A stretch of 64,000 nucleotides of DNA, taken from assembly GCA_035944135.1 (NCBI GenBank), contig DASZBM010000010.1, positions 806,001 through 870,000 on the forward strand, given 5' to 3'. How positions within the stretch are numbered: position 1 is the first letter of the stretch; each line of letters opens with the position of its first letter. Made by a program: the position numbers and the translations under genes. Shown in pieces: positions 1 through 64,000 of the stretch. Source of the stretch: Acidobacteriaceae bacterium. Its GTDB lineage: Bacteria > Acidobacteriota > Terriglobia > Terriglobales > Acidobacteriaceae. A model generated the notes under the pieces. The model was not told the DNA's origin, did not search any database, and saw only the letters and a list, made by a program, of their open reading frames with translations.

Positions 1-647
1 GTGATCCGCACTATTCGTTCCCGGTGCTCACCGGACTCTCGGTGAACGATCCGCTGTCGACGCGGGCGGCGCGCATGGCGATCTTTCAGCGCTTCATGCA
101 GGAGCTGGACAGCGCCGGGCAGAAGAACTCGAGCACCATCAGCGAGGTGGATGTCTCGAACCCTGAGGACGTGAAGGCCGTCGTTTCCGGCGGCGGAAGC
201 GACATCCTGGTGCACTTCGGGGATGAGCAGTTTCTCCATCGTTATCAGGAGTTTGAGCAGCATCTGCCGGAATGGAAGCAGCAGTATCCGAAGCTGGCCG
301 CGGCGGACATGCGTTATGAGCGCCAGGTGGTGCTGGAGATGCAGCCGGGAACGGGGGTTCCGCTGGTTGGAGACTCCGGGGCGTCGGATGCGGCGGCCGA
401 AAGTGCGAGTGCCGCGCCGGCGGCGCCGGTCGTTTCAGCTCCCAAAACCCACGTCAATTCCCCGAAAGCAGCAGTGAAACCAGTATCGAAACAGGTTTCT
501 CATACCTCTACCGCAGCGGCGAAGGCGAAGGCTACAACTTCCGCTGGAAAAACGAAGACGGGCAATGGCAAGATATTTGCTGATCTAGCTGCGGCGCGGC
601 GGGCCAAAGTGGCTCGTGGGAAACCGGCTGCAGCGGGGGCCCAATGA
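1..647 (+). CDS. ftsQ: Cell division protein FtsQ/DivIB, C-terminal part (cut by window start)
   Basis: The open frame enters at base 3 with no start codon, so the N-terminal cytoplasmic part, membrane anchor and POTRA domain lie outside the window. About 214 residues remain. The first ~110 carry the FtsQ beta-domain pattern (HYSFPVLTGL at the very start, a late DILVHFGDEQF strand and a lysine/tyrosine-rich helix). FtsQ is the bitopic scaffold linking FtsA/FtsZ-stage divisome proteins to FtsB/FtsL and septal synthesis. The last ~90 residues are a low-complexity Ala/Lys/Pro tail with no obvious fold, longer than in enterobacterial FtsQ. The stop TGA overlaps the ftsA ATG by four bases, indicating translational coupling, and the ftsQ-ftsA order supports the call. 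Confidence 0.85.
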   Translation, partial: DPHYSFPVLTGLSVNDPLSTRAARMAIFQRFMQELDSAGQKNSSTISEVDVSNPEDVKAVVSGGGSDILVHFGDEQFLHRYQEFEQHLPEWKQQYPKLAAADMRYERQVVLEMQPGTGVPLVGDSGASDAAAESASAAPAAPVVSAPKTHVNSPKAAVKPVSKQVSHTSTAAAKAKATTSAGKTKTGNGKIFADLAAARRAKVARGKPAAAGAQ

Positions 648-1870
648 ATCCGAAGAACGAAAGCATCATCACGGTACTGGACGCCGGCAGCTCAAAGAGC
701 TGCGTGATGGTTGCTGAGTTGGCGGATGGTGTGCTCCGTTATCGTGGGCATGGGATTGAGCCCTCGCGTGGGATGCGGAAGGGCGTGATCTCGGACCTGG
801 GACCGGCGGCGGCGGCGATCAATGACGCCGCGCTGACAGCGGAGCGAGCGACGAAAGCGCCGATTGAGACGGCTGTGGTGGGCGTGGGCGGCCCGCATAT
901 CCGCGGGATGAATTCGCAGGGCGGCATCACGATGGGCTCGCGGATGAAGGAGATTACGCGAGAGGATGTGCGCTCCGCGATCGACCGCGCAAGGTCGATT
1001 GGCCTCGCTCCCGATCGCGAGGTGCTGCACCTGCTGCCGCAGCAGTTCATCCTCGACGATCAGGCGGGGATCCACGACCCGGTAGGGATGGTCGGCAACC
1101 GGCTGGAGGTCTGCCTGCACATGTCGACGTGCTCGGGTAGCGCCGCGCAAAGCGTGATTACGTGCGCGAACCGGGCAGGGCTCGAGGTCGTGGACACGGT
1201 GTTTGAGGGGTTGGCCTCGGCCGAGGCCGTACTGAGCGCGGATGAGCGCGAGCTTGGTGTGTGCCTGGCGGACATTGGCGCGAGCTCGACGGAGCTGGTG
1301 GTGTTCTTTGAGGGCTCGGTGGCGCACACGGCGGTGCTGCCGATCGGCGGCGATCACTTCACGAACGATCTGGCCGTGGGTCTCCACGTGAGCGTAGAAG
1401 AGGCCGAGCACCTGAAGCGGACCCTCGGTAACTGCGTGGTGACGGCTGTGCCGCAGTTGAACGAGATTGAAATTGGCGGTGACCTGGCGACCGGCGGTGC
1501 GGCGGCGCGTGTGGTTCGGCAGCGGTTTCTCGCGGAGATTCTGGAGCCGCGGGGGCGCGAGCTGCTGATGATGATGCGCGACAACCTGCGCGCAGGCGGC
1601 GTGTTGGAGGCGATGGGCGCGGGCTGCGTCTTCACCGGAGGCGGAGCGCACATGGTCGGGTTGCTCGATCACGCAGAGAGCCTACTGCGCGTCCCGGCGC
1701 GGATTGGCTACCCGGTGCCGCTAAGCAGGATGCCGGCGGAGCTGGCGCGGCCGGAGTTTTCGACGGCGATCGGGATGCTGCTCTACACGCATCGCACGCA
1801 GGTGAGGAAGGCGAGCGAGGAGCAGGGGCTGCGGCAGAAGCTGAAATCGATCTTTGCCGGGAGTTTCTAA
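644..1870 (+). CDS. ftsA: Cell division protein FtsA, actin-like membrane tether for FtsZ
   Basis: 408 aa, normal for FtsA. It has the actin/Hsp70-fold nucleotide motifs: phosphate-1 loop DAGSSKS at residues 13-19, phosphate-2 DIGASSTE near 210, and the adenosine loop FTGGGAHMVG near 330. FtsA binds the FtsZ C-terminal peptide and anchors the Z-ring to the inner membrane. The C-terminus (LRQKLKSIFAGSF) looks like the expected short amphipathic membrane-targeting helix. The start overlaps the ftsQ stop (ATGA). Unusually, ftsZ is not next: a palindromic repeat and an outer-membrane protein gene intervene. Confidence 0.96.
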   Translation: MNPKNESIITVLDAGSSKSCVMVAELADGVLRYRGHGIEPSRGMRKGVISDLGPAAAAINDAALTAERATKAPIETAVVGVGGPHIRGMNSQGGITMGSRMKEITREDVRSAIDRARSIGLAPDREVLHLLPQQFILDDQAGIHDPVGMVGNRLEVCLHMSTCSGSAAQSVITCANRAGLEVVDTVFEGLASAEAVLSADERELGVCLADIGASSTELVVFFEGSVAHTAVLPIGGDHFTNDLAVGLHVSVEEAEHLKRTLGNCVVTAVPQLNEIEIGGDLATGGAAARVVRQRFLAEILEPRGRELLMMMRDNLRAGGVLEAMGAGCVFTGGGAHMVGLLDHAESLLRVPARIGYPVPLSRMPAELARPEFSTAIGMLLYTHRTQVRKASEEQGLRQKLKSIFAGSF

Positions 1871-1883
1871 AGGCAACTGCGAA

Positions 1884-1915
1884 CCCACATCTCAGAACCG
1901 AGATGTGCGGCACCC
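1884..1915. repeat. REP-like palindrome, copy 1
   Basis: Perfect 8-bp arms CACATCTC/GAGATGTG enclose the loop AGAACC and are followed by CGGCACCC. It lies just after the ftsA stop and could act as a transcriptional attenuator or mRNA stabiliser. It shares arm-loop layout and a trailing GGCACCC-type motif with palindromes near 18.1 and 23.7 kb, and its loop differs by one base from that of the palindrome near 21.9 kb, so I treat it as one copy of a dispersed family. Confidence 0.65.
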
Positions 1916-1954
1916 GCAGTGGCTTCCTGCAATTTGGCAGGTAGAATAAAGCTC

Positions 1955-2704
1955 ATGTTTCGTTGCAGGACTGCCTTTGGCATTGCCCTCGTTCTTTTTC
2001 TGCTCAGCTCTGTTGCAACCCACGCCCAGGTTGGCGTTTACGCCACGGCGAATGGTGCCTGGTTCGGAGGGGTGACCTGCCCGTCGTTTGCCAGCCCGTG
2101 CGCGGAAACGGATGGCAAGGTAAAGCCTTTCGGCAGCAACTTCGGGGCCTACTATGATTTCCGCACATTTGGTCCCATGCGCTTCGGTGTGGATGCGCGC
2201 GGAGCGGTCCAGAGCTCGAACAAGCGGGCCGACAGCTCGGCGGGCGGGCCCGGTATCGTGAAAAACTACGAGGCGCTTGGCGGGGTGCGTGCGTCCTTTC
2301 ATACGCCCGTGCACTGGATTCGTCCTTATGTCGAGATTGCCGGGGGATACGCCCGCAATAACGCCAGCGGGCTCTACACGAACACGGTCACGATCAATAA
2401 CAATGTGACGCCAGCCCTTACGCAGAGTGTTCTCACTTATAACGCAGCTACCTACACCGGATACACGCTCTTCAAGGGATTTGTGGGCGTGGACGTTCCT
2501 CTGCTGCCATACCTGAGCATCCGCGCGATTGAACTTGGTGAGGGCGAGGCCTTTGGATCGACTCCGACCTTGCAGACGACGACTCTCACCACTTCGGGAT
2601 CAGCAACGACGTCCAGCACGGTGATCACTTCACGCAGCCCGGATACCCATGGGATTCAGTCGATCGGTGCCGGCATCGTGTTTACCTTCCCCCTCGGGAA
2701 GTAG
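1955..2704 (+). CDS. Small outer-membrane beta-barrel protein (OmpA/porin-like), unknown role
   Basis: 249 aa from the ATG at 1955. An in-frame GTG at 1919 is possible, but the chosen start puts a clean Sec signal peptide first (hydrophobic run GIALVLFLLSS, cleavage likely after THAQ). The mature part alternates polar and aromatic residues as in an 8-10-strand barrel, and it ends in a hydrophobic strand (VFTFPLGK). I recognise the general outer-membrane barrel style common in Acidobacteria but no specific family. It sits between ftsA and ftsZ, where no such gene is expected. A degraded copy of its C-terminal and central segments follows immediately. Confidence 0.7.
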   Translation: MFRCRTAFGIALVLFLLSSVATHAQVGVYATANGAWFGGVTCPSFASPCAETDGKVKPFGSNFGAYYDFRTFGPMRFGVDARGAVQSSNKRADSSAGGPGIVKNYEALGGVRASFHTPVHWIRPYVEIAGGYARNNASGLYTNTVTINNNVTPALTQSVLTYNAATYTGYTLFKGFVGVDVPLLPYLSIRAIELGEGEAFGSTPTLQTTTLTTSGSATTSSTVITSRSPDTHGIQSIGAGIVFTFPLGK

Positions 2705-2968
2705 GCGGCGTCGTTCCGGCGCGATCTGCGGGGAAACTACGACTTTCGTCCGGTGAGTGCCGTCCGCCTGGGTGTTGACGTTCACGGCAGGGTCTTGAAG
2801 TCTAGAAAAAATGCGGGGACCTACTCTCGAAGCCTGGATCAGATGCCACCCGTGCGCCCCCCGCGCGCGATGGAGTCTGGAATGGATGCGGCTTTCGAAC
2901 CGGTCACGCACAGCATCCAAAGTATTGGGATTGGCGTTGTGTTCTACACGTCGCGCGCCAGCCGGTAA
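2705..2968 (+). pseudogene. Decayed tandem copy of the preceding outer-membrane protein gene
   Basis: The frame reads GNYDFRPVSAVRLGVDVHG (translated from 2732), matching GAYYDFRTFGPMRFGVDARG of the upstream gene. After a deletion it ends THSIQSIGIGVVFYTS against THGIQSIGAGIVFTFP there. Only an entry segment and the last strands are present. The middle of the barrel, the signal peptide and any ribosome-binding site are gone. The most economical reading is a tandem duplication followed by deletion. A short functional ORF from the GTG at 2753 cannot be excluded but lacks export signals. Confidence 0.6.
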
Positions 2969-3093
2969 AAGAGGCAGCGAGCCGGCAGGTACGAATCCAG
3001 CAAGATACGAGGTAACGCGCTTTGTTCGGGCGTTTTCCTTTCACTCATGCAGAATCACAACAGGCGACCCCCATCGCCTGAGGAGGCCCGCGT

Positions 3094-4941
3094 ATGTCCA
3101 ATCAGCCTGAGGATGCAATTCGCATCCACTACCACGATGAAGCGCAGCGCAACGCGCGCATCAAGGTGATCGGCGTGGGCGGCGGCGGCGGCAACGCCGT
3201 AAACCGAATGATTGCAGCAAACGTGGAGGGCGTGGAGTTTATCGCGGCCAACACGGACGTGCAGGCCCTGGAGAGTTCACAGGCTCCCGTGAAGCTGCAG
3301 CTCGGCGTGAAGCTGACGAGCGGCCTGGGAGCGGGCGCGAATCCGGACATCGGCCGACGGGCGGCGCTCGAGGATTCGGACAAGATTATTGAGGCGCTCG
3401 AAGGCGCGGACATGGTGTTTGTGACCGCGGGCCTGGGCGGCGGAACAGGGACGGGCGCGGCGCCGGTGATTGCCTCGCTGGCGAGCGAGATGGGCGCGCT
3501 GACCGTGGCGGTCGTGACGCAGCCGTTCAGCTTCGAGGGCAAGCGGCGCATGAAGCAGGCCGAGCGCGGCATGCAGGAGCTGCTGGAATCCGTCGACACG
3601 CTGATCGTGATCCCGAATGAGAAGCTGTTGGCCGTGGCGCGTGACGCAGGCTTTTTCGAGAGCTTCCGCATTGCCGACGATGTGCTGCGGCAGGGAGTTC
3701 AGGGGATCTCGGACATCATCACCATCCCCGGCGTCATCAACCGCGACTTCGCGGATGTTCGCACCACGATGGCCGGAATGGGCTACTCGGTGATGGGGAC
3801 CGCAGTGCGGAGCGGGCCGGAGCGCGCGAAGGAAGCGGCTGCGGCTGCGATGGCGAGCCCGCTGCTGGAGTCCGGCGCGATCGATGGAGCCAAGGGCATT
3901 CTGATCAACATTACGGGCTCGAGCAACCTGAAGCTGAATGAGGTGTTTGAAGCATCGACGATCATCCAGAACGCCGCGCACGAGGACGCAAACATCATCT
4001 TCGGCGCCGTGCAGGATGAGTCGATGGGCGACGAAGTGAAGATTACGGTCATTGCGACGGGGTTCAAGGAGGACATGCCGCAGCGGCGCGAGCGCATGCT
4101 GCAGGGCGCTGCCTTGCCGGCATCGCGTGTCGAGCCAATGGCCCCCCCGGCGCCGCCGCGCATTGCTCAACGCCCCCAAGTTACGCCGGCCCCGTTTGCG
4201 AGCGAGATTTATGCGTCGGCCGCGGAGCAGGAGCGCCCGGTCGAAGTGCAGGAAAAGGCTGCGCGGAAGAAGGGTCGTGAAGAGAAGCGCGAGTCTGTGA
4301 TGTCAGTGGTGCCGCCGCCCGAGCCGGTTGCGGTTCAGCCGCCACCACCACCTCCTCCAACGCCAGCGCCGGCTGCGCGCGCCGAGGAGCGACCGCGTAC
4401 GACTTCGCGTGCGGAAGAGCCACTGCGGATAACGCCGCACGATGACGAGCCCTTGCGCATTACGCCACGCTCGGAAGAGCCGTTGCGGATCACTCCGCCG
4501 GTTGAGCCGCTGCCGGAGCCGGCCCGGTTGAAATCCAGAGAGCCGCTGCGCATTACGCCGCCGCGCGAGCCGGAGCCGGAGCGTGTGCATGGAGCGTATG
4601 TGCCCACGGCGTCCGCCGAGCCGAAGCCGGAATTAGTTCCGGTACCTGCGTCGGTCTTCGATGACGACTTCTTCCGCAAGTCGAATGACGAGCTCAGGCC
4701 TTCGCCGGAGCCACGGTCGTGGGAAACGCCGCGCGAGACCCCTCGCGACACGCGAGAGTCGTTCGAAAGCAGGGAAGCCGACAATTCGCAGGCGATGGAG
4801 ACCGTTGCGGCGCAGCAGAAGACCGAGACGCACTGGCCGGAAGCGCGGATTCCCAGCTTTGCCGGGTATGCTGGAGGAAGCTCCTCGTCATCTGATGAAG
4901 ATGAGCTTGATATCCCAGCATTCCTGCGGCGGAGCCGGTAG
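3094..4941 (+). CDS. ftsZ: Cell division GTPase FtsZ with long repeat-bearing C-terminal linker
   Basis: 615 aa, well above the usual 380-450. Residues ~20-340 are the tubulin-fold GTPase: the early [11 protein letters not shown] loop, the signature GGGTGTG at 115-121, and the T7 loop NRDFAD at 216-221 that activates hydrolysis in the neighbouring subunit. From ~345 to ~600 lies a Pro/Glu/Arg-rich disordered linker holding four PLRITP motifs at about 443, 453, 463 and 484, the first three exactly ten residues apart. The extreme C-terminus DIPAFLRR (606-613) is the conserved peptide that binds FtsA. A strong AGGAGG sits 7 bases before the ATG. FtsZ polymerises into the cytokinetic ring. Confidence 0.98.
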
Positions 4942-4986
4942 GTAACAGTTTTATTAGTCAAGAAGCACGGGAGCGGGCGAGAGTTC

Positions 4987-6195
4987 ATGAATCGGAGAGT
5001 CACAGGGCTAGCTCTTAGTCTGTTGGCGGGCGCAGGAGTCGCGCTCGCATCGACGCAGCATCGCGTCGTTCACCACACTTCGAGAACACATGCAGCGGTT
5101 CGGGCAGTAGTGCATACGCGCGCCGCCCGTACAGTGGTGCAGCGTGTCGTGATCCACGGGCATGTCCACTATTACCGCCGGACACTGGTGTATCGCCCCA
5201 CAGAGCGGTTCACGACGAGTAGCTTCGCCGACGACCTGACAATGGGCGATGTGACCGGCGGTGAGGACCCAACGGTACGCGCCGCGGCCGTCGAGGCGCT
5301 GGGGAATATGAACGGCACGGTGCTGGCCATCGATCCCTCGAATGGCCGCATCCTTGCGATGGTGAACCAGAGATTGGCTCTGAGTGCAGGCGCGGAGCCG
5401 TGTTCGACAATCAAGGTCGCGGTCGCACTGGCAGCACTGAAGGAAGGGCTGGTCAAGGCGGACACACCAGTGAACCTGGGCGGCCATTATTCGTTAGACC
5501 TGACGCATGCGCTCGCGAAGTCAGTGAACCTGTACTTCGAGGTGCTGGGCCGCGCGATGGGATTTGAGCGCGTGAAGCACTATGCGAATGAATTCGGGCT
5601 CGGCGAGCTGGCCGGGTACGACATTCCCGGCGAGCAGCTGGGTGTGTATCCGGATGTGGAGCTGCCGCAGTCGGAAGGCGGCGTGGGCAGAATGTGCTCG
5701 TTCGGCGAAAGCATCTCGATGACACCGCTGCAGCTCGGCGCGTTAGTCTCTGCGATTGCGAACGGCGGCACGCTCTACTACCTCCAGCACCCCACCACGC
5801 CCGACGAGGTTGCAGCGTTTGAGCCAAAAGTGAAACGCGAGCTCGACATCCAGAACGTTATTCCGGAGATCCTGCCGGGCATGCGCGGGGCGGTGGACTT
5901 CTCGAACGGAACGGCCCGGTCACTCCGTCAGAATTTTGAGCAGTTCCCCGTCTTCGGCAAGACGGGCACATGCTCGAACAACGGTACGCGGTACGGATGG
6001 TTTGTCTCGTACGGTCAGGCGCCAACCGGGCCCATCGTGACAGTGATCTTCCTGGAGGGCGGACGGCCCACGTTCGGTCCAAAGGCCGCGGAGCTGACGG
6101 GCGAGTTCTACCGTGCGATGTACGAGCGGAATTACTTCGCGCCAAAGCCGGTCGAGCCTGCGCAGTCTGCGATGACGACCGCGACAGGGAACTAG
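4987..6195 (+). CDS. Penicillin-binding protein, D,D-transpeptidase domain (class B-like)
   Basis: 402 aa. A signal peptide or anchor (LALSLLAGAGVALAS) precedes a basic, histidine-rich stretch at residues ~25-75, then a compact transpeptidase domain. All three active-site motifs are present: STIK at 140-143 (acylated serine), SVN at 179-181 and KTG at 325-327. It should cross-link peptidoglycan in the periplasm. It lacks the large N-terminal dimerisation domain of FtsI/PBP2 and the glycosyltransferase domain of class A enzymes. Its position 45 bases after ftsZ fits a septal or envelope role. A beta-lactam-sensing or class D beta-lactamase-like relative is less likely. Confidence 0.85.
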   Translation: MNRRVTGLALSLLAGAGVALASTQHRVVHHTSRTHAAVRAVVHTRAARTVVQRVVIHGHVHYYRRTLVYRPTERFTTSSFADDLTMGDVTGGEDPTVRAAAVEALGNMNGTVLAIDPSNGRILAMVNQRLALSAGAEPCSTIKVAVALAALKEGLVKADTPVNLGGHYSLDLTHALAKSVNLYFEVLGRAMGFERVKHYANEFGLGELAGYDIPGEQLGVYPDVELPQSEGGVGRMCSFGESISMTPLQLGALVSAIANGGTLYYLQHPTTPDEVAAFEPKVKRELDIQNVIPEILPGMRGAVDFSNGTARSLRQNFEQFPVFGKTGTCSNNGTRYGWFVSYGQAPTGPIVTVIFLEGGRPTFGPKAAELTGEFYRAMYERNYFAPKPVEPAQSAMTTATGN

Positions 6196-6256
6196 CCTGA
6201 CGGTCAAATCTGAGAGGAAACTGCTTCGTTCCGTTATTGCCTGCATCTGAGGGACA

Positions 6257-7906
6257 ATGACGAGGATGGAGATTTTAACCGCAGCGCAGATGGGTGCTGT
6301 CGATCGCGACTCCAACGATCGCGGTGTACCGGTGCGCGTCCTGATGGAAAACGCGGGCGAGGCAGTAGCGCGGTTTTGCCACCACTATTACCCCGGCTTA
6401 GCGGTTGTCGCGCTTTGTGGCAGAGGCAACAACGGTGGTGACGGCGCTGTAGCAGCGCGAATTCTGGCGGAGATACAGACTCCGGTCCGACTGGTCCTGC
6501 TTGGCTCGATCGAGGAGACGCGAGGCGAAGCGGCAGCCGCATTGGCCAGCGCGAAGGAAACTCCCGGGCTTGAGTTCGTTGAAGCGAAGGACGAGGCTGC
6601 ACTACGGACCGCCTTAAGGGATGCGAAGCTGATTCTGGATGCGATTGTGGGAACGGGTTTCAAGCCTCCTCTGCGTGGTTTGGCGGCAACCGCACGCGAC
6701 TTGATCGCACCATTGAGCGCACCCGTGGTCGCGGTCGATCTGCCGAGCGGGTGGGACGCCGATTCGACCAAAGAGACGTCAGCAGATGAGAGCGCAAAAG
6801 CGCAGGCTTTTCGCGCAGACGCAGTCGTGACCTTCGTAGCGCCCAAGATGGCGCATGTGTTTGGACACCTCACTCCGGGCAAGACCTTCGGGCCAGTAAT
6901 CGTCGCGCCGATTGGCACACCGTTGGAATCGATGCCCGCGCATACGGAACTCTGTTGGGCGGGGACATCGAAGCGGATCGTCGAGCGCCCGCGCGACGTG
7001 AATGGTAACAAGGGGCGTTTTGGGCACGTGCTCATCATTGGCGGAAGCCCTGGCAAGGCGGGTGCGCCGTCGATGGCAAGCCTGGCCGCGATGCGCACAG
7101 GCGCTGGGCTCACGACCGCTGCCGTGCCGCGCTCGATTCTGCCGACCGTCGCGCAGGTAGCGCCGGAGCTGATGTGCACGCCGTTGGAAGAGAAGGATGG
7201 GCTGACGCTTGACCAACTTGAGGAAGAGTCGTTGCAGAAGCTGCTGAAGGGGATGACTGTTGTGGGCATCGGGCCTGGGCTCGGACAGGACGGAACGACT
7301 CCGGACTTCGTGCGTGCGTTGGTGCAAAAGATCGCGCTTCCGATGGTGCTCGATGCGGATGCGCTGAATGCACTCGCGGACAGGACAGAGCTGCTGAAGC
7401 GCTCGACATCTCCCGATGAACGCGGCCAGCGGCGAACTATCGTGCTGACGCCGCATCCGGGCGAGATGGCGCGGCTTATCGGCTCGAGCGTGAAGGACGT
7501 CGAAGCGGACCGCATCGGTCTGGCGCGGCGCTTCGCGACAGAGAACGGTGTCACGCTGGTGCTGAAAGGATGGCGCACGCTGATCGCGCATCCGGACGGC
7601 CGGGTTGCTGTGAACACCACAGGAAATCCAGCAATGTCGAAGGGTGGAAGCGGCGATATTCTCACTGGAATTGTCGCGGCGATGATCGCCCAATATCCGG
7701 AGCATGTGCCCGAGGCAGTGGAGGCCGCAGTCTTCTTGCATGGGCTCGCTGCAGATTACGCGACGCTCGCGCAGGATGAGCACACGGTGCTCGCGACGGA
7801 CACCATAAATCATCTTTGGCAGGCGTTTCGCGCGCGTGTGGAAGACGCGGATGGATCGACGTGGATCACAGGGCTTGCTGGACGCGAGGACCGTCACCAT
7901 GCCTGA
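6257..7906 (+). CDS. nnr: Bifunctional NAD(P)H-hydrate repair enzyme (epimerase + dehydratase)
   Basis: 549 aa, the normal length of the fused YjeF protein. Residues ~1-215 are the YjeF_N epimerase domain with GRGNNGGDG near 55-63. Residues ~240-549 are the ribokinase-like dehydratase domain, with NPAMSKGGSGDILTG whose Asp (~467) is the expected catalytic base. Together they return damaged NADHX and NADPHX to NAD(P)H. The first ATG is used here; a second Met three codons later is equally possible. The final codons overlap tsaE by eight bases, so the two are probably co-translated; nnr-tsaE pairing is common in bacteria. Confidence 0.95.
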   Translation: MTRMEILTAAQMGAVDRDSNDRGVPVRVLMENAGEAVARFCHHYYPGLAVVALCGRGNNGGDGAVAARILAEIQTPVRLVLLGSIEETRGEAAAALASAKETPGLEFVEAKDEAALRTALRDAKLILDAIVGTGFKPPLRGLAATARDLIAPLSAPVVAVDLPSGWDADSTKETSADESAKAQAFRADAVVTFVAPKMAHVFGHLTPGKTFGPVIVAPIGTPLESMPAHTELCWAGTSKRIVERPRDVNGNKGRFGHVLIIGGSPGKAGAPSMASLAAMRTGAGLTTAAVPRSILPTVAQVAPELMCTPLEEKDGLTLDQLEEESLQKLLKGMTVVGIGPGLGQDGTTPDFVRALVQKIALPMVLDADALNALADRTELLKRSTSPDERGQRRTIVLTPHPGEMARLIGSSVKDVEADRIGLARRFATENGVTLVLKGWRTLIAHPDGRVAVNTTGNPAMSKGGSGDILTGIVAAMIAQYPEHVPEAVEAAVFLHGLAADYATLAQDEHTVLATDTINHLWQAFRARVEDADGSTWITGLAGREDRHHA

Positions 7907-8351
7907 GTTCACGCGCGAGAAGCGCCTCCGAACTCGCAGCGTAAATGGCACAATCGCGTTGGGCGAGTTGATGACGGAACTGCTTCGGCCGCCCAAGCTG
8001 GTGCTGCTGCACGGCGATCTCGGCGCAGGCAAGACAACGCTCGTGAAGGGAATCGTATCGTCGCTCGGCGCGGCGGAAGCGGACGACGTTGCCAGTCCCA
8101 CGTTCACCCTGGTGCACGAGTACAACGGTCGCAACCTGACGGTCTATCACCTGGACCTGTATCGCCTCGAGAACGATTTTCAGCTCGAGGCGCTCGGAAT
8201 CTCGGAGATGCTGGAGCGCCAGGATGCGCTGGTGCTGGCCGAGTGGGGCGAGCGCTTTCCGTCGCTGGTGGCGCGCGCCGATGCGGAAGTGACGATCGAA
8301 ATCGGTGAGAACGAAACAGAGCGCCTGCTGAGAGTTCGCTGGCGCGAGTGA
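7899..8351 (+). CDS. tsaE: tRNA threonylcarbamoyladenosine biosynthesis ATPase TsaE
   Basis: 150 aa from the ATG at 7899, which overlaps the end of nnr; the longer frame from 7836 only adds residues foreign to the family. A Walker A loop GDLGAGKTT lies at 39-47, followed by the family hallmark SPTFTLVHEY and the HLDLYRL and LAEWGERFP segments. TsaE works with TsaB and TsaD in making t6A37 on ANN-decoding tRNAs. tsaB and tsaD are not in the window. Confidence 0.95.
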   Translation: MPEFTREKRLRTRSVNGTIALGELMTELLRPPKLVLLHGDLGAGKTTLVKGIVSSLGAAEADDVASPTFTLVHEYNGRNLTVYHLDLYRLENDFQLEALGISEMLERQDALVLAEWGERFPSLVARADAEVTIEIGENETERLLRVRWRE

Positions 8352-8373
8352 TTACTTGCTCCTAAAACACGCC

Positions 8374-8411
8374 GAGCGCCGTAGGCGAAACATCCATCGC
8401 CAGCGGCGCTC
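8374..8411. terminator. Hairpin between convergent genes, candidate bidirectional terminator
   Basis: GAGCGCCG (8374-8381) pairs with CGGCGCTC (8404-8411), and the inner arms GGCGA/TCGCC close an 8-base loop, with a symmetrical two-base internal bulge. It lies between tsaE on the plus strand and a small ORF on the minus strand. There is no long T-run on either side, so intrinsic termination is unproven; a REP-like element is the alternative. Confidence 0.45.
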
Positions 8412-8437
8412 CTGATTGCGGTGCTATGTCTCGTCGG

Positions 8438-8542
8438 TTACGCGCTGTGTCTCCAGTCGGCATTGGTGCGTGCACGAATGCCGATGAAGGTCGGAACAAA
8501 GACGGTGAGAGCGGCGAAGGTGGCGATCAGAAGGTCGTACAT
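8438..8542 (-). CDS. Candidate 34-aa single-span membrane protein
   Basis: A very short frame starts MYDLLIATFAALTVFVPT, one hydrophobic helix of ~20 residues, and ends in a polar, basic tail (IRARTNADWRHSA). A strong GAGGAG lies exactly six bases before the ATG at 8542, which is the main evidence that it is translated; a competing ATG four bases upstream is out of frame. Size and topology resemble accessory micro-proteins of membrane complexes, but I recognise no family. The opposite-strand frame covering this region has no ribosome-binding site. Confidence 0.45.
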   Translation of the reverse strand: MYDLLIATFAALTVFVPTFIGIRARTNADWRHSA

Positions 8543-8829
8543 ACATGTCTCCTCATAGCGCTCGCGTATGCTGCGGCGCTGAACCCGATGCGGGGCTGTA
8601 GTGATGGTCATCAGTGCGGGCGGTTGTGAGGTCTTGACTCAGCCGTCGCTATCACTGGAATAAGCTATTGGCCCGATACGCAGGTGCTGACCTTTTGCGT
8701 CTGCATCCAAGCGCCTCGTACATTCAGCTATACGGATCGGATGTGGAGAGAGTTCCCTGTGATTCGTGAATTTCGCACAAACGGACCGGTAATCGGCTGA
8801 TTATGCTCCTGATTTATGAGGGAATTCTA
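8543..8829. other. Intergenic stretch with no recognised gene
   Basis: About 290 bases between the small minus-strand ORF and the 3' end of the methyltransferase gene. It is less GC-rich than its surroundings. I see a TTGACT at about 8634 but no convincing partner hexamer, no hairpin with a T-run, and no ORF with a ribosome-binding site. Confidence 0.5.
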
Positions 8830-9570
8830 TTAATACGATTGGGGTGCCCGATTTGTTCCCCGGCTTCTGAATCTGTAGATCGCGCAAAGTTCATCGCCGG
8901 TCGAGCCATATTCCTTCTGCTGTGCGATCGCCGCGAGATCCGCAATATGGTCTTCTGCGGACATCGGCACCCGTCCCAGCCACAGGCGTTGAAGAGCCGG
9001 GTGTTGATCGAGAAGCGAATCATGCTCGGCGTTCACGTAAAGAAGATCGAATGGGCGTGGATGTGTGGCGAGGTCCTTTTCGACGTGGCGAAGAAATCGG
9101 CGAAGCAGCCGATCTTCGAACGGATGAAACAGATGCGCGAGGGTCGGCTCTGTCGGTAAGGGAGCCCGTGTTGCATCCGCATCGTGCAACTCGAGCGGCG
9201 CGAGCATCGCTGATTGTGGCGCACTTTCCCATACCGAAATATTCCGCCGCGCAATGTCAGCCAGCATCGGATTGAGTTCGACGCCCTCAACGCGCTGGAA
9301 GGGATACTCCGACGCGACGAGCATTGCGCGACCTTTGCCTGCGCCGACATCGAGGAAGACGGTGCGTTCAATCGGTGCGAGCGGCTGCAATTCTCGTAAC
9401 CAAAGATCGAGCACTGCGCGCAGGATGCTCGGTGCGATGCCGTAGTAGGCCGTCAGGTCTGCGGCTTCAGCACTTGTGCCGCGCGCGATGATCTTGCCGC
9501 TTAGCAGGCCCGACGTCTCAGTGCCGTGGGCGACATCGAAAGGATGAACGGCTGGTTTGCGTGCAGGCAT
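8830..9570 (-). CDS. Class I SAM-dependent methyltransferase, substrate unknown
   Basis: 246 aa. The Rossmann-fold motif I VFLDVGAGKGR is at residues 71-81, followed about 20 residues later by the acidic motif VEGVELNP that would hold the SAM ribose, so SAM binding is well supported. The N-terminal ~65 residues (GTETSGLLSG) are a cap seen in uncharacterised bacterial methyltransferases. The C-terminal half has no recognised substrate motif. The ATG shares one base with the stop of the preceding DUF59 gene (TGATG), so the two are coupled at the end of a long minus-strand operon. Confidence 0.8.
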   Translation of the reverse strand: MPARKPAVHPFDVAHGTETSGLLSGKIIARGTSAEAADLTAYYGIAPSILRAVLDLWLRELQPLAPIERTVFLDVGAGKGRAMLVASEYPFQRVEGVELNPMLADIARRNISVWESAPQSAMLAPLELHDADATRAPLPTEPTLAHLFHPFEDRLLRRFLRHVEKDLATHPRPFDLLYVNAEHDSLLDQHPALQRLWLGRVPMSAEDHIADLAAIAQQKEYGSTGDELCAIYRFRSRGTNRAPQSY

Positions 9571-9884
9571 CAGGAACGCCGTTCGGTCAGGATCGGAAAG
9601 ATCGCCGGGAGCATCTGGATCTCGGTTCGCGAGATCTCCGGCAGCCCGGCGAGACGGTTTTCAACCTGTGCGCGGACCTGCGCGTTCCGAGCGTCGTCGG
9701 AGCCGGGTGCCCGCAGTATGATTCTTGCGATGTAACGCGGTGCAATGCCGCGCACGTTCGCACCGGGAGCTTCCGCGTCGCGTGTGAGTGAGGCGGACTG
9801 CACCAGCCGAAGATCCACAATGTTGCGCTGCTGCAGTGTGTCGTAGCAGTCGCGCAGCGCGTTAACGAGATCGGCGTCTGTCAT
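9570..9884 (-). CDS. DUF59/MIP18-family protein (Fe-S assembly-like)
   Basis: 104 aa from the ATG at 9884; the frame extends farther upstream but that part lacks family features. The pattern of an N-terminal helix ending in NIVDLRLVQ, a beta strand, then a helix and PEISRTEIQMLPAIFP matches the MIP18/SufT-like fold (consensus 'IVDLGLV...PGV..V.V'). Such proteins assist iron-sulfur cluster maturation. The Cys of the usual T-S-P-G-C-P loop is not present (ILRAPGSDD instead), so cluster chemistry is doubtful. It is tightly linked to the methyltransferase (one-base overlap) and 13 bases after the upstream gene. Confidence 0.65.
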   Translation of the reverse strand: MTDADLVNALRDCYDTLQQRNIVDLRLVQSASLTRDAEAPGANVRGIAPRYIARIILRAPGSDDARNAQVRAQVENRLAGLPEISRTEIQMLPAIFPILTERRS

Positions 9885-9897
9885 CGTTGTGTTGGTA

Positions 9898-10296
9898 TTA
9901 GCTGCTGAGATCACGATGGTAGCGGGCGCAGTTGTCGAGGTGTTGCGTGCTGCGCTCTCGCCATGCGTCCCGCGCGGAGGCATGTGCGTTCTGGCGGTAA
10001 AACAGCAGCCATGTCTGGCAACCATCAAGGTCCGCTTTCTCCTTTTCGGAAGCCGTGTCGATCTGCTGCTTCAGCGCGGAGAGTGCCGGTTGGAACTGAT
10101 CGTCCGCGGCATCACGGAGGCCGGCCGCTTTATCGAAAGCCTGCCATGCGGGTGACTGCGGCACCGGGCCGTTGCTGACTGCGACGGTCGTGGGTGCGGC
10201 CACGCGCTGTGAAGCTCGATGCATGCGCATGAAGTTGTACACGCCGAGCACGAGGATGATGGCGATCAGGACGTAGTGGCGTGGGCGAAAGCGCAT
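9898..10296 (-). CDS. Membrane-anchored hypothetical protein
   Basis: 132 aa if translation begins at MRFRPRH. This puts a positively charged start before one membrane helix (YVLIAIILVLGVYNFM), giving an inner-membrane anchor with a ~100-residue outside or periplasmic domain rich in Ala, Asp, Gln and Lys. Two cysteines occur near the end (DGCQTW, DNCARY). I recognise no family. It lies 13 bases downstream of ispA and 13 bases upstream of the DUF59 gene, so it is almost certainly co-transcribed with them. Confidence 0.55.
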   Translation of the reverse strand: MRFRPRHYVLIAIILVLGVYNFMRMHRASQRVAAPTTVAVSNGPVPQSPAWQAFDKAAGLRDAADDQFQPALSALKQQIDTASEKEKADLDGCQTWLLFYRQNAHASARDAWRERSTQHLDNCARYHRDLSS

Positions 10297-10309
10297 GGTG
10301 AGCTCCGGG

Positions 10310-11269
10310 CTAGTGTGTGCGCTCGACGAGATATAGTGCGAGTGATTTGAGCGGATCCGCCGCTTCGCCGAACGGTTCAAGGGCGGCAAAGGCGTCCTGG
10401 ATGAGCGCGTTCGCGTCTTGTCGCGAGCGCTCGATCCCGAAAACGGCCGGCCACGTTGCCTTATCCGATGCAGTATCCTTGCCCGCGGTCTTGCCGAGCT
10501 CCGCCGAGGTCTGCGTCATATCCAGCACGTCGTCGATGATCTGGAAGGCAAGCCCCGCGTTTTCTCCGAACGTTCGCAGACGCGCGATCGTGTCCTGCGC
10601 GGAGCACGCGAGCCGCCCGGCGCCTTCGTTGCTCGACAAGCAGTGGTCGAGCCCGAGCAGACCGCCGCACACGATGGATGTGGTGATGAGCGCGCCGGTC
10701 TTCGCGCGGTGAATCCGTTCGACGAGATCAGCGGTTGGTTTGCGGCCTTCGCCCTCAATGTCCATCACCTGCCCGCCGATCATGCCGGGCGCCAGCGGCG
10801 TTGGGGCGCCGACTCCCGTGCCGATGGCAACGGAAAATTCGCGCAGGATCTCGACGACAGTCGCCGCTCCGGTCTCAAGCTGCGAAATGGTTTGAAATGC
10901 AAGCGTCTGCAACGCATCGCCTGCGAGGATGGCGATGGCTTCGCCGAACGCGACGTGGCATGTCGGTTTTCCGCGTCGCAGATCGTCGTTGTCCAGCGCC
11001 GGCAGATCGTCGTGGATCAGCGAGTACGTATGCACCATCTCGATTGCCGCCCCGAGGTTTGGCGCGGCTGGCGGCAGTTCATGGGCTACGCAGCGCGCGG
11101 CTTCCAGGCACAGAATGGGCCGCAAGCGTTTCCCGCCGGCGAACGTGGAGTGCCGCATCGCTCGGTGGATGGAATGGGGTTCAACAGTCGGGGCCGGCAG
11201 CAGGCGCTCCAAAGCGTCGTCAGCGAGCGCCGCGCCTGTCTTCAAAAGCGTGTGCACATCGGCGTTCAT
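10310..11269 (-). CDS. ispA: Polyprenyl synthetase, farnesyl/geranylgeranyl diphosphate synthase
   Basis: 319 aa. It shows GGKRLRP at 45-51, the first aspartate-rich motif DDLPALD at 87-93 (the DDx4D form of bacterial FPP synthases) and the second, DDVLD, at 246-250. These bind magnesium-diphosphate of the allylic and homoallylic substrates. The product feeds UppS, heme O synthase (CtaB) and quinone synthesis, all relevant to genes in this window. Exact chain length (C15 or C20) cannot be fixed from motif inspection. The ATG overlaps the upstream gene's stop by four bases. Confidence 0.93.
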   Translation of the reverse strand: MNADVHTLLKTGAALADDALERLLPAPTVEPHSIHRAMRHSTFAGGKRLRPILCLEAARCVAHELPPAAPNLGAAIEMVHTYSLIHDDLPALDNDDLRRGKPTCHVAFGEAIAILAGDALQTLAFQTISQLETGAATVVEILREFSVAIGTGVGAPTPLAPGMIGGQVMDIEGEGRKPTADLVERIHRAKTGALITTSIVCGGLLGLDHCLSSNEGAGRLACSAQDTIARLRTFGENAGLAFQIIDDVLDMTQTSAELGKTAGKDTASDKATWPAVFGIERSRQDANALIQDAFAALEPFGEAADPLKSLALYLVERTH

Positions 11270-13050
11270 GCGTCACGCTTGATTGTACGCGAGCGCACAA
11301 GGAGTGCTCCAAGTATGCCCAGCGCGAGGATCGTTATAGCGTCGCCGAGCCAATCATCCCATGTCCGATGCCAGCGAACGTCGATGCTGGAACTGCCGGC
11401 CGGCAGTGCGATAGCGAGCAGGCCGTCGTCGCGTTGCAGATGTGTCATCAATAACGTGCCGTTGCGGAAGACCTGCCACGCGGGGAAGTCGCGCAAATTA
11501 AGCACAAGCACCTCAGGCTGCGAGAGCGTGAGCTGAAGATGCCGCGGTGCGACCCCGCTGATCGTCTGATCCACCGGTGGAGGCAGGTCGTAGTTGATGA
11601 TCGTGGCAGCAGGATTTGGCACAGTGCCCGGCGCGAACGCGCTGGCGGTCGCGGCAAGCCAGTAGCCGGGGTCGTCCCAGCGCAGCACGTCGTTATCGGC
11701 ATTCCCGGGAGTGTACTCGTCGGTTGGCTCGACGCCGTGATGTGTGGTGAAGAGTTGCGCCCGCGCAAAGGGAAGATCGAGCGCCTCACAGGGCTGGCGA
11801 AAGGTGATGATCTCGCGCCCTGTCATCGTGCCGACGAACGCGACGGCAACGATTGGGAGCAGCAGGTTGGATGTCTTGAGGTTCGGGATCGAGCGGAAAG
11901 CCAGGGCGATCGTGAGCGCCAGCGTGGCCCCGAGCACGCAGAGAAAGCGCCATGGAAATTGAAGAAAGGCTAGCTCCGGCACGTGATGCCAGATCGGCAG
12001 AGAAACAGGCGTGAGCAGAAGGGCGATGAAGAGGGTCAGGGCGGCGAGAATCGGAAGCGCGTCGGAGCGACTGTCTGGCAATCTTCCGTGCTTGCCATCC
12101 CGCTTGCGCAGGAAGAAGGCAGTCGCGAGTGCAACGCCTGCAACAATCAGCATGCTAAGTGCGATCAGACTCGCGGTGTGCAGGACGCCATCGTGCGGGC
12201 CGTCTCCCGTGTGTCCGAACAGGAAATTATCGTCGACCCGCATGTTCGCGATGATCGCCATCGCAACCTGAACGTAGCGCCGTTCGTAAGCAGCGGGCAA
12301 CAGATAGAACGCCGCTACCGCGAGCCCGAGAAGACCTCCCGCGCTGAACCGCACTACCAGCATCTGCGCAATCGCTCTTGAGCGCCGGGCCGTGGGGAAC
12401 AGCGCGAACCCAATTCGCAGCAGGCCGATCAGTAGCAACGTATAGATGCCGATTACGGCAGCGGGTGCATTCGTGAGCCAGAGCAGAGCGGTGGGGATCG
12501 CGATGCCAGGAATGCCGGGTTCCGCGCGAAGTGCGGCACGGATCAGCAGCGGAATCCAGACGGCGGCCAGCAACTCTCCGTAAGCGGTGCGCTCGAACGC
12601 GGTGAAGAGCATATAAGGGTTGCCGATGTAGACAGCAGCTGCGAGGAGCGCCACACCGCCTGAAGCATAATCACGTGCGAGGAGGTACATCGTGACGCCG
12701 GCGCCGACCAGCGCGACGGCGGTGAAGACGATCGGCACTGCGGAGAGTGGCATCATCAGCGCAAGCAGCGCGCCGAACATCCACGAGATAGGTGGATAGA
12801 AGAGGAATCGCGGCTCGCCGGCATTCCATGCGGCGGAAATAGTCCACGCCGGATCCAGTGTGCCGTGTCGCATCTGCGCGGCAGCATCGAGCCAGCTCTG
12901 TAGGTGGAACTCGAAATCGTGCCCGCACGAGACGCCGTGCGCCATCAGAGGCCCAACGACGATCAGCGCGAGCAGCGGAAGCAGGGTGGCAGGCCATGCT
13001 CGCGCAAAGCCCGTCGAAGAACGCGGCATGCTGTCCAGCTTAGCTGACAC
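11266..13050 (-). CDS. Polytopic membrane protein, GT-C/6-PTPS-related type
   Basis: 594 aa with roughly ten to twelve hydrophobic helices and a C-terminal soluble part at ~430-570 that looks beta-rich, followed by a last helix. The segment CGHDFEFHLQSW near the first extracytoplasmic loop and RFLFYPPISWM are typical of proteins labelled '6-pyruvoyl-tetrahydropterin synthase-related, membrane', which resemble GT-C glycosyltransferases such as YfhO. A lipid-linked sugar transfer role is an inference. It overlaps ispA by four bases and follows the penicillin acylase gene by 27 bases. Confidence 0.65.
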   Translation of the reverse strand: MSAKLDSMPRSSTGFARAWPATLLPLLALIVVGPLMAHGVSCGHDFEFHLQSWLDAAAQMRHGTLDPAWTISAAWNAGEPRFLFYPPISWMFGALLALMMPLSAVPIVFTAVALVGAGVTMYLLARDYASGGVALLAAAVYIGNPYMLFTAFERTAYGELLAAVWIPLLIRAALRAEPGIPGIAIPTALLWLTNAPAAVIGIYTLLLIGLLRIGFALFPTARRSRAIAQMLVVRFSAGGLLGLAVAAFYLLPAAYERRYVQVAMAIIANMRVDDNFLFGHTGDGPHDGVLHTASLIALSMLIVAGVALATAFFLRKRDGKHGRLPDSRSDALPILAALTLFIALLLTPVSLPIWHHVPELAFLQFPWRFLCVLGATLALTIALAFRSIPNLKTSNLLLPIVAVAFVGTMTGREIITFRQPCEALDLPFARAQLFTTHHGVEPTDEYTPGNADNDVLRWDDPGYWLAATASAFAPGTVPNPAATIINYDLPPPVDQTISGVAPRHLQLTLSQPEVLVLNLRDFPAWQVFRNGTLLMTHLQRDDGLLAIALPAGSSSIDVRWHRTWDDWLGDAITILALGILGALLVRSRTIKRDA

Positions 13051-13077
13051 CTGAAGCCGAAGTGGGGGTGCGCATCG

Positions 13078-15951
13078 TCAGTGCGACGGAATGAGGGTGA
13101 GTGAGTGCTCCGCGTTATCGCTCTGCACCGGCAGCGCGAACGTTGTCCCGCGAAGCCACGGCTGAAGCTGGTCGAGATACCAGGGGGAGCTGAGGTTGCC
13201 GGACTCGCCAGTCACAATGTTAGCGAGGGCAGCAGAAGGGTCGGAGAGGTCAGCCGTATAGCGCTCGCTCGGTCCGAAGCTGGGACCGATCGCGTCAATC
13301 GTGGTCATGTCGCCGCCTGCCGGTTGCGCGCCGCTTCCGGTCGCCGTACCGAGCAGCCAGTTGAGGTACGGCCGCCCGGCAAACAGCGGATGATCGATCA
13401 CGATCGGATGGATAGAGCCGTATTGCCATCCAGCGAGATTGCGCGGGGCGTGCGCATCATGAAGTCCCTGCTCGACCACAGAGGTCAGGAAGTCGCTCCA
13501 GTTCGCGACCCCACGCGGCAGCCAGCGGGCGGGCATGTGCTCCAGCAGATCTTCAAGTGCCGTATTGTCTTCATGCCACGTGTAGAGCCGCGATATGCGG
13601 GCCGCGTCCGTTCGAGAACCGCCATCGTGCGCGATGATCTGCGGAACGAGGAGTGCGCTCCAGAGATCGCCGCGCGTCGCGGCTACGATCGCTGCAGCAG
13701 GCGAACCCGCGCTCATCTCTCCATTCCATGTCCTGAGAAGATCCGCAGCCTGCTGTAGCCGCTGTGAGTCACTGCTTCGTGTTTTCGCCGATGAGTGATC
13801 GATGGCGTAGGCGAGCCGGTGTGCGAGCACCAGATCAAACTCCGAGTGCTGATCGATCTCCACATGCAGCATCTGCTCCGGCTTCCAGGCAGATCGTGCG
13901 TCGAGCAGCCGATATATCCGCTCGACGCGGTATGGATCAACCCAGTCGTCCGCGAGTGCATACGGATAATCGTCCGGCGTAATGCGCGCATTCGCGGTGG
14001 CCACGATGCCAGCGGCCGGATCCTGTATGCTCGGCAGCTCGTTGTATGGCACGTAACCGGACCACATCTGGGATGCGTCCAGCGCATCCACCGGCGACAT
14101 CAAGATCGGCGAACCGATCGTGTAACTCTGCGTGGGTTCGAGCGCAATCTGTGGTTGCGAGCCACCGGTTTTCGGATGGGGCTGCGGTTGTTGCTTTTGC
14201 GGAGCTTGAGTCACGGGCGGCGAAGGAGGCTCACTGTCCTCTTCCTCTTCGGACTCTGGCTCCGGTGAGGGCAGCACGAACTGCTGCTGAACACGCGGAT
14301 GTTGAACCGCAGGTCCGCGGATCGGAATCCGCCCGATCGCGTGGTACCCGATGTGGCCCTGATCGTCGCCATAGATAAGGTTGAGCGACGGTCCGCCAAA
14401 GCTCGCCAGGCTGGCGACAAGCGAGGCGCCAGCGCTGGCGGTGTTCGTCGCAAACATCGAATTGTCCACGCAGGCGGGATCGTAGATCGCCCAGGCGAGC
14501 GACAGCATGCGATGCTCCGATGGAATCGCCGGAGAGATGATAGGGCTCTCCATCATGCCAGTGCCGGCAGCGTGTTGTACCGTCAGCACATCCAGCGACA
14601 CATTGGGTCCACCGCGCACCACGATCTGTTCTGTGTGGTGTTGCACCGGTGACCATGTGCCGTCAGGTTGTTCAAACTGCATATCTGACCCCGAGCCGCG
14701 GAAGTGCTCAACGCGCACATCCTGCACATCGCCGCCCAGATTCGTAAAGCTCCAAGCGACATGCGTGTTGCGGCCGACGACAACCCACGGCAACCCAGGC
14801 AACGTGAACCCGGCAACATCGATCGGCGCGCTTCCATTCGCGGCAAGGTGAAGCGCCGCTTCGTACCAGATGTCGGGCACCCGAAGCCCGAGGTGCATAT
14901 CATTCGAGACAAGCGGCTTTCCTGAGGTGGAGTGCGCGCCCGATACAGCCCAGTTGTTTGAACCCGAGCGACAGTCTTCACATCCTGCCGGATCGAGCGC
15001 CGCCGTGAGCGCAACGAGGTCCCCCGCGCTCGCCGGCAACACAGGCCGGTCAACTCGCGACTGCGTCTTATCCAGTGGAATCTCTTCGATCTCGTGCGGT
15101 GTGGTGAGATCAGTCGGGGGTTGCGTCGGCGCATGATCGCGCCAGGACCCCACGGGATAAAGATCGGGCAAGAGCGATGCTGGAAGATGGCGCGCGAGCG
15201 CTTCACGGTCCAATTTCGTCGTAAAGCTGGTCGACAAGTCCTGCCACATCACGAGCGATACGAGCAATGAATCGCGCGGCGTCCACGGTCGTGGCGCATA
15301 GTGCAACAGGTGAAACTCAAGCGGCAAATTATCCCGGTGACTGTCGATAAACGCATTCACGCCGCGCGCATACGCCTCCAGCTCACGCCGCTGATCTTCC
15401 GGAAGCGATGCTGCGCCGCGATCCGCCGCGGCGCGGAGCCGCAGATATCTCTGCAGCTTGTCGTGCTCGACCATGCCTGGCCCGAGTATCTCTGCAAGTT
15501 CTCCTGCTGCATGTCGCCGCAGCGTGTCCATCTGCCACAGCCGATCCTGCGCGGTCACATAGCCCTGCGCAAACAACAAATCATCCTCGCTGGTCGCGCG
15601 AATCGATGGCACTCCCTGCGCATTGCGCGTCACCGTTACAGGACCGTGGAGTCCAGTGACAGAAATCGTCCCGTCGACCACAGGCAGCGCCGCACGCATT
15701 ACGTGACGCGCCCAGATCGTTCCGGCGATCGTCAGACCCACGGCAATAATCACGAGGAGAGTCAGCGCTATCAGGACTCCGCGAAACACCCTTCTGCGAC
15801 GCGGCGGCCGTGAACTCGTCTCTCGGTGCGAACGGTCGATATCCTCGCGCGTCAGCAGGCGCGGCTCATCGTCCGCTTCAAGCCGCACTGCGGCGAGCCG
15901 ATTTTCTTCCCGGTCCCGCGTCGATCCAGCCGCATCGCCCGTCAAACTCAT
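13078..15951 (-). CDS. Penicillin acylase (amidase) family Ntn-hydrolase
   Basis: 957 aa. A ~50-residue polar N-terminus precedes one membrane helix (VLIALTLLVIIAVGLTIAG), so the enzyme should face the periplasm. The alpha-chain pattern (VPSIRATSEDDLLFAQGYV, QDRLWQMD) is followed by SGSNNWAVSG, with Ser331 the expected autoproteolytic and catalytic N-terminal nucleophile of the beta chain; NDMHL follows as in the family. Likely substrates are amides such as N-acyl amino acids or acyl-homoserine lactones; penicillin is not implied. An acidic then Pro/Gln-rich insertion at ~560-610 is unusual. It begins 7 bases after the CPBP protease gene. Confidence 0.88.
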   Translation of the reverse strand: MSLTGDAAGSTRDREENRLAAVRLEADDEPRLLTREDIDRSHRETSSRPPRRRRVFRGVLIALTLLVIIAVGLTIAGTIWARHVMRAALPVVDGTISVTGLHGPVTVTRNAQGVPSIRATSEDDLLFAQGYVTAQDRLWQMDTLRRHAAGELAEILGPGMVEHDKLQRYLRLRAAADRGAASLPEDQRRELEAYARGVNAFIDSHRDNLPLEFHLLHYAPRPWTPRDSLLVSLVMWQDLSTSFTTKLDREALARHLPASLLPDLYPVGSWRDHAPTQPPTDLTTPHEIEEIPLDKTQSRVDRPVLPASAGDLVALTAALDPAGCEDCRSGSNNWAVSGAHSTSGKPLVSNDMHLGLRVPDIWYEAALHLAANGSAPIDVAGFTLPGLPWVVVGRNTHVAWSFTNLGGDVQDVRVEHFRGSGSDMQFEQPDGTWSPVQHHTEQIVVRGGPNVSLDVLTVQHAAGTGMMESPIISPAIPSEHRMLSLAWAIYDPACVDNSMFATNTASAGASLVASLASFGGPSLNLIYGDDQGHIGYHAIGRIPIRGPAVQHPRVQQQFVLPSPEPESEEEEDSEPPSPPVTQAPQKQQPQPHPKTGGSQPQIALEPTQSYTIGSPILMSPVDALDASQMWSGYVPYNELPSIQDPAAGIVATANARITPDDYPYALADDWVDPYRVERIYRLLDARSAWKPEQMLHVEIDQHSEFDLVLAHRLAYAIDHSSAKTRSSDSQRLQQAADLLRTWNGEMSAGSPAAAIVAATRGDLWSALLVPQIIAHDGGSRTDAARISRLYTWHEDNTALEDLLEHMPARWLPRGVANWSDFLTSVVEQGLHDAHAPRNLAGWQYGSIHPIVIDHPLFAGRPYLNWLLGTATGSGAQPAGGDMTTIDAIGPSFGPSERYTADLSDPSAALANIVTGESGNLSSPWYLDQLQPWLRGTTFALPVQSDNAEHSLTLIPSH

Positions 15952-15957
15952 TCCGGC

Positions 15958-16995
15958 TCAGTGTACCTCTGGCGCGAGGTCCTTCTCCATGTGGGGCCAC
16001 GGCAGAACGGATGTCCCAGATACGGGTGTTCCAGAGCGTCGAAGAGTTGTGACAACAATCAGCGTGATCAGCAGCATAATCGCCAGAACGAACAGGCTGC
16101 CCTCAGGTCCCGTCGATCCTCCACTCATCAGTGCAGAGCCTTGCGGCCGCGACGACAGCAGCCGCCCCGCGCTTACTCCACCGCTGTCCGCCACTCCAAA
16201 CAGGAACGACTGCGCCCAGTCCCACGCCGCATGAAATCCAATCGCCCACCACAGCGAGCCCGTGCGCCACAACGTGAACGCAAAGACAAGCCCCGCGAGT
16301 CCAGCGCATACAAGACCTATCGGCGACTCACCCGGATTCGCAGAGTGCACGAACCCGAACGCAAACGAGATGAAAACTGCCGCGCACCAAAAGGCTGCGG
16401 TGTCTGCACTGCTCGCTCGCGTGAAGCGCCTGCGCAACAGATCAACGAAGCACAACGTAACGATGTACAACAGGTACCCGCGAAAGAAGAATTCTTCGAA
16501 CAGCCCGACACCGATAAACGTAAACGCCCATGCAGCGCCCTTGAGTGCCGCGCCCGCTCCGTGTTGCAGGATCCCGGTGAACACGAGGTGGTGCGTGCTC
16601 CACAGCATCAGGATGAGAAGCGACATGCACAGCAATCCCCACACTGCGCCCAAGAGCCCCCTCCGCACGCTCCCGCGCGCAGGCTGCAGGCCGTAGTCAA
16701 AGACATCGCGGTCTTCGATCCGCGACATGATCCACGTCGCGAAGAAGATATACCCAAACTGCATCCATTCCTCGATCCCCTCGACCACAGGAGAGAGTTG
16801 CTGGATCACCTGCGGTTGTGCGGTTGCGACCGCCATGTGTTCGGCCAGCTTCATCAGCAGCCAGGGAGTCAGCACAATCGCGAGATAGAGCAGAAGACGC
16901 CACCACGGACGCAGGCCAGCATCATTTGCGAAGACAGATGCTGGCGTGGTTGCCGATTCTTCCGGCGGCGGCTCTCTGAGTGGATACGACATCAA
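15958..16995 (-). CDS. CPBP-family intramembrane glutamic endopeptidase
   Basis: 345 aa with about eight membrane helices. Motif 1 EEFFFRG is at 167-173, motif 2 FGFVHSAN has His217, and motif 3 FHAAWDW is at 254-260; these are the catalytic Glu pair and His residues of CAAX-protease/bacteriocin-processing (Rce1-like) enzymes. The substrate in bacteria is generally unknown. First of the seven-gene minus-strand run that continues to the methyltransferase at 8.8 kb. A second Met at codon 2 could be the true start. Confidence 0.88.
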   Translation of the reverse strand: MMSYPLREPPPEESATTPASVFANDAGLRPWWRLLLYLAIVLTPWLLMKLAEHMAVATAQPQVIQQLSPVVEGIEEWMQFGYIFFATWIMSRIEDRDVFDYGLQPARGSVRRGLLGAVWGLLCMSLLILMLWSTHHLVFTGILQHGAGAALKGAAWAFTFIGVGLFEEFFFRGYLLYIVTLCFVDLLRRRFTRASSADTAAFWCAAVFISFAFGFVHSANPGESPIGLVCAGLAGLVFAFTLWRTGSLWWAIGFHAAWDWAQSFLFGVADSGGVSAGRLLSSRPQGSALMSGGSTGPEGSLFVLAIMLLITLIVVTTLRRSGTPVSGTSVLPWPHMEKDLAPEVH

Positions 16996-17109
16996 ACTCT
17001 CTTTCGATGATGCTCATCCGATGATACGGTCCTCCGCCGTGTCCCTGTTCCTCCGTCGCTTCCGCTATGCTGAAGGCTTGCGCGAGCTCATCCGGAGGTC
17101 CTCACTGCT

Positions 17110-18111
17110 TTGAAATGCCGCGTCTTTTACCACGACAACTGCTTCGATGGCGCATGCTCGGCTTCGCTGTTCACGCGCTTCCACCGCGAGTGCATCGGCA
17201 CTGCGGACGCATTCGACTACCAGGGGCTCCTGCACCGCGCCGGCGCCCTCTACGATGAAAGCTGGTTCGAGAAGGCAGACGAGAACGCAATCGTCGACTT
17301 CAAATATTCTGCGTCGCCACGAGTCACCTGGTGGTTCGATCATCACCTGTCTGCATTTATGAACTCCGAGGACGAGGAGCACTTCCGCCGCGGACAAAAG
17401 AATGCAGACGGAACGCCGGGACCGCTTGCAAACCGCCAGTTCTTCGATCCGAAGTACACCAGCTGCACAAGCTGGATCGCGCACATCGCGAGCACGAAGT
17501 TCGGCATGAATGTCACGCCTCTCAAGGAGCTCATCTACTGGGCGGACATCGTGGATGGCGCGAAATACGAGAGCGCCCAGTCTGCAGTCGAGATGGCCGC
17601 GCCGGCAATGAAGTTGACGATGGTCATCGAGAGCGCTACGGATTCCGCTCTCGTCCAGCGCATCATTCCGCTGCTCACGTCAATGCCGCTGCAGCAGGTT
17701 CTCGATCAGCCATTCGTTCAGGATCTGCTCGATCCGCTGCTCGCCAAACATCGAAGAGATATTGAACTGATTCGCGAACGCTCAACCTGCGACCGAGGCG
17801 TGATTACGTTCGACATCACCGATCAGCCGACCGAAGGCTACAACAAGTTCATTCCGTACTACCTGCATCCCGAGGGCACGTATAACGTTGGCCTTTCAAA
17901 GTCGAGCTTCCGCACCAAGGTCGCGGTTGGCACGAATCCATGGACGAAAAAGCCCGTCAGCGAGCTTGCGAATCTCGCGGAAATTTGCGAGCGCTATGGC
18001 GGCGGCGGCCATGCACGTGTGGGTGCCATCAGCTTCCCGGTCGAAAAGGAAGACGCCGCGCGCGCTGCTGCGAAGGAGATTGTCGAAGAATTGCGGAGCA
18101 GGGAAACGTAG
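17110..18111 (+). CDS. DHH-family phosphoesterase
   Basis: 333 aa from a TTG start, supported by GGAGGT about ten bases upstream and by the immediate family motif FYHDNCFDG (residues 6-14). The DHH motif is FDHH at 76-79 and the DHHA1-type glycine motif GGGGHARVGA is near 297-306. The fold hydrolyses phosphodiesters or pyrophosphates with manganese; nanoRNase, c-di-AMP phosphodiesterase and RecJ are relatives. The atypical first motif (HDNCFDG rather than HxNPDGDA) places it in a less-studied branch, so the substrate is open. It is divergent from the CPBP gene. Confidence 0.82.
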   Translation: MKCRVFYHDNCFDGACSASLFTRFHRECIGTADAFDYQGLLHRAGALYDESWFEKADENAIVDFKYSASPRVTWWFDHHLSAFMNSEDEEHFRRGQKNADGTPGPLANRQFFDPKYTSCTSWIAHIASTKFGMNVTPLKELIYWADIVDGAKYESAQSAVEMAAPAMKLTMVIESATDSALVQRIIPLLTSMPLQQVLDQPFVQDLLDPLLAKHRRDIELIRERSTCDRGVITFDITDQPTEGYNKFIPYYLHPEGTYNVGLSKSSFRTKVAVGTNPWTKKPVSELANLAEICERYGGGGHARVGAISFPVEKEDAARAAAKEIVEELRSRET

Positions 18112-18127
18112 CGCCGCAAATGGAAAA

Positions 18128-18180
18128 CCCCACCCTGTCGCGCGATGAAGCTGCGCATCGCGCGACAGGGTGGGGCACCC
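18128..18180. repeat. REP-like palindrome, copy 2 (long perfect stem)
   Basis: Arms of 19 bases (18128-18146 and 18157-18175) are perfectly complementary around a 10-base loop and are followed by CACCC, giving the trailing GGGGCACCC. It sits between the convergent DHH and rseP genes and would form a very stable hairpin on either strand. It shares its closing bases and tail with the copy at 23711. Confidence 0.75.
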
Positions 18181-18191
18181 GAGTTTCTAGA

Positions 18192-19538
18192 TTATGGATG
18201 TCGTAGCTTCGTGATGTCGTTGAAGATCACGAACACCGCGAACACAATCAGGCAGACAAACGCGACCTGGTACACGCGCTCCTTGATCTCCTGGTTCAGG
18301 TCGCGGCGCATGATCGACTCAATCGCGAGGAACAGAATCATTCCGCCGTCCAGGATCGGAATCGGCAGCAGGTTGAAGATGCCTAGGTTGAGCGAGATCG
18401 TGGCCATGAACTGGACCAGCGTCCAGAAGCCGAGCTTGGTGGCGATGTCAATCTGCTGTGCAATGCCGATCGGCCCGGAGAGCGACCGTACCGACACCTG
18501 CCGCGTGAACATGCCCTTCAGGACACGGATGATCAGCGTCGAGTCATCCTTGTTGTCCTTGAACGATTGAACGATCGCTGCGCCCAGCGGCAGCTTGACT
18601 ACCTTGACCGGCGGGTTCTCGTTCTGGAAACCGAGGCGGTACTGTACATCGCCAGCGCCGTTGTCCAGCTTTTGTGGCGTGATGTGGAACGTGAGCGGCT
18701 GCCCGTTGCGCGTCACGTAGACGGTCGAAGGCTGGCCGTTGCGGTCCTTCAGGTATGCGAGCAGCGTGTTGACCGAGTGCAATTTCAGGTTGTCGATCTG
18801 CGTGACCTGGTCGCCCGCCTGCATTCCTGCACGAGCCGCCGGATCGCCGGCCGACACGCTGAGCACTCCGAGAGAAGGCTGCATAGCGGGGTTGATCCCC
18901 AGCGACTGCAGATCGTCCAGGCCGAACTCGCCGTCGCTGCCACTGTAGGCAAGATGCAGCGCCGTTTGTGTCTGCTGGCCGTTATGCGAAAAGACCATCG
19001 GCACAGTGCCGTTGATGTGCAGATTGCAGTCGATCAGAATGCGTTCCCATGTAGGGTCGCGGTCCTGCGCGAATTGCGTAATCACGTCCCCCGGAGCGAG
19101 GCCGAGCGTCGCGGCCTGAGAGCCTTGCGAGACGTAGTCGACGATCGCGGGACCATCGAGGTACTGAGCCACCTCATGATGGAACAAACCGACGAAGATC
19201 AGCAGCACGAACGAGAGTATGAAGTTTGCGATGGGGCCTGCGAGTGCGATGAGCACGCGCTGCCAGCGGGAGTGTGCGTTGAACTCGCCGGGATCGCCAG
19301 TGGGCTGTTCGCCCGGGACGTCGCCGGACATCTTGACGTATCCGCCCAGCGGGAGCAGTGAGAGCCGATAGTCCGTGTCGCCGCGCCGCCAGCCGAAGAG
19401 TCGTGGGCCGAAGCCGATGGAGAAGGTTTCGACGCGCACGCCGCAGAGCTTGGCCACGGCAAAGTGCCCGAACTCGTGCACGAGCACCATGATGCCGAGC
19501 ACGATGCCGAACTCAACAAGGACCGATAGAAGATGCAT
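18192..19538 (-). CDS. rseP: RIP metalloprotease RseP (site-2 protease)
   Basis: 448 aa. The zinc-site motif HEFGH is at 21-25 in the first membrane helix, and NLLPIPILDGG with Asp397 supplies the third zinc ligand. Two PDZ-like segments lie between (about 125-210 and 220-300), and a further helix closes the protein. RseP cleaves anti-sigma factors or remnant signal peptides within the membrane. Last gene of cdsA-dxr-rseP with an 18-base gap to dxr, the standard bacterial order. Confidence 0.96.
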   Translation of the reverse strand: MHLLSVLVEFGIVLGIMVLVHEFGHFAVAKLCGVRVETFSIGFGPRLFGWRRGDTDYRLSLLPLGGYVKMSGDVPGEQPTGDPGEFNAHSRWQRVLIALAGPIANFILSFVLLIFVGLFHHEVAQYLDGPAIVDYVSQGSQAATLGLAPGDVITQFAQDRDPTWERILIDCNLHINGTVPMVFSHNGQQTQTALHLAYSGSDGEFGLDDLQSLGINPAMQPSLGVLSVSAGDPAARAGMQAGDQVTQIDNLKLHSVNTLLAYLKDRNGQPSTVYVTRNGQPLTFHITPQKLDNGAGDVQYRLGFQNENPPVKVVKLPLGAAIVQSFKDNKDDSTLIIRVLKGMFTRQVSVRSLSGPIGIAQQIDIATKLGFWTLVQFMATISLNLGIFNLLPIPILDGGMILFLAIESIMRRDLNQEIKERVYQVAFVCLIVFAVFVIFNDITKLRHP

Positions 19539-19556
19539 AAGGGAAGCGGAAAGACC

Positions 19557-20735
19557 TCAGTGGGCGATGAGATGCGGGTGATGCTGCTCAATCACCTGCT
19601 CAGCGAGCGCTCTTGCAGTTTGATCCAGTTCGAGGACCTCCGGGATGGACGCCGGCGAGGCAGCTCGGGTGAGCGAAAGCACAGACTCGATTGTACGTGG
19701 AATGCCGAGGAATGACAGCCGTCCTGCCAGGAAGGCTGCGACGGCAATTTCATCCGCTGCGTTCAGCGCAATGCAGTGCGCCTGCGATGCGCCGGCGGCC
19801 TCGTAGGCAAGCCGTAAACACGGGAAACGCTGGAGATCCGGCGTCTGAAAGTCGAGCTGCTTCAACGCTGTCATGTCGAACGTGAGGTCGCTCGCGATGC
19901 GCTCGGGCCACGAGAGTGCGTACAGAATCGGCAGGCGCATGTCAGTCACGGAAATCTGCGCGAGGATCGAGCCGTCGATGTACTCAACCAGCGAGTGAAT
20001 GGTGGACTGGGGGTGCACAGTGACCTTCACCTGCGCGGGCGGCAGGTTGAAGAGACGGCAGGCCTCGATGATTTCGAGGCCCTTGTTGAGCATCGTCGCG
20101 GAGTCGATGGTGATGCGCTGGCCCATGACCCAGGTGGGGTGCTTGAGCGCCTGCTCGGGCGTGATGTGCTCGAACTCTGCGAGGGGCGTGTTGCGGAACG
20201 GGCCGCCGGAGGCCGTAAGCCATATCTGCTTGACCTCGTTGGGTTCGCCGCCGCGGAGGCACTGATGGATTGCGTTGTGCTCGCTGTCGATCGGCAGTAA
20301 AGCAACGCCACGTTCGCGGGCCGCCGCGAGGATCAGGTCGCCGGCGGCGACGAGGCACTCCTTGTTCGCGAGGCCTACGGTCTTGCCGGCCAGTACTGCG
20401 GCGTAAGTGGCTTCGAGCCCAGCGACGCCGACGATGGCGGAGACGACGAACTCAGCGTCTGGCAGGGTGGCGACGCGTACGGTTCCGGCCGTGCCGTGGA
20501 CGACTTCTGTGGCGATTCCGGCGGACTTCAGACGTGCGCGGAGTTGATCCGCGAGCTGTTCGGTGCTGATGGAGACGATTTGCGGGTGCCAGCGGAGGCA
20601 CTGCTCGAAGGCGATGTCGACATTCGAGCCGCAGGCGAGCGCGATGGGCTGGAATCGGTCGGGGTAGGACTCGCAGATGCTGAGGGTTGACTGACCGATG
20701 GAGCCGGTCGAGCCGAGAATGGCAATCTTCTTCAC
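19557..20735 (-). CDS. dxr: 1-deoxy-D-xylulose 5-phosphate reductoisomerase
   Basis: 392 aa, family-typical length. The NADPH-binding loop GSTGSIG is at residues 8-14, ANKECLV and the metal-site DSEHNAI lie in the middle, and the flexible loop includes HPTWVMGQRITIDSATM. It converts DXP to MEP, the committed step of the non-mevalonate isoprenoid pathway, supplying IspA and UppS in the same window. 48 bases after cdsA. Confidence 0.97.
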   Translation of the reverse strand: MKKIAILGSTGSIGQSTLSICESYPDRFQPIALACGSNVDIAFEQCLRWHPQIVSISTEQLADQLRARLKSAGIATEVVHGTAGTVRVATLPDAEFVVSAIVGVAGLEATYAAVLAGKTVGLANKECLVAAGDLILAAARERGVALLPIDSEHNAIHQCLRGGEPNEVKQIWLTASGGPFRNTPLAEFEHITPEQALKHPTWVMGQRITIDSATMLNKGLEIIEACRLFNLPPAQVKVTVHPQSTIHSLVEYIDGSILAQISVTDMRLPILYALSWPERIASDLTFDMTALKQLDFQTPDLQRFPCLRLAYEAAGASQAHCIALNAADEIAVAAFLAGRLSFLGIPRTIESVLSLTRAASPASIPEVLELDQTARALAEQVIEQHHPHLIAH

Positions 20736-20783
20736 TTGGCTATTTTCTCAAAAATACAGCTGAGGGCTCTTTTTCAGTCGCAG

Positions 20784-21635
<852 letters not shown>

Positions 21636-21655
21636 GCGCTTTGATGAGGATATAT

Positions 21656-21833
21656 GGAGGGTACCCCCCTCCCCCCCTGTTTTTGTGCAAAGTCTTGATT
21701 CGACGTTAGTTGAGGGTGGACTTTAATTGCAAACTATTGATTCCAGATACTTTAGTAGCAAGGTATTTGGAATCAGTAAGTTGGATGCTGATGATGTGAG
21801 GCTTGGACGTTTTGGGAGGGTACTCCCGGGGGC
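21656..21833. repeat. AT-richer ~180-bp intergenic element bounded by GGGAGGGTAC palindromes
   Basis: The left edge (21656-21672) reads GGAGGGTACCCCCCTCC and the right edge (21814-21833) starts GGGAGGGTACTCCC. The interior is clearly AT-richer than the flanks and has three related units: GCAAAGTCTTGATTC (21687), GCAAACTATTGATTC (21729) and GCAAGGTATTTGGAATC (21758). The last two also form an inverted repeat: 21738-21750 against 21763-21775, 12 of 13 bases pairing around a 12-base loop. No ORF is visible. It lies directly upstream of cdsA and looks like a non-coding mobile or regulatory element. Confidence 0.6.
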
Positions 21834-21866
21834 TGCTTTGTCAAGTTGTGGGGTTCGTCTGCCGGT

Positions 21867-21894
21867 TCCCGGGTCTCACAACCGAGACCCGGGA
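21867..21894. repeat. REP-like palindrome, copy 3
   Basis: Perfect 11-base arms TCCCGGGTCTC/GAGACCCGGGA enclose the loop ACAACC, one base different from the loop of the copy at 1884. It stands 20 bases beyond the stop of the downstream minus-strand gene, so it could end that transcript. Confidence 0.65.
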
Positions 21895-21913
21895 CCTTGG
21901 CTGTGATGGTGGG

Positions 21914-22813
21914 CTAGCCTCCGAGGCACATGCTGGGCGGGATGTTGTTCGCTTTGCAGAAGGCATCCTGGCTGGCTTTGGCGTTGTCGACGGCGTGGTG
22001 GTAGGCGATGATTCCACCGATGCTTCCGGCGGCGACACCGGCGATAGGAATAAGGATTAGGGCGGTGCGGCCGTGGTGGGTTGGGTATTCGGTCAGAGCG
22101 GCCTGCTCTTCGGGAGAGACGGGCTGGTGGGCGAGCGCCTTAAGGCGCGTGATCAGGTTCTGCTCCGATACGTCCATCCAATGCGCGTAGGTCTTTTTCC
22201 CGGCGATGTAGATGGGCGAGGTCACGGTCCATAAGGCGATCCCGGTCTTCGCGTCGAGGATCACGATGCGGAAGGACGGAGTGCGGTCATAGAGGTCGGT
22301 GGCGGGTGTGACATTGCCACCGTTGCGGGGATCGATCTCGTCGAGCTGAAAGATGAGGTCGGCTTCCTGTGGGCTGCTGGCGAGCTGGTAGTAGCCCCAC
22401 TGGGCGAGGCGCGAGTGGATGTCGTTGTAGAGCTGGTTGGGGTCGAGGCCGAGCCGGGCCGTGATGCCGACGTTGGTGAGCATCACGCTATGGGCGGCGG
22501 CGATTCTGGCCGGTACGGGGCCGCTGGGGACCTGCGGTGCGGGCGGGTGGTTGACACCTCCGAGCTGAACGGGAAGCGAGCTCGAGGATTGAGCGGCGTT
22601 GATGCTGTCCTGCGTGGCCTGCTGGTTGGCTTGGATTGCTTGTTGATTGGCCTGTTGAGCGGCTTGCATCGCCTGCTGCGCGGCCTGCTGAGCCGCCTGC
22701 GTGGCCTGATCCTGTGCGAAGGCTGTTTGGGCAAAGGCTGTCTGTGTGACGACAAGGACAGCGATGAGTCCGCTGACGATGGCGGAAGGAAGATACTGCG
22801 TTGGGTTTTTCAT
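21914..22813 (-). CDS. Exported hypothetical protein with Gln/Ala-rich N-terminal segment
   Basis: 299 aa from the ATG at 22813, preceded by GAGAGGGAG. A Sec signal peptide (IVSGLIAVLVVTQTAFAQ) is followed by a striking A/Q repeat (AAQQ-type units, about residues 32-65) likely to form a coiled coil. A folded central domain then contains NVGITARLGLDPNQLYNDI and the segment DLIFQLDE...FRIVILDAKTG, which resembles lipoproteins with an ABC-type or CsgG-like beta core. A hydrophobic Gly/Ala-rich helix (ALILIPIAGVAAGSIGGII) near the end and a terminal CLGG follow. No family recognised; it is placed in the segment that separates cdsA from uppS. Confidence 0.6.
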   Translation of the reverse strand: MKNPTQYLPSAIVSGLIAVLVVTQTAFAQTAFAQDQATQAAQQAAQQAMQAAQQANQQAIQANQQATQDSINAAQSSSSLPVQLGGVNHPPAPQVPSGPVPARIAAAHSVMLTNVGITARLGLDPNQLYNDIHSRLAQWGYYQLASSPQEADLIFQLDEIDPRNGGNVTPATDLYDRTPSFRIVILDAKTGIALWTVTSPIYIAGKKTYAHWMDVSEQNLITRLKALAHQPVSPEEQAALTEYPTHHGRTALILIPIAGVAAGSIGGIIAYHHAVDNAKASQDAFCKANNIPPSMCLGG

Positions 22814-22920
22814 GGCACTCCCTCTCAACGTGAACGTGCGCTGCGCAACCGGAAGCGCTCTCTCCGGCGCGAAGAGGCGCGCGGAAAGACATTCCGGCAG
22901 GGAAGGGAAGGTGCGGGGAT

Positions 22921-23271
22921 CTAGATGCGGAGGGCGAACGGCCGGCGCTGCGGGTCGGTGGAGACGGACCAGCGCGCGAAGGTGAGGTGACCGGTGCCGG
23001 GTAGTGAGAGAAGGCTGGCGCTGTATGCGCCTGCGAGGTCGAACGAGGCGAATGAGGTGTGACGGTGCGCGAGACGAGCCGGCCTGACGAGTCGAGTGAC
23101 GGCGAGAGAAAGCTTCTTTTCCGATTCAAGCCTGGTCGCGGCGACTTTGACGGTGTTGGGGTGGCAGTCGGGAAGAATCGAGCGGGTGGCCGCGTGGCCG
23201 GTATGCGCAAACAGAACTGCCAGGCTGAGCAGTGCGATGCGGAACCACGGCGATCGTCTCACGGCGCGCAT
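22921..23271 (-). CDS. Putative secreted hypothetical protein
   Basis: 116 aa from MRAVRRS, chosen because it gives a standard signal peptide (FRIALLSLAVLFAHTGHA). The mature part is ~90 residues, basic, with one cysteine and no recognisable motif. Ribosome-binding sequence is weak. It may be co-transcribed with the Gln/Ala-rich protein gene about 107 bases downstream. Coding status is uncertain because the region is rich in repeats and the frame is short. Confidence 0.4.
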   Translation of the reverse strand: MRAVRRSPWFRIALLSLAVLFAHTGHAATRSILPDCHPNTVKVAATRLESEKKLSLAVTRLVRPARLAHRHTSFASFDLAGAYSASLLSLPGTGHLTFARWSVSTDPQRRPFALRI

Positions 23272-23429
23272 GAAAAAGGCCTCAGGTGGAGCGACGCGCG
23301 ATGACATGTCGATCCACCTGCAAACAATAACGCTAGCGCAATAAAAAAGACGCGTGGGTTAGAAAAAATCTGACGTTACTTTGGTTTGGTCGGCGCGCTG
23401 GTGTTGTTTGTGGCGGGGTCGAGCAAGGT

Positions 23430-23660
23430 GATTCAGTCGCTACGGCTACGCCTTCGCGACGATCTCCCACCCCAGCGAGCAAGCACGCTGGGACTGCGGG
23501 CCTTCGGCAGAGCGGAAGCGCGCTGGGCGCGCGGCCTTTACGGCACGGCTGAAGCCGTGCCCCTTCCGATTTCTCGGATGCATCGAGTGTGATCGAACCA
23601 CCTTCAGCGCGATTTTGGGCACTGTCCTTTGCCTTCGCGACAGGCCTTCGGCAGAGCGAG
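23430..23660. repeat. Composite repeat region, no gene
   Basis: The interval between minus-strand and plus-strand genes (23272-23832) carries no credible gene. Visible structure: GCCTTCGGCAGAGCG occurs twice (23500 and 23644), GCCTTCGCGAC occurs twice nearby, and GGCACGGCTgaAGCCGTGCC (23542-23561) is a perfect 9-bp-arm palindrome. The layout suggests two partial copies of one composite intergenic repeat. Confidence 0.55.
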
Positions 23661-23710
23661 GTCCGCTCATGCCGGTTCGCTTCATGAATGGGACGCCCGA
23701 GGGCCGTTCA

Positions 23711-23751
23711 CCCCACCCATCGCGCAAAGACGCGCGATGAATGGGGCACCC
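23711..23751. repeat. REP-like palindrome, copy 4
   Basis: Arms CCCCAcCCATCGCGC and GCGCGATGaaTGGGG pair with one mismatch and a one-base bulge around a six-base loop, and the element ends GGGGCACCC, the same tail as the copy at 18128. It precedes a plus-strand gene. Confidence 0.65.
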
Positions 23752-23832
23752 TGATTCGTGAGATTCGAGCGTCAGTGGCGATGCGCGCCAAGGGAAGGCC
23801 GTCGACCTGATCGACGCTTTACAATCGTTTCA

Positions 23833-24141
23833 GTGCGGCGGATTTTTCAGTTCGGCGTTTCGATGTTGCTGCTGAGCGTGGTGCTGACACCGGTGTTCGA
23901 GTGCTTCGATCGCTGGGATGCGCCAGGGCTTGGATGTGACACGGAATTCGCGGTGTTTGCGATTTTGGTGATCGTGTGCCTGCTGCTGGCGGTTTGTAAG
24001 CTGCTAAGAGAACGCGCATACGAGACGGATTTCGAGGAGCTTCCAGCCGAGTTTGTCGACCGCTCTGCGGCGGCTCCGCTGAGACTGCAGCGACTTGCGC
24101 TGGTAGTGATTCCGTCGGTGTCTCCTCCGCTCCGAATCTGA
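23833..24141 (+). CDS. Small membrane protein, two predicted helices
   Basis: 102 aa from the GTG at 23833. Two hydrophobic helices (FGVSMLLLSVVLTPVF and FAVFAILVIVCLLLAVC) flank a short loop with two cysteines (ECFDRWD, GLGCDTE), followed by a ~45-residue cytoplasmic tail. No ribosome-binding site is seen; a TACAAT hexamer ends seven bases before the GTG, so a leaderless message is possible. No family recognised. Confidence 0.45.
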   Translation: MRRIFQFGVSMLLLSVVLTPVFECFDRWDAPGLGCDTEFAVFAILVIVCLLLAVCKLLRERAYETDFEELPAEFVDRSAAAPLRLQRLALVVIPSVSPPLRI

Positions 24142-24248
24142 TACTGCTCCGATTTGGCCAGGCTCCGCGGCGGCTTGTGTGCCGCGTGGCCCGTTTGTGC
24201 GCGCGCATACGCGTGCTGGCTTCCGCCTTAAGCCTTCGGAGTAAAAGA

Positions 24249-25058
24249 GTGTCTTGTCTTGTGTCTCGCCTTCGCTGCGGTGTTCTGGCCGCCGTGTGTC
24301 TTGTCGTTGCTCCAGTTGCGGCGCAGACGCCGACTGTGTCTGTTCCGCCCGAGCCGCCGAGTCAACAAATGCCTGCAAGTTCAAATCAGAAAGGCGCATC
24401 GTCATCGCCGTCGGCGAGCCAGGAAAGCGTTCATGATGAAGCGGAGCGCGAGCTGCGTGAGGAGACGCACCAGCGCATGGTCGGGGTGGTGCCGGCGTTT
24501 ACGACGGTGTACAACGGGCACGCGGCGCCGCTGGATGCGCGCGAGAAGTTCCGTTTATGGGTGGCCGATACGGCTGACCCGTTCGACTTTGCGGCGGCCG
24601 GGGTCGATGCCGCAGTGGAGCAGCACAGCCATGAGTTTCCGGAGTACGGCTATGGTTTTTCCGGGTATTCGAAACGGTACGGCGCGTCGTTTGTCGATGA
24701 CGCAGATGGAACGTTTTTCGCGGAGGCCGTGCTGCCGTCGTTGCTGCACCAGGATCCGCGGTACTTCCGGCTGGGGACAGGGTCGATTGCGCATCGGCTG
24801 GGCTATACGCTGCTGTCGGCGGTGCGGTGCCGCGGCGATAACTTTCATTGGCAGCCGAACGTGTCGCTGCTGGGCGGGAATCTGATCGGTGGCGCGATCT
24901 CGAATGGGTACTATCCGGCGGCCAATCGTGGGTTCGGGCTGACGATGGAGCGCGGGTTCACGGTGACGGGCGAAGATTTGCTGAGCTCGCTGGCTACGGA
25001 GTTTTATCCGGATATTTCGAAGGCGCTATTTCATCGGAAGAAAAAGACGCAGCCTTGA
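24249..25058 (+). CDS. Exported protein with an uncharacterised Acidobacteria-type domain
   Basis: 269 aa from the GTG at 24249 (GGAG a few bases upstream), giving a signal peptide ending VAPVAAQ. A Pro/Ser-rich spacer with an acidic helix (HDEAERELREE) leads to a ~170-residue domain. Its landmarks are GYGFSGYSKRYGASFVDD, LLHQDPRYFRLGTGS, CRGDNFHWQPN and NGYYPAANRGFG. The same landmarks recur in order in the exported protein at 29879-30904, so this is a paralogous domain. The function is unknown; glycine/tyrosine patterning suggests a beta-rich envelope protein. Confidence 0.7.
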   Translation: MSCLVSRLRCGVLAAVCLVVAPVAAQTPTVSVPPEPPSQQMPASSNQKGASSSPSASQESVHDEAERELREETHQRMVGVVPAFTTVYNGHAAPLDAREKFRLWVADTADPFDFAAAGVDAAVEQHSHEFPEYGYGFSGYSKRYGASFVDDADGTFFAEAVLPSLLHQDPRYFRLGTGSIAHRLGYTLLSAVRCRGDNFHWQPNVSLLGGNLIGGAISNGYYPAANRGFGLTMERGFTVTGEDLLSSLATEFYPDISKALFHRKKKTQP

Positions 25059-25237
25059 TTCGCCCTGGTCGCGACGCGAATTGATGGTGATTGAGATTGG
25101 CTGAGGGCGGAGGGTGAAGCGGCGGTTCATGGCGCGTTAATCCAGGTTGCTGGTGGTGACGAAGTGAAAGTGCGTTGAGTTTCGATTGCATGGGGGGTTA
25201 CGGAGTGCGCATCCAAGAGCACGAAAGGAGAGCGCGA

Positions 25238-25765
25238 ATGGGCGAGAGCAACGAGACCGACTCGAAGTATCAGGAGCTGAGCGGGGAAGCGGGACGGAAG
25301 AAAATTGCAGAGCTGGTGAAGGGGATTCGTATCGCGATGATGACGACGCGGGCAGAGGACGGCTCGATGGATGCGCGGCCGATGGCGGTGCAGGATAAGC
25401 CGTTCGATGGAACGCTGTGGTTTCTTACGCGCGGGAGCTCAGAGAAGGTGAGCGAGCTGGAGCAGGACCGGCATATCACGCTGACGTTCAGTGAGCCGTC
25501 GGATTCGAAGTACATCACGCTGAAGGGGCGTGGAACAGCGACGCGGGATCGCGGCAAGATTCACGAGTTGTGGAATCCGATGTACAAGGCGTGGTTTCCG
25601 CAGGGTGAGGATGACCCCGAGATTACGGTGCTGCGCGTGGATGTGAGCGAGGGGTTCTTCTGGGAGGCCAGCAGCAGCAAGATTCTGATGTATGCGAAGT
25701 ATCTGGCGGCGGCGGTGACCGGCGGGGCGGTGGCGGTGGGGACCGCGGGGCATGTGACTGCGTAG
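25238..25765 (+). CDS. Pyridoxamine 5'-phosphate oxidase-like general stress protein (split-barrel flavin fold)
   Basis: 175 aa from the ATG at 25238, with AAGGAGA eight bases upstream. The pattern KIAELVKGIRIAMMTT, MDARPMAVQ, GTLWFLTRGSSEK, ITLTFSEPSDSKYITLKG is that of the general-stress-protein-26 branch of the PNPOx-like split barrel, which binds FMN, FAD or F420. A C-terminal glycine-rich tail (AAAVTGGAVAVGTAGHV) is extra. Stress role is inferred from the family. It is convergent with uppS, four bases apart. Confidence 0.82.
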   Translation: MGESNETDSKYQELSGEAGRKKIAELVKGIRIAMMTTRAEDGSMDARPMAVQDKPFDGTLWFLTRGSSEKVSELEQDRHITLTFSEPSDSKYITLKGRGTATRDRGKIHELWNPMYKAWFPQGEDDPEITVLRVDVSEGFFWEASSSKILMYAKYLAAAVTGGAVAVGTAGHVTA

Positions 25766-25769
25766 CTGC

Positions 25770-26708
25770 TTAGCGGCGGGTGAGGACGTCGGATGGGTGG
25801 AGTTCGGTGGCGATTTCGGATTCGAGCTCGGAAACGGGCTGGAGGGTCTCGATTTTTTCGTCGGAGTTTTCGCTGAGGCCGCCGAAGCGGCGGTCGCGAC
25901 GCTGGTAGTCGGCGATGGCCTCGATGAGGTGGATGCCGCGGAAGTCGGGCCAGAGGCGGTCGGTGATGAAGATCTCGGCGTAGGCGATCTGCCAGAGGAG
26001 GAAGTTGGAGATGCGCTGCTCGCCGGAGGTGCGGATGAGGAGGTCGGGGTCGGGCATGCCGGCGGTGTAGAGCGCGTTGGAGATGGCGGGCTCGTCTAGC
26101 GAATCGAGCGCGCCGGCACCGAGGATGTCTTCGACGGAGCAGCCGCGGGTGTGGGCCTCGGTGGTGAGGTCGGTGAGGATGCGGCGGACGGCGTCGACGA
26201 TCTCGGAACGCGAGCCGTAATTGAGCGCGAGGGTGAGGGTGGTGCCGGTGTTTTTTGCGGTCTGCTCCTCGGCCCAGTGCATGGTGTCCTGGACTTCAGA
26301 CGGGAGCTCGTGGGTGCGGCCGATGTAGGCCATGCGGATGTTGTTGGCGTTCATGCGCTCGACGTTGGAGACGAGGTAGTTGCGGAGGAGCTTCATGAGG
26401 AAGCTGACCTCGGACTTGGGGCGGCGCAGGTTGTTTTCGAGTGAGAAGGCGTAGAGGGTGATCCAGGGGACGTCGATGCGCGAGGCGGTTTCGACGACGT
26501 ACTGCACGGACTCGGCGCCCTGCTGGTGGCCGAGGAAGCGTTTGAGGGCGCGCTTGCCGGCCCAGCGGCCGTTGCCGTCCATGATGATGGCGACGTGCTG
26601 CGGGAGGCGCGTGAGGTCGAGCGTGTCGTAGACGGCGCGCTCTTCGGGGGAGAGCTCGTGGGCGCGGTTGGAACGCTGATAGGCGCGGCTGGAAGAGGAG
26701 GAAGGCAC
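25770..26708 (-). CDS. uppS: Isoprenyl transferase (undecaprenyl diphosphate synthase)
   Basis: 312 aa from the GTG at 26708. Key motifs are IIMDGNGRWA (Asp44 of this start, catalytic), SLENNLRRP, and RTSGEQRISNFLLWQ with EIFITDRLWPDF. It condenses FPP with eight IPP to give the C55 carrier for peptidoglycan and O-antigen. The N-terminal ~35 residues and the C-terminal ~45 residues (Glu-rich) exceed the core. No clear ribosome-binding site marks the GTG, and the frame stays open upstream to 26975, so the start is uncertain. In many bacteria uppS is directly before cdsA; here it is separated by ~4 kb. Confidence 0.92.
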   Translation of the reverse strand: MPSSSSSRAYQRSNRAHELSPEERAVYDTLDLTRLPQHVAIIMDGNGRWAGKRALKRFLGHQQGAESVQYVVETASRIDVPWITLYAFSLENNLRRPKSEVSFLMKLLRNYLVSNVERMNANNIRMAYIGRTHELPSEVQDTMHWAEEQTAKNTGTTLTLALNYGSRSEIVDAVRRILTDLTTEAHTRGCSVEDILGAGALDSLDEPAISNALYTAGMPDPDLLIRTSGEQRISNFLLWQIAYAEIFITDRLWPDFRGIHLIEAIADYQRRDRRFGGLSENSDEKIETLQPVSELESEIATELHPSDVLTRR

Positions 26709-26778
26709 GGCTGCTCGCTGATACTGAGGATAGACGATGCGAGGGTGCGGGGGACAGCGGTGAGGGATCAGAAAGGCG

Positions 26779-26828
26779 AAAAGCTTTGACGCGGAGGGCG
26801 CAAAGGTGCGCGAAGGGACGCCACGGCG
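26779..26828. repeat. 50-bp dispersed repeat, copy A
   Basis: This 50-base sequence matches 28380-28429 at 44 positions by eye, without gaps, in the same orientation. It begins AAAAGCTTTGACGCG and ends GACGCCACGGCG or CACGCCACGGCG. It lies upstream of uppS. The core alternates GCG and AAGG-like triplets. Confidence 0.6.
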
Positions 26829-26931
26829 GTCCTGGTGATCCGGATTAAACGGAGAGGCGTCGCTGCGCTGCCTGCGGGTGCGGGCTAACGTGCGACGCCT
26901 GGAGGTCTGACGGTGTTGCGGCGCTGGGAGT

Positions 26932-27498
26932 TTAGGCCAGCTTGCGAGAGCGCCCCTGGGCGATCTCGCGGACATGGTTGAGGAAGATCGACTTCTGCGT
27001 CGAAGTGAGATGCGCGGTGTACTTTGCGATCTCGGCGAGGAAGGGATCGGTCATGAGCACGGCGGTCTCGTCCTTGTGGCGCGTGGGCGCGTCGCGGAGC
27101 AGGGCGGAGATGTCGACCTGAAGGGCGCGGGCGAGGCGGTCAAGGGACGAGAGGGTCGGCATGGCTTTGCCGTTCTCGATCTTGGAGATGTACGTGCGCG
27201 GGACGTTCATGCGCGTGGCGAGCTGCCGCTGCGAGAGATTGCGGACATGGCGGAGATCGCGTACGGCAGAGGCGACCTGGATGCCTTCGGCTTCAGGAGC
27301 TTCGGGCTCCGCGACGAGAGCAATGGGCTGAACTTTGGGAAGCTCAGGGAGCAGAGACTTTTTGCACTTGCGGCAGATGTCGTTGGCAGTGCGGAACTGC
27401 ACAAGCTTGCAGTGATCGCAGCGAAGGACCTCGCGTTCAGCGCTGACCACTGGTTGGGTCTGGGGCGTTGGTACGGCGGGAGCCATTCCTGTAGCCAT
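26932..27498 (-). CDS. XRE-family transcriptional regulator with N-terminal zinc ribbon
   Basis: 188 aa. Cys27, Cys30, Cys42 and Cys45 (CDHC...CRKC) form a rubredoxin-like zinc ribbon. Residues ~77-133 are a classic Cro/C1 helix-turn-helix (LSQRQLATRMNVPRTYISKIENGKA). The C-terminal ~55 residues are helical. It should bind DNA as a dimer; the ribbon may sense metal or redox state or simply stabilise. No inverted operator repeat is obvious. Its 3' end lies ~220 bases upstream of uppS on the same strand. Confidence 0.85.
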   Translation of the reverse strand: MATGMAPAVPTPQTQPVVSAEREVLRCDHCKLVQFRTANDICRKCKKSLLPELPKVQPIALVAEPEAPEAEGIQVASAVRDLRHVRNLSQRQLATRMNVPRTYISKIENGKAMPTLSSLDRLARALQVDISALLRDAPTRHKDETAVLMTDPFLAEIAKYTAHLTSTQKSIFLNHVREIAQGRSRKLA

Positions 27499-27680
27499 GT
27501 TTTTGTTGTTGCGGGCGGCTGCCAGAGCGGGGCACCGCAGCGCGTCACGTCCGATAAAGAGGTGAGCGATGTGCCTACTGTGACACCCGGTGCCGGAAGA
27601 GTCAAGGGGTATCGCGGGAGATTCAGGGAGAAATACCGGAAAAAACCGGAAGCCGAACCAAGGTGGTAAATAGGAAGGGC

Positions 27681-27712
27681 AGTGGTTAGTGGTTAGTCGT
27701 TAGTGGTTAGTG
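27681..27712. repeat. GGTTAGT short tandem repeat, site 1
   Basis: About 32 bases of repeated AGTGGTTAGT units with one CGTTAGT variant precede the HD-domain gene. The first 25 bases are identical to those at 44245-44269, and a variant occurs at 28342. Confidence 0.6.
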
Positions 27713-27744
27713 TGGAGACGGTAGAGTTTTACGGTGAGGTGTGG

Positions 27745-28338
27745 ATGGCTGAACTAAGTGCGGCGAAGGCGGAAGAGTTGTTGAGGGAGTGGACGAAGAG
27801 TGAGTCGCTGGTGAAGCACTGCCTGGCGGTGGCGGCGTGCACGGAGAGCTATGGTGTGCGTGAGGCGGCAGCGATGGATTTGAGTGACGAGGCTGCGGAG
27901 AAGTTTGCGGAGAAATACAGGTGCGCGGGGCTGCTGCATGATTTCGACTATGAGCGGCATCCGACACCGGCGGAGCATCCGTTTGTGGGGGTTAATTACT
28001 TGCGAGAGAACGGGTGGCCGGAGGAGATTCTGCACGCGATTTTGGCGCACGCGGATTATTCGGGTGTGAAGCCGGAGACGCACCTGGACCGCTCGCTGTA
28101 TGCGTGCGATGAGCTGGCGGGATTTTTGACGGCGTGTGCGCTGGTGAAGCCGTCGAAGAAGATTGCGGAGGTCGAGGTTGCGGGCGTGAAGAAGAAGATG
28201 AAGGACAAGGCGTTCGCGCGGGCGGTGAAGCGCGAGGATATTACGCACGGCGCAGAGCTGCTGGGGATTCCGCTGGAAGAGCATGTCGGGAATTGTTTGG
28301 CGGCGATGCAGGCTCGGGCGGAGGAGTTGGGGCTGTGA
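27745..28338 (+). CDS. HD-domain phosphohydrolase
   Basis: 197 aa from the ATG at 27745, chosen over the upstream frame because GAGGTG lies six bases before it. His25 (KHCLAV), His65-Asp66 (LLHDFDYERHP) and the later HAILAHADY and HLDRSLYACDELAGFL segments form the HD metal site. This is the short HDIG-like group of uncharacterised hydrolases acting on nucleotides or phosphoesters. The substrate is not deducible. It is flanked on both sides by GGTTAGT-type repeats. Confidence 0.82.
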   Translation: MAELSAAKAEELLREWTKSESLVKHCLAVAACTESYGVREAAAMDLSDEAAEKFAEKYRCAGLLHDFDYERHPTPAEHPFVGVNYLRENGWPEEILHAILAHADYSGVKPETHLDRSLYACDELAGFLTACALVKPSKKIAEVEVAGVKKKMKDKAFARAVKREDITHGAELLGIPLEEHVGNCLAAMQARAEELGL

Positions 28339-28341
28339 GGC

Positions 28342-28429
28342 GAGTGGTTAGCCGTTAGTGGTTGGTGAAGAGCAAAAGTAAAAGCTTTGACGCGACGGGC
28401 GCGAAGGTTCGCAAAGGCACGCCACGGCG
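28342..28429. repeat. GGTTAGT repeat, site 2, followed by copy B of the 50-bp repeat
   Basis: 28342-28367 carries three degenerate GGTTAGT units. After a 12-base gap, 28380-28429 is the second copy of the 50-bp repeat found at 26779-26828. Both families thus meet just after the HD-domain gene. Confidence 0.55.
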
Positions 28430-28461
28430 TATGGTGGCTGGTCCCGGTCGTGAATTGGCAG

Positions 28462-28848
28462 TCAGCAGCCGCGGAGGATCAGGAGCCAGACGAGCGAGAG
28501 GACGATGGAACCGACAATGCCGAAGATGATGAGTGGCTTGCCGGTGAGTGCGGGTATGGCGGTGGAGTGGGTGGTTTCGTGAGGGGCGTCGGGGTTGTAG
28601 CGGATGGGGAAGAGTGTGCCGACGTGCATCGCTTTTTCTGAGGTGAGTTCGGCGGTGTGGAGCTCGTCGATGTTGTCGGCGTTTGGCGCCCAGTAGTTGT
28701 AGGTGATGCGGAAGTGGCGCGCGGTGGGAAGGCCGAAGGCGAGCGCGCGGCCGGCGGCGAACTCATACTTGCAGGCGGTAACGGTGGCCATTGCTTCGGG
28801 CCAGAGATCGCGAGCGGGTTGGATGAGCTTCGGCATCGAGCCGTCCAT
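28462..28848 (-). CDS. DUF3592-like membrane protein
   Basis: 128 aa. The N-terminal soluble part has the DUF3592 layout: WPEAMATVTACKYE, a Tyr-rich strand HFRITYNYW, and LFPIRYNPDAPHE, the 'V.Y.P.dP' signature. A C-terminal helix (LIIFGIVGSIVLSLVWLLIL) anchors it. The function of this domain is unknown. It follows a paralogous gene by 18 bases; two more members lie within 7 kb. A second Met at codon 5 may be the real start. Confidence 0.65.
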   Translation of the reverse strand: MDGSMPKLIQPARDLWPEAMATVTACKYEFAAGRALAFGLPTARHFRITYNYWAPNADNIDELHTAELTSEKAMHVGTLFPIRYNPDAPHETTHSTAIPALTGKPLIIFGIVGSIVLSLVWLLILRGC

Positions 28849-28866
28849 CTGCTTTGGTCGTTGTTG

Positions 28867-29157
28867 CTACTTATGGAAGCGGTTGGGGTGTTTGGGATTC
28901 CACTTGATATTGAAGGTATCGCCCGGCTGAAACGGCGGCGAGCCCGCAGAGCCTTGTTCATAGTATGAGCCGTCTTGTAGCTCTCCTCCAGCTCGGTAAG
29001 AGAATGTGACCACGTAGAAGTCGGGACCGCGTCCACCGTCGCGAAATTCGCAGGTGTAGACGGTCGCTGTGGCGGTGGGCCAGGAATCGATGCCGCGCCA
29101 GCGATAGATGAGATCAGATAGTTTTCCGAGTGGGCCGGTGGACAGTTCTTCGAACAT
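28867..29157 (-). CDS. DUF3592-like protein without membrane anchor
   Basis: 96 aa. It carries the same core (WPTATATVYTCEFRD, VVTFSYRAGGEL, DTFNIKWNPKHPNR) as the downstream gene but stops before the C-terminal helix. It is either a soluble partner or a truncated copy. The pair is 18 bases apart and probably co-transcribed. Start at MFEELS. Confidence 0.6.
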   Translation of the reverse strand: MFEELSTGPLGKLSDLIYRWRGIDSWPTATATVYTCEFRDGGRGPDFYVVTFSYRAGGELQDGSYYEQGSAGSPPFQPGDTFNIKWNPKHPNRFHK

Positions 29158-29184
29158 GGATGCGCTCAGTGGGATTCCAGCGTG

Positions 29185-29820
29185 TCACTTAATCTGTGCT
29201 GAGGTGATGCGTTGAATGTTGGCCTCGGCGAAGCAGGTGTTTGTGTTTTCGACGGTGCCGGGGAGGGCGACGGCGCGGGAGAGTTCTTCGAGGACGAGGC
29301 AGGTGAAGCCGAGGCGGGCGCCGTCGATGGCGGAGAAGCCGACGCAGAAGTCGTAGGCGAGGCCGCAGAAGAAGAGGCGGGTGAGGTTGCGCTCGCGGAG
29401 GTAGCCGGCGAGGCCGGTGGGAGTGGTGTGGTCGTCCTCGAGGAAGGCGGAGTAGCTGTCGATGTTGCGCCGGAAACCTTTGCGGAGGATGAGCTCGGCG
29501 TGGGGGATCTGGAGGCGGGTGTCGAGCTCGGCGCCGGGAGTGCCCTGGACGCAGTGGTCGGGCCAGAGGGTCTGGGTGCCGTAGGGGGCTTCGATGGTGT
29601 CGGTGAAGGGCTGCTTGCCGGCGTGGGAGCTGGCGAAGGAGATGTGGCCGAGGGGGTGCCAATCCTGGGTGAGGATGACGTGCTCGAATTTTGTGGCGAT
29701 GGCGTTGATTCCGGGAATGATGGCATCGCCGCCGGCGACGGCGAGTGAACCGCCGGGGAGGAAGTCGCGTTGCATGTCGATGACCAGAAGCGCGTCTGTG
29801 GGGGCGAGCCGAAGCGTCAT
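29185..29820 (-). CDS. pncA: Nicotinamidase / isochorismatase-fold amidase
   Basis: 211 aa, right for PncA. The catalytic triad is visible: Asp15 (VIDMQRDF), Lys114 (RKGFRRN) and Cys159 (AYDFCVG). The metal ligands are in DWHPLGH (53-59). It deamidates nicotinamide to nicotinate for NAD salvage. The gene is divergent from the exported-protein gene at 29879, with a 58-base shared upstream region. Confidence 0.93.
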   Translation of the reverse strand: MTLRLAPTDALLVIDMQRDFLPGGSLAVAGGDAIIPGINAIATKFEHVILTQDWHPLGHISFASSHAGKQPFTDTIEAPYGTQTLWPDHCVQGTPGAELDTRLQIPHAELILRKGFRRNIDSYSAFLEDDHTTPTGLAGYLRERNLTRLFFCGLAYDFCVGFSAIDGARLGFTCLVLEELSRAVALPGTVENTNTCFAEANIQRITSAQIK

Positions 29821-29878
29821 TACCTGATTGTACGGAGGGGTTATGGCTTTGGAGGGGACGCGCGGCTAGGCTGAGCGG

Positions 29879-30904
29879 GTGAATCGAGCGGGCCAGGTTC
29901 GGCGTACGGCGGCGAGAGTAGGCGTGATGGTGGCGCTGATCCTGGCGACGGCGTGTGCGTTTGCGCAGGGGCCGATGGCGATGATTTCGCCAGGCGGCTT
30001 GATGCCAAATGTAGGCCGCGTGAGCGGCATCATCGAAGACGAGCAGGGCGCGCTGATTCCGGGAGCGAAGGTGGTGCTGGTCGCGGAGGGCGAGAGCCTC
30101 AAGCTGACGAGCGGAAGTGATGGGCGGTTCTGCTTTGACGGTGTGCCCGCGGGCTCGTTTACGGTGAGGGCCAGCGAAGATGGGATGCTTGACGGTGTGA
30201 AAGAGGGCACGCTGGAGGCTGCTCAGCAGATGGAGCTGGAGCCGATGATGCTGCGTGCGGGCGCAGTGATGTCAGTGACCGCGGTGACGCAGGAGCAGAT
30301 GGCAACGATCCAGGTGCGGCAGGAAGAGACGCAGAGGATTGGCGGAATTCTGCCGAACTACTACGTGGTGTACGACGCGAATCCGCAGGCGATGACGAAG
30401 AAGCTGAAGTTTGAGATGGGCTGGAGATCGGTGTTCGATCCGGCGAATGTGCTGTTCGTGGGAGTGGTGGCCGCGGGGCAGCAGGCGGAGAATGCGTTCC
30501 CGGGATATGGGCAGGGAATGAGTGGGTACGGCAAGCGGTTCGGCGCGGGGATGGCGGACGCGACGGTGGGAACGCTGCTCGAGGGTTCGTTGCTGCCGAT
30601 GGTTTTTCGGCAGGACCCGCGGTATTTCTACAAAGGCACGGGAAGCAGGGTGAGCCGGACGTGGTACGCGCTGAAGACGACGGTAATCTGCAAGGGCGAC
30701 AACGGGCGGTGGCAGCCGGCGTACGCGAATGTGCTGGGCAGTTTTGGCTCGGGTGCGGTGAGCGGGCTGTACTACCCGGGCGGCGAAAAGGGCGGGATGC
30801 TGGTGGTAGAGAACGGGCTGAGCGCGCTGGCGTTTGATGGCTTCGCGAATGTGATGCAGGAGTTTGTGCTGCGCAGGATGACGCCGTCGCGGCGCGAGGA
30901 GTGA
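29879..30904 (+). CDS. Exported protein: carboxypeptidase-regulatory-like domain plus uncharacterised domain
   Basis: 341 aa from a GTG. Signal peptide (VMVALILATACAFAQ), then a CarboxypepD_reg/Cna-B beta-sandwich at ~45-115 (RVSGIIEDEQGALIPGAKV, GVPAGSFTVRA), then a ~180-residue domain that is paralogous to the protein at 24249-25058. Matching landmarks are GYGQGMSGYGKRFGAG, VFRQDPRYFYKGTGS, CKGDNGRWQPA and GLYYPGGEKGG. The regulatory domain is the same type that starts the TonB receptor nearby. An envelope role is inferred. Confidence 0.72.
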   Translation: MNRAGQVRRTAARVGVMVALILATACAFAQGPMAMISPGGLMPNVGRVSGIIEDEQGALIPGAKVVLVAEGESLKLTSGSDGRFCFDGVPAGSFTVRASEDGMLDGVKEGTLEAAQQMELEPMMLRAGAVMSVTAVTQEQMATIQVRQEETQRIGGILPNYYVVYDANPQAMTKKLKFEMGWRSVFDPANVLFVGVVAAGQQAENAFPGYGQGMSGYGKRFGAGMADATVGTLLEGSLLPMVFRQDPRYFYKGTGSRVSRTWYALKTTVICKGDNGRWQPAYANVLGSFGSGAVSGLYYPGGEKGGMLVVENGLSALAFDGFANVMQEFVLRRMTPSRREE

Positions 30905-30910
30905 CTTCGG

Positions 30911-31264
30911 TCAGAGGCCGAAGAGCGCGATCACGAGCAGGATGAATAGAACGGCGCCGACGCAGAACGCGGCGATGAGGAAAGCCTTGCGCTCGCGGCG
31001 CGGGTGGTTGAGGCTGTTGCGGCGCGGGTCAAGTGGATCGTACTGGACGGTGACGCGGGAGCCTTCTTTGAGTGGCCTGCTGCTGATGACATCGGTGAGA
31101 TAGAGGTCGCCTTCGACGGGGTAACTGATGGTGATGGAGTAGCGGAGGCGGTCGCGTGGCTTGAGGCGTGTGCCGTCGCGATGGCGGCCGCGTCGCTCAC
31201 AGAGTTCGACAGTCGCTTTGGCTCGCTTCCAGCTTCTGTCGCTCCTGTCGCTCTTGTCCCTCAT
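30911..31264 (-). CDS. DUF3592-like membrane protein
   Basis: 117 aa from MRDKSD. Core: KRAKATVELCERRG, RYSITISYPVEGDLY, and SRVTVQYDPLDPRR, the clearest 'VxYDPxDP' motif of the set. A C-terminal helix (FLIAAFCVGAVLFILLVIALF) anchors it. It lies eight bases after the HTH-TOBE gene, whose end supplies an AGGTG ribosome-binding site, so the two form a pair. Confidence 0.68.
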   Translation of the reverse strand: MRDKSDRSDRSWKRAKATVELCERRGRHRDGTRLKPRDRLRYSITISYPVEGDLYLTDVISSRPLKEGSRVTVQYDPLDPRRNSLNHPRRERKAFLIAAFCVGAVLFILLVIALFGL

Positions 31265-31272
31265 AGGGGCAC

Positions 31273-31686
31273 CTACACGCGAACGATCATAACCTCGGTG
31301 GATTTGACGAGGGCGGCGGCGGTTTGGCCTTTGCGGAGCTGCATCTCGCGGGCGGCGTCGGAGGTGATGATGGAGGTGATGCGCTGGTCGCCGATCTCGA
31401 TGACGACCTTGGCGAGGAGCCCGGAGATTTTGACGTCGATGATGCGGCCGACGAGTTGATTGCGGGCAGAGACGGTGCGGAAGCGGTCGCGGCTGGCCTT
31501 GGGATTGCCGGCCGGACGGGACTTCATCAGCGGCTTGAGCGAGGACTCCGGGATGCGGTGGTGGCCGCCGGGAGTTTTGATGGTGTGGATGGTGCCGGCA
31601 AGGATCCATTGCTTGAGGGTGGGATAGCTGACGCCGAGGGCGGCAGCGGCTTCGCGTGGTTTCAGCAGGATGTCGGCGGTGGGCAT
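31273..31686 (-). CDS. HTH (MerR/excisionase-like) protein with TOBE/Mop domain
   Basis: 137 aa from MPTADI. Residues ~5-50 are a MerR/excisionase-type winged helix (KPREAAAALGVSYPTLKQW, TPGGHHRIPE). Residues ~72-137 are a TOBE/Mop molybdate-binding domain (RNQLVGRIIDVKISG, SIITSDAAREMQL). This resembles the ModE principle built from another HTH, so a molybdate- or tungstate-responsive regulator is likely. No mod transporter or molybdoenzyme gene is present nearby. Confidence 0.8.
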   Translation of the reverse strand: MPTADILLKPREAAAALGVSYPTLKQWILAGTIHTIKTPGGHHRIPESSLKPLMKSRPAGNPKASRDRFRTVSARNQLVGRIIDVKISGLLAKVVIEIGDQRITSIITSDAAREMQLRKGQTAAALVKSTEVMIVRV

Positions 31687-31763
31687 CGTTCGGTCTCGGG
31701 GGAAAAGTATACGCGGGGAGTTGGCGCAGGATGTAGGCGATGCGTGATGCCAGGCGAGGCAGG

Positions 31764-31791
31764 TTGTCATCTTGCGCTTCAGATATATACG
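31764..31791 (+). promoter_or_regulatory. Weak candidate promoter for the TonB receptor gene
   Basis: TTGTCA (31764) and TATACG (31786) are 16 bases apart, upstream of the receptor ATG at 31890. The surrounding GATATATACGATTAT stretch is unusually AT-rich for this window. The match to consensus is moderate only. Confidence 0.3.
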
Positions 31792-31889
31792 ATTATCCCT
31801 AACGGTTTTTCGATTTGGATGGTCATGCGGCGATACCGTGCTGATCGTCTTCGTGAGCCTCGAAGTACCTATCCCTCCCGCAAGTTGTC

Positions 31890-34800
31890 ATGGTGATGAA
31901 AATGTCGCGACTCGGGTTCTGCTTCTCGACGTTGGTGCTGTGCTTGCTGGGTATCTCCGCTTCGGCGGGCGCGGCGCAAGTGTCTGCAAACCTCTCAGGG
32001 AGGGTTACCGACCCGAGCGGTGCGGTGGTGCAGTCCGCGGCGGTGACGGCCGTCGAAGATGAGACGGGCACTTCACGGACAACGCTTACCAATCGGGCCG
32101 GAGAGTACCAACTGGTTGAGCTTCCGGTAGGGCGCTACGAGCTTCATGTGAAGAAGAACGGTTTCGCCGAGAAGATCCGTACGGGGATTGTGCTGGATGT
32201 GGGCCAGGATGCGACGGCGGATGTGAGCCTGCAGATCGGGCAGGTGGACCAGCACGTGACTGTTAGCGATGATGTTTCGGTTGTGAACGGATCGACGCAG
32301 GATATTTCGGGCCTGGTGGGGAGAGAGCAGGTTCGGCAGTTGCCGCTTAATGGGCGAAGCTATGACCTTCTGCTGACGCTCAACCCGGGCATTGCTAATT
32401 TCACGTCGCAGAAGACAGGGGGGATTGGAGTTTCGAATTCCACGACCGGGAACAACTTTGCTGTGTCGGGGAACCGCCCGCAACAGAACATTTTTTTGCT
32501 GAACGGTGTGGAGTTTACGGGAGCGGCGGAGAACAATATGCAGCCGGGTGGGCCGAGCCAGCAGATGCTCGGAGTGGAATCGGTGCGCGAGTTCAATGTG
32601 CTGCGCGATGATTACGGGGCGGAGTATGGGAAGCGGCCGGGTGCGCAGGTGATCATTGTGACGCAGTCGGGCACGAATCGAGTGCACGGTTCGGCTTATG
32701 AGTATTTGCGTAACAACGTTCTGGATGCTCCGAACTACTTTGACCAGGGATCGGCGCCGCCGTTCCGGCGCAATCAGTTTGGGGTGTCTCTCGGCGGGCC
32801 GCTGAAGAAGGGTCGCGCTTTTCTGTTCGGAAACTATGAGGGTTATCGGCAGAGCCTGCACCAGACGTCGGTTGCGTTTGTGCCGGACCTGGCGTCGCGT
32901 GCGGCTGCCGTGGCGAGCGTGCAACCGCTGCTGAACCTGTGGCTGACGCCTTCGGCGGGTGCGCCGGACTTCAATGGCATCGCCGAGGTGTTCAGCAGCC
33001 CGGTGCAAACGATTCGCGAAGATTTTGGAACCGCGCGATTCGATCAGAGCTTCTCGACGAAGGATATGTTGTCTGCCGTTTACACGGTCGATGACGGAGC
33101 GGACAATACGGCGACGACCGCGAATCCGTACAGCACGGACATTCTCACGCTGCGTGAGCAGGTTGCGAGTGTCGACGAGACGCATGCGTTCTCGGCGGAT
33201 TTGCTGAATGTGGCTCGCTTCGGGTACTCGCGTGCAGCGTACTTCTTTACTGGCGAGCCAACGCCGGGCACGCCGGCTGCCAGTGTTCCGGGATTCATTG
33301 CTGGACGTCCGGTCGGAGCCGTTGTGGTGGGAGGGAGTGCGGCGTCGAATCCGCAGGCGCAGGTTGGGCTGGCAGGAAGCAACAACGGAAGCAATCTGCC
33401 CATCGTGCGGAATCTGTACACGTATGAAGACCGAGTGACGTGGTCGCACGGGCATCATCAGTGGAGTTTCGGAGCGTGGTTTCAGAATTTTCAATCGAAC
33501 GAGACGCTCAACCTGAGCCAGTTTGGGCAGGCGACGTTTACGAGTCTGCAGACGTTTCTGACGGGGACGACGAGCAGTTTTCTCTACAGCCCATCGCCGA
33601 CGGAGATGAACTGGAGATCGCTGTTCGGGGCGGTGCATGCGCAGGATGTGATCCAAGTGAGTCCGAAGCTGACGCTGAGGCTGGGATTCCGCGGTGAGTT
33701 TTCGACGGGATGGAACGAAGCACACGGGCGCGCCGCGAACTATACGTTCACGGGGTACACGATCTCGAGCGAGCCGCATATTGGCGATCATGCGTTCACG
33801 GTGAACAACGCGAAATTCCTTGCACAGCCGCGCGTTGGACTGGCGTGGAGCCTGCGGCCGCAGAAGACGGTGATCCGCGCGGGGTTCGGAATTTATAACG
33901 AGCTGCTGGATGACCTGGGCTACCGGATGGACCAGAACGCGCCGTTCAATCCGACGTACAGCATCGCGTCGCTTCCCGTATCGAAGTTCCCGATCGATCC
34001 GGCGTCGCCTGCAGCTTCAAATGCTTTGCTTGTGCCGGGTGGAGTGCAGCCGGATGCGAAGATGCCGACGTTGATTTCTGACTCGCTGCGGGTTGAGCAG
34101 GCGCTGACGCGGAACACATCGCTGACAGTGGGTTACGTGGGTTCCCACGGATATCACCAGCTAATCGGTGTGGATGGCAATGAGCCAGTGCCGACGATCT
34201 GCCCGGCGTCTCCGTGCCCGAGCGCGTATCCGTCGAGCTTTCCGGCGCCTTTGGCGGGGGCGGCTGTACCGGCGGGCAGTTTTTACATTGCTGCGGGAAC
34301 GCCGAAACCAACTCCGACGCTGGCGAACACGTGGACATGGTTTGCGTCGGGCACGGCGAGCTACAACTCGTTGCAGATTGATTTGAATCATCGGTTCAGC
34401 CATGACCTGGCGCTGCGTGGCGTTTATACGTGGTCCAAGGCGCTCGACGACGGAGACTCACTGAATTCAACCGCGGCGGGAAACGCGCCGGGGCTGGTTT
34501 CGAATCCTTATAACCTGCGCGCGGATTGGGGACCGGCGACCTTCGACGTTAGAGATATCGGCGTCGTGAGTGCTGTTTATGCGCTGCCGTTCGGTAACGG
34601 GAAGGCGTTTGGCAGCGGTCTGCATGGTTTCGCGAATGGTGCAGTTAGTGGATGGTCAGTCGACAGCATTGTGACCCTGCAGTCGGGGTTTCCGCTGACA
34701 CCGCAGTTGAGCTATAACCCGTCGAATAACGGGGACACGCGGAATCCAGTGAGGCCGTTCGTGAATCCGGATTTTCATGGGTCGCCGGTTATTGGTAAAG

Positions 34801-35117
34801 CGACGCAGTGGTTCAACCCAGCGGCTTATCTGGCGCCGCCGCCGAATAGCGGGTTCTATGGAAACTTGAGCAGAGATTCACTGCCGGGTCCGGGACTGGC
34901 GACGTGGGATTTTGCCGGGCAAAAAGACGTGGCCATGACTGAACGATTGACTCTGCAGTTCCGGGGAGAGATCTTCAACCTGTTGAACCGGGCGAATTTC
35001 AATACGCCGAATCTGATTGCGTTCACGCCGACGGGAGTTTCGGGGACGGCGGGCGCCATTACCAGCACGTCTACGACTTCGCGGCAGGTTCAGTTTGCAT
35101 TGAAGCTGCTCTGGTAG
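31890..35117 (+). CDS. TonB-dependent receptor, Oar-like
   Basis: 1075 aa. A signal peptide (FCFSTLVLCLLGISASAGA) is followed by a CarboxypepD_reg domain at ~30-115 (NLSGRVTDPSGAVVQSAAV, LPVGRYELHVKKNGF), then a plug (~125-245, with RQLPLNGRSYDLLLTLNPG and SVREFNVLRDDYGAEYG) and a large beta-barrel ending in the aromatic terminus QFALKLLW. This is the Oar/'carboxypeptidase regulatory-like' receptor group that is expanded in Acidobacteria and imports oligosaccharides or other large ligands using TonB energy. The substrate cannot be deduced; no carbohydrate-active genes adjoin. Confidence 0.93.
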   Translation: MVMKMSRLGFCFSTLVLCLLGISASAGAAQVSANLSGRVTDPSGAVVQSAAVTAVEDETGTSRTTLTNRAGEYQLVELPVGRYELHVKKNGFAEKIRTGIVLDVGQDATADVSLQIGQVDQHVTVSDDVSVVNGSTQDISGLVGREQVRQLPLNGRSYDLLLTLNPGIANFTSQKTGGIGVSNSTTGNNFAVSGNRPQQNIFLLNGVEFTGAAENNMQPGGPSQQMLGVESVREFNVLRDDYGAEYGKRPGAQVIIVTQSGTNRVHGSAYEYLRNNVLDAPNYFDQGSAPPFRRNQFGVSLGGPLKKGRAFLFGNYEGYRQSLHQTSVAFVPDLASRAAAVASVQPLLNLWLTPSAGAPDFNGIAEVFSSPVQTIREDFGTARFDQSFSTKDMLSAVYTVDDGADNTATTANPYSTDILTLREQVASVDETHAFSADLLNVARFGYSRAAYFFTGEPTPGTPAASVPGFIAGRPVGAVVVGGSAASNPQAQVGLAGSNNGSNLPIVRNLYTYEDRVTWSHGHHQWSFGAWFQNFQSNETLNLSQFGQATFTSLQTFLTGTTSSFLYSPSPTEMNWRSLFGAVHAQDVIQVSPKLTLRLGFRGEFSTGWNEAHGRAANYTFTGYTISSEPHIGDHAFTVNNAKFLAQPRVGLAWSLRPQKTVIRAGFGIYNELLDDLGYRMDQNAPFNPTYSIASLPVSKFPIDPASPAASNALLVPGGVQPDAKMPTLISDSLRVEQALTRNTSLTVGYVGSHGYHQLIGVDGNEPVPTICPASPCPSAYPSSFPAPLAGAAVPAGSFYIAAGTPKPTPTLANTWTWFASGTASYNSLQIDLNHRFSHDLALRGVYTWSKALDDGDSLNSTAAGNAPGLVSNPYNLRADWGPATFDVRDIGVVSAVYALPFGNGKAFGSGLHGFANGAVSGWSVDSIVTLQSGFPLTPQLSYNPSNNGDTRNPVRPFVNPDFHGSPVIGKATQWFNPAAYLAPPPNSGFYGNLSRDSLPGPGLATWDFAGQKDVAMTERLTLQFRGEIFNLLNRANFNTPNLIAFTPTGVSGTAGAITSTSTTSRQVQFALKLLW

Positions 35118-35465
35118 CTAGTAGCCGATGCGGGAGTGGCGGACCCAGAAGTAGGCGATGAAGGCGAGTACAGCGGCGATGGCGAGGATGTAGTAGACCC
35201 AGCGCTCGCCGCGGCGGTCGCACATGGTGTTGGTTTCGGGGTCGTGGGGATCGTAGCTGATGCAGAACGTGGAGCCGACCTCCCAGGGGCGCGAGCATTC
35301 GAATTCGCCGGTGTAGTGGCGGCCCGAGACCTCGTACCGGAAGGTGATGGAGTACTCCTGACCGACGTGCCCGCCGGCGGCGGCGATATTGCAGTGGTGC
35401 TGGGTCGAGGACTCGACGGTGGCTTCGGTCTGGGGCCAGGTTGCCGTTTTGGTGAGTGTGGCCAT
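35118..35465 (-). CDS. DUF3592-like membrane protein
   Basis: 115 aa from MATLTKT, with GGGAG eight bases upstream. Core: WPQTEATVESSTQHH, YSITFRYEVSGRHYTGEF, and STFCISYDPHDPETN. A C-terminal helix (WVYYILAIAAVLAFIAYFW) anchors it. Fourth member of this family in the window. Its stop abuts that of the convergent TonB receptor gene. Confidence 0.7.
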   Translation of the reverse strand: MATLTKTATWPQTEATVESSTQHHCNIAAAGGHVGQEYSITFRYEVSGRHYTGEFECSRPWEVGSTFCISYDPHDPETNTMCDRRGERWVYYILAIAAVLAFIAYFWVRHSRIGY

Positions 35466-35544
35466 GATGCATCTCCCGCGCGGGACAGTATGACATTGGC
35501 ATGCTATCCTTCGCGAGTTTTCTAGTGTTTGTGGAGCGGGGTGC

Positions 35545-37266
35545 ATGGCTGGAGGCGTTAAGGCAGGGAACCGGCTGGAGTCGCGGCTGGATACGAAGTC
35601 GGCGAAGTTTGAGAGGAATCGGGAGGCGACGCTTCGGCTGCTCGAGGAGGTTCGGGCTGAGGAGGCGCGGATTCGCGAGGGTGGCGGGGCGAAGGCGGTT
35701 GACGCTCAGCATAAGAAGGGGCGGCTGACGGCGCGGGAAAGATTGGGGTTATTGCTGGATCAGGGCTCGGAATGGACTGAGCTGGGGCTGTGGGCGGCGT
35801 ATGGGATGTACGGCGAGTGGGGTGGGGCTCCAGGCGCAGGGGCAGTGGCCGGGCTGGGGCGAGTAGGCGGCAAATTGTGCCTGATTATCGCGAATGACGC
35901 GACGGTGAAGGCGGGTGCGTTCTTCCCGATGACGGCGAAGAAGGTGATTCGGGCGCAGACGATTGCGCTGGAGAACCGAATTCCGACGCTGTACCTGGTG
36001 GATTCGTCTGGCGTGTTTCTGCCGTTGCAGGAGGATGTGTTTCCGGACCAGGACGACTTCGGACGGGTGTTTCGCAATAACGCTGTGATGAGCTCGCTGG
36101 GCGTGCCGCAGATTACCGCCATCATGGGAATGTGCGTAGCGGGAGGAGCGTACCTGCCGGTGATGACGGACACGGTGCTGATGACGGAGGGCTCGGGGCT
36201 GTTTCTGGCGGGGCCGGCGCTGGTGCAGGCGGCGATCGGGCAAAAGACCCCGGCGGAGGAGTTGGGCGGTGCAGCGATGCATGCGGAGGTGTCGGGGACG
36301 GTTGATTTCAAGGAGAAGGATGATGAGAGCTGTATCGAGAGGTTGAGGAGTCTGGTGGGGAAGATTGGCTCGAAGGCGGCGGGTGAGGTGTTTTCGAGGG
36401 TCGAGTTTGATACGGAGCGGGACAAGCCGCTGTATGGACAGGAGGATTTGTATGGGTTGATGGATCCGACTGTTGGTGCGAGCAATGCGTATGACGTTCG
36501 CGATGTGATTGCGCGGCTGGTGGACCGCAGCGAGTTCGATGAGTACAAGGCGGAGTTTGGGCGCACGGTGGTGTGCGGGTATGCGCGGATTGGCGGGCGC
36601 GCGGTGGGGATTGTCGCGAATCAGAAGATGCATCAGCAGATGACGGTCGCGATGGGGCCGCAGCAGGGAGAGAAGCGCACGGAGTTTGGCGGCGTGATCT
36701 ACACCGAGAGTGCGCAGAAGGCGGCGCGATTCATTATGGACTGCAATCAGCAGCTGGTGCCGCTGGTGTTTCTGCATGATGTGAACGGGTTCATGGTCGG
36801 CAAGGATGCGGAGTGGTCGGGGATCATTCGCGCGGGCGCGAAGATGGTGACTGCGGTGTCGACGAGTGTGGTGCCGAAGATCACGGTGATCATCGGCGGC
36901 AGCTTTGGTGCGGGCCACTATGCGATGTGTGGGAAGGCGTATGACCCGCGGTTTGTGTTTGCGTGGCCGACGGCGCGATATGCGGTGATGAGTGGGGCTT
37001 CGGCGGCGAATACGCTGGTGGAAGTGCGCGTGAAGCAGATGGAGCGCGGCGGGAAGCATCTGTCTGATGACGAGAAGAAGGCGATCTACGAGGAGATCAA
37101 GGCGACGTATGATGCGCAGGCCGATCCGCGGTATGGAGCGGCCCGGTTGTGGGTGGATGCGATCATCGATCCTGCGAAGACGCGCGAGGTGCTGATGACG
37201 GCCCTGGAGGCGTGTGCGCTGAATCCGGAGGTGAAGAGGTTTAATCCGGGGGTGATCCAGACGTGA
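35545..37266 (+). CDS. mccB: Acyl-CoA carboxylase carboxyltransferase, methylcrotonyl-CoA carboxylase beta type
   Basis: 573 aa. The crotonase-like carboxyltransferase pattern is complete: VDSSGVFLPLQEDVFPDQ, MGMCVAGGAYLPVM, and in the second half VNGFMVGKDAEWSGI and GGSFGAGHYAMCG. The FLPLQ..VFPD..FGR context is typical of the 3-methylcrotonyl-CoA enzyme rather than propionyl-CoA carboxylase. It transfers CO2 from biotin to methylcrotonyl-CoA in leucine breakdown. HMG-CoA lyase and an enoyl-CoA hydratase follow, supporting this. The biotin-carboxylase alpha subunit is not in the window. Confidence 0.87.
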   Translation: MAGGVKAGNRLESRLDTKSAKFERNREATLRLLEEVRAEEARIREGGGAKAVDAQHKKGRLTARERLGLLLDQGSEWTELGLWAAYGMYGEWGGAPGAGAVAGLGRVGGKLCLIIANDATVKAGAFFPMTAKKVIRAQTIALENRIPTLYLVDSSGVFLPLQEDVFPDQDDFGRVFRNNAVMSSLGVPQITAIMGMCVAGGAYLPVMTDTVLMTEGSGLFLAGPALVQAAIGQKTPAEELGGAAMHAEVSGTVDFKEKDDESCIERLRSLVGKIGSKAAGEVFSRVEFDTERDKPLYGQEDLYGLMDPTVGASNAYDVRDVIARLVDRSEFDEYKAEFGRTVVCGYARIGGRAVGIVANQKMHQQMTVAMGPQQGEKRTEFGGVIYTESAQKAARFIMDCNQQLVPLVFLHDVNGFMVGKDAEWSGIIRAGAKMVTAVSTSVVPKITVIIGGSFGAGHYAMCGKAYDPRFVFAWPTARYAVMSGASAANTLVEVRVKQMERGGKHLSDDEKKAIYEEIKATYDAQADPRYGAARLWVDAIIDPAKTREVLMTALEACALNPEVKRFNPGVIQT

Positions 37267-37634
37267 TCTCCCGAAGAACAATCATCTGGTTTGGATTATT
37301 GCTTCTCACGACGCTCGCCCTAGTTGGCGTGCAATGGGCATGGGCTCGACCGTGTCGAGAATGGAAGGCTGCGCATCCCGATGTCCGTGCTGCATACGAC
37401 GATACAGCTGGTTGGCGCGAGCCCGACGGCACTTTTGTAGCAGCAATCAATCCATGCACAACTTGGCTTTGGCAGAGCCAGCCATTACCGATAAAGCTTG
37501 GCGCTCTTGGGTGGTTGGTTTCGCTGATAGGTTTTTTGCGGAGCTTTATCCTTGACATCATCCGCTACTGGCGCGGCAGACGTCACACCACTGGTCTTGG
37601 TGACTTCATAGAGCAACAACCTCGGAAGCTGTAG
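37263..37634 (+). CDS. Hypothetical membrane protein
   Basis: 123 aa from a GTG that overlaps the mccB stop by four bases (GTGA). One N-terminal helix (TIIWFGLLLLTTLALVGV) and one central helix (LPIKLGALGWLVSLIGFLRSF) flank a ~55-residue loop with two cysteines. No recognised family. Base composition is visibly more AT-rich than mccB, suggesting a later arrival inside the leucine operon. Confidence 0.55.
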   Translation: MISRRTIIWFGLLLLTTLALVGVQWAWARPCREWKAAHPDVRAAYDDTAGWREPDGTFVAAINPCTTWLWQSQPLPIKLGALGWLVSLIGFLRSFILDIIRYWRGRRHTTGLGDFIEQQPRKL

Positions 37635-37761
37635 GTCAGATGTTGTCGCGGATGCGTTGGAGTATTGTGAGTGGCGTTGTAATGTTGTGCGTGAGTGTGT
37701 GGGCTTTCGGGCGCAGTAGAAAGAGACCAATGGATTAAGAGATCAAGCTGGTGACCCAGAC

Positions 37762-38214
37762 GTGAATTTAGCTCGATTAATCACGATAGTGGCGCTGGGC
37801 ATTTTCCTGGTTGTGGGCTCGGTTCCGTATGCGACGATTACGGCACCCGACTGGACACTGAATGTGGTTGATCCTTCCGGAGCTCCGATCAGGGGTGCGC
37901 TGGTTCGCGAGATTTATCGGAATTATTCGGCGGATTCGGAGGATCACATCGTTGACGAGGAATCCGATAATTATGGCCGAGCGCATTTCGCCAGCCTGAC
38001 GACGAGCGCTTCGTGGATCCGGCGGATTATCGGAACGCTCTCTTCCGACACTCCTTTTGTTTCAACAGGTCCTAAGGCGTATGTGGTGGTGTTTCTCGGC
38101 AGGGAATCGAATATGGCGATTCTTCAGGGCGGCAACCCTATCTGGGAGGGCTCGCCGGAAAGCGTCAAGTCAACGGTGGTGCTGGTTCCGTTAGACTCCA
38201 GTGGCGGCCAGTAA
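37762..38214 (+). CDS. Exported or membrane-anchored hypothetical protein
   Basis: 150 aa from a GTG. An N-terminal helix (LITIVALGIFLVVGSVPYA) precedes a beta-sandwich-like part (WTLNVVDPSGAPIRGALV resembles a carboxypeptidase-regulatory entry strand). No family name can be given. The 15 bases around its start repeat the last codons of mccB almost exactly (GTGACCCAGACGTGA against GTGATCCAGACGTGA at 37252-37266). Like its neighbour it is less GC-rich than the flanking catabolic genes. Confidence 0.5.
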   Translation: MNLARLITIVALGIFLVVGSVPYATITAPDWTLNVVDPSGAPIRGALVREIYRNYSADSEDHIVDEESDNYGRAHFASLTTSASWIRRIIGTLSSDTPFVSTGPKAYVVVFLGRESNMAILQGGNPIWEGSPESVKSTVVLVPLDSSGGQ

Positions 38215-38262
38215 ACGGGGCCGAACTTTCACGAGCCTGAATTCGGGAGCGAGGAGCTTTCA

Positions 38263-39126
38263 TTGGTAAAGATTGTCGAGTGTCCGCGGGATGCGTGGCA
38301 GGGTCTCCCGAAGATGATTCCTGCGGAGGTTAAGGCAGAGTATCTGCGGACGCTGATCGCGGCGGGATTTCGGGAGATCGACGCGGTGAGTTTCGTAAGC
38401 GAGAAGGCCGTGCCGCAGATGGCGGATTCGGAGGCCGTTCTGGAGCTGGTGGACCCGCCGGAGGATGTGGAGATCATCGGGATCGTGGTGAATGCGAAGG
38501 GGGCGGAGCGCGCGGTGAAGACGCGGCGCGTGACGACGCTGGGCTTTCCGTATTCGATCTCTCCGGCGTTTCTGGAGCGCAATCAGCGGCAGTCGCCGGA
38601 GGACGCGCTGGATCAGTTGGAGCAGATTGGCGAAATTGCGTACAAGGCGGGGCTGGATGTGGTGGCCTACCTGTCGATGGCGTTCGGGAATCCATACGGC
38701 GATAGTTGGGATATCGATGAGGTGGTCAGCGCGGTGGATCTGCTGGTCGACGCGGGAGTGGCGGAGGTATCGCTGGCGGATACGGCAGGTGTAGCGAGCG
38801 CAGAGTTGATTCGGGATGTGATGCGGCTGGTGCTGGATGTGCATGACGGGCTGGAGGTGGGCGTGCACATGCACACCAGGCCGGATGAGGCGGCAGAAAA
38901 AGTGAGCGCGGCGTTTGAGGCAGGCTGCCGGCGCTTTGACGGCGCGATTGCCGGGCTGGGCGGATGCCCGTTCGCGCAGGATGCGCTGGTCGGGAACCTG
39001 GCGACGGAGGTGCTGCTGGCTACCTTGCGCGATATAGGAGCCGATTTGCCGGAACTGGAGCCGCTGGATGTGCTGGTGCAGCGGAGCGTAGAGATTGGGA
39101 AGCGGTATGGGCAGGCGGTGCAGTAA
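38263..39126 (+). CDS. mvaB: Hydroxymethylglutaryl-CoA lyase
   Basis: 287 aa from a TTG start, supported by GAGGAG six bases upstream and by family-correct residues at once (VKIVECPRDAWQ). The TIM-barrel motifs include FVSEKAVPQMAD, HMHTRPDEA, and the cysteine signature AIAGLGGCPFAQDA. It splits HMG-CoA into acetoacetate and acetyl-CoA, the last step of leucine catabolism. Related carboxylase-type lyases are possible, but the mccB neighbour supports this role. Confidence 0.88.
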   Translation: MVKIVECPRDAWQGLPKMIPAEVKAEYLRTLIAAGFREIDAVSFVSEKAVPQMADSEAVLELVDPPEDVEIIGIVVNAKGAERAVKTRRVTTLGFPYSISPAFLERNQRQSPEDALDQLEQIGEIAYKAGLDVVAYLSMAFGNPYGDSWDIDEVVSAVDLLVDAGVAEVSLADTAGVASAELIRDVMRLVLDVHDGLEVGVHMHTRPDEAAEKVSAAFEAGCRRFDGAIAGLGGCPFAQDALVGNLATEVLLATLRDIGADLPELEPLDVLVQRSVEIGKRYGQAVQ

Positions 39127-39171
39127 GGCAGTGAATATTGAGTAGTGAATAGTGAATAAGGCAAAGGCCAT

Positions 39172-39951
39172 ATGAGTTTGGTGAGGGTGGAAGATGAGGA
39201 TGGGGTTCGGACGATTACGCTGAATCGTCCCGAGAAGCGGAATGCGTTGACGCCGGAGCTGCAGGAAGAGCTGATTGCGTCGATTGAGGCGGCGGAGGAT
39301 GCGGGCGCACGTGTCGTCGTGCTCGCGGGCGAGGGTGAGGCGTTCTGCGCGGGACTGGATCTGGGTGTCCTGCGGGAGATGGCCGGGAGGAGCGCGGAAG
39401 AGCACCGAGCTGAAGCTGTGCGCGTCACTCGGATGTTTCGAGCGGTCTGGGAGTGCGATCTGCCAACCATTGCAGTGGTGCAGGGGCCGGCGATCGCCGG
39501 TGGAACCGGACTGGCGACGATGTGCGACTTCACGCTGGCGGGGCCGGAGGCGCGCTTCGGCTACACGGAGGTGCGGATTGGTTTTGTGCCGGCGCTGGTG
39601 AGCGCATACCTGTCACTGCAGGTGGGGGCGAAGGTCATGCGGGAGCTGCTGCTGAGCGCGCGGATATTCGATGCGCAGGAGGCCTATCGGCTGGGGCTGG
39701 TGACGGAGGTTGTGCCGCGAGAGAGGCTACGGGCAAGGGCGGCGGAACTGGCGATGGAACTGATGCGGAACTCGCCGGAGAGCATGCGGGCGACGAAGCG
39801 GCTGTTGCGGAGGCAACAGCGCGACTGGATGGGCACGGCGCTGGAACTGGCGATGGAAGCGAACGCGGAAGGCAGGCAAACGGCGGATTTTCGCGAGGGC
39901 GTGGCGTCGTTCCTCGAGAAGCGGAAGCCGGTGTGGACGATCAGCCGATAG
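39172..39951 (+). CDS. Enoyl-CoA hydratase/isomerase family, candidate methylglutaconyl-CoA hydratase
   Basis: 259 aa. Crotonase features: LNRPEKRNALTPEL, the oxyanion-hole segment GEGEAFCAGLDL and QGPAIAGGTGLATMCDF, then FGYTEVRIGFVPA with the catalytic Glu position. Between MCC and HMG-CoA lyase the leucine pathway needs exactly this step (methylglutaconyl-CoA to HMG-CoA), and the gene follows mvaB by 45 bases. The specific substrate is inferred from context only. Confidence 0.85.
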   Translation: MSLVRVEDEDGVRTITLNRPEKRNALTPELQEELIASIEAAEDAGARVVVLAGEGEAFCAGLDLGVLREMAGRSAEEHRAEAVRVTRMFRAVWECDLPTIAVVQGPAIAGGTGLATMCDFTLAGPEARFGYTEVRIGFVPALVSAYLSLQVGAKVMRELLLSARIFDAQEAYRLGLVTEVVPRERLRARAAELAMELMRNSPESMRATKRLLRRQQRDWMGTALELAMEANAEGRQTADFREGVASFLEKRKPVWTISR

Positions 39952-40014
39952 CAGGGGAATCGAGTGTGGGGCGTGCCTTCGTCTGAGGTGGCGAGGCGCT
40001 GGTAAGCTGCTCGA

Positions 40015-41055
40015 ATGAAGCTCGTGTGTGCGGCGGTGATGGTTGCGATGGTGGGATGTGCGGGCGCCCAGCAGATGCCGGCCGGCTCGGAGATGCATGG
40101 TGGAGGAGCGGCGTTTCTGACGCTCACGCCCGAGCGAGCAATTGAGGTTGGAGAAGAGGACATGCAGCGCTTCTACGAGGGCGATGACGTCGCGCTGTGG
40201 ACGCAGATGTCCGCGGCGATGCAGTCCGCGGTGAAGGACCAAAGTGTGCTCAAGGCGTTCACGGAGCACATGGCGAAATACTTCGGCAAGGAAACGAAGG
40301 TGATCCACCAGAGTGCGGTCCCGCTGCCGCCGGCGGCGATGCAATATCGCCGGATTGTGATGTATAAGGACGCGGATTACCCGATGGTGGTCAGCTTCAC
40401 GTTCAGCGGCAGCGGAACGATTGAGGAGTTTCACATCAAGGAGGAGCCAAAGGCGGCGGACACGAAGTATCTGAAGTACCGCGACAAGACAAAGGTGGAG
40501 TTCCCGCTGAAGGGCGAGTGGATGATCTACGAGGGCGGGCCGATGGTATCGGAGAACGAGCATGCGACGACCACAAACGAGCGCTTTGCGTACGAGATGG
40601 TGATGCTGAACGGTGGCCAGCTGTTCTCGCACGATGGAATGACGAATGAAGAGTGGTTTGCGTACGGGCAGCCGGTGCTTGCGGATGCGAATGGAACCGT
40701 GATCGCGGTCGTGGATGATTGCGCGGACAGCTTGCCGTACCATCCGAACGCGGAGATGAAGCACGGCAACGTCGTGGTCATCGGCCATGGTGATGGCGAG
40801 TTCAGCGTGTACTCGCATTTGAAGCATGAAAGCGTGACCGTGAAGCAGGGAGACCAGGTGAAACTGGACGAGAAGATTGCGGAGGTGGGCAACAGCGGCG
40901 ATTCGCAATTTGCGCGGCTGGAGTACAACCTGCAAACGAGTGCGGATCTGAATAATACTGAAGGGCTGCCGGCTGCCTTCGCACACCTGAAGGTGATCGG
41001 CAAACACCGGAAGAACGCTGAGCTTGTGCGCGGCGATGTGGTGGACAGTCGATGA
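40015..41055 (+). CDS. M23-like (LytM fold) exported protein with lost active site
   Basis: 346 aa. Signal peptide or lipoprotein-like start (AAVMVAMVGCAGAQ), a DUF3887-like helical domain at ~45-100, then an M23/LytM-type beta domain at ~215-330: NVVVIGHGDGEFSVYSHLKH, VKQGDQVKLDEKIAEVGNSG. Active M23 enzymes end this domain in a P-H-L-H-F-type strand; here it reads SQFARLEYNL, so the zinc-binding HxH is missing, and the first HxxxD is not seen either. It is probably a regulator or wall-binding protein rather than a peptidase. It overlaps the thioesterase gene by four bases. Confidence 0.75.
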   Translation: MKLVCAAVMVAMVGCAGAQQMPAGSEMHGGGAAFLTLTPERAIEVGEEDMQRFYEGDDVALWTQMSAAMQSAVKDQSVLKAFTEHMAKYFGKETKVIHQSAVPLPPAAMQYRRIVMYKDADYPMVVSFTFSGSGTIEEFHIKEEPKAADTKYLKYRDKTKVEFPLKGEWMIYEGGPMVSENEHATTTNERFAYEMVMLNGGQLFSHDGMTNEEWFAYGQPVLADANGTVIAVVDDCADSLPYHPNAEMKHGNVVVIGHGDGEFSVYSHLKHESVTVKQGDQVKLDEKIAEVGNSGDSQFARLEYNLQTSADLNNTEGLPAAFAHLKVIGKHRKNAELVRGDVVDSR

Positions 41056-41489
41056 CGGCAGAGACACGGGTGCGCGTGCGATACGCAGAGACCGACCAGA
41101 TGGGCGTGGTTTATTACGCGAATTATCTGGTGTGGTTCGAGGTGGGAAGGGTGGAGTTCATTCGGCAGATGGGCCTGGATTATCGCTCCATGGAAAAGGA
41201 AGAGAATGCAATGATCGCCGTGGTGGAGGCGACGGCGCGGTACAAGGCACCCGCCCGGTATGACGATGAGCTGATTGTGCGGACGACGCTGGCGGGTGTG
41301 CGTGGATCGATTGTGCGCTTCAGGTATGCTGTGGTGCGCGCGGCCGACGAGCAGTTGCTGTGCGAGGGAGAGACGGTTCACCTGGTGGTTGGGCCCGATA
41401 TGAAGAAGCGCGATATGCCGGAGCGGTATGCGAAGGAATTTCAGGGGCTGCTGGATAGATCGGCCATAAATAAGGAGAGCAAGGAGTAA
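41052..41489 (+). CDS. Acyl-CoA thioesterase, YbgC/FadM type (hot-dog fold)
   Basis: 145 aa. The hot-dog signature RYAETDQMGVVYYANYL contains the catalytic Asp15, followed by WFEVGRVEFIRQMGLDY and AVVEATARYKAPARYDDEL. It hydrolyses acyl-CoA esters; in E. coli YbgC is tied to the Tol-Pal envelope complex, but no tol genes are here. Start overlaps the upstream stop; the SDR gene follows by six bases, giving a three-gene operon. Confidence 0.9.
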   Translation: MTAETRVRVRYAETDQMGVVYYANYLVWFEVGRVEFIRQMGLDYRSMEKEENAMIAVVEATARYKAPARYDDELIVRTTLAGVRGSIVRFRYAVVRAADEQLLCEGETVHLVVGPDMKKRDMPERYAKEFQGLLDRSAINKESKE

Positions 41490-41495
41490 GGCACG

Positions 41496-42236
41496 ATGGA
41501 CGACATGGGTGTGGTGCTGATCAGCGGAGCGAACAAGGGGCTGGGGTTCGAGACGGCGCGGCAGCTCGGCAAGATGGGCTACAAGATTCTGCTGTGCGCG
41601 CGCGACGTAGAGAAAGGAAAGGCAGCGGCGGAAAAGCTGCGCGGCGAGGGCCTGGATGTCATCGCGGTGAAGCTCGACGTGAACTCACAGGCTGACATCG
41701 ATGGCGTGGCGCGGCTGATCGATGAGGAGTTCGGCGGCGTGCTGGATGTGCTGGTGAACAACGCCGGCCAGATGGTGGAGAAGAGCTGGACGAACAACAT
41801 CACAAGTGAGATGAAGGTCGAGGACATCCGCTCGACCTACGAGACGAATGTGCTGGCGCCGTTCGCGTTGACGAAGGCGCTGCTGCCGGCGCTGAAGCGA
41901 TCGAAGGCGGGGCGCATTGTGAATGTGTCGAGCATTCTGGGATCAGTGACCCTGCAGGGGACAAAGGGGTCACCGATCTATACGACGAAGTTGTTCGCCT
42001 ATAACTCGTCCAAGGCGGCGCTGAACATGCTGACGATTCATCTGGCGCACGAGCTGCGCGGGACGAAGATCAAGGTGAATTCGGCGCACCCTGGATGGGC
42101 GAAGACGGATATGGGAGGGAGCGCGGCTACGCTGAGCGTTGAGGATGGGGCGAAGACGATCGTAGAGTTAGCGACGCTGCCGGAAGATGGGCCGACCGGA
42201 GGGTACTTCCATGGGTCGGAGATGATTCCGTGGTGA
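41496..42236 (+). CDS. Short-chain dehydrogenase/reductase
   Basis: 246 aa. The NAD(P)-binding SGANKGLG is at 10-17, NNAG at 88-91, the catalytic Ser in IVNVSSILGS (~145), and Tyr169/Lys173 in YNSSK. This is the classical SDR set. ARD at 35-37 after the second strand favours NADP(H). It resembles carbonyl-reductase-like members, but the substrate cannot be read. Third gene of the M23-like/YbgC/SDR operon. Confidence 0.9.
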   Translation: MDDMGVVLISGANKGLGFETARQLGKMGYKILLCARDVEKGKAAAEKLRGEGLDVIAVKLDVNSQADIDGVARLIDEEFGGVLDVLVNNAGQMVEKSWTNNITSEMKVEDIRSTYETNVLAPFALTKALLPALKRSKAGRIVNVSSILGSVTLQGTKGSPIYTTKLFAYNSSKAALNMLTIHLAHELRGTKIKVNSAHPGWAKTDMGGSAATLSVEDGAKTIVELATLPEDGPTGGYFHGSEMIPW

Positions 42237-42301
42237 GGGATCAAAGTTAGGGAGTTAGGAGTCAGGGAGTTAGGTAAGGAAGGTCCATTGGTGATTTGAT
42301 T

Positions 42302-42985
42302 ATGAAGAGCAACCGGTCGAGTTTGCTCCAAACCGTTTTTGGCACATGGCTGGCGACTCTACTCTGTCTTCTTATTGCTCATTATGTGGCTCCCCATGAC
42401 GCGTGGGCCGCTATGTTTTCTCGTCCGGTATTTCTACTGATCGTTCCCATTGTCGTGGGGTGCATCCCGATCCTTGCTGCGAAATCGATGCCGGGAAAGA
42501 ACGGACATTACAAGGAAGGAGACCTTGATACAGAGCAGAGGCGAAGAAAAATAGATGGTAAAACCGTCTGGAAGATGGCGGTCGTATGGCTGGTCTCGTT
42601 GCTGGTTTTTGCCTTCCCACACTATGGGACCCCGATGGCGGCGCTCGATTTCATCTGGCATAATCCACTGTTCCTGATTATTGTTCCGCTCTTGCTCGCA
42701 TGCATTCCGCTGCCAGCCGTTTCATCCAAACTACGCAGATCAGGAATCAGTTATCGACAGATAAGCGACGACAGCCCGTATCTTTTCTGGAAAGGGATCA
42801 TCTCGAGCGTCATCCTTGCAGTGATTCTGGTTCTGTGCCTGATCGGTGTCAACAGCATGAAGGGTGCTGTCGGCAAACTCTCCGTCAACATCGCGATATT
42901 GGTGTTGCTGGTTGGAGACCTCGCGGGCATGTGGAGCATGGTGAAGAGGCTCAGAAGGCGGAGAGACAACTCTCTTGGCGAATAG
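42302..42985 (+). CDS. Polytopic hypothetical membrane protein with internal duplication
   Basis: 227 aa with about six hydrophobic helices. Two halves are related: HYVAPHDAW...RPVFLLIVPIVVGCIPILAAKS and HYGTPMAAL...NPLFLIIVPLLLACIPLPAVSS. A charged cytoplasmic loop (about residues 65-85) separates them, and a third hairpin lies at the C-terminus. No family recognised. A TTG two codons upstream is an alternative start. The GC content is lower than that of its neighbours. Confidence 0.55.
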   Translation: MKSNRSSLLQTVFGTWLATLLCLLIAHYVAPHDAWAAMFSRPVFLLIVPIVVGCIPILAAKSMPGKNGHYKEGDLDTEQRRRKIDGKTVWKMAVVWLVSLLVFAFPHYGTPMAALDFIWHNPLFLIIVPLLLACIPLPAVSSKLRRSGISYRQISDDSPYLFWKGIISSVILAVILVLCLIGVNSMKGAVGKLSVNIAILVLLVGDLAGMWSMVKRLRRRRDNSLGE

Positions 42986-43008
42986 ATATAGGCACCTATT
43001 CAGCGAAA

Positions 43009-43794
43009 CTACTTGCTCTTTCTCGAGCGCTCCCAGGCTTTCGCGTACTTCCAGCTTGTGTAGATGGCGTGATAGAGGTGCAGCAGCAGGCCCTCGCGGC
43101 CGTCGAGGAAACCCAGCCGGAAGATGTAGTTCCAGATGAAGGTGAGCTGCGGGATGAGCCAGACGTTGAAGGCGAAGCTGAGGGAGGAGCGGCTGGTTCG
43201 TTTTTTTGCAATCAGCAGCTCCGCGCCCAATGAGCTGTAACGGTCCATGTGCTCGATGTACGTCGAGAGCGTGGGATAGGCGTGGTGAATGAGGTCGTAG
43301 TCGAGCGTGGCGGAGATGCCGTTGAAGACGATGGTCTCGTGAACGGGACGTTCTTCAAACTGCGGCGTCTGCACGAAGTTGGCGGCGGAGCGGCGAAACA
43401 GGCGCAGCTTGGGATCGGGATAAAAGCCGCCGTGCTTAATCCAACGGCCGAGGAAGAGATTGCGGCGCTTCAGGAAGTAAGCGTCGACCGTTGGTTTGGA
43501 CATCAGCAACGATTGCATCTGGAACTGAAGGTCCGTCGAGAGCTCCTCGTCCGCGTCGAGCGAGAGGATCCAGTCGCCGGTGCACTGTGAGAGAGCGAAG
43601 TTTTTCTGTGCTGCGAAGCCGGTCCAGAGGTGGTCTACAACCCGTGCGCCGTGGTTGCGGGCGATTTCGGCGGTGCGGTCGGTCGAGCCGGAATCGACGA
43701 CAATAATCTCGTCGGCCCACGAGACACTCTCGAGGGTGCGAGCGAGGTTTGCCTCCTCGTTGAGGGTAATGATCGCAACAGAGAGCAGCGGCAT
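43009..43794 (-). CDS. Family 2 glycosyltransferase, WaaE/KdtX-like
   Basis: 261 aa from MPLLSVAI. The GT-A elements are LSVAIITLNEEANLARTL, VDSGSTDRT and the metal motif DAD at 80-82 (ILSLDADEEL), followed by FLGRWIKHGGFYPDPKLRLF. This layout matches beta-1,4-glucosyltransferases of the lipopolysaccharide core (WaaE) and relatives. It transfers a sugar from a nucleotide sugar at the inner face of the membrane. The frame is open far upstream, but that extension has no family features. Confidence 0.87.
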   Translation of the reverse strand: MPLLSVAIITLNEEANLARTLESVSWADEIIVVDSGSTDRTAEIARNHGARVVDHLWTGFAAQKNFALSQCTGDWILSLDADEELSTDLQFQMQSLLMSKPTVDAYFLKRRNLFLGRWIKHGGFYPDPKLRLFRRSAANFVQTPQFEERPVHETIVFNGISATLDYDLIHHAYPTLSTYIEHMDRYSSLGAELLIAKKRTSRSSLSFAFNVWLIPQLTFIWNYIFRLGFLDGREGLLLHLYHAIYTSWKYAKAWERSRKSK

Positions 43795-43876
43795 CTTTGG
43801 GGTGCTCGTGAAGCGATAGTACGTCGGTGCTGTATCTGTAAGCACGGCCGCACTATTAGATTCGCGAAGCAAGGGA

Positions 43877-44215
43877 TTAGTCCAGCTTGAGGGAGGGTTC
43901 GTCGAGCTGCTCACGGAGGAGTCGCTCGGTGAGGGAGCGGAGGTCTTCGCCGGTACGCGGGAGGGTGAAGACATGGGCGGCGTCGTTCCATTCAAGCTTG
44001 AAGGAGGTGGACTGGGCAGAGATCCAGACCTGCCGAACGGGGGTGTTCGGGGTGAAGACGAATTTGGCAGAGTTGTCATCGAAGAGCACGTTGAGGACGC
44101 CGTTCTTTTCCTCGGTCTCAAAGCCTCCAATACCTTCTTCGGCACGGATGAGCGATTGCTTTAGGGCTTCGAGGGCGGAGTCGGACTCGCGGCGGAAGGT
44201 GGTCTCGTCAAGCAT
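43877..44215 (-). CDS. cyaY: Frataxin-like iron donor protein CyaY
   Basis: 112 aa. Acidic first helix (MLDETTFRRESDSALEALKQ) and the strand pair FVFTPNTPVRQVWISAQ, then FKLEW, match the frataxin fold; the 'INRQxPxxQIWLSS' signature is recognisable as TPNTPVRQVWIS. It binds iron and modulates IscS-dependent iron-sulfur assembly. It fits the length of the family. 82 bases upstream of the glycosyltransferase. Confidence 0.82.
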   Translation of the reverse strand: MLDETTFRRESDSALEALKQSLIRAEEGIGGFETEEKNGVLNVLFDDNSAKFVFTPNTPVRQVWISAQSTSFKLEWNDAAHVFTLPRTGEDLRSLTERLLREQLDEPSLKLD

Positions 44216-44243
44216 GGCTGTGAGTTAAGTGTAGCGGAGGGGC

Positions 44244-44269
44244 GAGTGGTTAGTGGTTAGTCGTTAGTG
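44244..44269. repeat. GGTTAGT short tandem repeat, site 3
   Basis: Bases 44245-44269 are identical to 27681-27705, 16.5 kb away. It lies between cyaY and the sugar dehydrogenase gene. Nearby spacers at 39130-39160 and 42245-42275 show other short reiterated words (GTGAATA, GGGAGTTAGG). Confidence 0.6.
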
Positions 44270-44296
44270 AAAGGCGAGGACGATTCTTACTGAGCA

Positions 44297-45775
44297 CTAA
44301 CTACTTGCGCTGGGGTGGATGTAGTAGACGAGGCCGAGATAGTCGTCGGTCAGCAGGAAGGTGTCGGGGCCGACGCGCAGAATGCCGCAGGGGCGGCCAT
44401 GAACTGCGGGCTTGCCGGCAACGGTGGTGAGAAATCCTGAGATGAAGGTTCGTGGCGTGTGGTCTCCGGGAGTGAAACGGGCCACGCGGTAGCCAGTTCC
44501 GATGCGTGGATGGCCGGCGCCGTGGAGCGCAACCAGGAAATTCGAGTGGAGCAATGGGTTGTCTGCGCCGAACCAGGCCAAACCGAGGGGCGAGCTGTGC
44601 GCCGCGAAGGTGGTGTAGGCGGCGGCGACGCGTTCGCAGGAGGAGAGTGGCTGGGGCGCGGTGCCGAGGTTGGCGTTCGGGTCGGCGCCGCGGTTTTGGG
44701 CGGCGAGGTTGGTGCCGGCGGTCGCGATACCGGCGGATTGCGCACCATAGATTGAGTCTGCGCTGTTGTTGCTGGCGCCGAGCCTGGGTTGAGTTGTGTC
44801 GATGCCGTGTGAGGGGATCCCGGCGTTGGCCGGGCGTTCGGATTCAGTGGTGAGGTCGCCGGGCGGGGGCATGGCGGGCAGGGGTGTGGTGTCGTGAACG
44901 GGCTTACCGTTGGCGAAGTAGCAGGTTGGCCAGCCGTAGTTCGGTGGCCGCGTGGTTGCGATCGACCCGGGGCGACCGTTGGAGTCGAGCTCGAAAAATG
45001 TGTCTTCGGGCAGGTTGTCGCCGAGGTGGTCGTCGCCCATGTTGGTGGCGAAGAGCGCGCCGTGGTCCAGGTCAGGGATGAAGCGGAGGTCGACGGCGTT
45101 GCGCAGGCCTTGCGCAACGAGATGCTGATCGCTTCCATCGGGATTCATGCTAACGACTGCCGCGCGCAGGACTTCGCGCTCCTGGCAGTAATTGCAAGAG
45201 GAACCCGCGGAGACGTAGACGCGCGTATGGCCGTGGAGGTCCGCGATCGCGACTGTGCGGGTCAAGTGCCAGCCGCCGTACTTGTAGTTGAGGCCGTAGT
45301 CGGGGAAGCGGATGAGGGTCTCGGGTGCGGAGGTTGGATGTAGGTCGCCGGCGTTGTATTTGTAGCGGACGAGTTTGTCGGTGAGTGGGAGATACAGCCA
45401 GCTCTGGTGGGTTGCGGGGTCGGTCCAGAAGGCAAGGTTGTTCGGATTGCGCAGATGGTCGAGATAGTGGATGACGCGCGTGCATCGATGGGTCTGCGGG
45501 TTCCAGCCGTCGAGGATGAAGACGGTGCCGCGCGTGTTGTCGGCGAGGTTGTACATGCCGGTGGCGAAGATGCGGCCGTCGGGCGCTTGAGCCATGAAGC
45601 GCACGCGCCGCAATCCGCTGGCAGCGACTTCGATGTCGAGATCCGCTGGCAGGGAAAGGGTGATCGACTTGCCGGGGGCGTAGGAAATGGTGTGCGGCTG
45701 GAGCTTCTGCGCGTGCGTTGCTGCAGAGCAAATCAGGGCTGCCGCGAGGCAGCGAGCGACGTCTTTCAAAGGCAT
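44297..45775 (-). CDS. Exported sorbosone/glucose dehydrogenase-like beta-propeller protein
   Basis: 492 aa. A signal peptide ending in THAQ precedes a six-bladed propeller (FMAQAPDGRIFATG, RGTVFILDGW, RNPNNLAFW, GLRNAVDLRFIPD, ALFATNMGDDHLGDNLPED). The GLRN and NMGDDHLGDNLP elements are typical of the L-sorbosone dehydrogenase/PQQ-dependent sugar dehydrogenase group. A low-complexity Ala/Pro/Thr segment at ~300-370 interrupts blades. Quinoprotein activity is inferred; no PQQ synthesis genes are nearby. Confidence 0.8.
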   Translation of the reverse strand: MPLKDVARCLAAALICSAATHAQKLQPHTISYAPGKSITLSLPADLDIEVAASGLRRVRFMAQAPDGRIFATGMYNLADNTRGTVFILDGWNPQTHRCTRVIHYLDHLRNPNNLAFWTDPATHQSWLYLPLTDKLVRYKYNAGDLHPTSAPETLIRFPDYGLNYKYGGWHLTRTVAIADLHGHTRVYVSAGSSCNYCQEREVLRAAVVSMNPDGSDQHLVAQGLRNAVDLRFIPDLDHGALFATNMGDDHLGDNLPEDTFFELDSNGRPGSIATTRPPNYGWPTCYFANGKPVHDTTPLPAMPPPGDLTTESERPANAGIPSHGIDTTQPRLGASNNSADSIYGAQSAGIATAGTNLAAQNRGADPNANLGTAPQPLSSCERVAAAYTTFAAHSSPLGLAWFGADNPLLHSNFLVALHGAGHPRIGTGYRVARFTPGDHTPRTFISGFLTTVAGKPAVHGRPCGILRVGPDTFLLTDDYLGLVYYIHPSASS

Positions 45776-45825
45776 ACGAAGGATTGGACGCTGCCGGGCG
45801 CGATGTCTGTCCGGCGAGCTGTGGA

Positions 45826-46902
45826 TTACGGCTGGGCTGCGGAGCGTCTGAACTGGCGGTCAGGGGACACTCCGCCGGGTGCCGGCGATGGGGTCGGTTT
45901 TTCGGGCTTGGCCGCTGCAGGTTGCCCAGGCTTGGGGACTGGGACGGGCGGAGTTGCGGGCTTCACGCTTTCGAAGCAGGGCGCGGAGTTTGCGGTGGGC
46001 TCGTAATGCGAGGTCTCATCGCTGAACTCGAACGGCTGGCACTCGTAGTTGCGGGTGTGGGAAAAGTCGAAGAGGCGCATGCGCGAGACCGGATCGATCG
46101 CGTCATGCACGCCCACGCGGCCGGTTGCGGTGACGAGAACCGCGGCGGCGCCGCCCAGCGCCGGCTCGCCCTGCAGCCAGCGCTCGGTGAGGTCGCAGTC
46201 TCCGTGCGGTGTTTTCGCCTGCAGGTGCGCGGTTTCACAGACCCGTTCCGCCGAAGCAAAGCTGATGGTGATCGCCGCGTGTCCGTTGAAGACGCTCAGG
46301 TGAGCCTCGTGCTCAGTGAGGTCACCGTCAGGCGTAACGGTGACACCTCGGAAGATTGCGGTGTAGTGCTCCGGACCGAGAAGCGAGCGCACGGTGCGCA
46401 GAAACGTCCCGAGGTTGGTGGTCGGGTCGGCAAAGTTGGTCGCGTAGGTGACTGTGCCGACGCGGCGCCACTCGCTGCCGGAGGGAACGAGGATCGCGCT
46501 GACGAGATGAAGGTCGAGCTCGACGGTAACGATCGCATCCAGCTCGCCGGAACTGCCGAGCGCAACGTAGTTGATCTGGATGGAGTGTGGCACGGGAGCG
46601 TGCTCGCGCGAGATGTAAGAGCTCGGCGCACCGATGGCGGACAAGGCTGCTGCGCGGATGCGGTCGTCGTCAGCCTGAAGCTGGGCAACCAGTGATTCCG
46701 GTGCGGGCTCGAGAGCGTTCGCCTGGGTGAAGACCAGCGGACCGAGGCCGGAGCTGACCGGAACGATCGGCGCAGGAGCAGGCAGAGCCGCCTGCGGAGG
46801 CGGCGGCGCGGTGGGCGGAGAGGTAATCCCGCTGTGGCGCTGCGCATGTGCGGAGATGGCCGCGAGAGCGAGCGCAAGTAAGGGAAAAAACGGACGGCGC
46901 AT
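45826..46902 (-). CDS. Exported hypothetical protein, Pro-rich ends
   Basis: 358 aa. Signal peptide (LLALALAAISAHAQ), a Pro-rich spacer (~25-50), a globular central part (~75-310) with HSIQINYVALGSSGELDAIVT, GTVTYATNFADPTTNLGTFL and five cysteines in the second half, and a Pro/Ala/Lys tail. No known family. It lies 27 bases after ssb and 50 before the sugar dehydrogenase on the same strand. Confidence 0.6.
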   Translation of the reverse strand: MRRPFFPLLALALAAISAHAQRHSGITSPPTAPPPPQAALPAPAPIVPVSSGLGPLVFTQANALEPAPESLVAQLQADDDRIRAAALSAIGAPSSYISREHAPVPHSIQINYVALGSSGELDAIVTVELDLHLVSAILVPSGSEWRRVGTVTYATNFADPTTNLGTFLRTVRSLLGPEHYTAIFRGVTVTPDGDLTEHEAHLSVFNGHAAITISFASAERVCETAHLQAKTPHGDCDLTERWLQGEPALGGAAAVLVTATGRVGVHDAIDPVSRMRLFDFSHTRNYECQPFEFSDETSHYEPTANSAPCFESVKPATPPVPVPKPGQPAAAKPEKPTPSPAPGGVSPDRQFRRSAAQP

Positions 46903-46929
46903 GGTCAGGAAACGGAGTACATAGTCCGT

Positions 46930-47412
46930 TTAGAAGGGGATGTCCTCATCGGTGATGCCCTGATCGGCGTAGTCGTTTGCGGGTGCGCTGGGGGCAGGGC
47001 GGCTGTAGGCGTTGGTGGCGTAGCCGCCCGAGGAACGTTCGCTGCGGTCACCGCCGCCCGATGAAGCGCCTTCACCGCGGCCGCCGAGGAGCTGCAGGTC
47101 ATTGACGAGAATTTCGGTGCGGTACTTCTTCTGACCGGACTCCTTGTCGTCCCAGGAGCGGGTGGAGATCTTTCCTTCGATGTAGAGCTGAGAGCCCTTC
47201 TTGACGTAGTCGCGCACGATCTCGGCGGTCCGCTGGAAGGCGACGAGGTTGTGCCACTCGGTCTTGTCGGTCCAGTTGCCTTGCTGATCCTTGGCGCGCT
47301 CCGCGGTCGCGAGCGAGAAGCTGGCGACGGTCATGCCGCCCTGGGTGGTACGAATTTCGGGGTCCTTGCCTACGTTGCCGAGGAGGATAACTTTGTTGAC
47401 GCCACGTGCCAT
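46930..47412 (-). CDS. ssb: Single-stranded DNA-binding protein
   Basis: 160 aa. OB fold at ~1-110: VNKVILLGNVGKDPE, FSLATAERAKDQQGNWTDKTEWHN (two adjoining pieces of the DNA-binding face), VKKGSQLYIEGKISTRSW. A Gly/Ser-rich linker and the acidic tip DEDIPF, the docking peptide for replication and repair partners, follow. This is a standard replication SSB. Confidence 0.97.
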   Translation of the reverse strand: MARGVNKVILLGNVGKDPEIRTTQGGMTVASFSLATAERAKDQQGNWTDKTEWHNLVAFQRTAEIVRDYVKKGSQLYIEGKISTRSWDDKESGQKKYRTEILVNDLQLLGGRGEGASSGGGDRSERSSGGYATNAYSRPAPSAPANDYADQGITDEDIPF

Positions 47413-47455
47413 GGTTGCTCCGTTTCCGAAGTTGAGGATAGCAGAATGAGGGAGG

Positions 47456-47480
47456 AAAAAAGCGCGGGCGATCAGCGCGC
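47456..47480 (-). terminator. Intrinsic terminator at the end of the thioredoxin-like gene
   Basis: On the minus strand, GCGCG and CGCGC (47480-47476 and 47466-47462) pair around a 9-base loop and run straight into six T residues. The hairpin overlaps the last bases of the coding sequence. It would separate that transcript from ssb. Confidence 0.5.
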
Positions 47481-48815
47481 ACGGCCCGGAACGGAGGGCT
47501 TTTTCGTGGAAGCCGTGATCCTCCGGTTGGCTGTCTGGAGCGGCCAGTGGGCGCCTACACAGGCGATCGCCGTATCGACGGTGTTGCCCGGCTGAATGGC
47601 ACTGGGGTCAATGGATTGCGCGACCCGGACTGTGCCGGTGGCGTCGGTGAGCAGAAGGAACGGAACGGCATCGACGGCCAGCCGGTCGAGGACCGAGGGG
47701 GTGAGAACGATGGTTGGCGTGCCGTTGAGCAGCAGGCTGGAGTCCGCGGGATCAAAGCCCTCGGCGAGCGGCGCTTTGGCCGGCGGGACGGTCTCGGCCA
47801 GCACGCCATAGAGATAAGCCTCGTGGCCCGCGACGGTGAAGACGGTCTCGGGGAAGCGCTGGCCCATGCGAACGCACTGGGCGCACCAGTCGGGAAAGAC
47901 CAGGAGTGCGGTGATTGCATTCCGGGCCGGGAGCTGCGGCAGCGGCTCGTTGCTGCGCAGGTAGCTGAGAGGCCGGAGCGCGGGCAGCGGGTGTCCGAGT
48001 AGAGCGTAACGACGCCGCGCCGTCGCGATCATGAGAGAGTCGTCGGATGGCAGCGCTGGGGGGAGTGCCGCGTCCAGAGAGGCGATCGTTTCCACAGCCG
48101 CCTGGAGCCTTCCTGCAAGCTGATCCAGGGCGGCCAGGGCCAGGCCGTCGTTATAGAGCGTATGGATGCACTGCGCCGAGGCTGCAGAAGAGGCTTCGGA
48201 GGGTGCAGGAGCGGAGGGGGATGCTGCCGCTTTTAAGCGAGTGAGGATGAGCGGCTGGCGGAGTGCCGCGAGCGAGAGCGCGTCGGCCGTGTGGGCGAAC
48301 TGCATGTAGGCGAGCGCTTCGTCGATGGTCTCGGCGGCGAGTTCGTCGTAGGGAACGATGGCAAGCATGGTGCGAGCGCCGGACAACGCGGCGGGCTCAT
48401 TCTTCAAGTGCAGGTTGGCGTCGATCTGGGCTGCGTACGCGTCGGCCAGAAGTGGCTTTGCGGGGCTGTCGGATTGGATATAGCGGGTTGTGGCCTCGAC
48501 GACAGCGTTCCATGTCTGTCCGAGTGCGCAGAGTTTGGCGAGATCAATAAGTGCGTCACCGTCAAGGTCGGCCGGGTGGCGAGCTGCACAGGCGTCCGCA
48601 GCGCGTGCGATGGTGACCTTGAGTGCCGCGATTTCGGCGTCCGACCAGTTGGAGACCTGAGCCCGCGTGGTGGTCAGCGGCTGCATGGCCTGGTCGTAAG
48701 CGGCCTTAGGAGAGAGTTGCGGCTGGGGTGAGGGAGGGTTCGGGCTCTGAGCGTTGAGTGAGAGACAACTTGGTGCGATGAGAGCAATGAGCAGAAATTT
48801 CAACGCGGATTTCAC
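47472..48815 (-). CDS. Exported protein with helical N-terminus and thioredoxin-like C-terminal domain
   Basis: 447 aa. Signal peptide (FLLIALIAPSCLSLNAQ), then ~230 residues of Ala-rich helices in a TPR-like arrangement (DLDGDALIDLAKLCALGQTW, PLLADAYAAQIDANLHLKN), then a thioredoxin-like fold with LLVFPDWCAQCVRMG, where Cys311 and Cys314 form the CxxC. The cis-proline position is GTPTIVLTP. A periplasmic thiol-disulfide or redox sensor role is inferred from the fold. It ends at a likely terminator upstream of ssb. Confidence 0.72.
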   Translation of the reverse strand: MKSALKFLLIALIAPSCLSLNAQSPNPPSPQPQLSPKAAYDQAMQPLTTTRAQVSNWSDAEIAALKVTIARAADACAARHPADLDGDALIDLAKLCALGQTWNAVVEATTRYIQSDSPAKPLLADAYAAQIDANLHLKNEPAALSGARTMLAIVPYDELAAETIDEALAYMQFAHTADALSLAALRQPLILTRLKAAASPSAPAPSEASSAASAQCIHTLYNDGLALAALDQLAGRLQAAVETIASLDAALPPALPSDDSLMIATARRRYALLGHPLPALRPLSYLRSNEPLPQLPARNAITALLVFPDWCAQCVRMGQRFPETVFTVAGHEAYLYGVLAETVPPAKAPLAEGFDPADSSLLLNGTPTIVLTPSVLDRLAVDAVPFLLLTDATGTVRVAQSIDPSAIQPGNTVDTAIACVGAHWPLQTANRRITASTKKPSVPGRAR

Positions 48816-48877
48816 TGCGCGGGACCCTCGAGGCCGACAGGATAGCAGCCTCGCGTTGGCGATTGCAGCGGTCTTGA

Positions 48878-49102
48878 TTAGCTAGCCCGGTTGCCGAGGA
48901 GCTTGGCGACGCCGAGCAGCAGCGTGATGAAGCCGAGCGGAAGGCAGCCCATCACGACTACCAGCGCGATCCAGCCGAGGTTCGTGTGGGGACCTTGGTG
49001 CGTCACGCCTCCGAAGACGGTCAGCATCAGCGCAGCGGCAATGACTCCGGCGACGACGAGGATCGAACCGATTTTGAGTATCTTGCGAGTATCCGATTGC
49101 AT
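48878..49102 (-). CDS. 74-aa two-helix membrane protein
   Basis: Starts MQSDTRKILKIG; helices IGSILVVAGVIAAALMLTVFG and WIALVVVMGCLPLGFITLLLG are joined by a short loop with two His (THQGPHTN). It follows the DUF420 gene by five bases, so it belongs to the ctaB unit and may help cytochrome oxidase assembly. No family identified. Confidence 0.6.
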   Translation of the reverse strand: MQSDTRKILKIGSILVVAGVIAAALMLTVFGGVTHQGPHTNLGWIALVVVMGCLPLGFITLLLGVAKLLGNRAS

Positions 49103-49107
49103 GGGTT

Positions 49108-49668
49108 TCAACGATAGGCGGCGAGCATCGCATAAACGACGACGCCGGAGACGGAGACATATAACCAGAGCGGCCAGGTCCAGCGCGCGACGCGACGATG
49201 AATCGGGAATCGGCCGGTGAGCGAGAGAAAGAACGTGATGAGAATCAGCGGCAGGCAGATGGTCGCAATGAGAATGTGCGGGGTGAGCAGAACCCACAGA
49301 TAGATGGCGCGCGCTGTGGGATGCGTTTTTGGGAAAAGCAGGTCGCCATGCAGTACATGATTGGTGACGTAGGCCACCAGGAAGGCGCACGACGTGATGA
49401 ATGCGCCGAACATGCTGTTGCGATGGGCGATGATGTTGCCGCGCCGGATGAAGCCGAAGCCAAGGAGAAGAAATACCGTACAGATTGCGTTGAGGACGGC
49501 GTCGACTGCGGGAAGAAACGCAAGGTGGGTGCCCCCGAGGTCGGTCGGTGGGTGGAAGTAGACGATCCAGGCGAGAAGCGCCGACGCCAGCGCGCTAACG
49601 GCGATGATGCTCCAGATGACGGAGGGCGGCGTGCGGTAGTTGGGATTCTGCGCGGTGAGCGTGGGCAT
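49108..49668 (-). CDS. DUF420 membrane protein (CtaM-like)
   Basis: 186 aa with five membrane helices. The family histidines are visible: NIIAHRNSMFGAF, VTNHVLHGD, LTPHILIATICLPL, RFPIHRRVARWTWPLW. DUF420 proteins such as CtaM of Firmicutes are needed to mature heme-copper oxidases. It lies six bases after ctaB on the same strand, which fits. Confidence 0.85.
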   Translation of the reverse strand: MPTLTAQNPNYRTPPSVIWSIIAVSALASALLAWIVYFHPPTDLGGTHLAFLPAVDAVLNAICTVFLLLGFGFIRRGNIIAHRNSMFGAFITSCAFLVAYVTNHVLHGDLLFPKTHPTARAIYLWVLLTPHILIATICLPLILITFFLSLTGRFPIHRRVARWTWPLWLYVSVSGVVVYAMLAAYR

Positions 49669-49674
49669 CGTCGG

Positions 49675-50637
49675 TTAGAAGAGCAGACGCCCTTGCGCGT
49701 TGAGCGCCATCGCCAGCAGAAGCAACGGGAGGTACATCACAGAAACCTTCAACAGGTTGCGCGCGACGATGCGATTCTCCGGATCTTCGGGGTTGCGAGC
49801 GATGCGCGCGAAGCGAATCGTGGCGTAGAGGTACCAGGTGCCCAGCGCGAACGCGGCGAGTGCGTACGGTATGCCGGTGACGTGCAAATACGTGGGCCAG
49901 AGGCTGATGGGGATCATCAGCACGGCGTAGAACAGGGCCTGCAAGACAGAGCTGCGCGCCGCGCGCGTTACCGGCTGCTGGGTCGCAGTCACGCGAATTC
50001 CGGCCGCGCCGTAGTCCTTGCGGTACATCCAGCCGATGGCCATGAAGTGCGGAAACTGCCAGATGAACAGGATCGCGAAGAGTGCAATCGCGGGCCACTC
50101 GATGACCCCGCGTGCAGCGGTCCAGCCGATGAGCGGAGGAGCGGCTCCCGGAAACGCGCCGATGAAGGTATTGAGGCGCGTCATCCGCTTCAGCGGGGTA
50201 TAGATGCCGACGTACGTCACGGCGGTCAACAGCGTCAGTGTGCCGGTGAGCAGGTTCGTCGTCCAGACGAGATACAGCGAGCCGAAGAACGTAAGCAGAA
50301 ATCCTGTAATGAGCCCGGCGGCGAGCCCGATGCGATGCTGAGCCATGGGCCGCTGCGCGGTGCGCGGCATGCGGCGGTCGGTGACGCGCTCAAAGGCCTG
50401 GTTCAGCGCGCTGGATCCTGCGGTCACGAGCGCAATGCCGAACAGTGCCTGCACCAGGCTGAGGCTGAATGGGCTGATGCCCGAGCGCAGGCAGCCGAGG
50501 AAGTATCCGCCGGCCGCAGTGAGCACCACCATCGCGGACACGCGCGGCTTCGTCAGGATGAAGTAGTCCGAGAGCAGGGACACGCTGTGGCTGCGGGCGC
50601 GGGCTCGGACGGCCGTAGATGTGGCGGAGACGGACAC
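49675..50637 (-). CDS. ctaB: Protoheme IX farnesyltransferase (heme O synthase)
   Basis: 320 aa with about nine helices (UbiA fold). The first prenyl-diphosphate motif is NQAFERVTDRRMPRTAQRP, where the usual first Asp (NxxxD) is a Glu; the second region is RKDYGAAGIRV. YTPLKRMTRLNTFIGAFPGA is typical of CtaB/CyoE. It farnesylates heme B for oxidases, using FPP as IspA would make. The gene follows kynU by 80 bases and leads DUF420 and a 74-aa protein. Confidence 0.93.
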   Translation of the reverse strand: MSVSATSTAVRARARSHSVSLLSDYFILTKPRVSAMVVLTAAGGYFLGCLRSGISPFSLSLVQALFGIALVTAGSSALNQAFERVTDRRMPRTAQRPMAQHRIGLAAGLITGFLLTFFGSLYLVWTTNLLTGTLTLLTAVTYVGIYTPLKRMTRLNTFIGAFPGAAPPLIGWTAARGVIEWPAIALFAILFIWQFPHFMAIGWMYRKDYGAAGIRVTATQQPVTRAARSSVLQALFYAVLMIPISLWPTYLHVTGIPYALAAFALGTWYLYATIRFARIARNPEDPENRIVARNLLKVSVMYLPLLLLAMALNAQGRLLF

Positions 50638-50717
50638 CGTGCCTTAAGAGTACCGCGTAAGCCGGGTTGGCTGCACGACAGCCAGAATCGGTCGCCTTCC
50701 GCTGCGCCGCGAACGAA

Positions 50718-51917
50718 TCAGGAGAGGACGACCTGGCCAACGGTGTGGGCCGCGTGGCGGAGCCCCGTGTCGGTCGAGAGCAAGTCGGGGCCCAGGCGAA
50801 TGGTGTTTGGCCGGGCGTCCGCGTGAACACCGTGCTCGTGCAGCGTGTTTACAATCGCGCGCGCGTCGGGGTGATTCACGGTCAGAAAGCCGCCGTGAGA
50901 TTCATTTCCACCGCGGGAAGTGACGCCAACTTCAGTGAGATAACGCTTCAGGCGCTGCAGCCGATCGAGCGTGTACGCGCGGATGCGATCCACGCCGACC
51001 GCCAGCGTGAACTGCTGGCCGGCGCGAGCCTGGTAGTAGGTGAACACGGCCGGTGTGGACTCGAGGAAGGCATCGCCGCCCGGAGCGAAGCGGGGAGGGT
51101 TCGGACGATCGAAGCCAAAGACCTGCTCTTTGGCAAACCAGCCGATATCAAGCGGGTGCAGGCCACTGTTGAGCGCCGCGGGCGAGAGATACAGGAATCC
51201 CGCGCCGGGCCCTCCGCGGAGGTATTTGTAGCTGCCGCCGATGACGAAGTCGGCTTGCATGGCGGTCACATCAACGGGGAACACGCCGATGGAATGGTAG
51301 GCATCGACGAGCAGGCGCGCGTTGTGCGCATGGCAGTGATGGGCGAGTCGATCGAGGTCTGGGACGAGCTGCGCGGTCATGAAGAAGACCTGCGGCAGGA
51401 TCACGAGGTCCGCGCCGGCGGCGACGGCGTTCTCGATTGGCGTGAGATTGAGCCCGCCGTCCGGCTCGTGAACGGAGATGAGCTGCAACTGAATGCGCCC
51501 CGCGGCCGCATATTGCTTGACGATGACGTCAACTGAATCGAACTCGGCTGTGGTCGCGGTGACGCGCGGTATGCCGGGCATCGCGTTGAGCACCGTGCGA
51601 AGACCTTGCCCGGCTGAGACCTTGGGCACGATGCAGTCAGGACGCGGTGCGTTGATGATCTGCGCAATGCGGGCGCGGTGGTCTCGTTCAGCCTGCGTCC
51701 ACTCCATCCAGGCGCCGCCGAGCTTTGTCTGCCAGAGCTGCGCAGCCTCGCGAACATCCTCTTCGGTTTGATCGAGCGGCCGTCCTAGCGAGTGGTTCTC
51801 GAGGTAGATGCCAGGCGCCGCAAGCGTGCGCGAGAACAGCGGAAAGATGTGCGTCGTGACGGACTCTTCGGTTAACGGGCCCGGGCCAAGCGCGGCGACG
51901 GCGTCTGCAATGCTCAT
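50718..51917 (-). CDS. kynU: Kynureninase
   Basis: 399 aa, PLP fold type I. ENHSLGRPLDQTEEDV near the start, VDAYHSIGVFPVDV, and the PLP-lysine segment GGSYKYLRGGPGAGFLYL are diagnostic. It cleaves kynurenine to anthranilate and alanine. Its ATG overlaps the kynA stop by four bases, so the two are translationally coupled. A kynurenine formamidase is absent from this window. Confidence 0.93.
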   Translation of the reverse strand: MSIADAVAALGPGPLTEESVTTHIFPLFSRTLAAPGIYLENHSLGRPLDQTEEDVREAAQLWQTKLGGAWMEWTQAERDHRARIAQIINAPRPDCIVPKVSAGQGLRTVLNAMPGIPRVTATTAEFDSVDVIVKQYAAAGRIQLQLISVHEPDGGLNLTPIENAVAAGADLVILPQVFFMTAQLVPDLDRLAHHCHAHNARLLVDAYHSIGVFPVDVTAMQADFVIGGSYKYLRGGPGAGFLYLSPAALNSGLHPLDIGWFAKEQVFGFDRPNPPRFAPGGDAFLESTPAVFTYYQARAGQQFTLAVGVDRIRAYTLDRLQRLKRYLTEVGVTSRGGNESHGGFLTVNHPDARAIVNTLHEHGVHADARPNTIRLGPDLLSTDTGLRHAAHTVGQVVLS

Positions 51918-52768
51918 TCTTTAGGCCCTTCAGTGCGTGATGTCAGCAACTCCGGAAAGAACGTGAGGTCGAGCGCTTGTCGCAGGAAGCTGGCACCGGA
52001 TGATCCGCCCGTTCCCGGACGAAATCCAATAATGCGCTCGACTGTCTTCAGGTGGCGGAAGCGCCAGAGCTGAAAATATTCTTCGACATCCACAAGCTTC
52101 TCGCACATCTCATAAGCCTCCCAGTGGCGGCGGCTATCGGCGTAGATCTCGCGGAAGATTCGCACGATCGCGTCGTTGCGCGTGTACGGCCGCGACCAGT
52201 CGCGCTCTATCGCCTCGGCAGGAACCGCATAGCCATGCCGTGCGAGATAGCGCAGGAATTCGTCGTAAAGGCTCGGCGAATGCAGCGTGCGTTCGAGTTC
52301 TCGATGAATCTCCGGATCATGTTCGAAGACCTTGATTGTCGCCGCGTTCTTGTTGCCGAGCAGAAGCTCCAGCTTGCGATATTGAAACGACTGAAAGCCG
52401 GATGCATTGCCGAGCACGCCACGAAACTCCATGTATTCCGAGGGCGTGAGCGTCTCCAGCACCGCCCATTGCTCGAAGAGCTGCATCTGGACGAGTTTCA
52501 CGCGCGAGAGAATCTTCAGCGTGGGCGGGAGGCGGTCGTGACGCAGATTGTCGATCGCTGACGTGAGCTCATGAATGAGCAGCTTCATCCATAGCTCCGA
52601 AACCTGGTGCTGAATGATGAACAGCAGCTCGTCGTGATGCTCCGGCTGCGAGAGGGGGTGCTGCTGCGCCAGCAGACCCTCGAGCGACAGATAGCCCGAG
52701 TAGCTCAGACGATTCGAGAAGTCACTGACAATCGATGCTTCGACGGTACGCTGATTTGTAATAGGCAT
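51914..52768 (-). CDS. kynA: Tryptophan 2,3-dioxygenase
   Basis: 284 aa from MPITN; the upstream extension is not family-like. YSGYLSLEGLLAQQHP, HHDELLFIIQHQVSELWMK (heme distal region), and RHLKTVERIIGFRPGTGGSSG are typical. The last holds the heme axial His and the loop that closes on Trp. It oxidises tryptophan to N-formylkynurenine. First step of the pathway continued by kynU downstream. Confidence 0.95.
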   Translation of the reverse strand: MPITNQRTVEASIVSDFSNRLSYSGYLSLEGLLAQQHPLSQPEHHDELLFIIQHQVSELWMKLLIHELTSAIDNLRHDRLPPTLKILSRVKLVQMQLFEQWAVLETLTPSEYMEFRGVLGNASGFQSFQYRKLELLLGNKNAATIKVFEHDPEIHRELERTLHSPSLYDEFLRYLARHGYAVPAEAIERDWSRPYTRNDAIVRIFREIYADSRRHWEAYEMCEKLVDVEEYFQLWRFRHLKTVERIIGFRPGTGGSSGASFLRQALDLTFFPELLTSRTEGPKE

Positions 52769-52802
52769 CGTGGCACTCGCGCGTGAATTGTACGTGTGGC
52801 GA

Positions 52803-53957
52803 TTAAGCGTCGGCGAGAACGATCTTCGCAATCGTGGCGAGTTGCATGAAGCTTGTGCCCTCGTAGATCTTGCCGATCTTCGCGTCGCGGTAGAACTTCT
52901 CGACGGGATAGTCCTTCACGAATCCCGCACCGCCGAAGACCTCGACGGCAAGCGATGCCGTACGTTCCGCCACCTCGGAGGCGTACAGCTTCGCCATCGC
53001 AGCCTCTTTGAGATAAGGCGCGCCCGCATCCTTCAACCGTGCGGCGTTGTAGACCAGCAGTCGTGCCGCCTCAATCTCGGTTGCCATGCGCGCGAGCTGG
53101 AACTGCATTGCCTGAAAATCGGCGAGCGCTTTGCCGAACTGCTTGCGCTCCTTGGCATATCGCGCCGCATGACGCCAAGCGCCAGCCGCAAGCCCCAGCA
53201 TCTGCGCTCCGATGCCGATGCGGCCTTCGTTCAGCGTCTCAATTGCAATCTTGTAACCCTTGCCCGGCTCACCGAGCACGTTCGCCGCAGGTACACGGCA
53301 GTTGTCAAAGCGCAGCTCACACGTAGAGCTGGCGCGGATTCCGAGCTTGTCTTCTTCCCGACCGATCGTGAATCCCTGCGCGCCCTTCTCGACGATGAAG
53401 CAGGTGATCCCCTTGTAGCCGAGCGCCGGATCGATCGTTGCAAACACAAGATAGATCGACGACTCGAGCGCATTCGTGATCCACAGCTTCGCTCCGTTGA
53501 GTATGTAGTCGCCCGTCGCGTCATCACGCGTAGCCCGGCACTGCAGCGCAAAGGCATCGGAGCCGGACGCTGCTTCAGACAGTGCGTACGACCCGGTGGC
53601 CCTGGTGGCCAATGCCGGAAGATATTGTTTCTTCTGCGCGTCGGTCCCCCAGAGCAGCAGCGCGTTAATCACCAGCGTGTTTTGCACATCGACCAGCACT
53701 CCGACGGCAGGATCGACGGCCGAGATTTCCTCAACAGCCAGAACCGCCTCAAACAGCGTGCCCGCCGCGCCGCCGTACTGCTCCGGAATCTGAATGCCCA
53801 TGAAACCGAGCTCGTGCAGCTTGCGCAGAAGGCCGGCGTCAAAGTGCGCCTGCTCATCCATCGTACGGACGAGGGGTGCGATCTCGGTTCGGGCAAAGTC
53901 GCGGACAGTGGAGCGAAAGAGCTGTTCGTCAGGAGAAAGCTGCGTAAGTGGTTGCAT
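52803..53957 (-). CDS. Acyl-CoA dehydrogenase, short/branched-chain type
   Basis: 384 aa, a full-length ACAD. SYALSEAASGSDAFAL (FAD/substrate loop), LWITNALESSIYLVFA, then QMLGLAAGAWRHAARYAKER, FGKALADFQAMQFQLA, and the C-terminal KIYEGTS containing the catalytic Glu. The EGT context is the one used in short-chain, isovaleryl- and 2-methyl-branched enzymes. It oxidises an acyl-CoA to the 2-enoyl form with FAD. Located 34 bases before kynA; it could feed the leucine route at 35-40 kb, but this is inferred. Confidence 0.9.
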   Translation of the reverse strand: MQPLTQLSPDEQLFRSTVRDFARTEIAPLVRTMDEQAHFDAGLLRKLHELGFMGIQIPEQYGGAAGTLFEAVLAVEEISAVDPAVGVLVDVQNTLVINALLLWGTDAQKKQYLPALATRATGSYALSEAASGSDAFALQCRATRDDATGDYILNGAKLWITNALESSIYLVFATIDPALGYKGITCFIVEKGAQGFTIGREEDKLGIRASSTCELRFDNCRVPAANVLGEPGKGYKIAIETLNEGRIGIGAQMLGLAAGAWRHAARYAKERKQFGKALADFQAMQFQLARMATEIEAARLLVYNAARLKDAGAPYLKEAAMAKLYASEVAERTASLAVEVFGGAGFVKDYPVEKFYRDAKIGKIYEGTSFMQLATIAKIVLADA

Positions 53958-54096
53958 AGTATCGCGCCGAGTTTAGCGTAGCGAACGGGCATCACGCATG
54001 GTTCTCGGCCGTTTAGCGCGCGTCAAGCAAGGATTGCAGCCCAAACCCGGCAGAGCTATAATGCGCGCATAGGCACAGCTGGCGTTTCTTCGTGCG

Positions 54097-55113
54097 GTGC
54101 CGCGGGTGAGGTCCGTCTTCAGCGTAATCGTCGAGGATGTCCGGCTCGAAAACGGAGGGCCGCCTGGCCGCGAGGCAGGTGAGGCCGGTAGCTGGCGCGC
54201 TGTAACGCGCGTGCTCCGAAGTTGCAAGGCGGCGGTTGGTGGGGCTGTCGTCGACGTGACGAATGCTGTCTGGCCGGGCGATTGCCGTCTGTGCGGCGGG
54301 CCAATGCTCTCAATCAGCCGGGCAGGCGTTTGTGAGAGTTGTGTTGCGAGCGTAAAGCCGCAAGACGAGCTGTCCAACGTGCTCTGCAGCCGGTGTGGCG
54401 ATGCGCTGGGAATGGAGTCCGCGCGGTTCGCTGCCGCGATGGGAACATCTGAGTGCACGATGTGCAGGCTGGCTCCGCCGGAGTTCGCGCGCGCTGTCGC
54501 CTATGCGGAGTACGACGCTGAAGTCCGCGAGATGCTGCACCTGCTCAAGTTCAACGGCGTGCGCGAAGTTGCCGGACATCTCCTCGGTGACTATCTCGCC
54601 CAAGCCATCCTCAAACTCGAAGGTGAGACGGCGCGCGAGCTGCTCGTGATTCCCGTCCCGCTCTTCGCGGCGCGCGAATGTAGCCGCGGCTTCAATCAGT
54701 CGAAGCTGCTCGCTGAGTCCGCCATGAAGCGCCTGCGCAAGCTGCGCCGCGGATGGAAGTTTCAGCTCGACACCAAATCATTCGCTCGCGTGAAGGACAC
54801 GCATGCATTGTTTACTCTGCAGCCCCACGAGAGGCGTAAGAGTCTGCGCGGAGCTTTTCGCGTAATCGATGCGACACCAATACGCGGGCGCGAGGTGCTG
54901 CTGATTGACGACATCATGACCACCGGAGCAACGGCGCGAGAATGTGCGCGTGTTCTGCGCCGCGCCGGCGCGGCGAAGGTCTGGGTCGCGACGGTCGCGA
55001 AGGCGCAGCCGGAGAGTGTCAAAGTTCTCACTGCCGATCGTTTCGGCGAGGAGATGGTCGCGCGTTGGGATGCGGTGCCTGTGCAGACAACGGAGGCGCA
55101 GGCGAGTTTTTAG
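54097..55113 (+). CDS. ComF-family phosphoribosyltransferase-like protein
   Basis: Up to 338 aa from a GTG; the true start may be one of several nearby GTGs. Four-cysteine zinc motifs (CRLCGG, CESC, CSRCGD, CTMC) occupy ~90-150, followed by YDAEVREMLHLLKFNG and a PRTase domain with the PRPP loop LLIDDIMTTGAT (Asp271-Asp272). ComF/GntX proteins assist DNA uptake in naturally competent bacteria. comM is found 6 kb downstream. The first ~40 residues are not family-like, favouring a shorter start. Confidence 0.88.
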   Translation: MPRVRSVFSVIVEDVRLENGGPPGREAGEAGSWRAVTRVLRSCKAAVGGAVVDVTNAVWPGDCRLCGGPMLSISRAGVCESCVASVKPQDELSNVLCSRCGDALGMESARFAAAMGTSECTMCRLAPPEFARAVAYAEYDAEVREMLHLLKFNGVREVAGHLLGDYLAQAILKLEGETARELLVIPVPLFAARECSRGFNQSKLLAESAMKRLRKLRRGWKFQLDTKSFARVKDTHALFTLQPHERRKSLRGAFRVIDATPIRGREVLLIDDIMTTGATARECARVLRRAGAAKVWVATVAKAQPESVKVLTADRFGEEMVARWDAVPVQTTEAQASF

Positions 55114-55140
55114 GCAATCGGAACCTTGGGGAGGGTTGTG

Positions 55141-55788
55141 ATGCAGACGGGCAAGATGAGAGGGAAGCGCAATCGACACCACACCACGCAGCCGGTGCCC
55201 GGCACCGCGCGCGCGGAGGCGCTGGAGATTCGCTCGGGCGTGTTCAGACAACCGGCCATGCAGACGCCAGTGCTCGTGCTCAACGCAAGCTACGAGCCGA
55301 TCAACATCTGTGGCGCCCGGCGTGCGCTGGTTCTGGTGCTCAAGGGCGTCGCGCGCACCGAGGAAGAGCAGGGAAGCATGCTGCATTCGCACCGCATGAA
55401 TATCCAGATGCCGAGCGTGATTCGCCTGCTGGAGTACCGCCGCATTCCGCACCAGACGCGCGCTCTCAGCCGCAAGAACATCCTGCTGCGCGATCGCAAC
55501 ACCTGCCAGTATTGCCAGAACGTGCTCACGTCCGCCGAGCTGACTCTGGATCATGTGGTTCCGCGTTCGCGCGGCGGCCTCTCCACCTGGGAAAATCTTG
55601 TGGCCTGCTGCCGGGAGTGCAACCGCCGCAAAGGCAGCCATATGCTGCATGAGCTCCTGGATATGAAGCTACTGCGCGAGCCTCGCCCATTCACGCTGCA
55701 CACCAGCCGCCACATCATGCGCATGATAGGCAGCGCGGATGCCGCGTGGAGAAAGTATCTCTACTTCGAAAACGAAACCGCAGCCTGA
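55141..55788 (+). CDS. HNH endonuclease family protein
   Basis: 215 aa from the ATG at 55141 with GGGAGGG five bases upstream. The fold begins [15 protein letters not shown], followed by NTCQYC, the HNH core [11 protein letters not shown] (Asp137, His138), [14 protein letters not shown] and a helical C-terminus. CQYC and CREC supply structural zinc. The domain cuts DNA but its cellular role in this single-copy bacterial family is not established. A strong terminator follows. About 25 bases after comF. Confidence 0.88.
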
Positions 55789-55811
55789 TTCGCAAAGTAG
55801 TCCTGCAACGG

Positions 55812-55842
55812 AGCGCGGCGATCTGCCGCGCTTTTTATTTTA
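55812..55842 (+). terminator. Rho-independent terminator after the HNH gene
   Basis: GCGCGGC (55813-55819) and GCCGCGC (55825-55831) pair perfectly around GATCT and are followed by TTTTTATTTT. It lies 24 bases past the HNH stop and also opposite the end of the convergent GT87 gene. Confidence 0.85.
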
Positions 55843-57153
55843 TGGCGCCGGCTCGGTTACGCCGTTCGTGACATTCCGCGCCAGCCGCATCAGCACAAAC
55901 AGCATCAGCAGCGCACCGAAGTACAGGTAGGACTGCAGCACATTCCAGCCGCGATGTGGCGCCAGAAAGTTCGTTGCAGTCAGCGCGTTCAGCGTGAGAA
56001 AACTCGCCAGCGCCAGCAGCCATGGTGGCCGCTGCTGCCAGCATCCATACGCAAACCACACCCACGCGGCAATCGCGAAAACGATGCCGTAGTGGTGCTC
56101 CCACGCCATCGGCGACGAAACCACAGAAGCCAAGCCGGTTGCTGCTAGATCAGCCGTCGATCCCCGCAGCTTACCCCATGGGAACACCAGCGCACCGCCA
56201 ATAAGCACGAGCCCGGTGATCAGCGTGACGTGATAAACCCACGCGATATAAGGCGTGTACAGATGCGGCGTGTAGCTGATGTTTTCGCCATTGCCGATCA
56301 CTCGATTCAGCGTGCCAAACATTGACTGGTTGCCGTAGTGCGATTGCGCCTTCCTGCTCAAGCTCGAGAGCACATGAATGTAATCGAGGTTGTTGTGCCA
56401 GCCGAAGACGAGCGTCGAGAATGCGATCAGCACGACAGCGCACACAAGAAACGCGACCGCGGCATTCCACCGTCGGCGCACAATCATCCAGATCCACAGC
56501 AGCCCATACTGCGGTTTCACGAACGCAAGCAGCGCCGCAACCACACCCGCCGATCGCTCGCGTCCTTCCGTCCACAGCAGCAGCAACGCTGCGAACAATA
56601 ACGACAGAAACGTCTGCGCGTTGCCCAGCGCATATCCCTTGATGAGCGGATAGCAGCCGATGCACGCCAGCATCACCGCGACGATCGACTTCCAATCAAT
56701 CGAAACGCCGCGCCTTCGCAGGAGCCGCTGCCCCATCCACAACGAGACCGCGCCCACACCGAGCACCGCGAGCCACGACGTCAACGCCAGAATCTTGAGA
56801 ATCGCGGGCTCGCTCAGGCCGAGATTGCGCAGCGCAACGAGCGGCAGCAGGCTCGCCAGCGGGTAGATGAGCGTGTCATAAAGATGCGCGTAATAGATTG
56901 GTTCCGTTGGATGCGCCGCGAAATAATCGAGCGACTTCAGCATCGGCAGCCACGAATCGGTCCACTGCCGCACGTGCACAAACTGCAAAAAGTACTGCTT
57001 GATTCCACCTGGATTGCCCAGCCCTGCAACCCGGCAGATCGCCCACTGACCTCCATTCGCGAGAAACAGGCTGCCAAGCACAAACGTGAGCAGCCGCGTG
57101 CTGTGCGGGCGCGGCGAAGACTCGCTCGGCGAAGGAACACCCATTGCGCTCAC
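55840..57153 (-). CDS. GT87-like polyprenol-phosphate-mannose mannosyltransferase
   Basis: 437 aa with about ten hydrophobic helices. The segments PIYYAHLYDTLIYPLASLLP, GYALGNAQTFLSLLFAALLL, ALLAFVKPQYGLLWIWMI and SPMAWEHHYGIVFA match DUF2029/GT87 (PimE-like) proteins. The early Asp/Tyr-rich loop would hold the catalytic base. They transfer mannose from polyprenyl phosphate to a glycolipid outside the membrane. The acceptor is unknown. Start at MSAMGVP; MGVP is possible too. Confidence 0.75.
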   Translation of the reverse strand: MSAMGVPSPSESSPRPHSTRLLTFVLGSLFLANGGQWAICRVAGLGNPGGIKQYFLQFVHVRQWTDSWLPMLKSLDYFAAHPTEPIYYAHLYDTLIYPLASLLPLVALRNLGLSEPAILKILALTSWLAVLGVGAVSLWMGQRLLRRRGVSIDWKSIVAVMLACIGCYPLIKGYALGNAQTFLSLLFAALLLLWTEGRERSAGVVAALLAFVKPQYGLLWIWMIVRRRWNAAVAFLVCAVVLIAFSTLVFGWHNNLDYIHVLSSLSRKAQSHYGNQSMFGTLNRVIGNGENISYTPHLYTPYIAWVYHVTLITGLVLIGGALVFPWGKLRGSTADLAATGLASVVSSPMAWEHHYGIVFAIAAWVWFAYGCWQQRPPWLLALASFLTLNALTATNFLAPHRGWNVLQSYLYFGALLMLFVLMRLARNVTNGVTEPAP

Positions 57154-57187
57154 TATAACAAGCGCGCTTCGACGCGCTCCCTCACCA

Positions 57188-58693
57188 TCAACACTCGATG
57201 ATGTTCAGCGCGAGCCCCGCCAGCGACGTCTCCTTATACCGAGACTGCATATCCATGCCCGTGCGGTACATCGTCTCAATCACCTGGTCCAGCGAAATCT
57301 TGTGCGTGCCTTGATCGTTCATCGCGAGCCGGGCCGCGTTCACAGCCTTCACCGCGCCCATGCCATTGCGTTCGATGCATGGAATCTGCACCAGCCCGCC
57401 GATCGGGTCGCACGTCATCCCAAGGTTGTGCTCCATCGCGATCTCCGCCGCATGCTCAACCGCGGCATTGTCCCCATTCAGCGCAGCCACCAGGCCACCC
57501 GCAGCCATCGAGCACGCCACACCCACCTCGCCCTGGCATCCAACCTCCGCGCCCGAAATCGATGCGTTCTCCTTGTACAGAATCCCGACCGCCGCGGCCG
57601 CAAGAAAGTAGCGCAGCAAACCCTGCTGCTTCTCGGCGTCGCTCAAATCCTCGCTCGCGTGGTGCAGGTAGTAGTACGCGATCGCCGGAATCACACCCGC
57701 GGCGCCGTTCGTCGGCGCGGTCACCACGCGCCCTCCAGCGGCATTTTCTTCATTCACTGCCATGGCCACCATGGTCACCGTGTCGAGCGGGGCCAGCGGA
57801 TCGCGCGCCTTGTTTTCACGGTCGAGCCTCGCCGCGCGGGCTGCCAGCCCCGGCGCGCGCCGCCGCACATTCAATCCGCCAGGCAGTGTTCCTTCCGTCT
57901 GCAGCCCGCGCTCGATGCACCGCTCCATCGTGTGCCACAGCGTGAGAATCGCCGCCTCGATTTGCTGCTCCGGCGTCAGCGTTGCCATGTCCGGAGGCGC
58001 ATCATTGTCAGGCCGCGCCGGCGAGACGATGCGGTCAATGCGCCGCGTGATCGACGGATCGCCCAGCAGCGAGACCTCATTGCGCAGGATCATCTCGGCA
58101 ATGGAGAGCCCATGTTCCTCGCCCAGCCGCAACAACTCTGCCGCGCTCGAAAACGGATACGGCACATTCCTCTTTGCCGCTACTGACGAGCTCGACTGCT
58201 CGAACTCTGCGGCTGACAGGATGAAGCCCCCGCCAACCGAGTAGAAGATATCCGACGCAACCACATTCCCCGTCGCGTCGAACACCGTAAATCGCATGCC
58301 GTTCGGATGCGTCGGGTGCTGCGGGTCCGGATACATCTGATCGCGGTGAAAGCGAAGCTGCTCGTTCTCTCGGAACGCCACATCGCGTCGGCCCATCAGC
58401 TTCAGCTTGTGCTCCTTGCGAACTCGCTCGAGCATCGAATCGATCTGATCCAGCGCAACCGTATCCGGGGACTCACCCGACAGACCCAGCAACACAGCAC
58501 GGTCCGTGCCATGCCCATGTCCCGTAAGCGCGAGCGAGCCGTACAGGTCGACGGTGATCGACTCCGCCCTGTCGAGAAGCTGTTGTGCGTCGAGCTCCCG
58601 CAGAAACCGCAGTGCTGCCCGCATTGGACCGACGGTGTGTGAGCTGCTAGGCCCGATACCGATCTTGAAGAGCTCGAAGAGGCTGGTGTTCAT
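57188..58693 (-). CDS. sdaA: L-serine ammonia-lyase, iron-sulfur dependent
   Basis: 501 aa single-chain SdaA. PSSSHTVGP near residues 15-23 is the family's substrate loop; the GSLALTGHGHGTDRA and SVGGGFILSA segments follow. In the C-terminal alpha domain GAEVGCQGEVGVACSMAAGG and MTCDPIGGLVQIPC provide the conserved cysteines for the 4Fe-4S cluster. It converts serine to pyruvate and ammonia. Monocistronic by context. Confidence 0.95.
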   Translation of the reverse strand: MNTSLFELFKIGIGPSSSHTVGPMRAALRFLRELDAQQLLDRAESITVDLYGSLALTGHGHGTDRAVLLGLSGESPDTVALDQIDSMLERVRKEHKLKLMGRRDVAFRENEQLRFHRDQMYPDPQHPTHPNGMRFTVFDATGNVVASDIFYSVGGGFILSAAEFEQSSSSVAAKRNVPYPFSSAAELLRLGEEHGLSIAEMILRNEVSLLGDPSITRRIDRIVSPARPDNDAPPDMATLTPEQQIEAAILTLWHTMERCIERGLQTEGTLPGGLNVRRRAPGLAARAARLDRENKARDPLAPLDTVTMVAMAVNEENAAGGRVVTAPTNGAAGVIPAIAYYYLHHASEDLSDAEKQQGLLRYFLAAAAVGILYKENASISGAEVGCQGEVGVACSMAAGGLVAALNGDNAAVEHAAEIAMEHNLGMTCDPIGGLVQIPCIERNGMGAVKAVNAARLAMNDQGTHKISLDQVIETMYRTGMDMQSRYKETSLAGLALNIIEC

Positions 58694-58741
58694 CCGTCGC
58701 TATTGTAGGCGTGCCGAACCGCGCGTGGCTTGTTCGATCTC

Positions 58742-59659
58742 CTACGTTCTGACTCGGGCGCCGCGCGCGCAGTTGATATACGCTGCTGCCGCAGTCAGCC
58801 GCACCGGCAGCTTCGGGTCGCTGAAGAGTTCACCCAGTGACTTCACCGCCGCGGCGTCGTGGCGTTGCCCCAGCGCCTTTGCGGCTGCTGCACGCACTGC
58901 CGCATCCTTGTCATCCAGCGCGTCCATCAACTCCGCGTCGATTCCCCGCGCATGGCTCTCCGCAAGCAGGTTGATCGCCGCTGCTCTGGATGCATCACCG
59001 CCGCTCTTCCGCATATATTCCACTGCCCTGATGCCGAATCCGAACGGCCCAAGCAGCAGCGACGCACCGTCTGTTGCTCCCATCATTGCGAGCTCGCCCG
59101 GATGATGCAGTTCGTGATTCACATCATTTTTCGCGCCATGCATCAGCCCCGGCGTTGCCTTGCGATCACCGTCGGCCACGGCCTTCAGCACCTCTTCGCC
59201 GGAGCGGTCGCCCATCTTCCACATCGTCGCTGCCGCCGTAAAGACAATCTGCGGCTCTGAATCCTTCAGCCGTTCACGCAGCGCCGGAAGCAGCGCGCGA
59301 TTCTTCGTCTGTCCTGCTGCGAGGATTGCCGCGGTACGCACCTCCATGTCGGGGTCATTCATTCCTTCGCGGATCATCTTCGCCGCACGCGCGTCCGAAC
59401 CCATCGTTCCCAGCGCTGCCATTGCGCTGATGCGTGTCACGACAGCTTTGTGCGTCGCTGTCGCCAGCATGTTCCATGCAGACTCAACGCTCGCCGACGC
59501 CGCCTTCACCTCCGGCTCCTCAGCCTCTTGGACAGGCGTGTTCGATCCGACGATCATTGCGTCGGCGTGTGTCACTACTTTTTGTGCCGAGGATCGCGCA
59601 CTTGTGAAGACAAAAGGAAACAAAACGGCTAGCGTGACGAGCTTGCGCGAGGCGTGCAT
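58742..59659 (-). CDS. Exported HEAT-repeat protein A
   Basis: 305 aa. Signal peptide (LVTLAVLFPFVFTSARSSAQ), then five or so HEAT-type helical repeats (AMAALGTMGSDARAAKMI, VRTAAILAAGQTKNRALLP, AAVRAAAAKALGQR, LPVRLTAAAAYINCA). A Gly-rich insertion in the middle reads GASLLLGPFGFGIRA. Such repeats mediate protein-protein contacts. GAGG lies six bases before the ATG. It is a clear tandem duplicate of the next gene upstream on this strand. Confidence 0.75.
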   Translation of the reverse strand: MHASRKLVTLAVLFPFVFTSARSSAQKVVTHADAMIVGSNTPVQEAEEPEVKAASASVESAWNMLATATHKAVVTRISAMAALGTMGSDARAAKMIREGMNDPDMEVRTAAILAAGQTKNRALLPALRERLKDSEPQIVFTAAATMWKMGDRSGEEVLKAVADGDRKATPGLMHGAKNDVNHELHHPGELAMMGATDGASLLLGPFGFGIRAVEYMRKSGGDASRAAAINLLAESHARGIDAELMDALDDKDAAVRAAAAKALGQRHDAAAVKSLGELFSDPKLPVRLTAAAAYINCARGARVRT

Positions 59660-59708
59660 CCGATCCCTCGTTTCTAAAGACGAATTCGTACGTCAGGCCC
59701 GGGAAGCT

Positions 59709-60680
59709 CTAGAACTCGCACTCTGAATCCGACGGCGTCGGAATGTTGTGAATCGCCCGCAGATAGGTCGCCGCTGCGGTCAGCCGCACGGCCAGCTTGT
59801 TGTCGCCGAACATTGGCTGCACCAGCTTGGCCGTGTCATCGCCCGTCCAACGGCCCAGGCCCTTTGCCGCCGCGGCTCGCACAGCTGGTTCGCCGTCGGT
59901 CAGGTCCTGCACCAGGACCTCGTGAACCTGATCGGTATGCTGTTTCGCGAGCTGATCGATAGCGGCCGCTCGTGGCGCGGCTCCGCTGTCCTTATTCACC
60001 ATCTCGATCGCCTTCAGCCCAACGCCGAATGGACCCAGGAAGTATCCCGACCCCTGATTGACGGCAATCATTGCCATCGTCTTCGGACTGTGCAGATCCT
60101 TCGCGGCTTTGTGTTTCTCGCTCTTGATCAGTCCCGGGGCAGCTTTGTGGTCGCCCAGAGCCACCGCCGTCAACAGGTCCTGCCCTGCTTCGTCATGCAT
60201 CTTCCACAGCGTGATCGCGGCGGTGTAGGCGACAAGGGAGTTGTCGTCGTCCAGCACGCGTTCGAGCGGCGGCAGTAATTTCGGGTTCTTCGTGAGTCCG
60301 GCAGCCAAGACGGCCGCGACGCGCACGTCATAGTCCTTGGCAGTGAATCCCTCTTCGATCAGCCGCGCCGCACGCTCGTCATTGCCCATCGTCCCCAGCG
60401 CCGCCATGGCCTGGACGCGGTCATGCGCCGGTCGTCCCGGCCCCGCTGCATCCGTCAGGATCGACCACGCGCGAATCTCGTTCGGCTCGAAGTTCTGTCC
60501 CTTTTCCTCTGGCTGACGCTGGTCCCGTGGCGGGGGCGCGACTTCCTGCGGCTGCGCCTGCTGGACGGGCGCGGGCTGTTGCTGCGGCGGAGGCGTCGGA
60601 GTGGTGTCCTGCGCATGAACCGGCCCGAAAGTAAGGCCGGCCAAAAGGGCGAAGCAAACCGTCGAGCGACGTGCGTTCAT
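59709..60680 (-). CDS. Exported HEAT-repeat protein B (tandem paralogue)
   Basis: 323 aa from MNARRST, chosen over a longer frame because AGAGGAG lies just upstream and a signal peptide (FALLAGLTFGPVHAQ) starts there. A Pro/Gln-rich spacer (~23-60) precedes HEAT-like repeats aligned block by block with paralogue A: MAALGTMGNDERAARLI, AAVLAAGLTKNPKLLP, VRAAAAKGLGRW, and the insertion YFLGPFGVGLKAIE. 49 bases separate the two genes. Envelope scaffold function is inferred only. Confidence 0.75.
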   Translation of the reverse strand: MNARRSTVCFALLAGLTFGPVHAQDTTPTPPPQQQPAPVQQAQPQEVAPPPRDQRQPEEKGQNFEPNEIRAWSILTDAAGPGRPAHDRVQAMAALGTMGNDERAARLIEEGFTAKDYDVRVAAVLAAGLTKNPKLLPPLERVLDDDNSLVAYTAAITLWKMHDEAGQDLLTAVALGDHKAAPGLIKSEKHKAAKDLHSPKTMAMIAVNQGSGYFLGPFGVGLKAIEMVNKDSGAAPRAAAIDQLAKQHTDQVHEVLVQDLTDGEPAVRAAAAKGLGRWTGDDTAKLVQPMFGDNKLAVRLTAAATYLRAIHNIPTPSDSECEF

Positions 60681-60909
60681 AGGCTCCTCTGTCCTAAACC
60701 TCGGCGCTCGCCCCGACGGTAACAGGGTGCGCAAAGTTCATAAGAATACAGATACTTACGACGCAGAAGGATTGACTGCGGTTGTTTCCTGACCAGATGA
60801 ACTTCGCGTCAGACACGGACGGAAGTGGTACCCCGGCTGCTCAGCTTGCGTTCCTGGCAGTGCTAGACTGAGCGCACTTTCCGGGCTCAACGGGCTCTGC
60901 AGGCGGGAC

Positions 60910-62502
60910 ATGCTGTTCAAGACGCGCAGCGCTGCGGTCTACGGGATCGACGCGCACCTGATCGATGTAGAAGTAGACTTCTCGAACGTTGCACAGAAAG
61001 AAGAGACCTTCAGCGTCGTAGGCCTTCCCGACGCCTCCGTTCGCGAGAGCCGTGACCGCGTTCGCTCAGCCATCAAGAACTCCGGCTTCGACCTTCCGCC
61101 CACCCGTATCACCATCAATCTCGCGCCCGCCGACCTCAAGAAAGAGGGCTCCGGCTTCGATCTCCCCATCGCTGTCGGCATCCTGGGAGCTTACGGCGGC
61201 CTCGCAATTGCCGACATTAGCGACTTCGTCCTGGTCGGCGAGCTCGGCCTGGATGGGAGCATTCGCGCCGTTCAGGGCATGCTGCCTATCGCCATCGCCG
61301 CAAAAAATGCAGGCATCCACCACCTCATCATCCCGGCCGCCAACGCGCGCGAAGCCGCCGTCGTGGATGGCGTCAGCGTCTACCCCGTCCGCAGCCTGCT
61401 CGAGGTCCGCGAACTCCTCAACTCCGCCGCACATGGGCCGGTCAAGGCTGAGCCTCTCCGCGTTGAATCCCGAGCGCTGCTTGAAGAAGCCCTCGACCAC
61501 ATCGCCGACTTCCGCGACGTCCGCGGCCAGCATGTAGCCAAGCGAGCGCTTGAGGTCGCCGCGGCCGGTGGCCACAACATCCTCATGATCGGTCCACCTG
61601 GCTCCGGCAAAACCATGCTGGCCAAGCGCCTGCCGTCGATCCTCGCGCCCCTGCGCTTCGAAGAGGCCCTCGAGACCACGAAGATTCACTCCGTCGCGGG
61701 CGTCCTCAACAAGGACGAGGGCCTCGTCACCCAGCGGCCCTTCCGCTCGCCTCACCACACCATCTCCGACGCGGGCCTCATTGGCGGCGGCATGGTCCCG
61801 CGGCCCGGCGAGGTCAGCCTCTCGCACAACGGTCTCCTCTTTCTCGACGAGCTCCCCGAGTTTCCGCGCAACGTCCTCGAGGTCCTCCGTCAGCCGCTCG
61901 AAGACGGCAACGTCACCATCGCCCGCGCGGCCATGTCGCTCTCGTTCCCCGCGCGCTTCATGCTCGCCGCGGCCATGAACCCCTGTCCCTGCGGCTACTT
62001 CAACGACAAGAGCCGCAACTGCATGTGCACGCCGCCCATGATTCAGCGCTACGTCTCCAAGGTCAGCGGCCCTCTGCTCGATCGCATCGACATCCACATC
62101 GAGGTCCCCGCCGTCCAGTACAAGGAGCTCCGCGGCGGACAGGCCTCCGAAGGCTCGAGCGAGATCCGCACCCGCGTCATGAAGGCCCGCGAGCGCCAGC
62201 ACACCCGCTTCCTCGAATCCGAAGCCCGCACCAGTGGAAGTCCGCGTGCGGCGAGTCGCGCTGTCTATTCCAACGCGCAGATGACCACCAAACAAATTCG
62301 CACCCACTGCGAGCTCTCCAGCGACGCCGAAAAGCTGCTCGAGCGCGCCATGCAGCAGCAGGGCCTCAGCGCCCGCGCCCACGACCGAATCCTCAAGGTC
62401 GCCCGCACCATCGCCGACCTGGACGACTCGCAGGGAATCGCTGTGAAGCACATTGCCGAAGCGATCCAGTACCGCACGCTCGACCGCAGCTACTGGGCCT
62501 AG
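60910..62502 (+). CDS. comM: ComM/YifB-family Mg-chelatase-like AAA+ ATPase
   Basis: 530 aa. N-terminal Lon-protease-like domain (~1-170: [34 protein letters not shown]), then AAA+ core with Walker A GPPGSGKT at 228-235, Walker [11 protein letters not shown], and the C-terminal winged lid ([12 protein letters not shown]). A CPCGYFND cysteine pair is conserved in the family. ComM is a hexameric helicase that drives branch migration during natural transformation. comF is 6 kb upstream. The promoter was not clear. Confidence 0.95.
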
Positions 62503-62547
62503 CTCCTTCCCCGTTCCCCGACGAACCCGAGTAGTCACACGTTTGCC

Positions 62548-62616
62548 TAAATTTCTACCCACCCTGCTATCTGCCTGAAAACAGGCCAACTCCTTGCGAG
62601 TAGGTAAATTTCTACC
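62548..62616. repeat. Two TAAATTTCTACC direct repeats upstream of a promoter
   Basis: TAAATTTCTACC occurs at 62548-62559 and 62605-62616. The second is nearly palindromic (GGTAAATTTCTACC). Between them is a small hairpin GCCTGaaaaCAGGC. The promoter -35 box starts 41 bases after the second copy, so these may be binding sites for a regulator. Confidence 0.45.
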
Positions 62617-62657
62617 GTTTTTGGGAGGCCAGTCGCATTACTGTTCAAAAAAAAGGA

Positions 62658-62686
62658 TTGACTCGTCCCGCCAGTGACGATAAGGT
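62658..62686 (+). promoter_or_regulatory. Candidate sigma-70-type promoter for the rpoZ leader
   Basis: TTGACT (62658-62663), a 17-base spacer and TAAGGT (62681-62686). A run of A residues (62647-62654) lies just upstream as an UP-like element. Expected transcription start is about 62693, leaving an untranslated leader of ~370 bases. Confidence 0.55.
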
Positions 62687-62692
62687 GCTTTT

Positions 62693-63060
62693 TGTGAACG
62701 CGGCAAACCGGTGAGTTTTACTGGCTGGCGCGCTCATCTTCCCCGCGGAACGGGTGGCCGTTCCGGAATCAGCCAGGCAGTGAATCGGGACTCTCTGATC
62801 TTGCGGAGGGTATCTTCTCCGCGGGGCCGGTCGTCTGCTGTGTGTTGGTTTGTAACTTGTTGAAGCGCAGCAACTTAGAAAATTTGATCCGGCATCGGAA
62901 ACGGATGCATCCGTTCCCGGCCGACTGCGTCTAACCAGATGAGGACCTGCGCCGGCCTGCGACCGGCGGGACTCAATCCACGACGTAGGCCACGCAGAGT
63001 GGAGCTCAGCAGCTCGAGGGCAGCCACCTAAGACTTTCGCAGAGGAAAGAGAGAAACTTC
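62693..63060 (+). other. Long, structured untranslated leader or small RNA before rpoZ
   Basis: No convincing ORF is present. Three hairpins stand out: CGGAACGG/CCGTTCCG with loop GTGG (62746-62765); GCGGAG/CTCCGC with an 8-base loop (62803-62822); and the 16-base perfect palindrome AACGGATGCATCCGTT (62900-62915). An outer pairing of ACTGGCTGGC (62720-62729) with GCCAGGCAGT (62772-62781) has one G.G mismatch and would enclose the first hairpin. GCCGG/CCGGC pairs again near 62952. I could not match it to 6S RNA, RNase P or SRP RNA. Confidence 0.5.
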
Positions 63061-63282
63061 ATGCGCTCAGATCTTATTTTTGGAGCCCTCACTCACGTGA
63101 ACAACCGCTACCAGCTGTGCCAGCTCGCGTCGAAGGCGACTCGCAAGCTCCACAAGCCCAACACCCGCCTCCAGGACACCACCAACGAGGTGCTGGACCG
63201 CTTCAAGGACTCCGTACCCATGGGTGTGGTTAGCTCCGAGGAACCCATCGAGACTGTGGCATCGGTTCGCCGCGCGGCCTAA
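63061..63282 (+). CDS. rpoZ: Candidate RNA polymerase omega subunit
   Basis: 73 aa. The N-terminal half, THVNNRYQLCQLASKATRK and LHKPNTRLQDTTNEVL, has the omega pattern: the 'NRFxLVxLAAKRARQL' helix followed by a loop and second helix. A weak AGAGAAA precedes the ATG. Omega aids assembly of the beta-prime subunit. The upstream leader and proximity to rho are compatible, but the divergence from E. coli omega leaves some doubt. A 16-base palindrome GGCCGCCGCGGCGGCC (63283-63298) starts right after the stop. Confidence 0.6.
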   Translation: MRSDLIFGALTHVNNRYQLCQLASKATRKLHKPNTRLQDTTNEVLDRFKDSVPMGVVSSEEPIETVASVRRAA

Positions 63283-63298
63283 GGCCGCCGCGGCGGCC

Positions 63299-63512
63299 CG
63301 CGCCGTCCCCTGGCCGTGTTTTCCTCCGGTCGAATTTCACATCTGTGATACTGTAATCACGTCCCTCCAGTAATACCCCTGTAACTTCCCCCGCTTACAT
63401 CCCTCCGCGTCACGCTCTTTGCTCTGCCCCCGAGCCTGGAGTCTCTGCACCGCACCAGTATCTCCGCAATACCAAAATCCCTCCTAAAAAGAACGAAAGT
63501 CCACACGACCCC
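63299..63512. other. Intergenic region before rho
   Basis: About 210 bases. It contains the short inverted repeat GTGAT/ATCAC around ACTGTA (63345-63360) and a C/T-rich run. No ORF or clear -35/-10 pair could be fixed. Possible leader for rho autoregulation, unproven. Confidence 0.4.
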
Positions 63513-64000
63513 ATGACAATCACCGAGTTGAAAGAAAAGAGCATTGCCGAGCTCGGCAAGCTCGCCCGCGGCCTGGAGATCCCTGGCACCAGCGCACTCC
63601 GCAAGCAGGACCTCATTTTCAAGATCCTTCAGGCGCAAAGCGAGAAGGAAGGCCACATCTTCGCCGAAGGCGTCCTCGAGATCCTGCCTGACGGCTACGG
63701 CTTCCTCCGCAGCCCCGACTACAACTACCTGCCCGGCCCCGACGACATCTACGTCTCGCCATCGCAGATCCGCAAGTTCGATCTGAAGACCGGCGACACC
63801 ATCTCCGGCAACGTGCGCTCTCCGCATGAAGGCGAGAAGTACTTTGCGCTGGTCAAGATCGAAGCCATCAACTTCGAGTCGCCCGAAGAGACCCGCAACA
63901 AGATTCTCTTCGACAACCTCACGCCGCTCTACCCGCAGGAGCGCATCAAGATGGAGACCGTGCGCGAGGGCATCAGCGGCCGCGTGATGGATCTCCTCTG
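63513..64000 (+). CDS. rho: Transcription termination factor Rho, N-terminal part (cut by window end)
   Basis: 162 full codons visible. Residues 1-45 (TITELKEKSIAELGKLARGL, LRKQDLIFKILQAQ) are the Rho N-terminal SAP-like domain; ~46-120 is the RNA-binding OB fold (EGVLEILPDGYGFLRSPDYNY, DDIYVSPSQIRKFDLKTGD). The ATPase core lies beyond the window. ATG at 63513 follows a weak AACGAAAG. Rho translocates on RNA to end transcription. No unusual insertion is seen in this part. Confidence 0.95.
   Translation, partial: MTITELKEKSIAELGKLARGLEIPGTSALRKQDLIFKILQAQSEKEGHIFAEGVLEILPDGYGFLRSPDYNYLPGPDDIYVSPSQIRKFDLKTGDTISGNVRSPHEGEKYFALVKIEAINFESPEETRNKILFDNLTPLYPQERIKMETVREGISGRVMDLL

Follow-up and report, generated by a model that had tools for sequence, protein, structure and literature searches.

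Two conserved elements precede the rpoZ-like gene in the window, that is, the whole stretch of 64,000 nt of Acidobacteriaceae DNA that was analysed, and their sequences make it likely that the gene is driven by a two-promoter control region, in which a housekeeping promoter (P1) is followed by an alternative-sigma stress promoter (P2) (Table 1). Judging from these elements, rpoZ is probably switched on together with a stress response and not by a folded RNA leader. P2, which lies about 120 nt before the ATG of rpoZ, is absent from an earlier sequence-only reading of the same DNA, in which P1 was suggested as a possible source of an independent small RNA or of a structured leader that controls rpoZ.

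Table 1. Features of the comM–rpoZ–rho part of the window
Feature	Position	Strand	Basis
comM (Mg-chelatase-like), 5' neighbour	60910..62502	+	PF01078, PF13541, PF13335
Inverted repeat, degenerate here, conserved in relatives as about ATTCC...GGAAT, possible regulator site	62612..62626	+	Column consensus
A tract of P1, UP-element-like	62647..62654	+	AAAA conserved in relatives
P1, TTGACT-N17-TAAGGT, sigma-70-type promoter	62658..62686	+	Sequence and conservation
Long 5' leader if P1 is used	62693..63060	+	Body sequence without conservation
Perfect 16-base palindrome AACGGATGCATCCGTT	62900..62915	.	Overlaps the upstream half of P2
P2, TGCATC-N15-GCGTCTAA, candidate ECF-type promoter	62906..62934	+	Conserved core, shared with other genes
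Shine-Dalgarno-like purine-rich tract 5' of rpoZ	63043..63054	+	AGGAGAA-like block kept in relatives
rpoZ-like gene, 73 aa, RNA polymerase omega subunit	63061..63282	+	ATG at 63061
rho, gene start, continues past the window end	63513..64000	+	PF07497, PF07498

The sole NCBIfam match of the rpoZ-like protein is TIGR00690 (rpoZ), with an E-value of 0.064 and 13.3 bits, which is below the cut-off of 23.6 bits, and the protein has neither a Pfam match nor a relative in the PDB. Its label rests on what we take to be an omega motif and on the position of the gene before rho. Homologues are found in 27 of the 28 genomes of the window's genus, the titles of the matched records are mostly those of Granulicella, Edaphobacter, Terriglobus and other Acidobacteriaceae, and the protein is found in 22 of 121 genomes sampled across the class, all 22 belonging to the Acidobacteriaceae. 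A second omega-like gene is present in several members of the genus; in the window's own genome it is located at G000:C2:1350506-1350643 (26.7 bits). The gap between comM and rpoZ is 558 nt; of the 110 loci, 82 have comM within 900 nt 5' of rpoZ, and the gaps measure 305–848 nt. On the minus strand at 58742-60734, two adjacent, similar proteins have the look of HEAT-type repeats by eye. Removal of identical and short sequences from the 110 loci leaves 88 distinct upstream regions, including those of the rpoZ paralogue loci L029-L031.

P1 consists of TTGACT (62658-62663) and TAAGGT (62681-62686) separated by a spacer of 17 nt, in agreement with the TTGACA-like and TATAAT-like hexamers 16–18 nt apart that define a sigma-70-type promoter, and its predicted transcription start is near 62693. 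The sequence-only reading had picked out this promoter, and the comparison with relatives bears it out: TTGAC (with at most one mismatch) followed after 17–20 nt by TAnnnT is present 250–560 nt before the rpoZ ATG in 77 of the 88 regions at a median distance of 407 nt, and is absent from this interval in 11, so that P1 is among the best-conserved features in the alignment of the upstream regions. TTGAC is exact in 75 of the 76 P1-bearing regions with enough sequence further upstream, and 73 of these 76 have AAAA within 14 nt on its 5' side. About 45 nt 5' of the -35 box, 69 aligned regions share an inverted repeat with the consensus atcC..tTT.tgg.a. A direct repeat, TAAATTTCTACC, is located 5' of P1 at 62548-62559 and 62605-62616, 57 nt apart, and its second copy overlaps the position of the inverted repeat. 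A simple promoter scan of 61500-64000 returned no sites, P1 falling short of the match to the consensus that the scan requires. Since the conserved P1 is far from the ATG, a long 5' leader of rpoZ is supported. The view that no open reading frame fits this leader is upheld as well, as the plus strand holds only mechanical frames of 30–50 aa, none of them convincing. A frame ATG...GTCTAA, in which the window has nine codons ahead of the stop, was rejected because in relatives such as L005 and L006 the ATG and the TAA are, by eye, not in the same frame.

The core of P2, GCGTCTAA, is found with at most one mismatch 80–200 nt before the ATG in 72 of the 88 regions, and is exact in 55. It is missing from this interval in 16 regions; one of the 16, L066, carries an exact core further upstream, at 238 nt. 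Both promoters are present in 65 regions, with a median distance of about 255 nt between them. In 80 rpoZ loci from genome contigs, the 8-mer occurs at 53 sites 40–330 nt 5' of rpoZ as compared with 2 sites elsewhere in 1.17 Mb on both strands. In a class-wide sample, which has 20 rpoZ loci, all of the Acidobacteriaceae, 15 carry the core with at most one mismatch no more than 260 nt away. An R-N-C half is located 15 or 16 nt 5' of the core in 71 of the 72 regions as compared with 4–20 of the 72 at seven other spacing pairs, and this falls within the fixed spacing of about 15–17 nt that ECF-type promoters keep. The same spacing also holds for sequences with no hairpin at this position, and the surroundings of the upstream half, which AACGGATGCATCCGTT overlaps in the window, vary in relatives. 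ECF promoters are described as having AAC at -35 and CGT at -10 (PMC8103513). The -35 half of P2 is R-N-C and not a strict AAC, being AAC in some regions and ATC in the window, and the TG-N- start of this half is mostly a feature of the genus: the full TGNRNC form occurs in the 80 genome-contig loci at 15 sites only, all at rpoZ. P2 fits the -10 half and the spacing of ECF promoters, and their -35 half loosely. If P2 acts as a promoter, its transcription start is predicted near 62940.

Elements of the same type are found before other genes of the genus. GCGTCTAA itself is rare in the window's own genome, with 32 copies as compared with 287 of the reversed word. Exact copies of TGNRNC-N15/16-GCGTCTAA number 75 in the 28 genomes, fewer than the 98 copies of the reversed pattern, and so the case rests on the identity of the genes that follow the sites. 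Of these copies, 44 precede rpoZ (18), ftsH (12), clpB (4), the BI-1 membrane protein gene (4), hsp20 (3), rpoD (2) and clpC (1), and one of the two genomes with a copy before rpoD is that of the window. The other 31 precede a gene for a metallo-beta-lactamase-fold hydrolase (6), a GH57 enzyme gene (3), a pilus-type gene (2), lepB, rpsA and a gene for a protein with no Pfam match (1 each), lie about 860–885 nt from clpB (3) or stand before nothing recurrent (14), and several of them are probably there by chance. The three distant sites 5' of clpB, in L172, L232 and L241, were not counted as targets, no hsp20 match being found downstream. The hydrolase gene carries its P2-type element in six genomes (L183, L185, L186, L250, L252 and L253, with the family taken from L183). 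Genes were assigned by reading forward from the sites, with coordinates used as well for rpoZ, ftsH and clpB. Pfam named a single representative of each of hsp20, ftsH, clpB, clpC, rpoD, BI-1, the hydrolase, the GH57 enzyme and lepB; for the remaining members, the assignment comes from search matches or from similarity judged by eye, and for rpsA and the pilus gene solely from the latter.

Footprinting of the genus with TGCRNC-N15/16-GCGTCTAA, allowing one mismatch, places the element before 23 of 27 rpoZ, 23 of 24 ftsH, 5 of 26 clpB and none of 27 groEL loci, so that 21 of the 26 clpB loci are without it. Shuffled core words gave 0–2.6% and wrong spacings 0–3 loci per set, these controls having been computed before partial loci were re-anchored and the ftsH, clpB and groEL counts afterwards. 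The ftsH set comprises 24 of the 28 matches listed, the partial or weaker L308-L311 being left out, the clpB set the 26 closest among the matches listed, and the groEL set all 27. Some groEL genes (L343, L347) are preceded by a CIRCE-like TTAGCACTC, presumably half of a CIRCE/HrcA site, which suggests that groEL is under HrcA-type control, apart from the genes that carry GCGTCTAA.

A different explanation is that hairpins in the P1 transcript control the translation or termination of rpoZ, with the GCGTCTAA block forming the 3' side of a stem. Some members of the genus do have GCGTC paired with an upstream GACGC or GATGC arm, and the 72 regions fold with a mean z of -1.34 as compared with -0.31 for 287 shifted windows. 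For the 3'-terminal 300 nt of the leader, the mean z over 24 relatives is -1.59, beyond the antisense strand (-1.21) and the coding sequences of rho (-0.71) and comM (+0.60). Paired positions that change on both sides exceed shuffles in two small clades (11 of 109 as compared with 6.3, and 11 of 69 as compared with 6.0), so that some of the covariation sought by the sequence-only reading does exist in relatives, but the structures counted come from these same alignments, and the 3' hairpin set gave a consensus fold of four pairs, none with a double or compensatory change. A mid-leader hairpin, CUGUUUC...GAGACAG, is shared by loci of the Edaphobacter type (21 pattern matches, 14 of them aligned) and lies about 270–306 nt 5' of rpoZ (L050:3709-3757 and 13 other loci); a search of the window with this pattern gave no match. 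Because some relatives have moderate extra structure and some covariation, a function of the leader is possible in other members of the family; in the window it is unsupported. There, a 371-nt stretch folds with an MFE z of -1.10, a level that 12 of 100 shuffles reach or surpass, and five 70-nt pieces of the leader range from +1.01 to -0.53. Of the strong hairpins ascribed to this transcript, the palindrome is real; an exceptional structure is not confirmed. Rfam gives no match in the window at gathering score, and the matches that appear when the threshold is relaxed are weak and chance-like; in the loci of 20 relatives, its only match at gathering score is one tRNA. The 15–16 nt spacing is kept where no hairpin forms, and the intervening letters differ before ftsH and other genes, both of which argue against a hairpin arm. 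A transcription start close to the ATG, which the sequence-only reading had named as evidence against its proposal, is probably borne out in part, since the promoter-like P2 would place a start some 120 nt ahead of that codon. Control of rpoZ by a structured leader is thus unlikely.

Still further from what is seen in the window is an independent small RNA transcribed from P1, which would account for an isolated promoter with the next gene far off and for one weak terminator-like match of five pairs inside the leader (62821-62838, plus strand). Such matches are near the shuffle level, however (4 in 2.5 kb, where shuffles have a mean of 2.0 and an sd of 1.6), and the body of the transcript has no sequence conservation: a blastn search (E 0.01) of the window's region against the 88 upstream regions and a DNA search with the leader in 61 genomes each returned the self match only. 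The 6S RNA, considered as a candidate for this locus, lies elsewhere, its RF00013 match being at G000:C4:127504-127692 with none in the window. With folding at chance level, an independent small RNA is hardly credible. It is also conceivable, with small probability, that GCGTCTAA and its upstream half form an operator for an activator or repressor of proteostasis genes that is not a sigma factor, the element itself being no promoter. Palindromic features around some copies and the location of the site downstream of the conserved P1 would suit an operator, but the two-part, asymmetric form of the element, its promoter-like spacing and its ECF-like CGT core point to a promoter.

The sigma factors of the window's own genome are RpoD, a FliA-type factor and many ECF-like factors. 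None of the 28 genomes has an RpoH (TIGR02392) match over the cut-off, the best reaching about 141 of 323.1 bits, and this cut-off was passed in 2 of 14 control genomes. Since P2 fits the -10 half and spacing of ECF promoters, ECF factors are present and no RpoH is over the cut-off, we infer that an ECF sigma factor may drive the proteostasis and polymerase genes, with P2 as a candidate promoter of this type. A search 5' of the sigma genes examined in the own genome gave nothing above chance. The best copy of the element, with two mismatches, lies 188 nt upstream of L144, an RpoE-like ECF gene (G000:C3, near 81555), and since 27 of 400 random 600-mers carry an equally good copy, L144 is a lead only. 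Some ECF factors do not show autoregulation (PMC8103513).

Taken together, these observations lead to the following model of two-promoter control. P1, with its A tract and the conserved inverted repeat on its 5' side, would be read by the housekeeping sigma-70 and would yield a long-leader rpoZ transcript during normal growth. P2 would be read by an alternative sigma factor, probably of the ECF type, whose targets in the genus would include the ftsH protease gene, some clpB genes, hsp20, clpC, the BI-1 membrane protein gene and, in two genomes, rpoD. Under protein-folding or envelope stress, this factor would raise omega along with the quality-control machinery. More tentatively, and with somewhat less than an even chance of being right, there is the possibility that in the Acidobacteriaceae, from which RpoH is apparently missing, a large part of the proteostasis response (FtsH, Hsp20 and BI-1, with ClpB and ClpC in some species) is under a single ECF sigma factor, perhaps L144, which would act through TGCANC-N15-GCGTCTAA promoters and would also raise omega and, in some species, sigma-70. 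If so, the composition of RNA polymerase would be tied to protein-folding stress. The element supplies a promoter code that can be put to the test, together with a set of target genes, and it connects subunits of RNA polymerase with protein quality control.

In the open-licence literature, whose coverage is incomplete, no published description of TGCANC-N15-GCGTCTAA was recognised and no account was found of heat-shock-type gene control without RpoH in the abundant soil Acidobacteria. Two papers report many sigma-E homologues in Solibacter (PMC3174227) and, in Granulicella sp. WH15 under high sugar, an increase in a SigW-type factor with a decrease in rpoD and hspA (PMC7074687). The data on WH15 are compatible with a joint movement of rpoD and a heat-shock chaperone and are no test of the element.

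Three known systems resemble the proposed one in part. P2 resembles ECF sigma-factor promoters, of which those of the E. coli sigma-E targets are an example, in its two-part form, its R-N-C upstream half, the distance of about 16 nt and the CGT-containing -10 half, and its targets likewise include stress and membrane-protease genes. However, the -35 half is mostly TGCANC in the genus instead of a strict AAC, and the targets here include chaperones, rpoD and rpoZ. The RpoH (sigma-32) heat-shock regulon, whose targets include ClpB, FtsH, a small heat-shock protein and rpoD, overlaps with the gene set in these four members, whereas no RpoH is over the cut-off in the 28 genomes, the letters of P2 are unlike the sigma-32 consensus and groEL is without the element. 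The E. coli rpoD gene has tandem housekeeping and stress promoters, and so provides a precedent for one polymerase gene under a constitutive and a stress promoter; in the Acidobacteriaceae, however, the gene is rpoZ and its two candidate promoters are separated by a median of about 255 nt.
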